Below, in pieces: positions 1 through 12,404 of a stretch of 12,404 nt of DNA (positions within the stretch are counted from its first letter, which is position 1; each line of letters opens with the position of its first letter). The stretch is from Candidatus Calescibacterium sp. (GTDB lineage Bacteria; Calescibacteriota; Calescibacteriia; Calescibacteriales; Calescibacteriaceae), in contig JANXBU010000025.1 of NCBI GenBank assembly GCA_025060505.1, positions 3,803 to 16,206 of the forward strand, read 5' to 3'. Under the pieces are notes generated by a model, which made no database searches, was not told the DNA's origin, and saw only the letters and a program-made list of their open reading frames with translations. A program made the translations under genes and the position numbers.

Positions 1-278
1 GTTGTAAGGCGTGATTTTTCAAGTGAAAATATCGGAACTAAAAAACACTGCAAGACAAGACCCGATTTTGACAAACAGTGGAATTTTGTTTTGAATTGGA
101 ATTTTGTTTTGTGTTCTTCACTGTTTTTTTGAATATTTTCATGCTATGTTGTTTCAGATTGTTTTTTCAGATTGTTGAAGCGTATATAAAATGTTTTTAG
201 GTCGGATTGATTTGTGAATAATTTTTGTGTGTTCTACGAAACAAGAAGAAGCTAAAATATCAGATTTGATCAGGTTTT

Positions 279-307
279 TTGAAAAGTTTATTTTTCGTTT
301 TTATAAT
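279..307 (+). promoter_or_regulatory. Sigma70-type promoter of nrdJ
   Basis: A -35 element TTGAAA (279-284) and a perfect -10 TATAAT (302-307) are separated by exactly 17 nt. Transcription would start near 314, leaving a leader of about 38 nt that carries the ribosome binding site. This is the best-formed promoter in the window. Confidence 0.75.
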
Positions 308-339
308 ATGATTGCAAAGAACATTGAAGACTCTAAAAA

Positions 340-346
340 GGAGGTG
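340..346 (+). promoter_or_regulatory. Ribosome binding site of nrdJ
   Basis: GGAGGTG lies 5 nt before the ATG at 352, a near-perfect Shine-Dalgarno sequence. It supports that start codon over any other. Confidence 0.85.
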
Positions 347-351
347 AAAAC

Positions 352-2295
352 ATGGTCAAGCAAATACCAGAAGATACATTGAAATGGTTTAAGGGTGATG
401 AGCTTCGAGCTCGTGTTTTTTACGAAAAATATTCTCTGCAAGATCTTGATGGAAATCATCTTGAAAAAACTCCACCAGAGATGTGGGAAAGAGTTTCGGC
501 AGAAATATCATCTGTTGAGAAAGATAAAGAGAAGTGGAGAAAAAATTTCTACTGGCTTCTTGAAAACTTCAGGTTTGTTCCGGGTGGAAGAATTATGTTT
601 GGGGCTGGAAATCCAAGAAAAGCTACTCTGTTGAACTGCTATTACAACCCAATAAAAGAAGATTCAATAGAAGGAATATTTGATTGCGCAAAAGAAATGG
701 CGAGAACTTACTCATACGGTGGAGGTGTTGGAATAGACATAACTATTTTGAGACCGAAAGGAAGTCCAGTGAACAACTCTGCAATCTACTCAACTGGAGC
801 AGTTTCTTTTATGGATCTTTTTTCAAAGGTCACAGGAACCATTGGTCAGAGTGGAAGAAGAGGGGCTCTGATGATAACGATTGAAGACAGGCACCCGGAC
901 GTTTTTGATTTCATATCAGTCAAAGACGATCCTCTGAGATTGAATGTAAGATACGCAAACATATCTGTTAAGATTTCAGACGAACTTATGGAAGCTGTAA
1001 AGTCTGATGGAAGCTTCACGCTCTGGTTTGAGTCTGACAAAGTAAAGAGAATAGAGCATAAGGTAAAAGCTCGTGACCTTTGGAATCAACTTATAAAAAG
1101 AGCTTGGAGCTCTGCTGAACCCGGAATAATATTCTGGTCAACAGCTAAAAAATTCTCGCCAACAGAGTACGACGAAAAGATGGCTATAAAAGGGTGTAAT
1201 CCTTGCTCTGAACAGATGCTTGAGGACTACGGATGCTGTAATCTCGGAAACCTTAATCTCTCAAAATTTGTAAATCTACCTTTCCATAAGAAGCCAGATG
1301 TGTTTAAATTCTGGGATATCTTTTCCAAAAAGGGAATGGATAAAGCAATGGAATATGCGAAAGAACATGATTGGGCTCATCCAAACTTGAAGGAGCTTGA
1401 AAAAGCTGTAAGACTTGGTATGAGATTTTTAGACGATGTTCTTGATTACTCAGCAGATAAACATCCACTGAAAGCTCAAAGAGAAGCATCTCTTTACACC
1501 AGAAGAACAGGTCTTGGAGCAACCGGGCTTGGCGATATGCTTGCTATGATGCGATTGAAGTATGACACTGATGAATCGGTTTTCATGATGGACAAACTTT
1601 TTGAATTCATCAAGAATATAGCTTATGATGAGAGTTCAGAAATTGCTCACGAAAAGGGGGTATTTCCTGCATTCAACAGAGAAAAACATCTTGATAGGCC
1701 ATTTCTTCAAGGAGTTAGTGAAGAAGTAAGAGAAAAAATTTGGAACTTCGGTCTCAGAAACGCTTGCTTGCTAACAATTCCACCGGTCGGATCCGGTGCT
1801 ATACTTGCTGGAACAACAGGAGGAATAGAGCCAATTTTCGCTCTGAGCTACATAAGGAGATCTGAATCTCTCTCGCAGGAGTATTTCAAGGTTTACCATC
1901 CACTTGTTGCCGTATATCTTGAATCGTTCGGAGGAAAAGATGAAAACGATCTTCCGGATTTCTTTGTCACAGCGCATCAGATTGATCCAAAAATGAGAGT
2001 CAAAATTCAAGGAACTATACAGAAACATATTGATTCTTCGATCTCATCAACCGTGAATCTTCCAAACAACACAACTGTTGAGGAGATAGGAAAAATATAT
2101 GAGCTTGCGTGGGAGTACGGATGCAAAGGAATCACTGTGTACAGAGAAGGTTCAAGAGAAGGAGTTCTTATAACAGAGGATTTCTCTTCATCTCAAAAAG
2201 TTCCAGAAATTCCAGATGAATGCCCAGCCTGCGGTTCTGTTCTGAGAAAAACTAACTCACACGCTGTATGTAGATCTTGTGGAATATATATTTGA
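352..2295 (+). CDS. nrdJ: Class II (adenosylcobalamin-dependent) ribonucleoside-diphosphate reductase
   Basis: This enzyme reduces ribonucleotides to deoxyribonucleotides in the cytoplasm, using a radical generated from coenzyme B12, so it needs neither oxygen nor a separate radical subunit. The 647-residue chain shows the family landmarks: PGGRI near 77-81, the first redox cysteine in LNC (C96), the NPCSE catalytic motif (N283, C285 as thiyl cysteine, E287), and the second redox cysteine at C295 or C296 (the 11-residue offset favours C296). A glycine-rich phosphate-binding segment lies at about 475-497, ending in GGIEPIF. The C-terminus has a CxxC pair (C624/C627) and a second one (C640/C643), the swinging-arm or zinc-ribbon cysteines that re-reduce the active site. 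No N-terminal ATP cone is seen, so allosteric activity control of that type is probably absent. The phosphate loop reads PPVGS where many reductases have PTGT. The gene is monocistronic and converges on the exporter operon. Confidence 0.93.
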   Translation: MVKQIPEDTLKWFKGDELRARVFYEKYSLQDLDGNHLEKTPPEMWERVSAEISSVEKDKEKWRKNFYWLLENFRFVPGGRIMFGAGNPRKATLLNCYYNPIKEDSIEGIFDCAKEMARTYSYGGGVGIDITILRPKGSPVNNSAIYSTGAVSFMDLFSKVTGTIGQSGRRGALMITIEDRHPDVFDFISVKDDPLRLNVRYANISVKISDELMEAVKSDGSFTLWFESDKVKRIEHKVKARDLWNQLIKRAWSSAEPGIIFWSTAKKFSPTEYDEKMAIKGCNPCSEQMLEDYGCCNLGNLNLSKFVNLPFHKKPDVFKFWDIFSKKGMDKAMEYAKEHDWAHPNLKELEKAVRLGMRFLDDVLDYSADKHPLKAQREASLYTRRTGLGATGLGDMLAMMRLKYDTDESVFMMDKLFEFIKNIAYDESSEIAHEKGVFPAFNREKHLDRPFLQGVSEEVREKIWNFGLRNACLLTIPPVGSGAILAGTTGGIEPIFALSYIRRSESLSQEYFKVYHPLVAVYLESFGGKDENDLPDFFVTAHQIDPKMRVKIQGTIQKHIDSSISSTVNLPNNTTVEEIGKIYELAWEYGCKGITVYREGSREGVLITEDFSSSQKVPEIPDECPACGSVLRKTNSHAVCRSCGIYI

Positions 2296-2460
2296 AGCAT
2301 TATTGAGAGTAAAGACTATTTGAGATATAGAGGATGAGATATAGTAGATTTACACAAAAGAGATCTGTACAATACTAAATCGCTACAGCAATCATAATTT
2401 TGAGACTTAATTCTGTAAGAGAATTTGATACTCGCAATGGAGCAGTGTCAGAAAATACAA
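2296..2460. other. Convergent intergenic region between nrdJ and the barrel gene
   Basis: No gene is seen. A 10-nt direct repeat (TGAGATATAG) sits at 2321-2330 and 2335-2344. A short AT-rich inverted repeat, AATTCT-5 nt-AGAATT, lies at 2409-2425, but no T-run follows it on either strand, so I do not call it an intrinsic terminator. Termination of the two converging units is not evident from sequence. Confidence 0.5.
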
Positions 2461-4065
2461 TCAGAATTTCGCTGAGAGCATAGTGTAAAAGATGTTGTAA
2501 TTTTTGAAGATTCCGAACTTTGAATTTTCTTCTCCGAAGGAATAGAATCCTCCAAGTTGTATTTCGGAGCTATCCCAAGGGTAAAGATATACAATAGGTA
2601 TTGTGGCAACTGCCCAAAAACCCTCTGAGAAATCAGATATGTTTACAATAGCTGTTGGAGATATTTTTACTTTCTCTCTGAAAAGTGGTAGCTCAAGTCT
2701 CAGAACAAAGTAATCTTGCAGGGGAACTATGAATCCTTTTTTAGTTATGCCGAGAAGTTCCTGAGCTTCTTTTGTGTAGTTTATCTCATCAGGAAATCCG
2801 CGAACATATTGCAGATTAACATAGAAACCATCAAGAAGGTCAAAAGTGTAGTCTACTCCAATAGAAAACTTGAAATAGTTGTTAAAGAGTTTGGCTTCTC
2901 TCACTTCTTCCTGCTCAAACTCCTGTGTTGTTGTGGTTAGAGTCACAATATCAACATAAGTTTTGGTTTTTGTCCTTATGAAGACCTTTCTTTTTTCTGG
3001 TATGAAGTATCCGCCTTCTAATCTTATTCCAACTCCGCTGATATCTCTTGCTATACCCAGTCCAAGCAATGTGAGTTTTGGATAGAAGAATTTGGTTTCC
3101 GTTTTTCCGGAAACTGTGGTTAGACCACCAGCAGGCGTTAGAACATTTTTGTACTCAATCCTGCTATTGATTTCAGAAGGAATCGGGAGATCAAAGTATG
3201 TTCTCAAAAACATAAGGGATATATCTGTTTTGAGTATTGTAGAAGCTAACCTGAACCCAAAGGGAGCATTTTTCAGAAGGTATTCAGGAAGACCTTCAAG
3301 AGTAAAATCTGCGGAAAAATTTTCGTATTGAATGGCTCTTGGATATGTTGTAACATCCGGATATCCAAAAGCTATTATGACCTCAGTGAGGGCAAACAGA
3401 AAGAGTCTATCGGTAACCAGTGGAGAGATTTGCCTGATTCTGTTTTCAAAAAGAGTAGAGGCTTCGGGTCTTCTTGATGCCCAAACTCCGGACGGGAAAG
3501 AAGCTGGTTTGAATGAGAAAAGATAAAGGGACTCAATTCTTGTGTCAGTTATTATGTCCTCCAGACTCGGAAGGTTTATATCAAGCTGCAGAGTAGTGGT
3601 TGGTATTCTTTCTCCGAAGTAATCTGGATCAAACAGATAAAAGTTTGCAAGGTCGTATGGATTTGCTATATCTATCGGACTCAAATCCGCAAGTCCCCAT
3701 TTCGTTCTCTTCTTTCCAGCTGTCAGATCTACACCTTCTATAAAAACATCAGATATTGTGATGAAAGCTTCATAAGGAACAATCTCTATTGGGATTATGT
3801 TTCTCCATCCAACGCCCTCTGTATCATCTGGTCTGAACACCAAAGATCTGTCGAAGAACATAAAGTCTGTTCTGGAATAGAAAGATATATTTTCCGAAAC
3901 GCTTCCATCTATTTTGAGTTTCAGATCTCCTCTTGTTGTGAGAAACTGTCCTGCTCTGGCCTGTATGAATTCCGGAGAAGAAAGAAAAATTGATGAAAAC
4001 AGTCTTATTTTGCCTCCTACACTTACGTCCATAAGTATCAGAAGTGCAAGTACTTGTGGTATCAT
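2461..4065 (-). CDS. Outer-membrane beta-barrel protein, DUF1302-like, partner of RND exporter
   Basis: The 534-residue protein starts with a short hydrophobic segment (about 3-17) that can serve as a signal peptide, although it lacks the usual leading lysines or arginines. The rest alternates polar and hydrophobic residues in the pattern of transmembrane beta-strands, and the last residue is phenylalanine, as in substrates of the BAM assembly machine. A conserved stretch at about 116-138 (AGKKRTKWGLADL, then SPIDIANP) matches the 'GRQ..WG....P.D..NP' signature seen in DUF1302-type barrels. The start is supported by AAAGGAGGAG just upstream (4071-4080). It is the last gene of the operon, 24 bp after the LolA-like gene. 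By context it is probably the outer-membrane exit or acceptor for whatever the exporter moves; this role is inferred. Family assignment is by signature and gene order only. Confidence 0.75.
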   Translation of the reverse strand: MIPQVLALLILMDVSVGGKIRLFSSIFLSSPEFIQARAGQFLTTRGDLKLKIDGSVSENISFYSRTDFMFFDRSLVFRPDDTEGVGWRNIIPIEIVPYEAFITISDVFIEGVDLTAGKKRTKWGLADLSPIDIANPYDLANFYLFDPDYFGERIPTTTLQLDINLPSLEDIITDTRIESLYLFSFKPASFPSGVWASRRPEASTLFENRIRQISPLVTDRLFLFALTEVIIAFGYPDVTTYPRAIQYENFSADFTLEGLPEYLLKNAPFGFRLASTILKTDISLMFLRTYFDLPIPSEINSRIEYKNVLTPAGGLTTVSGKTETKFFYPKLTLLGLGIARDISGVGIRLEGGYFIPEKRKVFIRTKTKTYVDIVTLTTTTQEFEQEEVREAKLFNNYFKFSIGVDYTFDLLDGFYVNLQYVRGFPDEINYTKEAQELLGITKKGFIVPLQDYFVLRLELPLFREKVKISPTAIVNISDFSEGFWAVATIPIVYLYPWDSSEIQLGGFYSFGEENSKFGIFKNYNIFYTMLSAKF

Positions 4066-4070
4066 CTTTA

Positions 4071-4079
4071 CTCCTCCTT
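4071..4079 (-). promoter_or_regulatory. Ribosome binding site of the barrel gene
   Basis: Read on the minus strand this is AAGGAGGAG, 5 nt ahead of the ATG at 4065. It sits in the 24-bp gap after the LolA-like gene, consistent with translation from a shared transcript. Confidence 0.8.
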
Positions 4080-4089
4080 TTGCTGAATA

Positions 4090-4884
4090 TTACTTTATTT
4101 GATCTGCTTGTTTTTTGAGAGTTCTTTGTGTGAAAATCTCATCAGATAAGTCTATATCGAATTTTGTATCCTTGTTTATAATTATTGTTTTGTGATTAGT
4201 TTTTTTATCCTCCACGATCAGTTCTTCAATGGTCCAGTACTTTCCAACTTTCTTGGGTTTGATTTTCATCGTTTTCCAGAGATTACCGCTTTCATCATAC
4301 ATTTTTGATTCAAGTGTAACGTAGCTTTCTTTTGAGACCACCATTTCTGTTTTTGAGTATGGTTTATCTGAGTTTGGTTTTCTTGTAAGGAGCAGTGTCC
4401 AAGTTTTATCATCTTCTGCTATTATTTTTGCAGAGTAATGTTTGGTTCTGTCTGTGGTGCTCAGATCATCGTAAGAGAGGTCGGAGCCCATAAAGTTTTG
4501 ATTTTTTGCGCTTGAAGCTATTCTTCTTACCTTACCGAATTCAGGCAACCAAAGGTACATCTGATCTTCCGCAAGTGTTAGGAACCCAACATCTTTGACA
4601 TCCTTTGGAGAAACGAACTTTATGAGTCTAATCGTTTCGTTACCCTGTTTTTTTGACCATTCCATCATCTCTCGTTCTTTTCGGTTCCCGGAGCTATCCA
4701 CAAGTATCATCTGCGAGATGCTGAACGAAGACTTTGGAGCGTTCATAGTTTCATCAACCTTTTCAAGTATCTGATCGCCACTTCCGAAAGCCTGTGATAC
4801 AAAAACAGAAAGAAATAAGAGGTTTGCCGCAATAATTTTCAGTGTCAAGTTGTTTTTGTTATTTTGTTTTGTATTTATGTTCAT
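4090..4884 (-). CDS. LolA-like periplasmic 'outer membrane lipoprotein-sorting' protein
   Basis: This is a 264-residue exported protein. I start it at 4884 because a strong AAAAGGAGGT (minus strand, 4891-4900) lies 6 nt before that ATG. The reading frame stays open to an ATG at 4944, but that start would overlap the exporter gene and push the signal peptide inward. The signal peptide has a lysine-bearing N-region, a hydrophobic core at about 15-29 and probable cleavage after AFG (34). The mature part shows the LolA-like (PF17131-type) hallmarks: the MYLWLPEFGKVRRI segment (109-122) and the FMGSDLSYDDL segment (131-141). These proteins have a half-barrel fold that shields a lipid or acyl chain in the periplasm. 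It sits between the RND pump gene (22-bp gap) and the barrel gene (24-bp gap), so it is the natural shuttle between them. True lipoprotein handling is not shown; the family name is historical. Confidence 0.88.
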   Translation of the reverse strand: MNINTKQNNKNNLTLKIIAANLLFLSVFVSQAFGSGDQILEKVDETMNAPKSSFSISQMILVDSSGNRKEREMMEWSKKQGNETIRLIKFVSPKDVKDVGFLTLAEDQMYLWLPEFGKVRRIASSAKNQNFMGSDLSYDDLSTTDRTKHYSAKIIAEDDKTWTLLLTRKPNSDKPYSKTEMVVSKESYVTLESKMYDESGNLWKTMKIKPKKVGKYWTIEELIVEDKKTNHKTIIINKDTKFDIDLSDEIFTQRTLKKQADQIK

Positions 4885-4890
4885 AGTGGA

Positions 4891-4900
4891 ACCTCCTTTT
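4891..4900 (-). promoter_or_regulatory. Ribosome binding site that fixes the LolA-like start
   Basis: AAAAGGAGGT on the minus strand, 6 nt before ATG 4884. No comparable site precedes the in-frame ATG at 4944, which lies inside the exporter gene. This site therefore decides the start. Confidence 0.8.
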
Positions 4901-4906
4901 TCATTT

Positions 4907-7753
4907 TTACAGGGACCTAATTCCTTTTTTGTTTTTCCTATCATAAATTATAGATAAAATTGCTGGAATTATTGTTAATGCTGAAGCAGCAGCGAGGCTC
5001 ATAACAAGTGCGGTGACCCATCCAAACCTTTCAATAAGCGAAAGGTCAGAAAGCACAAGTATAAGAAAAGCCAAAGATACAGCCATTGTGTTTGCTATTA
5101 TTGCTTTTCCCGTTGATATCATACTTCTTTGCAAAGCTTCCATATACTGGAAGGAAACAAGTTCTTTTCTTAGCCTGTGTATAGCATGTATTGAGTAATC
5201 TATACCAGTTCCTATTGCAACACCAGATATCATAAGTGTTCCGTAGTCAAGTGGAATATTTATAAGCCCCATGAATCCTAAGTATATTACAACAGAAAGG
5301 ATTATGGGTAGCATAGCGATTGAAGATAACTGAATTGATCTGAGTTGTATTATGAGCATAATGTATATAACGATTGAGGCGAACAAAATCGATTCAATTT
5401 GACTTGAGACTATTTCTTTGTCAAGCTGCCCTAAAAGAGGAGGCATTCCGCCTGCTCTTATACTGAAACTTGTGTTTTCACCGTTTAGACCGATTTTTTC
5501 GGCGACATCCTTTGGGATGTAAAAAACAGTTGAGAGCAGATATGATATTTGCCCTTTTATTTTTTCCGCTATTTCTGGGGAATTCTCGTTGATTTTCAGC
5601 GATGAATACAGATATTCTACTCTTTCTTTTCTTTCAACATCTTCAAAGATTTTTTCAATAGAGCTTATAAATCCTTCTAAATCATCGTTACTGTTGTTGT
5701 GATTCCCAGATTTTTGAAGAGCATATTGTACAGCTTCTTTTATGATTTTTGGATTTTGGCTGATACCATCTTTCTTGTGATTGTTTATTTTTTCTACAAG
5801 ATGTCTGATGAAATCGGTTGAGTTTGAGATTTCAATTTCAGATTCTGGGCTTTCCACATATTTTTGAACTTCTGAAACAAAACTTCTTACTATGTTTTCC
5901 TGTAGATCTTCGGAGATGGTGATATAATGATTCCGGAACTCTGAGAAATCTATTTTGTGCTTTCCTTGATCTATAAAAGATATGTTTTTTTCAAGTTCGC
6001 TTATGAGATAGCTGTTCAGTTCGTTCTTTTTTTCCTCTGGTATTTCTTCAGCGAATATTTTCACGAATTTTCTTTCTCCTTCAAATTTTCTGAGGTGCTT
6101 GAGAACTTCTATTATTTCTTCTGACTCTTCTTTTTTGAATTGAGATATTACTACTGCTTCTGAGTTATCTTGTGTGATAATTTGTTTGATGTTTGGATTT
6201 CCTTCAAAGAATATCCAGAGGTTTGCGACCTGCTCTCGTGTATCTGGTATGCTGTATGATCCGTATAATTTCCAGTTCATTTCAGAAATCAAATCTGCTA
6301 TGCTCTGTGGACTCCCCATATCTTTGTACATCGAAAGGTAGTAGTTTGCCCTCTCCATCTCTCTAAGAACTATGGGTTCTTTGATGTCTCCTTTGAACAG
6401 GAAGAAAACAGGAACAGATCCGCTAAATTGATCTCTGAGAATTTCAGATGCTACTTTTGGAGGACTTTTTTCTGGATAGAACGCAGAAAATTGCATTTCG
6501 GTTCTGACCTTCGGTATGAATATGGCACACAATACAGCAAGCCCAATCCATCCGAAGATTATTATAAATCTCAGCGAAATTATCATTCCAGCTAATCTAC
6601 TTAGATACTTTCGCAAGAAATCTTCAATTTTATCTTCAAAAGATGCTTTCCCGTTTTCCGATCTTCTTTCGTCTCTAAGAGAAATAACAACAGGTATTAG
6701 AACTAATGAAAGGATTGTGGCAGATATTACTCCAAAAGATACCGATATTCCAAGATTTGAAATGGGAGGAAAATTTGTTACAACGTTTGAGGTGAACCCT
6801 GCTATGGTCGTTATGGCGGACATAAAAACTGGAACCCATATATCCTTCAAAGTTCTTCTGATGGCTCCGGTTGGGTTTTCTCGTTTCTCTGCAATGTATC
6901 TTGAGATTACATGTATTCCATAAGAAGCTCCGATCGCTATTATTATAACTGGAATGATGGACGCCGATATAGTTAGAGGTATTCCAAATAGGCTGGTCAA
7001 ACCAAAGGCCCATATCAAACTAAGTATCACAGAAAACAGAGCCAAAACTACATAGCTTACTCTCCCAAGGAATACAAACAGAATAATCAGCATAAACACA
7101 ATAGATACTGGTATGAGTTTTGAAAAATCGCTTCTCATATATTTGTTTCCAAAGTATACGGTTGTCGGCATTCCACCTATGTAAATCGATTTTATCTGAT
7201 CACCTTTGTATCTTTCAGTGGTTTCATATATTTTCCCTATTACTTTGACCAAATCCTGTCCGTATGTTATATAGACATACATGTTTGTTATCTTTTCGTT
7301 TTGAGAAACTATCTTGCCTGCAAATCTTGGGTGTGACATAATGTAGCTTCTGATTTCATCCATTTCTTCTTTTGACTCTGGGATCTCCGGAATCAGGTCT
7401 GCTACTTCAATTCCATCTTCTGTCTTTTTTATATCAATTGAATTCAGAATGCTTATGACATTCGCAATTCCTTCTGTTGATTTGATTTCTTCCTGCAATC
7501 TTTTTAAAGTTTTCAGGAATTCTGTATCAAACACTGTTTGATTTGCTTCAGCGAGAATGAAGACAAGCTGATTTGAACCAAATTTTTCTCCAAACTCTTT
7601 GAAGAATTCCGCTTCCTTATCTCCTTTCGGAAGATATTCATCAATAACAAAACTCGTTTTGAGATTTCTCAGGGAAAAACCTAAAAGTATGCTCAGGACT
7701 ATAATGGCCAGAAGAGAAAATATTTTGATGTGTTTAGATTTAATTCTTGGCAT
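4907..7753 (-). CDS. RND superfamily exporter, MMPL type
   Basis: This 948-residue inner-membrane pump is likely driven by the proton gradient. The topology is the RND duplicate: one N-terminal helix (11-29), a periplasmic domain (about 30-211), five helices (212-230, 233-253, 260-282, 306-322, 333-358), then helix 7 (392-414), a second periplasmic domain (about 415-784) and five more helices (785-803, 808-830, 836-856, 884-901, 909-936). The helix-10 motif GTGIDYSIH keeps the aspartate (D852). The matching helix-4 motif reads GASYGIH, with serine (S277) in its place. Both halves carry the family's GGMP motif just before the membrane (193-196 and 768-771). The second periplasmic domain is about twice the first, because of a charged, helix-rich insertion at roughly 540-740. 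The gene heads an operon with the LolA-like and barrel genes. The substrate is probably a lipid or other hydrophobic molecule, inferred from partners. No good Shine-Dalgarno sequence precedes the ATG. Confidence 0.9.
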   Translation of the reverse strand: MPRIKSKHIKIFSLLAIIVLSILLGFSLRNLKTSFVIDEYLPKGDKEAEFFKEFGEKFGSNQLVFILAEANQTVFDTEFLKTLKRLQEEIKSTEGIANVISILNSIDIKKTEDGIEVADLIPEIPESKEEMDEIRSYIMSHPRFAGKIVSQNEKITNMYVYITYGQDLVKVIGKIYETTERYKGDQIKSIYIGGMPTTVYFGNKYMRSDFSKLIPVSIVFMLIILFVFLGRVSYVVLALFSVILSLIWAFGLTSLFGIPLTISASIIPVIIIAIGASYGIHVISRYIAEKRENPTGAIRRTLKDIWVPVFMSAITTIAGFTSNVVTNFPPISNLGISVSFGVISATILSLVLIPVVISLRDERRSENGKASFEDKIEDFLRKYLSRLAGMIISLRFIIIFGWIGLAVLCAIFIPKVRTEMQFSAFYPEKSPPKVASEILRDQFSGSVPVFFLFKGDIKEPIVLREMERANYYLSMYKDMGSPQSIADLISEMNWKLYGSYSIPDTREQVANLWIFFEGNPNIKQIITQDNSEAVVISQFKKEESEEIIEVLKHLRKFEGERKFVKIFAEEIPEEKKNELNSYLISELEKNISFIDQGKHKIDFSEFRNHYITISEDLQENIVRSFVSEVQKYVESPESEIEISNSTDFIRHLVEKINNHKKDGISQNPKIIKEAVQYALQKSGNHNNSNDDLEGFISSIEKIFEDVERKERVEYLYSSLKINENSPEIAEKIKGQISYLLSTVFYIPKDVAEKIGLNGENTSFSIRAGGMPPLLGQLDKEIVSSQIESILFASIVIYIMLIIQLRSIQLSSIAMLPIILSVVIYLGFMGLINIPLDYGTLMISGVAIGTGIDYSIHAIHRLRKELVSFQYMEALQRSMISTGKAIIANTMAVSLAFLILVLSDLSLIERFGWVTALVMSLAAASALTIIPAILSIIYDRKNKKGIRSL

Positions 7754-7775
7754 TTTTCATTATTTTAGCAATTGT

Positions 7776-7798
7776 TTAGAAATAGAAAAAATTTCTAA
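7776..7798. repeat. 8-bp perfect inverted repeat, possible operator
   Basis: TTAGAAAT and ATTTCTAA flank a 7-nt A-rich spacer. The 15-bp centre-to-centre spacing is compatible with a dimeric DNA-binding protein. It sits 23 bp upstream of the exporter start and about 80-90 bp upstream of the divergent gene. No regulator gene is visible nearby. Confidence 0.5.
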
Positions 7799-7876
7799 CA
7801 AATATAAAGTCTTATAGGAAGAATCTGGGAGTTATAAAGATGGGAATCCGGAAAAAATCTGACTAAAATATAATGA

Positions 7877-7883
7877 GGAGGTG
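7877..7883 (+). promoter_or_regulatory. Ribosome binding site selecting the TTG start at 7890
   Basis: GGAGGTG 6 nt ahead of TTG 7890. It overlaps the alternative GTG start at 7881 and lies 2 nt after a TATAAT box (7869-7874). If that box is the real -10, the transcript would start at about 7881 and lose half of this site. Confidence 0.6.
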
Positions 7884-7889
7884 ATAGCT

Positions 7890-8519
7890 TTGGTAGGTAG
7901 CATTATAGTTTCTTTCATCTTATTTCTTAACCCTGAAGCAATATTTGAGCAGGTTGAAAACAAGATCAAAGAAATAAATGATTACACCTGTTTAGTGGAT
8001 ACATATGAGAGAGCTGGAAAGGATGAGATGAAGAATATCCACAGATACTACTATAAAAAGCCGGGATGGATAAAAGTATCTATATTAGAAGGAGATAACA
8101 AAGGCTCACAAGCTCTGTATAATCCGAATGAAAGAAAGGTCAAGGGTCATGGTGGAGGAGCATTGAAATTCATAAAAGTATCTCTTCCTCCGGAAAATAA
8201 AAGGGTTCAATCTCCAAGGGGTTTTATGATGAATGAATCTGATTTTTCATCAAACCTGAATTTCTTGAAAAGAGCTTACAGAAACTCTCAAAACACATCT
8301 GTGGAGGACCTGAAGGATAGATGGAAAATCAAAATCGAAGGAATAAAAAACCCAGAGGAATTCAAAGGTTTCAAATCAATTGAAGTTTTGATCAACAAAA
8401 GCAGCAACCTGATTGAGGAGATAATATACTACGATCCTGATGGATCTGTTGGGAAGAGAACAATCTTGAAAGACATTCAGATCAATGTCGGACTAAAAGA
8501 ATCAGATTTTGAAATTTAA
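7890..8519 (+). CDS. Exported LolA-fold protein, DUF1571-like
   Basis: About 209 residues. The frame is open from a GTG at 7881. I prefer the TTG at 7890, because GGAGGTG (7877-7883) is then 6 nt upstream. The N-terminus (about 2-13) is a hydrophobic segment followed by an NPEA-like cleavage region, but it has no basic residue, which is unusual for a signal peptide. The mature part begins with an amphipathic helix (about 18-30), then a conserved-looking DYTC (31-34), a YYYKKPGWIK strand region (53-62), LYNP (77-80), a GHGGGALKF loop (86-94) and RGF...ESDF (110-119). This order (helix, 'K.P..ik', LYNP, then ESDF) fits the LolA-like/DUF1571 group, which binds lipid-like ligands in the periplasm. 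It is transcribed away from the exporter operon, across a shared control region, so a role as an alternative carrier is reasonable but inferred. Confidence 0.65.
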   Translation: MVGSIIVSFILFLNPEAIFEQVENKIKEINDYTCLVDTYERAGKDEMKNIHRYYYKKPGWIKVSILEGDNKGSQALYNPNERKVKGHGGGALKFIKVSLPPENKRVQSPRGFMMNESDFSSNLNFLKRAYRNSQNTSVEDLKDRWKIKIEGIKNPEEFKGFKSIEVLINKSSNLIEEIIYYDPDGSVGKRTILKDIQINVGLKESDFEI

Positions 8520-8528
8520 TAAGAAATT

Positions 8529-8544
8529 GGGGACGCCAGGACAC
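8529..8544. other. GC-rich 16-nt motif between convergent genes
   Basis: GGGGACGCCAGGACAC stands out from the AT-rich background in the 24-bp gap between two convergent genes and reaches into the stop codon of the coiled-coil gene. Read on the minus strand it is GTGTCCTGGCGTCCCC. The '(T)TGGGGAC' style recalls the borders of REP-like or IS200/IS605-type elements in other bacteria. One copy in a window cannot establish that. Confidence 0.25.
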
Positions 8545-9170
8545 TATTTTGCAATTGCCAATATTGATATGACCAATGTTGTTTGAGCGATCATCAAACC
8601 GACTACCCATTTTATTAAACTCGTTTTAAGGTCTGCTTTATCTTTTTCAGCTTTTGCTAGTATTTCGGCTTTGTCTTTTTCAGTTTTGAGTCTAAGTTCT
8701 TCTATTTTACCAAGGAGTTCGGCTTTATCTTTTTCAACTTTTGCTAGTATTTCAGATTTATCTTTTTCAATCTTTGCTAATATTTCAGCTTTATCTTTTT
8801 CAACTTTTGCTAGTATTTCGGCTTTGTCTTTTTCAGTTTTGAGTCTAAGTTCTTCTATTTTACCAAGGAGTTCGGCTTTATCTTTTTCAACTTTTGCTAG
8901 TATTTCAGATTTATCTTTTTCAATCTTTGCTAATATTTCAGCTTTATCTTTTTCAACTTTTGCTAGTATTTCGGCTTTGTCTTTTTCAGTTTTGAGTCTA
9001 AGCTCCTCAATTTTGGATATTATTTCAGATTTAAAGAGATCCATTGACTTGAAGAAGACTTCGGTAGTTAAGATATCTTTTTTTGAAAATTCAATATATT
9101 CAATTATGGCTTTTGCAACTTCTTCTCCAAGCTTCTCTTTCAGAATTTCATATGTTTGAATTTGATTCAT
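8544..9170 (-). CDS. Membrane-anchored repetitive coiled-coil protein, DUF1640-like
   Basis: The 208-residue protein has three parts. Residues 1-50 form a compact helical head (YEILKEKLGEEVAKAIIEYIE). Residues 53-180 are a long, highly charged coiled coil. Residues 186-206 are a C-terminal membrane helix (KWVVGLMIAQ onward). Head, variable coiled coil and a 'W..G...AQ' tail helix is the plan of DUF1640-like bacterial proteins, whose function is not established. The coil is made of 11-residue units of the type (V/I)EKDK(A/S)EILAK, interrupted every 51 residues by KIEELRLK. These 51-residue blocks begin at 53, 104 and 155 and are encoded by a perfect DNA repeat. No strong ribosome binding site is visible. 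The 111-bp gap from the FadL-like gene leaves room for its own promoter. Confidence 0.75.
   Translation of the reverse strand: MNQIQTYEILKEKLGEEVAKAIIEYIEFSKKDILTTEVFFKSMDLFKSEIISKIEELRLKTEKDKAEILAKVEKDKAEILAKIEKDKSEILAKVEKDKAELLGKIEELRLKTEKDKAEILAKVEKDKAEILAKIEKDKSEILAKVEKDKAELLGKIEELRLKTEKDKAEILAKAEKDKADLKTSLIKWVVGLMIAQTTLVISILAIAK
8651..9002. repeat. Perfect 153-bp tandem repeat, 2.3 copies, within the coiled-coil gene
   Basis: Copies run 8651-8803 and 8804-8956, with a partial third copy at 8957-9002. I compared the two full copies base by base and found no difference. The first mismatches are at 8650 and 9003. The period is a multiple of three (51 codons), so copy-number change keeps the frame. 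Inside each unit are related 33-bp (11-codon) sub-repeats that differ slightly, so a small unit diverged first and the larger block duplicated recently. Confidence 0.93.
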
Positions 9171-9246
9171 AATGAAACTTTTATTTATGCGATTGAGATC
9201 TTACATATTTTTTAATTTGTTTTTTCTCTGGTGCGAGCATATATCA

Positions 9247-9258
9247 TTTTCTAGAAAA
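9247..9258. repeat. 12-bp perfect palindrome between FadL-like and coiled-coil genes
   Basis: TTTTCTAGAAAA is self-complementary and lies in the 111-bp intergenic gap (9171-9281), about 77 bp upstream of the coiled-coil gene start. It could be a protein-binding site. It has no loop or GC stem, so it is not a terminator. At this AT content it may also be chance. Confidence 0.3.
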
Positions 9259-9281
9259 AATATCGAGTTCAAAAAATTCTT

Positions 9282-10637
9282 TCAATACAGAACATTGAAC
9301 GTGAAAGAGAAGAAAGGTACAGTTCCGTCTAATTTGATCTGACTTTCAGGAAAATCTCTTTTTGAAAGAATTTGGAAACCCCCAGACAAGATAAATTCTA
9401 TCTCTCCGTCAAATACGAAAGGAGAGGCGAATCTGGAACCGAGTCCTCCTGATAATATTAGTCTTTCTGAGTCAACAAACAGTGAACCATTTTGAGATTT
9501 AAGAGGACTTGGGAACAGACCTGCACCTAGACCACCTATTATATCTGTCTTTCCAATGGCATCATAAAAATCCAACAAAATTCCTCCTCTGATTGCATTT
9601 ATATCTTGAAATGCTGGTAGTTTGTATTTAGGAAGTAGATTTTTGATCTCCTTTGGTGAAACTTCTAACACATCTATTAGAGTCAATCTGAATTCTGAGA
9701 ACCTATAATGTATTATATTGAATTCGCTGCTTATTTTTATGGGAGCTAATTTCAGACCTCCACCTATGCCGACTCCGATGAAGGAAGGAGTGTAATACTC
9801 AGCTATTTGAGCAGATACATAAATCAACTCCTCGGAGACGAAATTTACTCTGACTTCTGCAGGCAGATCAAACCGATTTTGGGTTCTGAAACTTCCACCT
9901 GCTCTTACGAAAAATTTTTCTTCTTCCAACTCAAAGGCTACTCCTCCGGAAAACCCTTCTTTTGCTTTGACAGGAACCAATACATCAACAAGGTCTTGAT
10001 CTGGTGAAAGATTTAAGTTTATGTATGCGTAAGCTATGGCAAGAAAGTTAGCAGCACCTCCCAAGTATATTTTGAAATTATCTATGCGGATTTTTCCAGA
10101 AAGACCTGCATATATTGAAAGTCTATCGTTTCTGTTCCCATATAATATTGCAGAAGGTCTTTTTGTTGATTTGGTTTCAATAACCAATATCTCACCGAGT
10201 GGAAACATGGCAGAGAGTCCTAAAAATATGTTGTCTGATATTTCAGATGATATAAAGGGTAGGTCTGAAAGAGCAAGAGATATACCCGGGTTCAGAAGCG
10301 ATGCATCTTCAAGGGGATCTCCAATAACTTTTTCTCCCCTATACGATATATTTATTTTTTGTGATGCAAAGATGTACCCTATTCCGAATTCTTTCTTTGC
10401 TGAAATGAGTGCTGGATTGAGAAATACTGCTTCATAACCTTCAGAAAGTGCTATGCCAGAGCAACCTACTGATCTTGTCCTTGGTCCAGAGCAATAAAAA
10501 TCAAAGGGTTCAGAGCAAACTTGTTCGTTGTGCAATAAAATCAACAGAGAGAAAAATTTGATAAAAAGCTTTACTAATATGTAAAATTTTTTGTTTTTGA
10601 TGTTGTACATAGAGTATCTTCGCTCGTTCCAGAGCAT
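9282..10637 (-). CDS. FadL/OmpP1-like outer-membrane barrel protein
   Basis: The frame gives 451 residues from ATG 10637. An in-frame ATG at 10610 (442 residues) gives a neater signal peptide, but neither has a clear ribosome binding site. The N-terminus is lysine-rich, followed by a hydrophobic core (about 20-36) and probable cleavage before the SEPFDF segment. The region at 51-78 (GPRTRSVGCSGIALSEG, then AVFLNPALI) matches the N-terminal plug signature of the FadL/OmpP1/TodX family ('G.R..gmGGAg.A...d..a...NPA'). These are outer-membrane channels for hydrophobic molecules such as fatty acids. The remainder has alternating strand patterns with many glycine and aromatic residues, and ends in tyrosine, consistent with BAM-dependent assembly. 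Cysteines at 49 and 59 might pair. It follows alaC by 40 bp on the same strand, so the two may be co-transcribed; no functional link is obvious. Confidence 0.7.
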   Translation of the reverse strand: MLWNERRYSMYNIKNKKFYILVKLFIKFFSLLILLHNEQVCSEPFDFYCSGPRTRSVGCSGIALSEGYEAVFLNPALISAKKEFGIGYIFASQKINISYRGEKVIGDPLEDASLLNPGISLALSDLPFISSEISDNIFLGLSAMFPLGEILVIETKSTKRPSAILYGNRNDRLSIYAGLSGKIRIDNFKIYLGGAANFLAIAYAYINLNLSPDQDLVDVLVPVKAKEGFSGGVAFELEEEKFFVRAGGSFRTQNRFDLPAEVRVNFVSEELIYVSAQIAEYYTPSFIGVGIGGGLKLAPIKISSEFNIIHYRFSEFRLTLIDVLEVSPKEIKNLLPKYKLPAFQDINAIRGGILLDFYDAIGKTDIIGGLGAGLFPSPLKSQNGSLFVDSERLILSGGLGSRFASPFVFDGEIEFILSGGFQILSKRDFPESQIKLDGTVPFFSFTFNVLY

Positions 10638-10677
10638 TTATGCATACGGAATATTTTAATAACTTGTTGTTGGAATT

Positions 10678-11880
10678 TTAGTATGCAGAGTTCATTGCTT
10701 TTCTTATGTTTCTTACAGCTTGTTTTATTCTCTGTTCGTTTTCCACAAGAGCAATGCGAATAAAACCTTCACCTGATTGTCCGAAAGCAATTCCGGGGGC
10801 TGTTGCGACATAAGACTTTTCAAGGAGCCAACTTGCGAATTTTTCTGAGCCAGATTTTCTGAAATCTTCTGGAATCTTTGCCCAAACAAACATACTTCCT
10901 TGTGGTTTTTCAACTTCCCATCCCATCTTTCTTAACCATTCTACAACAGTATTTCTGCGAGACTCATATATTTTTGCTACCTTCTCTGGATAATCCGGGA
11001 AATCACGCAGAGCTACTATTGCGGCAACCTGAACCGGAGTAAAAAGTCCGTATTCCATCCAACTTTTTATCTTGTGAAGTATTCCGACAAGTGTTTTGTT
11101 CCCAACAGCAAATCCAATTCTGAACCCAGCCATGCAAAAACCTTTTGACATAGAGTAGAATTCCACTGCTACTTTCTTTGCATCTTTCACCTGAAGTATA
11201 GATGGAGCTCTGTATCCATCAAAAACAATGTCTGCATAAGCAAAATCATGAACTATCCAAATTCGTTCTGATATAGCAAATTCAATCAGCTTTTCAAAGA
11301 ACCCTATATCAACGCATTTTGTAGTTGGATTGTTTGGAAAAGATACGACTATGAATTTTGGTTTCGGATAAGTTGTTTTTATTATTTTCTGTAGGTTTTC
11401 AAAGAAATCAAGACCATTGAACATTGAGAAGGTTCTCACATCTGCACCAGCTATTATTGGAGCATATAGATGAACAGGATAGGCTGGTTCCGGAACTATA
11501 ACATTATCTCCATTTGAAACCATTGCGAGCGTGAGTTGGAAAAATCCCATTTTTGTTCCGCTTACTATGGCAACTTCTGTTTCCGGATCAAGTGAGACGT
11601 TCCAAATTTTGCTATATCTTTTTGCAATCTCTTCCTTCAACCTGAAAATACCACCCGCAGCGGAATACCTGTGAGATTTTGGATCAGAAACAACTTCTTT
11701 TAGCTTATTTACAACTTCATCGGGAGCAGGAATGTTCGGGTTTCCCATTCCAAGATCTATCACGTCTTCCCCGCGCCTTCTTATCTCCATCTTCTTGGTA
11801 TTTATAACGGAAAGAATATATGGAGGCAATCTCCTTAATCTCGTAAAATCTTCTATTATTAGTGCTTCTGGATCAAGCAT
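10678..11880 (-). CDS. alaC: Alanine aminotransferase, AlaC type (PLP-dependent, class I/II fold)
   Basis: This cytoplasmic enzyme transfers the amino group between glutamate and pyruvate, making alanine. The 400-residue chain matches the E. coli AlaC pattern throughout, including FTRLRRLPPY near the N-terminus (12-21), GMGNPN (44-49), PEPAYPVHLYAPIIAGADVR (130-149), FPNNPT (181-186) and HDFAYADIVFDG (211-222). The segment around the PLP lysine reads SMSKGFCMAGFR, with K246 and R254. D212 and Y215 fit the cofactor-binding residues, and R375 (FIRIAL) the substrate carboxylate. Length is normal for the family. ATG 11880 is the only sensible start, since homology begins by residue 12. A TATAAT lies just 3 bp upstream and there is no Shine-Dalgarno sequence. 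A related activity such as glutamate-pyruvate or LL-diaminopimelate aminotransferase cannot be fully excluded. Confidence 0.9.
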   Translation of the reverse strand: MLDPEALIIEDFTRLRRLPPYILSVINTKKMEIRRRGEDVIDLGMGNPNIPAPDEVVNKLKEVVSDPKSHRYSAAGGIFRLKEEIAKRYSKIWNVSLDPETEVAIVSGTKMGFFQLTLAMVSNGDNVIVPEPAYPVHLYAPIIAGADVRTFSMFNGLDFFENLQKIIKTTYPKPKFIVVSFPNNPTTKCVDIGFFEKLIEFAISERIWIVHDFAYADIVFDGYRAPSILQVKDAKKVAVEFYSMSKGFCMAGFRIGFAVGNKTLVGILHKIKSWMEYGLFTPVQVAAIVALRDFPDYPEKVAKIYESRRNTVVEWLRKMGWEVEKPQGSMFVWAKIPEDFRKSGSEKFASWLLEKSYVATAPGIAFGQSGEGFIRIALVENEQRIKQAVRNIRKAMNSAY

Positions 11881-11883
11881 AGA

Positions 11884-11913
11884 ATTATAAGTCTAATTTT
11901 AAAAAACATTCAA
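11884..11913 (-). promoter_or_regulatory. Candidate alaC promoter abutting the start codon
   Basis: On the minus strand TTGAAT (11913-11908), an 18-nt spacer and TATAAT (11889-11884) resemble a sigma70 promoter. The -10 box ends only 3 nt before ATG 11880, so normal initiation would fall inside the first codons. Either the transcript is leaderless with an unusually short discriminator, or the box is fortuitous and alaC is read from further upstream. Confidence 0.35.
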
Positions 11914-12094
11914 AACGATTTTTTCAGCCTTTGTATCTATTGTGGTTTTAGGGAATCTTACCAATCCTGCCTTCCAGAGGTGATCAAACTTCTGAAAGAT
12001 GCGAGAGTACTGAAAATTTGAGATTTTCATTTGCTCTGTTACAAATATCTGATACCTTCATTATCGACTCTGAAATCTCGTTCAAAGCAAGGCT
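11899..12094 (-). pseudogene. Possible frameshifted remnant of a chemoreceptor (MCP tail plus CZB start)
   Basis: Two overlapping minus-strand frames give peptides that look like consecutive parts of one protein. The first (12094-11984, 36 codons, preceded by two stop codons) contains LALNEISESIMKVSDI and NRANENL, similar in texture to the end of a methyl-accepting signalling hairpin. The second (ATG 12030 to stop 11899-11901, 43 residues) contains FQKFDHLWKAGL, which resembles the opening of the chemoreceptor zinc-binding (CZB) domain, then runs into unrelated-looking sequence. A frameshift in the region 11984-12030 would join them. Nothing upstream extends the signalling domain, so at most a fragment survives. 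The alternative is that the 43-residue frame is a small unrelated gene. The resemblance is by eye. Confidence 0.33.
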
Positions 12095-12109
12095 TTATTA
12101 TTGCGGTAA

Positions 12110-12196
12110 AGATTTTTTCATTACATTTATGCAACAAGCTTGATTCAAGATATTTATAAGTATTTGATTGAGATAGCTTTTTTAAAATTGATTGAG
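12110..12196. other. Region before the terminal nuclease gene
   Basis: The frame of the downstream gene is open back to a TAA at 12107-12109, with TTG codons at 12140, 12164 and 12188 as possible earlier starts. An 11-nt direct repeat (TTGATTGAGAT) occurs at 12164-12174 and 12188-12198, the second copy overlapping the ATG at 12197. No clear promoter or Shine-Dalgarno sequence was found. Confidence 0.4.
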
Positions 12197-12404
12197 ATGA
12201 AGAGATACGATGTTTCTTTGAAGGAGTTGATATTGGGAGCAGAGAAAGAACTGTTAAAATTCGCAGGATTGGATGTTAGTAAATTGGAAGCTATAAATGT
12301 TGAACTCCCGACTGTGAAAGAAAAAAGAGTAGATGTAGCTTACAGGTGCTGGCTGAACTCTGGAATAAGCATAATTGTGCAGGCTGAATTCCAGTTATAT
12401 TATG
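12197..12404 (+). CDS. PD-(D/E)XK nuclease family protein (Rpn/putative transposase type), 5' part
   Basis: Only the first 69 codons are in the window; the gene runs off the right edge. It begins MKRYDVSLKELILGAEKELL, a start typical of the Rpn-like (recombination-promoting nuclease, formerly 'putative transposase') and related PD-(D/E)XK proteins. Next comes VDVAYRC, with a candidate metal-binding aspartate (D46), and then the beta-strand IIVQAEFQLYY, with E64 and Q66. This gives the D...ExQ core characteristic of this family. Such proteins are often present in many copies per genome and cut DNA, but the biological role of most is unknown. ATG 12197 is chosen because it matches the usual family N-terminus, although no good ribosome binding site supports it. 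Confidence 0.72.
   Translation, partial: MKRYDVSLKELILGAEKELLKFAGLDVSKLEAINVELPTVKEKRVDVAYRCWLNSGISIIVQAEFQLYY

Follow-up and report, generated by a model that had tools for sequence, protein, structure and literature searches.

Two recent papers describe LolA3 of the Bacteroidota as a paralogue of LolA without an assigned role: the P. gingivalis protein shows scarcely any binding to LolB (PMC13103446), which is consistent with its having another partner, and deletion of lolA3 in F. johnsoniae gives no phenotype (PMC11885536). In P. gingivalis, genes annotated as a TetR protein, an MMPL protein, and an 'outer membrane lipoprotein-sorting protein' are among those most strongly induced by heme/iron limitation (PMC10470040, PMC10434189). 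This region (PG1175-PG1181), a representative of the Bacteroidota TetR-MMPL operons, encodes a pump and a carrier of the same families as those in the locus described here, and its published gene set includes one further gene of unknown function. The lipoprotein-sorting gene is presumably PGN0947, that is, LolA3.

The closest functional analogues of the locus are AmeABCD, an MMPL/LolA protein with its porin in T. oleivorans, and the transport genes of aryl-polyene (APE) clusters. Deletion of AmeABCD lowers the monoterpene tolerance of Castellaniella defragrans (PMC6394551); like our locus, AmeABCD comprises an HAE3-type pump, a LolA-superfamily periplasmic protein, an outer-membrane protein, and one extra periplasmic protein; however, its outer-membrane protein belongs to DUF1302, its carrier is a longer DUF1329 protein, and the extra protein, AmeC, belongs to COG4447 and is not LolA-fold. 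The T. oleivorans protein, which has both MMPL and LolA-like domains and is encoded adjacent to the porin, is raised on C28 alkane (PMC6304351). APE clusters contain genes for a LolA-like protein, an RND transporter, and a LolB-like DUF3261 protein (PMC8253772), so that, as in our locus, one RND pump occurs with two LolA-fold proteins; they are a precedent for that pairing. They differ from our locus in that they are biosynthetic clusters, the second LolA-fold protein is annotated LolB-like rather than DUF1571-like, and the printed gene list contains no barrel gene. GerS, a lipoprotein of spore formation and an activator of the CwlD amidase (PMC8496864), represents the family nearest to the extra protein of our locus.

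The window analyzed here is a stretch of 12,404 nucleotides from Candidatus Calescibacterium sp. (G000:C33:3803-16206); the source genome, G000, is incomplete (2.28 Mb in 115 contigs, 86% complete). The features of interest are listed in Table 1; we refer to the product of the divergent gene as the second carrier.

Table 1. Coordinates of the pump-carrier-barrel operon and of the divergent gene in the window.
Feature	Positions	Strand	Remarks
Outer-membrane beta-barrel	2461-4065	minus	534 aa, gene 3 of operon; no Pfam match; AlphaFold barrel
LolA_like / LolA3-type carrier	4090-4884	minus	264 aa, signal-peptide-like N-terminus; PF17131
MMPL/HAE3-like RND pump	4907-7753	minus	948 aa; PF03176
Divergent intergenic region	7754-7889		136 bp, A+T-rich, 27% G+C
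Second LolA-fold protein, DUF1571/GerS-like	7890-8519	plus	209 aa; TTG start; AlphaFold fold

The operon is tightly packed, with 22 bp between pump and carrier (4885-4906) and 24 bp between carrier and barrel (4066-4089); the coordinates and gaps given in a preliminary description were correct. The carrier gene starts at an ATG that follows a Shine-Dalgarno sequence (AAAAGGAGG), and not at 4944, where the longer, mechanically called open reading frame begins. Two of the products are assigned by Pfam well above the cut-offs: the pump scores 157 bits against MMPL (PF03176; cut-off 20.5) and the carrier 168 bits against LolA_like (PF17131; cut-off 30). The best NCBIfam match of the pump is TIGR00921 (HAE3; 231.4 bits, E 1.7e-68), below that model's cut-off of 351.9 bits. 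In homologues of the pump from 69 loci, D852 and H856 in TM10 are invariant and Y853 is present in 68 of 69, whereas TM4 has Y278/H281 and no Asp; the arrangement resembles the proton site known from other MMPL/RND pumps, reduced to one side. The AlphaFold model of the barrel (pLDDT 83.7) matches MOMP, OprD/Occ porins, and AlgE (Z 21-23), and the sequence is 22-37% identical to the equally placed barrels of 29 other operons.

The carrier alignment, used as the query, retrieved at least 80 loci; the pump alone retrieved no confirmed relative. Among the loci listed, 30 have at least 4.5 kb of sequence on each side, and all 30 contain both pump and barrel; a TetR gene is found in 23. A patatin-like phospholipase gene (8/30) or a family 2 glycosyltransferase gene (7/30) lies in or beside some of these long-flank operons, and such neighbors point to a lipid or glycolipid cargo. 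(TetR, patatin, and glycosyltransferase genes were identified with Pfam on examples and counted with profiles built from those examples.) With its MMPL pump adjoining the carrier, its PF17131 carrier, and a homologous barrel downstream, the window operon is a member of this widespread family, which usually has the order TetR, MMPL pump, LolA3-type carrier, barrel; a profile match to the carrier at E ≤ 1e-25 is present in 166 of 385 genomes. Among the loci listed, G018 has the closest match to the window carrier, with 47-48% identity. Within 8 kb of the window carrier, including the region upstream of the pump, we found no TetR gene; the Bacteroidota operons, in contrast, have TetR and lack the divergent second LolA-fold gene. 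The published Bacteroidota operons are heme/iron regulated. A TetR gene upstream is common but not universal, so it is not required for membership in the operon family. The recurrence of pump and barrel supports the earlier view that the three-gene core is a known arrangement; the accompanying statement that its function is poorly defined is fair, with the qualification that relatives are induced by heme/iron limitation and analogues act in monoterpene tolerance and respond to a long-chain alkane.

The carrier family profile matches P. gingivalis LolA3 (PDB 9tp6) with E 1.6e-46, which places the Bacteroidota protein in the carrier family of the TetR-MMPL-carrier-barrel operons. This placement suggests that LolA3 has the pump and barrel, and not LolB, as its partners.

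Within the phylum, five genomes were compared, that is, the source and four mates. The mates contain only distant, partial RND matches to the pump (best E 2.7e-10 to 6.7e-13, 21-28% identity), and no second carrier was found in them. Each encodes one carrier, about 30% identical to the window carrier; this protein resembles a separate copy in G000 (at C27), with a barrel-like gene after it and no adjoining pump. The distribution could reflect either gain of the window operon by transfer or its loss in the other genomes.

The second carrier gene is transcribed divergently from the pump gene, 136 bp from its start, and its TTG at 7890 is preceded by AGGAGG. DUF1571/GerS is the nearest sequence family, and the scores fall under the curated cut-offs for both DUF1571 (PF07608; 18.4 bits, gathering cut-off 27) and GerS (NF041286; 20.8 bits, E 2e-4, cut-off 175 bits); the fold is shared with GerS/DUF1571, and we saw no amidase here. 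The AlphaFold model, built from a 26-row alignment, is confident (pLDDT 94.6) and has the LolA fold: the predicted open beta-barrel with covering helices, as in the solved structures of LolA, LolB, and RseB, places the protein in the LolA-fold superfamily. The best matches are 4mxt (Bacteroides LolA; Z 16.2, rmsd 2.9 over 170 residues) and 2yzy (Z 15.2), followed by RseB and MucB (Z about 13-13.5), other LolA proteins (about 13), and LprG (about 12), a lipid-binding lipoprotein of mycobacteria. BLASTP between the two carriers detects no similarity (E 0.73); a profile-profile comparison gives a 97.5% probability of common descent. Thus, two claims of the preliminary description, that 7890-8519 encodes a LolA fold and that the two carriers are distinct proteins, stand. 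The N-terminus of the second carrier (MVGSIIVSFILFLN) is hydrophobic and has no basic residues, so its export to the periplasm is not certain. No cysteine, and hence no lipobox, is present in the N-terminal sequence MVGSIIVSFILFLNPEA; a LolB-type lipoprotein was rejected for this reason. A tblastn search of phage records with the second carrier found no match, and a full-text literature search for DUF1571 returned no papers.

The intergenic region is plausibly a control region common to the operon and the second carrier gene. It contains three promoter-like sites (shuffled mean 1.3), that is, near the rate in shuffled sequence, and a search for a terminator found none. An inverted repeat at 7771-7803 matches at 11 of 13 arm positions, as many as are reached in 34 of 300 shuffles; a palindromic operator was rejected because this 13-nt repeat is within chance.

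The second carrier gene is rarely linked to operons of this type. It is present in none of the 30 long-flank operons among the loci listed, and none was found beside the nearest operon, in G018. A three-row profile of the second carrier matches in 31 of 386 genomes and a 26-row profile in 42 of 385; in the set of 385, nearly all relatives lie a long way from operons of this type. The exceptions, besides the window, are three genomes in two phyla (in the linkage search, the phylum of G018 is represented by one genome and that of G122 by two). In G042, pump, carrier, second carrier, and barrel follow one another on one strand; G060, from the same phylum, has the same order plus an inserted beta-helix gene. 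Neither of these two in-operon copies is intact: an in-frame TGA breaks the one in G042 and a frameshift the one in G060, either from assembly error or from decay. In G122, the second carrier gene converges on the pump gene from a distance of about 2.3 kb, with two dehydrogenase-like genes between them. The preliminary description had made the extra carrier part of the module and had named two outcomes as refuting, a fold for 7890-8519 that is not LolA-like and relatives in which the extra carrier is never near the operon. Neither was observed: the fold is LolA-like, and the gene lies inside the operon twice and nearby once, but its absence from the 30 long-flank operons, the four phylum mates, and G018 argues against standing membership. 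A conserved operon part was accordingly rejected; the core is a known, widespread operon type, and the second carrier is a real, LolA-fold, and optional protein. From about 57 matches, about 0.7 carriers per genome, a 16-kb window, and 3-Mb genomes, we estimate that roughly 0.2 linked loci are expected by chance, vs three seen; an association above chance is suggestive, not strong. In a tree of 27 second-carrier proteins, the window protein is unplaced at depth and does not group with the G042 and G060 copies. Against a shared role, the gene is missing from nearly all operons, and in a single genome two genes may be neighbors by accident.

The three-gene set is a probable route by which a fatty molecule leaves the inner membrane for the outer one. 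We give about an even chance to the reading that the locus encodes a pump, carrier, and barrel that export a hydrophobic molecule of the envelope, together with an optional second lipid-binding protein, which likely acts in the same pathway. In this mechanism, the pump would use proton flow through the conserved Asp-Tyr/His site of TM10 to lift its cargo, a hydrophobic or amphiphilic molecule, off the inner membrane at the outer face. The LolA3-type carrier would shield this cargo through the periplasm, and at the outer membrane the barrel would either take it or release it. The second LolA-fold protein, as a periplasmic lipid binder, would most likely be an optional relay or an alternative carrier.

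A smaller but substantial probability goes to the second gene being an unrelated neighbor, that is, to a complete three-gene exporter beside a stand-alone DUF1571-type lipid binder. The zero count in the 30 long-flank operons among the loci listed, the remoteness of nearly all relatives in the 385 genomes, the unsettled deep placement in the tree, and the four phylum mates that have neither second carrier nor pump agree with such independence; the linkage at three loci in two other phyla, where roughly 0.2 would be expected, the order in which the gene follows the carrier and precedes the barrel on one strand, and the divergent placement across the 136-bp region do not. The opposite direction of transport, with the barrel admitting a hydrophobic compound that the carrier delivers to the inner membrane and with the pump acting as a lipid transferase in place of an exporter, we regard as unlikely. 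In P. gingivalis and Prevotella, the operons show an uptake-like induction under heme/iron limitation (PMC10434189, PMC10470040), OprD-family uptake porins are among the best structural matches of the barrel, and some DUF1571-like relatives adjoin FadL and acyl-CoA ligase genes; nevertheless, MMPL/HAE3 pumps of known function (HpnN, MmpL) export lipids (PMC6394551 and general knowledge), AmeABCD protects against monoterpenes, a TetR gene, typical of exporters, is present in many of the operons, and AlgE, an exporter, matches the barrel equally well.

The second protein could instead be an RseB/MucB-like lipid sensor that monitors the cargo, or the state of the envelope, and regulates the operon in place of the usual TetR. 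Its gene is divergent and sited where 23 of 30 relatives have TetR, and its better structural matches include RseB and MucB (Z about 13.5); however, LolA proteins match about as well, the second RseB domain is missing, no gene for an anti-sigma partner was seen in the vicinity, and in G042 and G060 the gene lies within the operon, as one for a structural component would. We consider such a sensor very improbable. An exporter with a lipid-binding second protein remains the preferred reading, and a particular form of it, in which the LolA3-type carrier would pass one non-lipoprotein cargo mouth-to-mouth to the DUF1571-like protein and thence to the barrel, as a LolA-LolB-like pair, is a doubtful but specific proposal. 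The second carrier would matter if it proved to be a relay partner, as may hold in aryl-polyene clusters.

The unlinked relatives of the second carrier have neighbors of their own. In G173 and G310, the DUF1571-like gene occurs with FadL, acyl-CoA ligase, and GMC oxidoreductase genes, and in G364 and G098 with PlsY-type acyltransferase genes (identified by Pfam in G173 and G364 and by sequence resemblance in G310 and G098); these contexts fit lipid handling.

On the basis of sequence, the LolA3-type carrier of the window (4090-4884) and Bacteroidota LolA3 (PDB 9tp6) belong to one family; the TetR-MMPL-carrier-barrel setting supplies candidate partners for Bacteroidota LolA3. A carrier without an adjoining pump is present in all five genomes of the window's phylum (loci L092 and L100-L103), and the next gene is a barrel or barrel-like gene in at least four of them (L092, L100, L101, and L103). 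Across 69 homologues of the MMPL pump (4907-7753), the Asp (852) and His (856) of TM10 are invariant and the Tyr (853) is near-invariant, and Asp is absent from TM4 (the residues 278/281 region), that is, the family's putative proton site appears to be asymmetric.

Two genomes of one phylum have interrupted copies of the DUF1571-like second carrier within the operon; the TGA in the G042 copy falls at a tryptophan position. In two unlinked loci (L070 and L071, in genomes G173 and G310), the DUF1571-like LolA-fold gene is flanked by genes for an acyl-CoA ligase and a GMC oxidoreductase, with FadL on the far side of the ligase; this context suggests that the protein handles fatty substrates.

Elsewhere in the window, the ribonucleotide reductase has a cysteine-rich, zinc-ribbon-like C-terminus. 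The gene at 8544-9170 (reverse strand), which contains a tandem repeat (8635-9014; 153-bp unit, 2.5 copies, 98% match), encodes a coiled-coil-like, lysine/glutamate-rich product with a hydrophobic stretch at its C-terminus.

Coordinates of the interrupted second carriers, the pump-less carrier and the reductase
Feature	Location	Details
Second carrier, in-operon copy	L065 (G042) 7534-8175	broken by in-frame TGA
Second carrier, in-operon copy	L075 (G060) 7319-7962	broken by frameshift
Carrier without adjoining pump	G000:C27:143503-144171 (L092 8477-9184)	
Class II (B12-dependent) ribonucleotide reductase	window 352-2295	647 aa; TIGR02504, 507 bits
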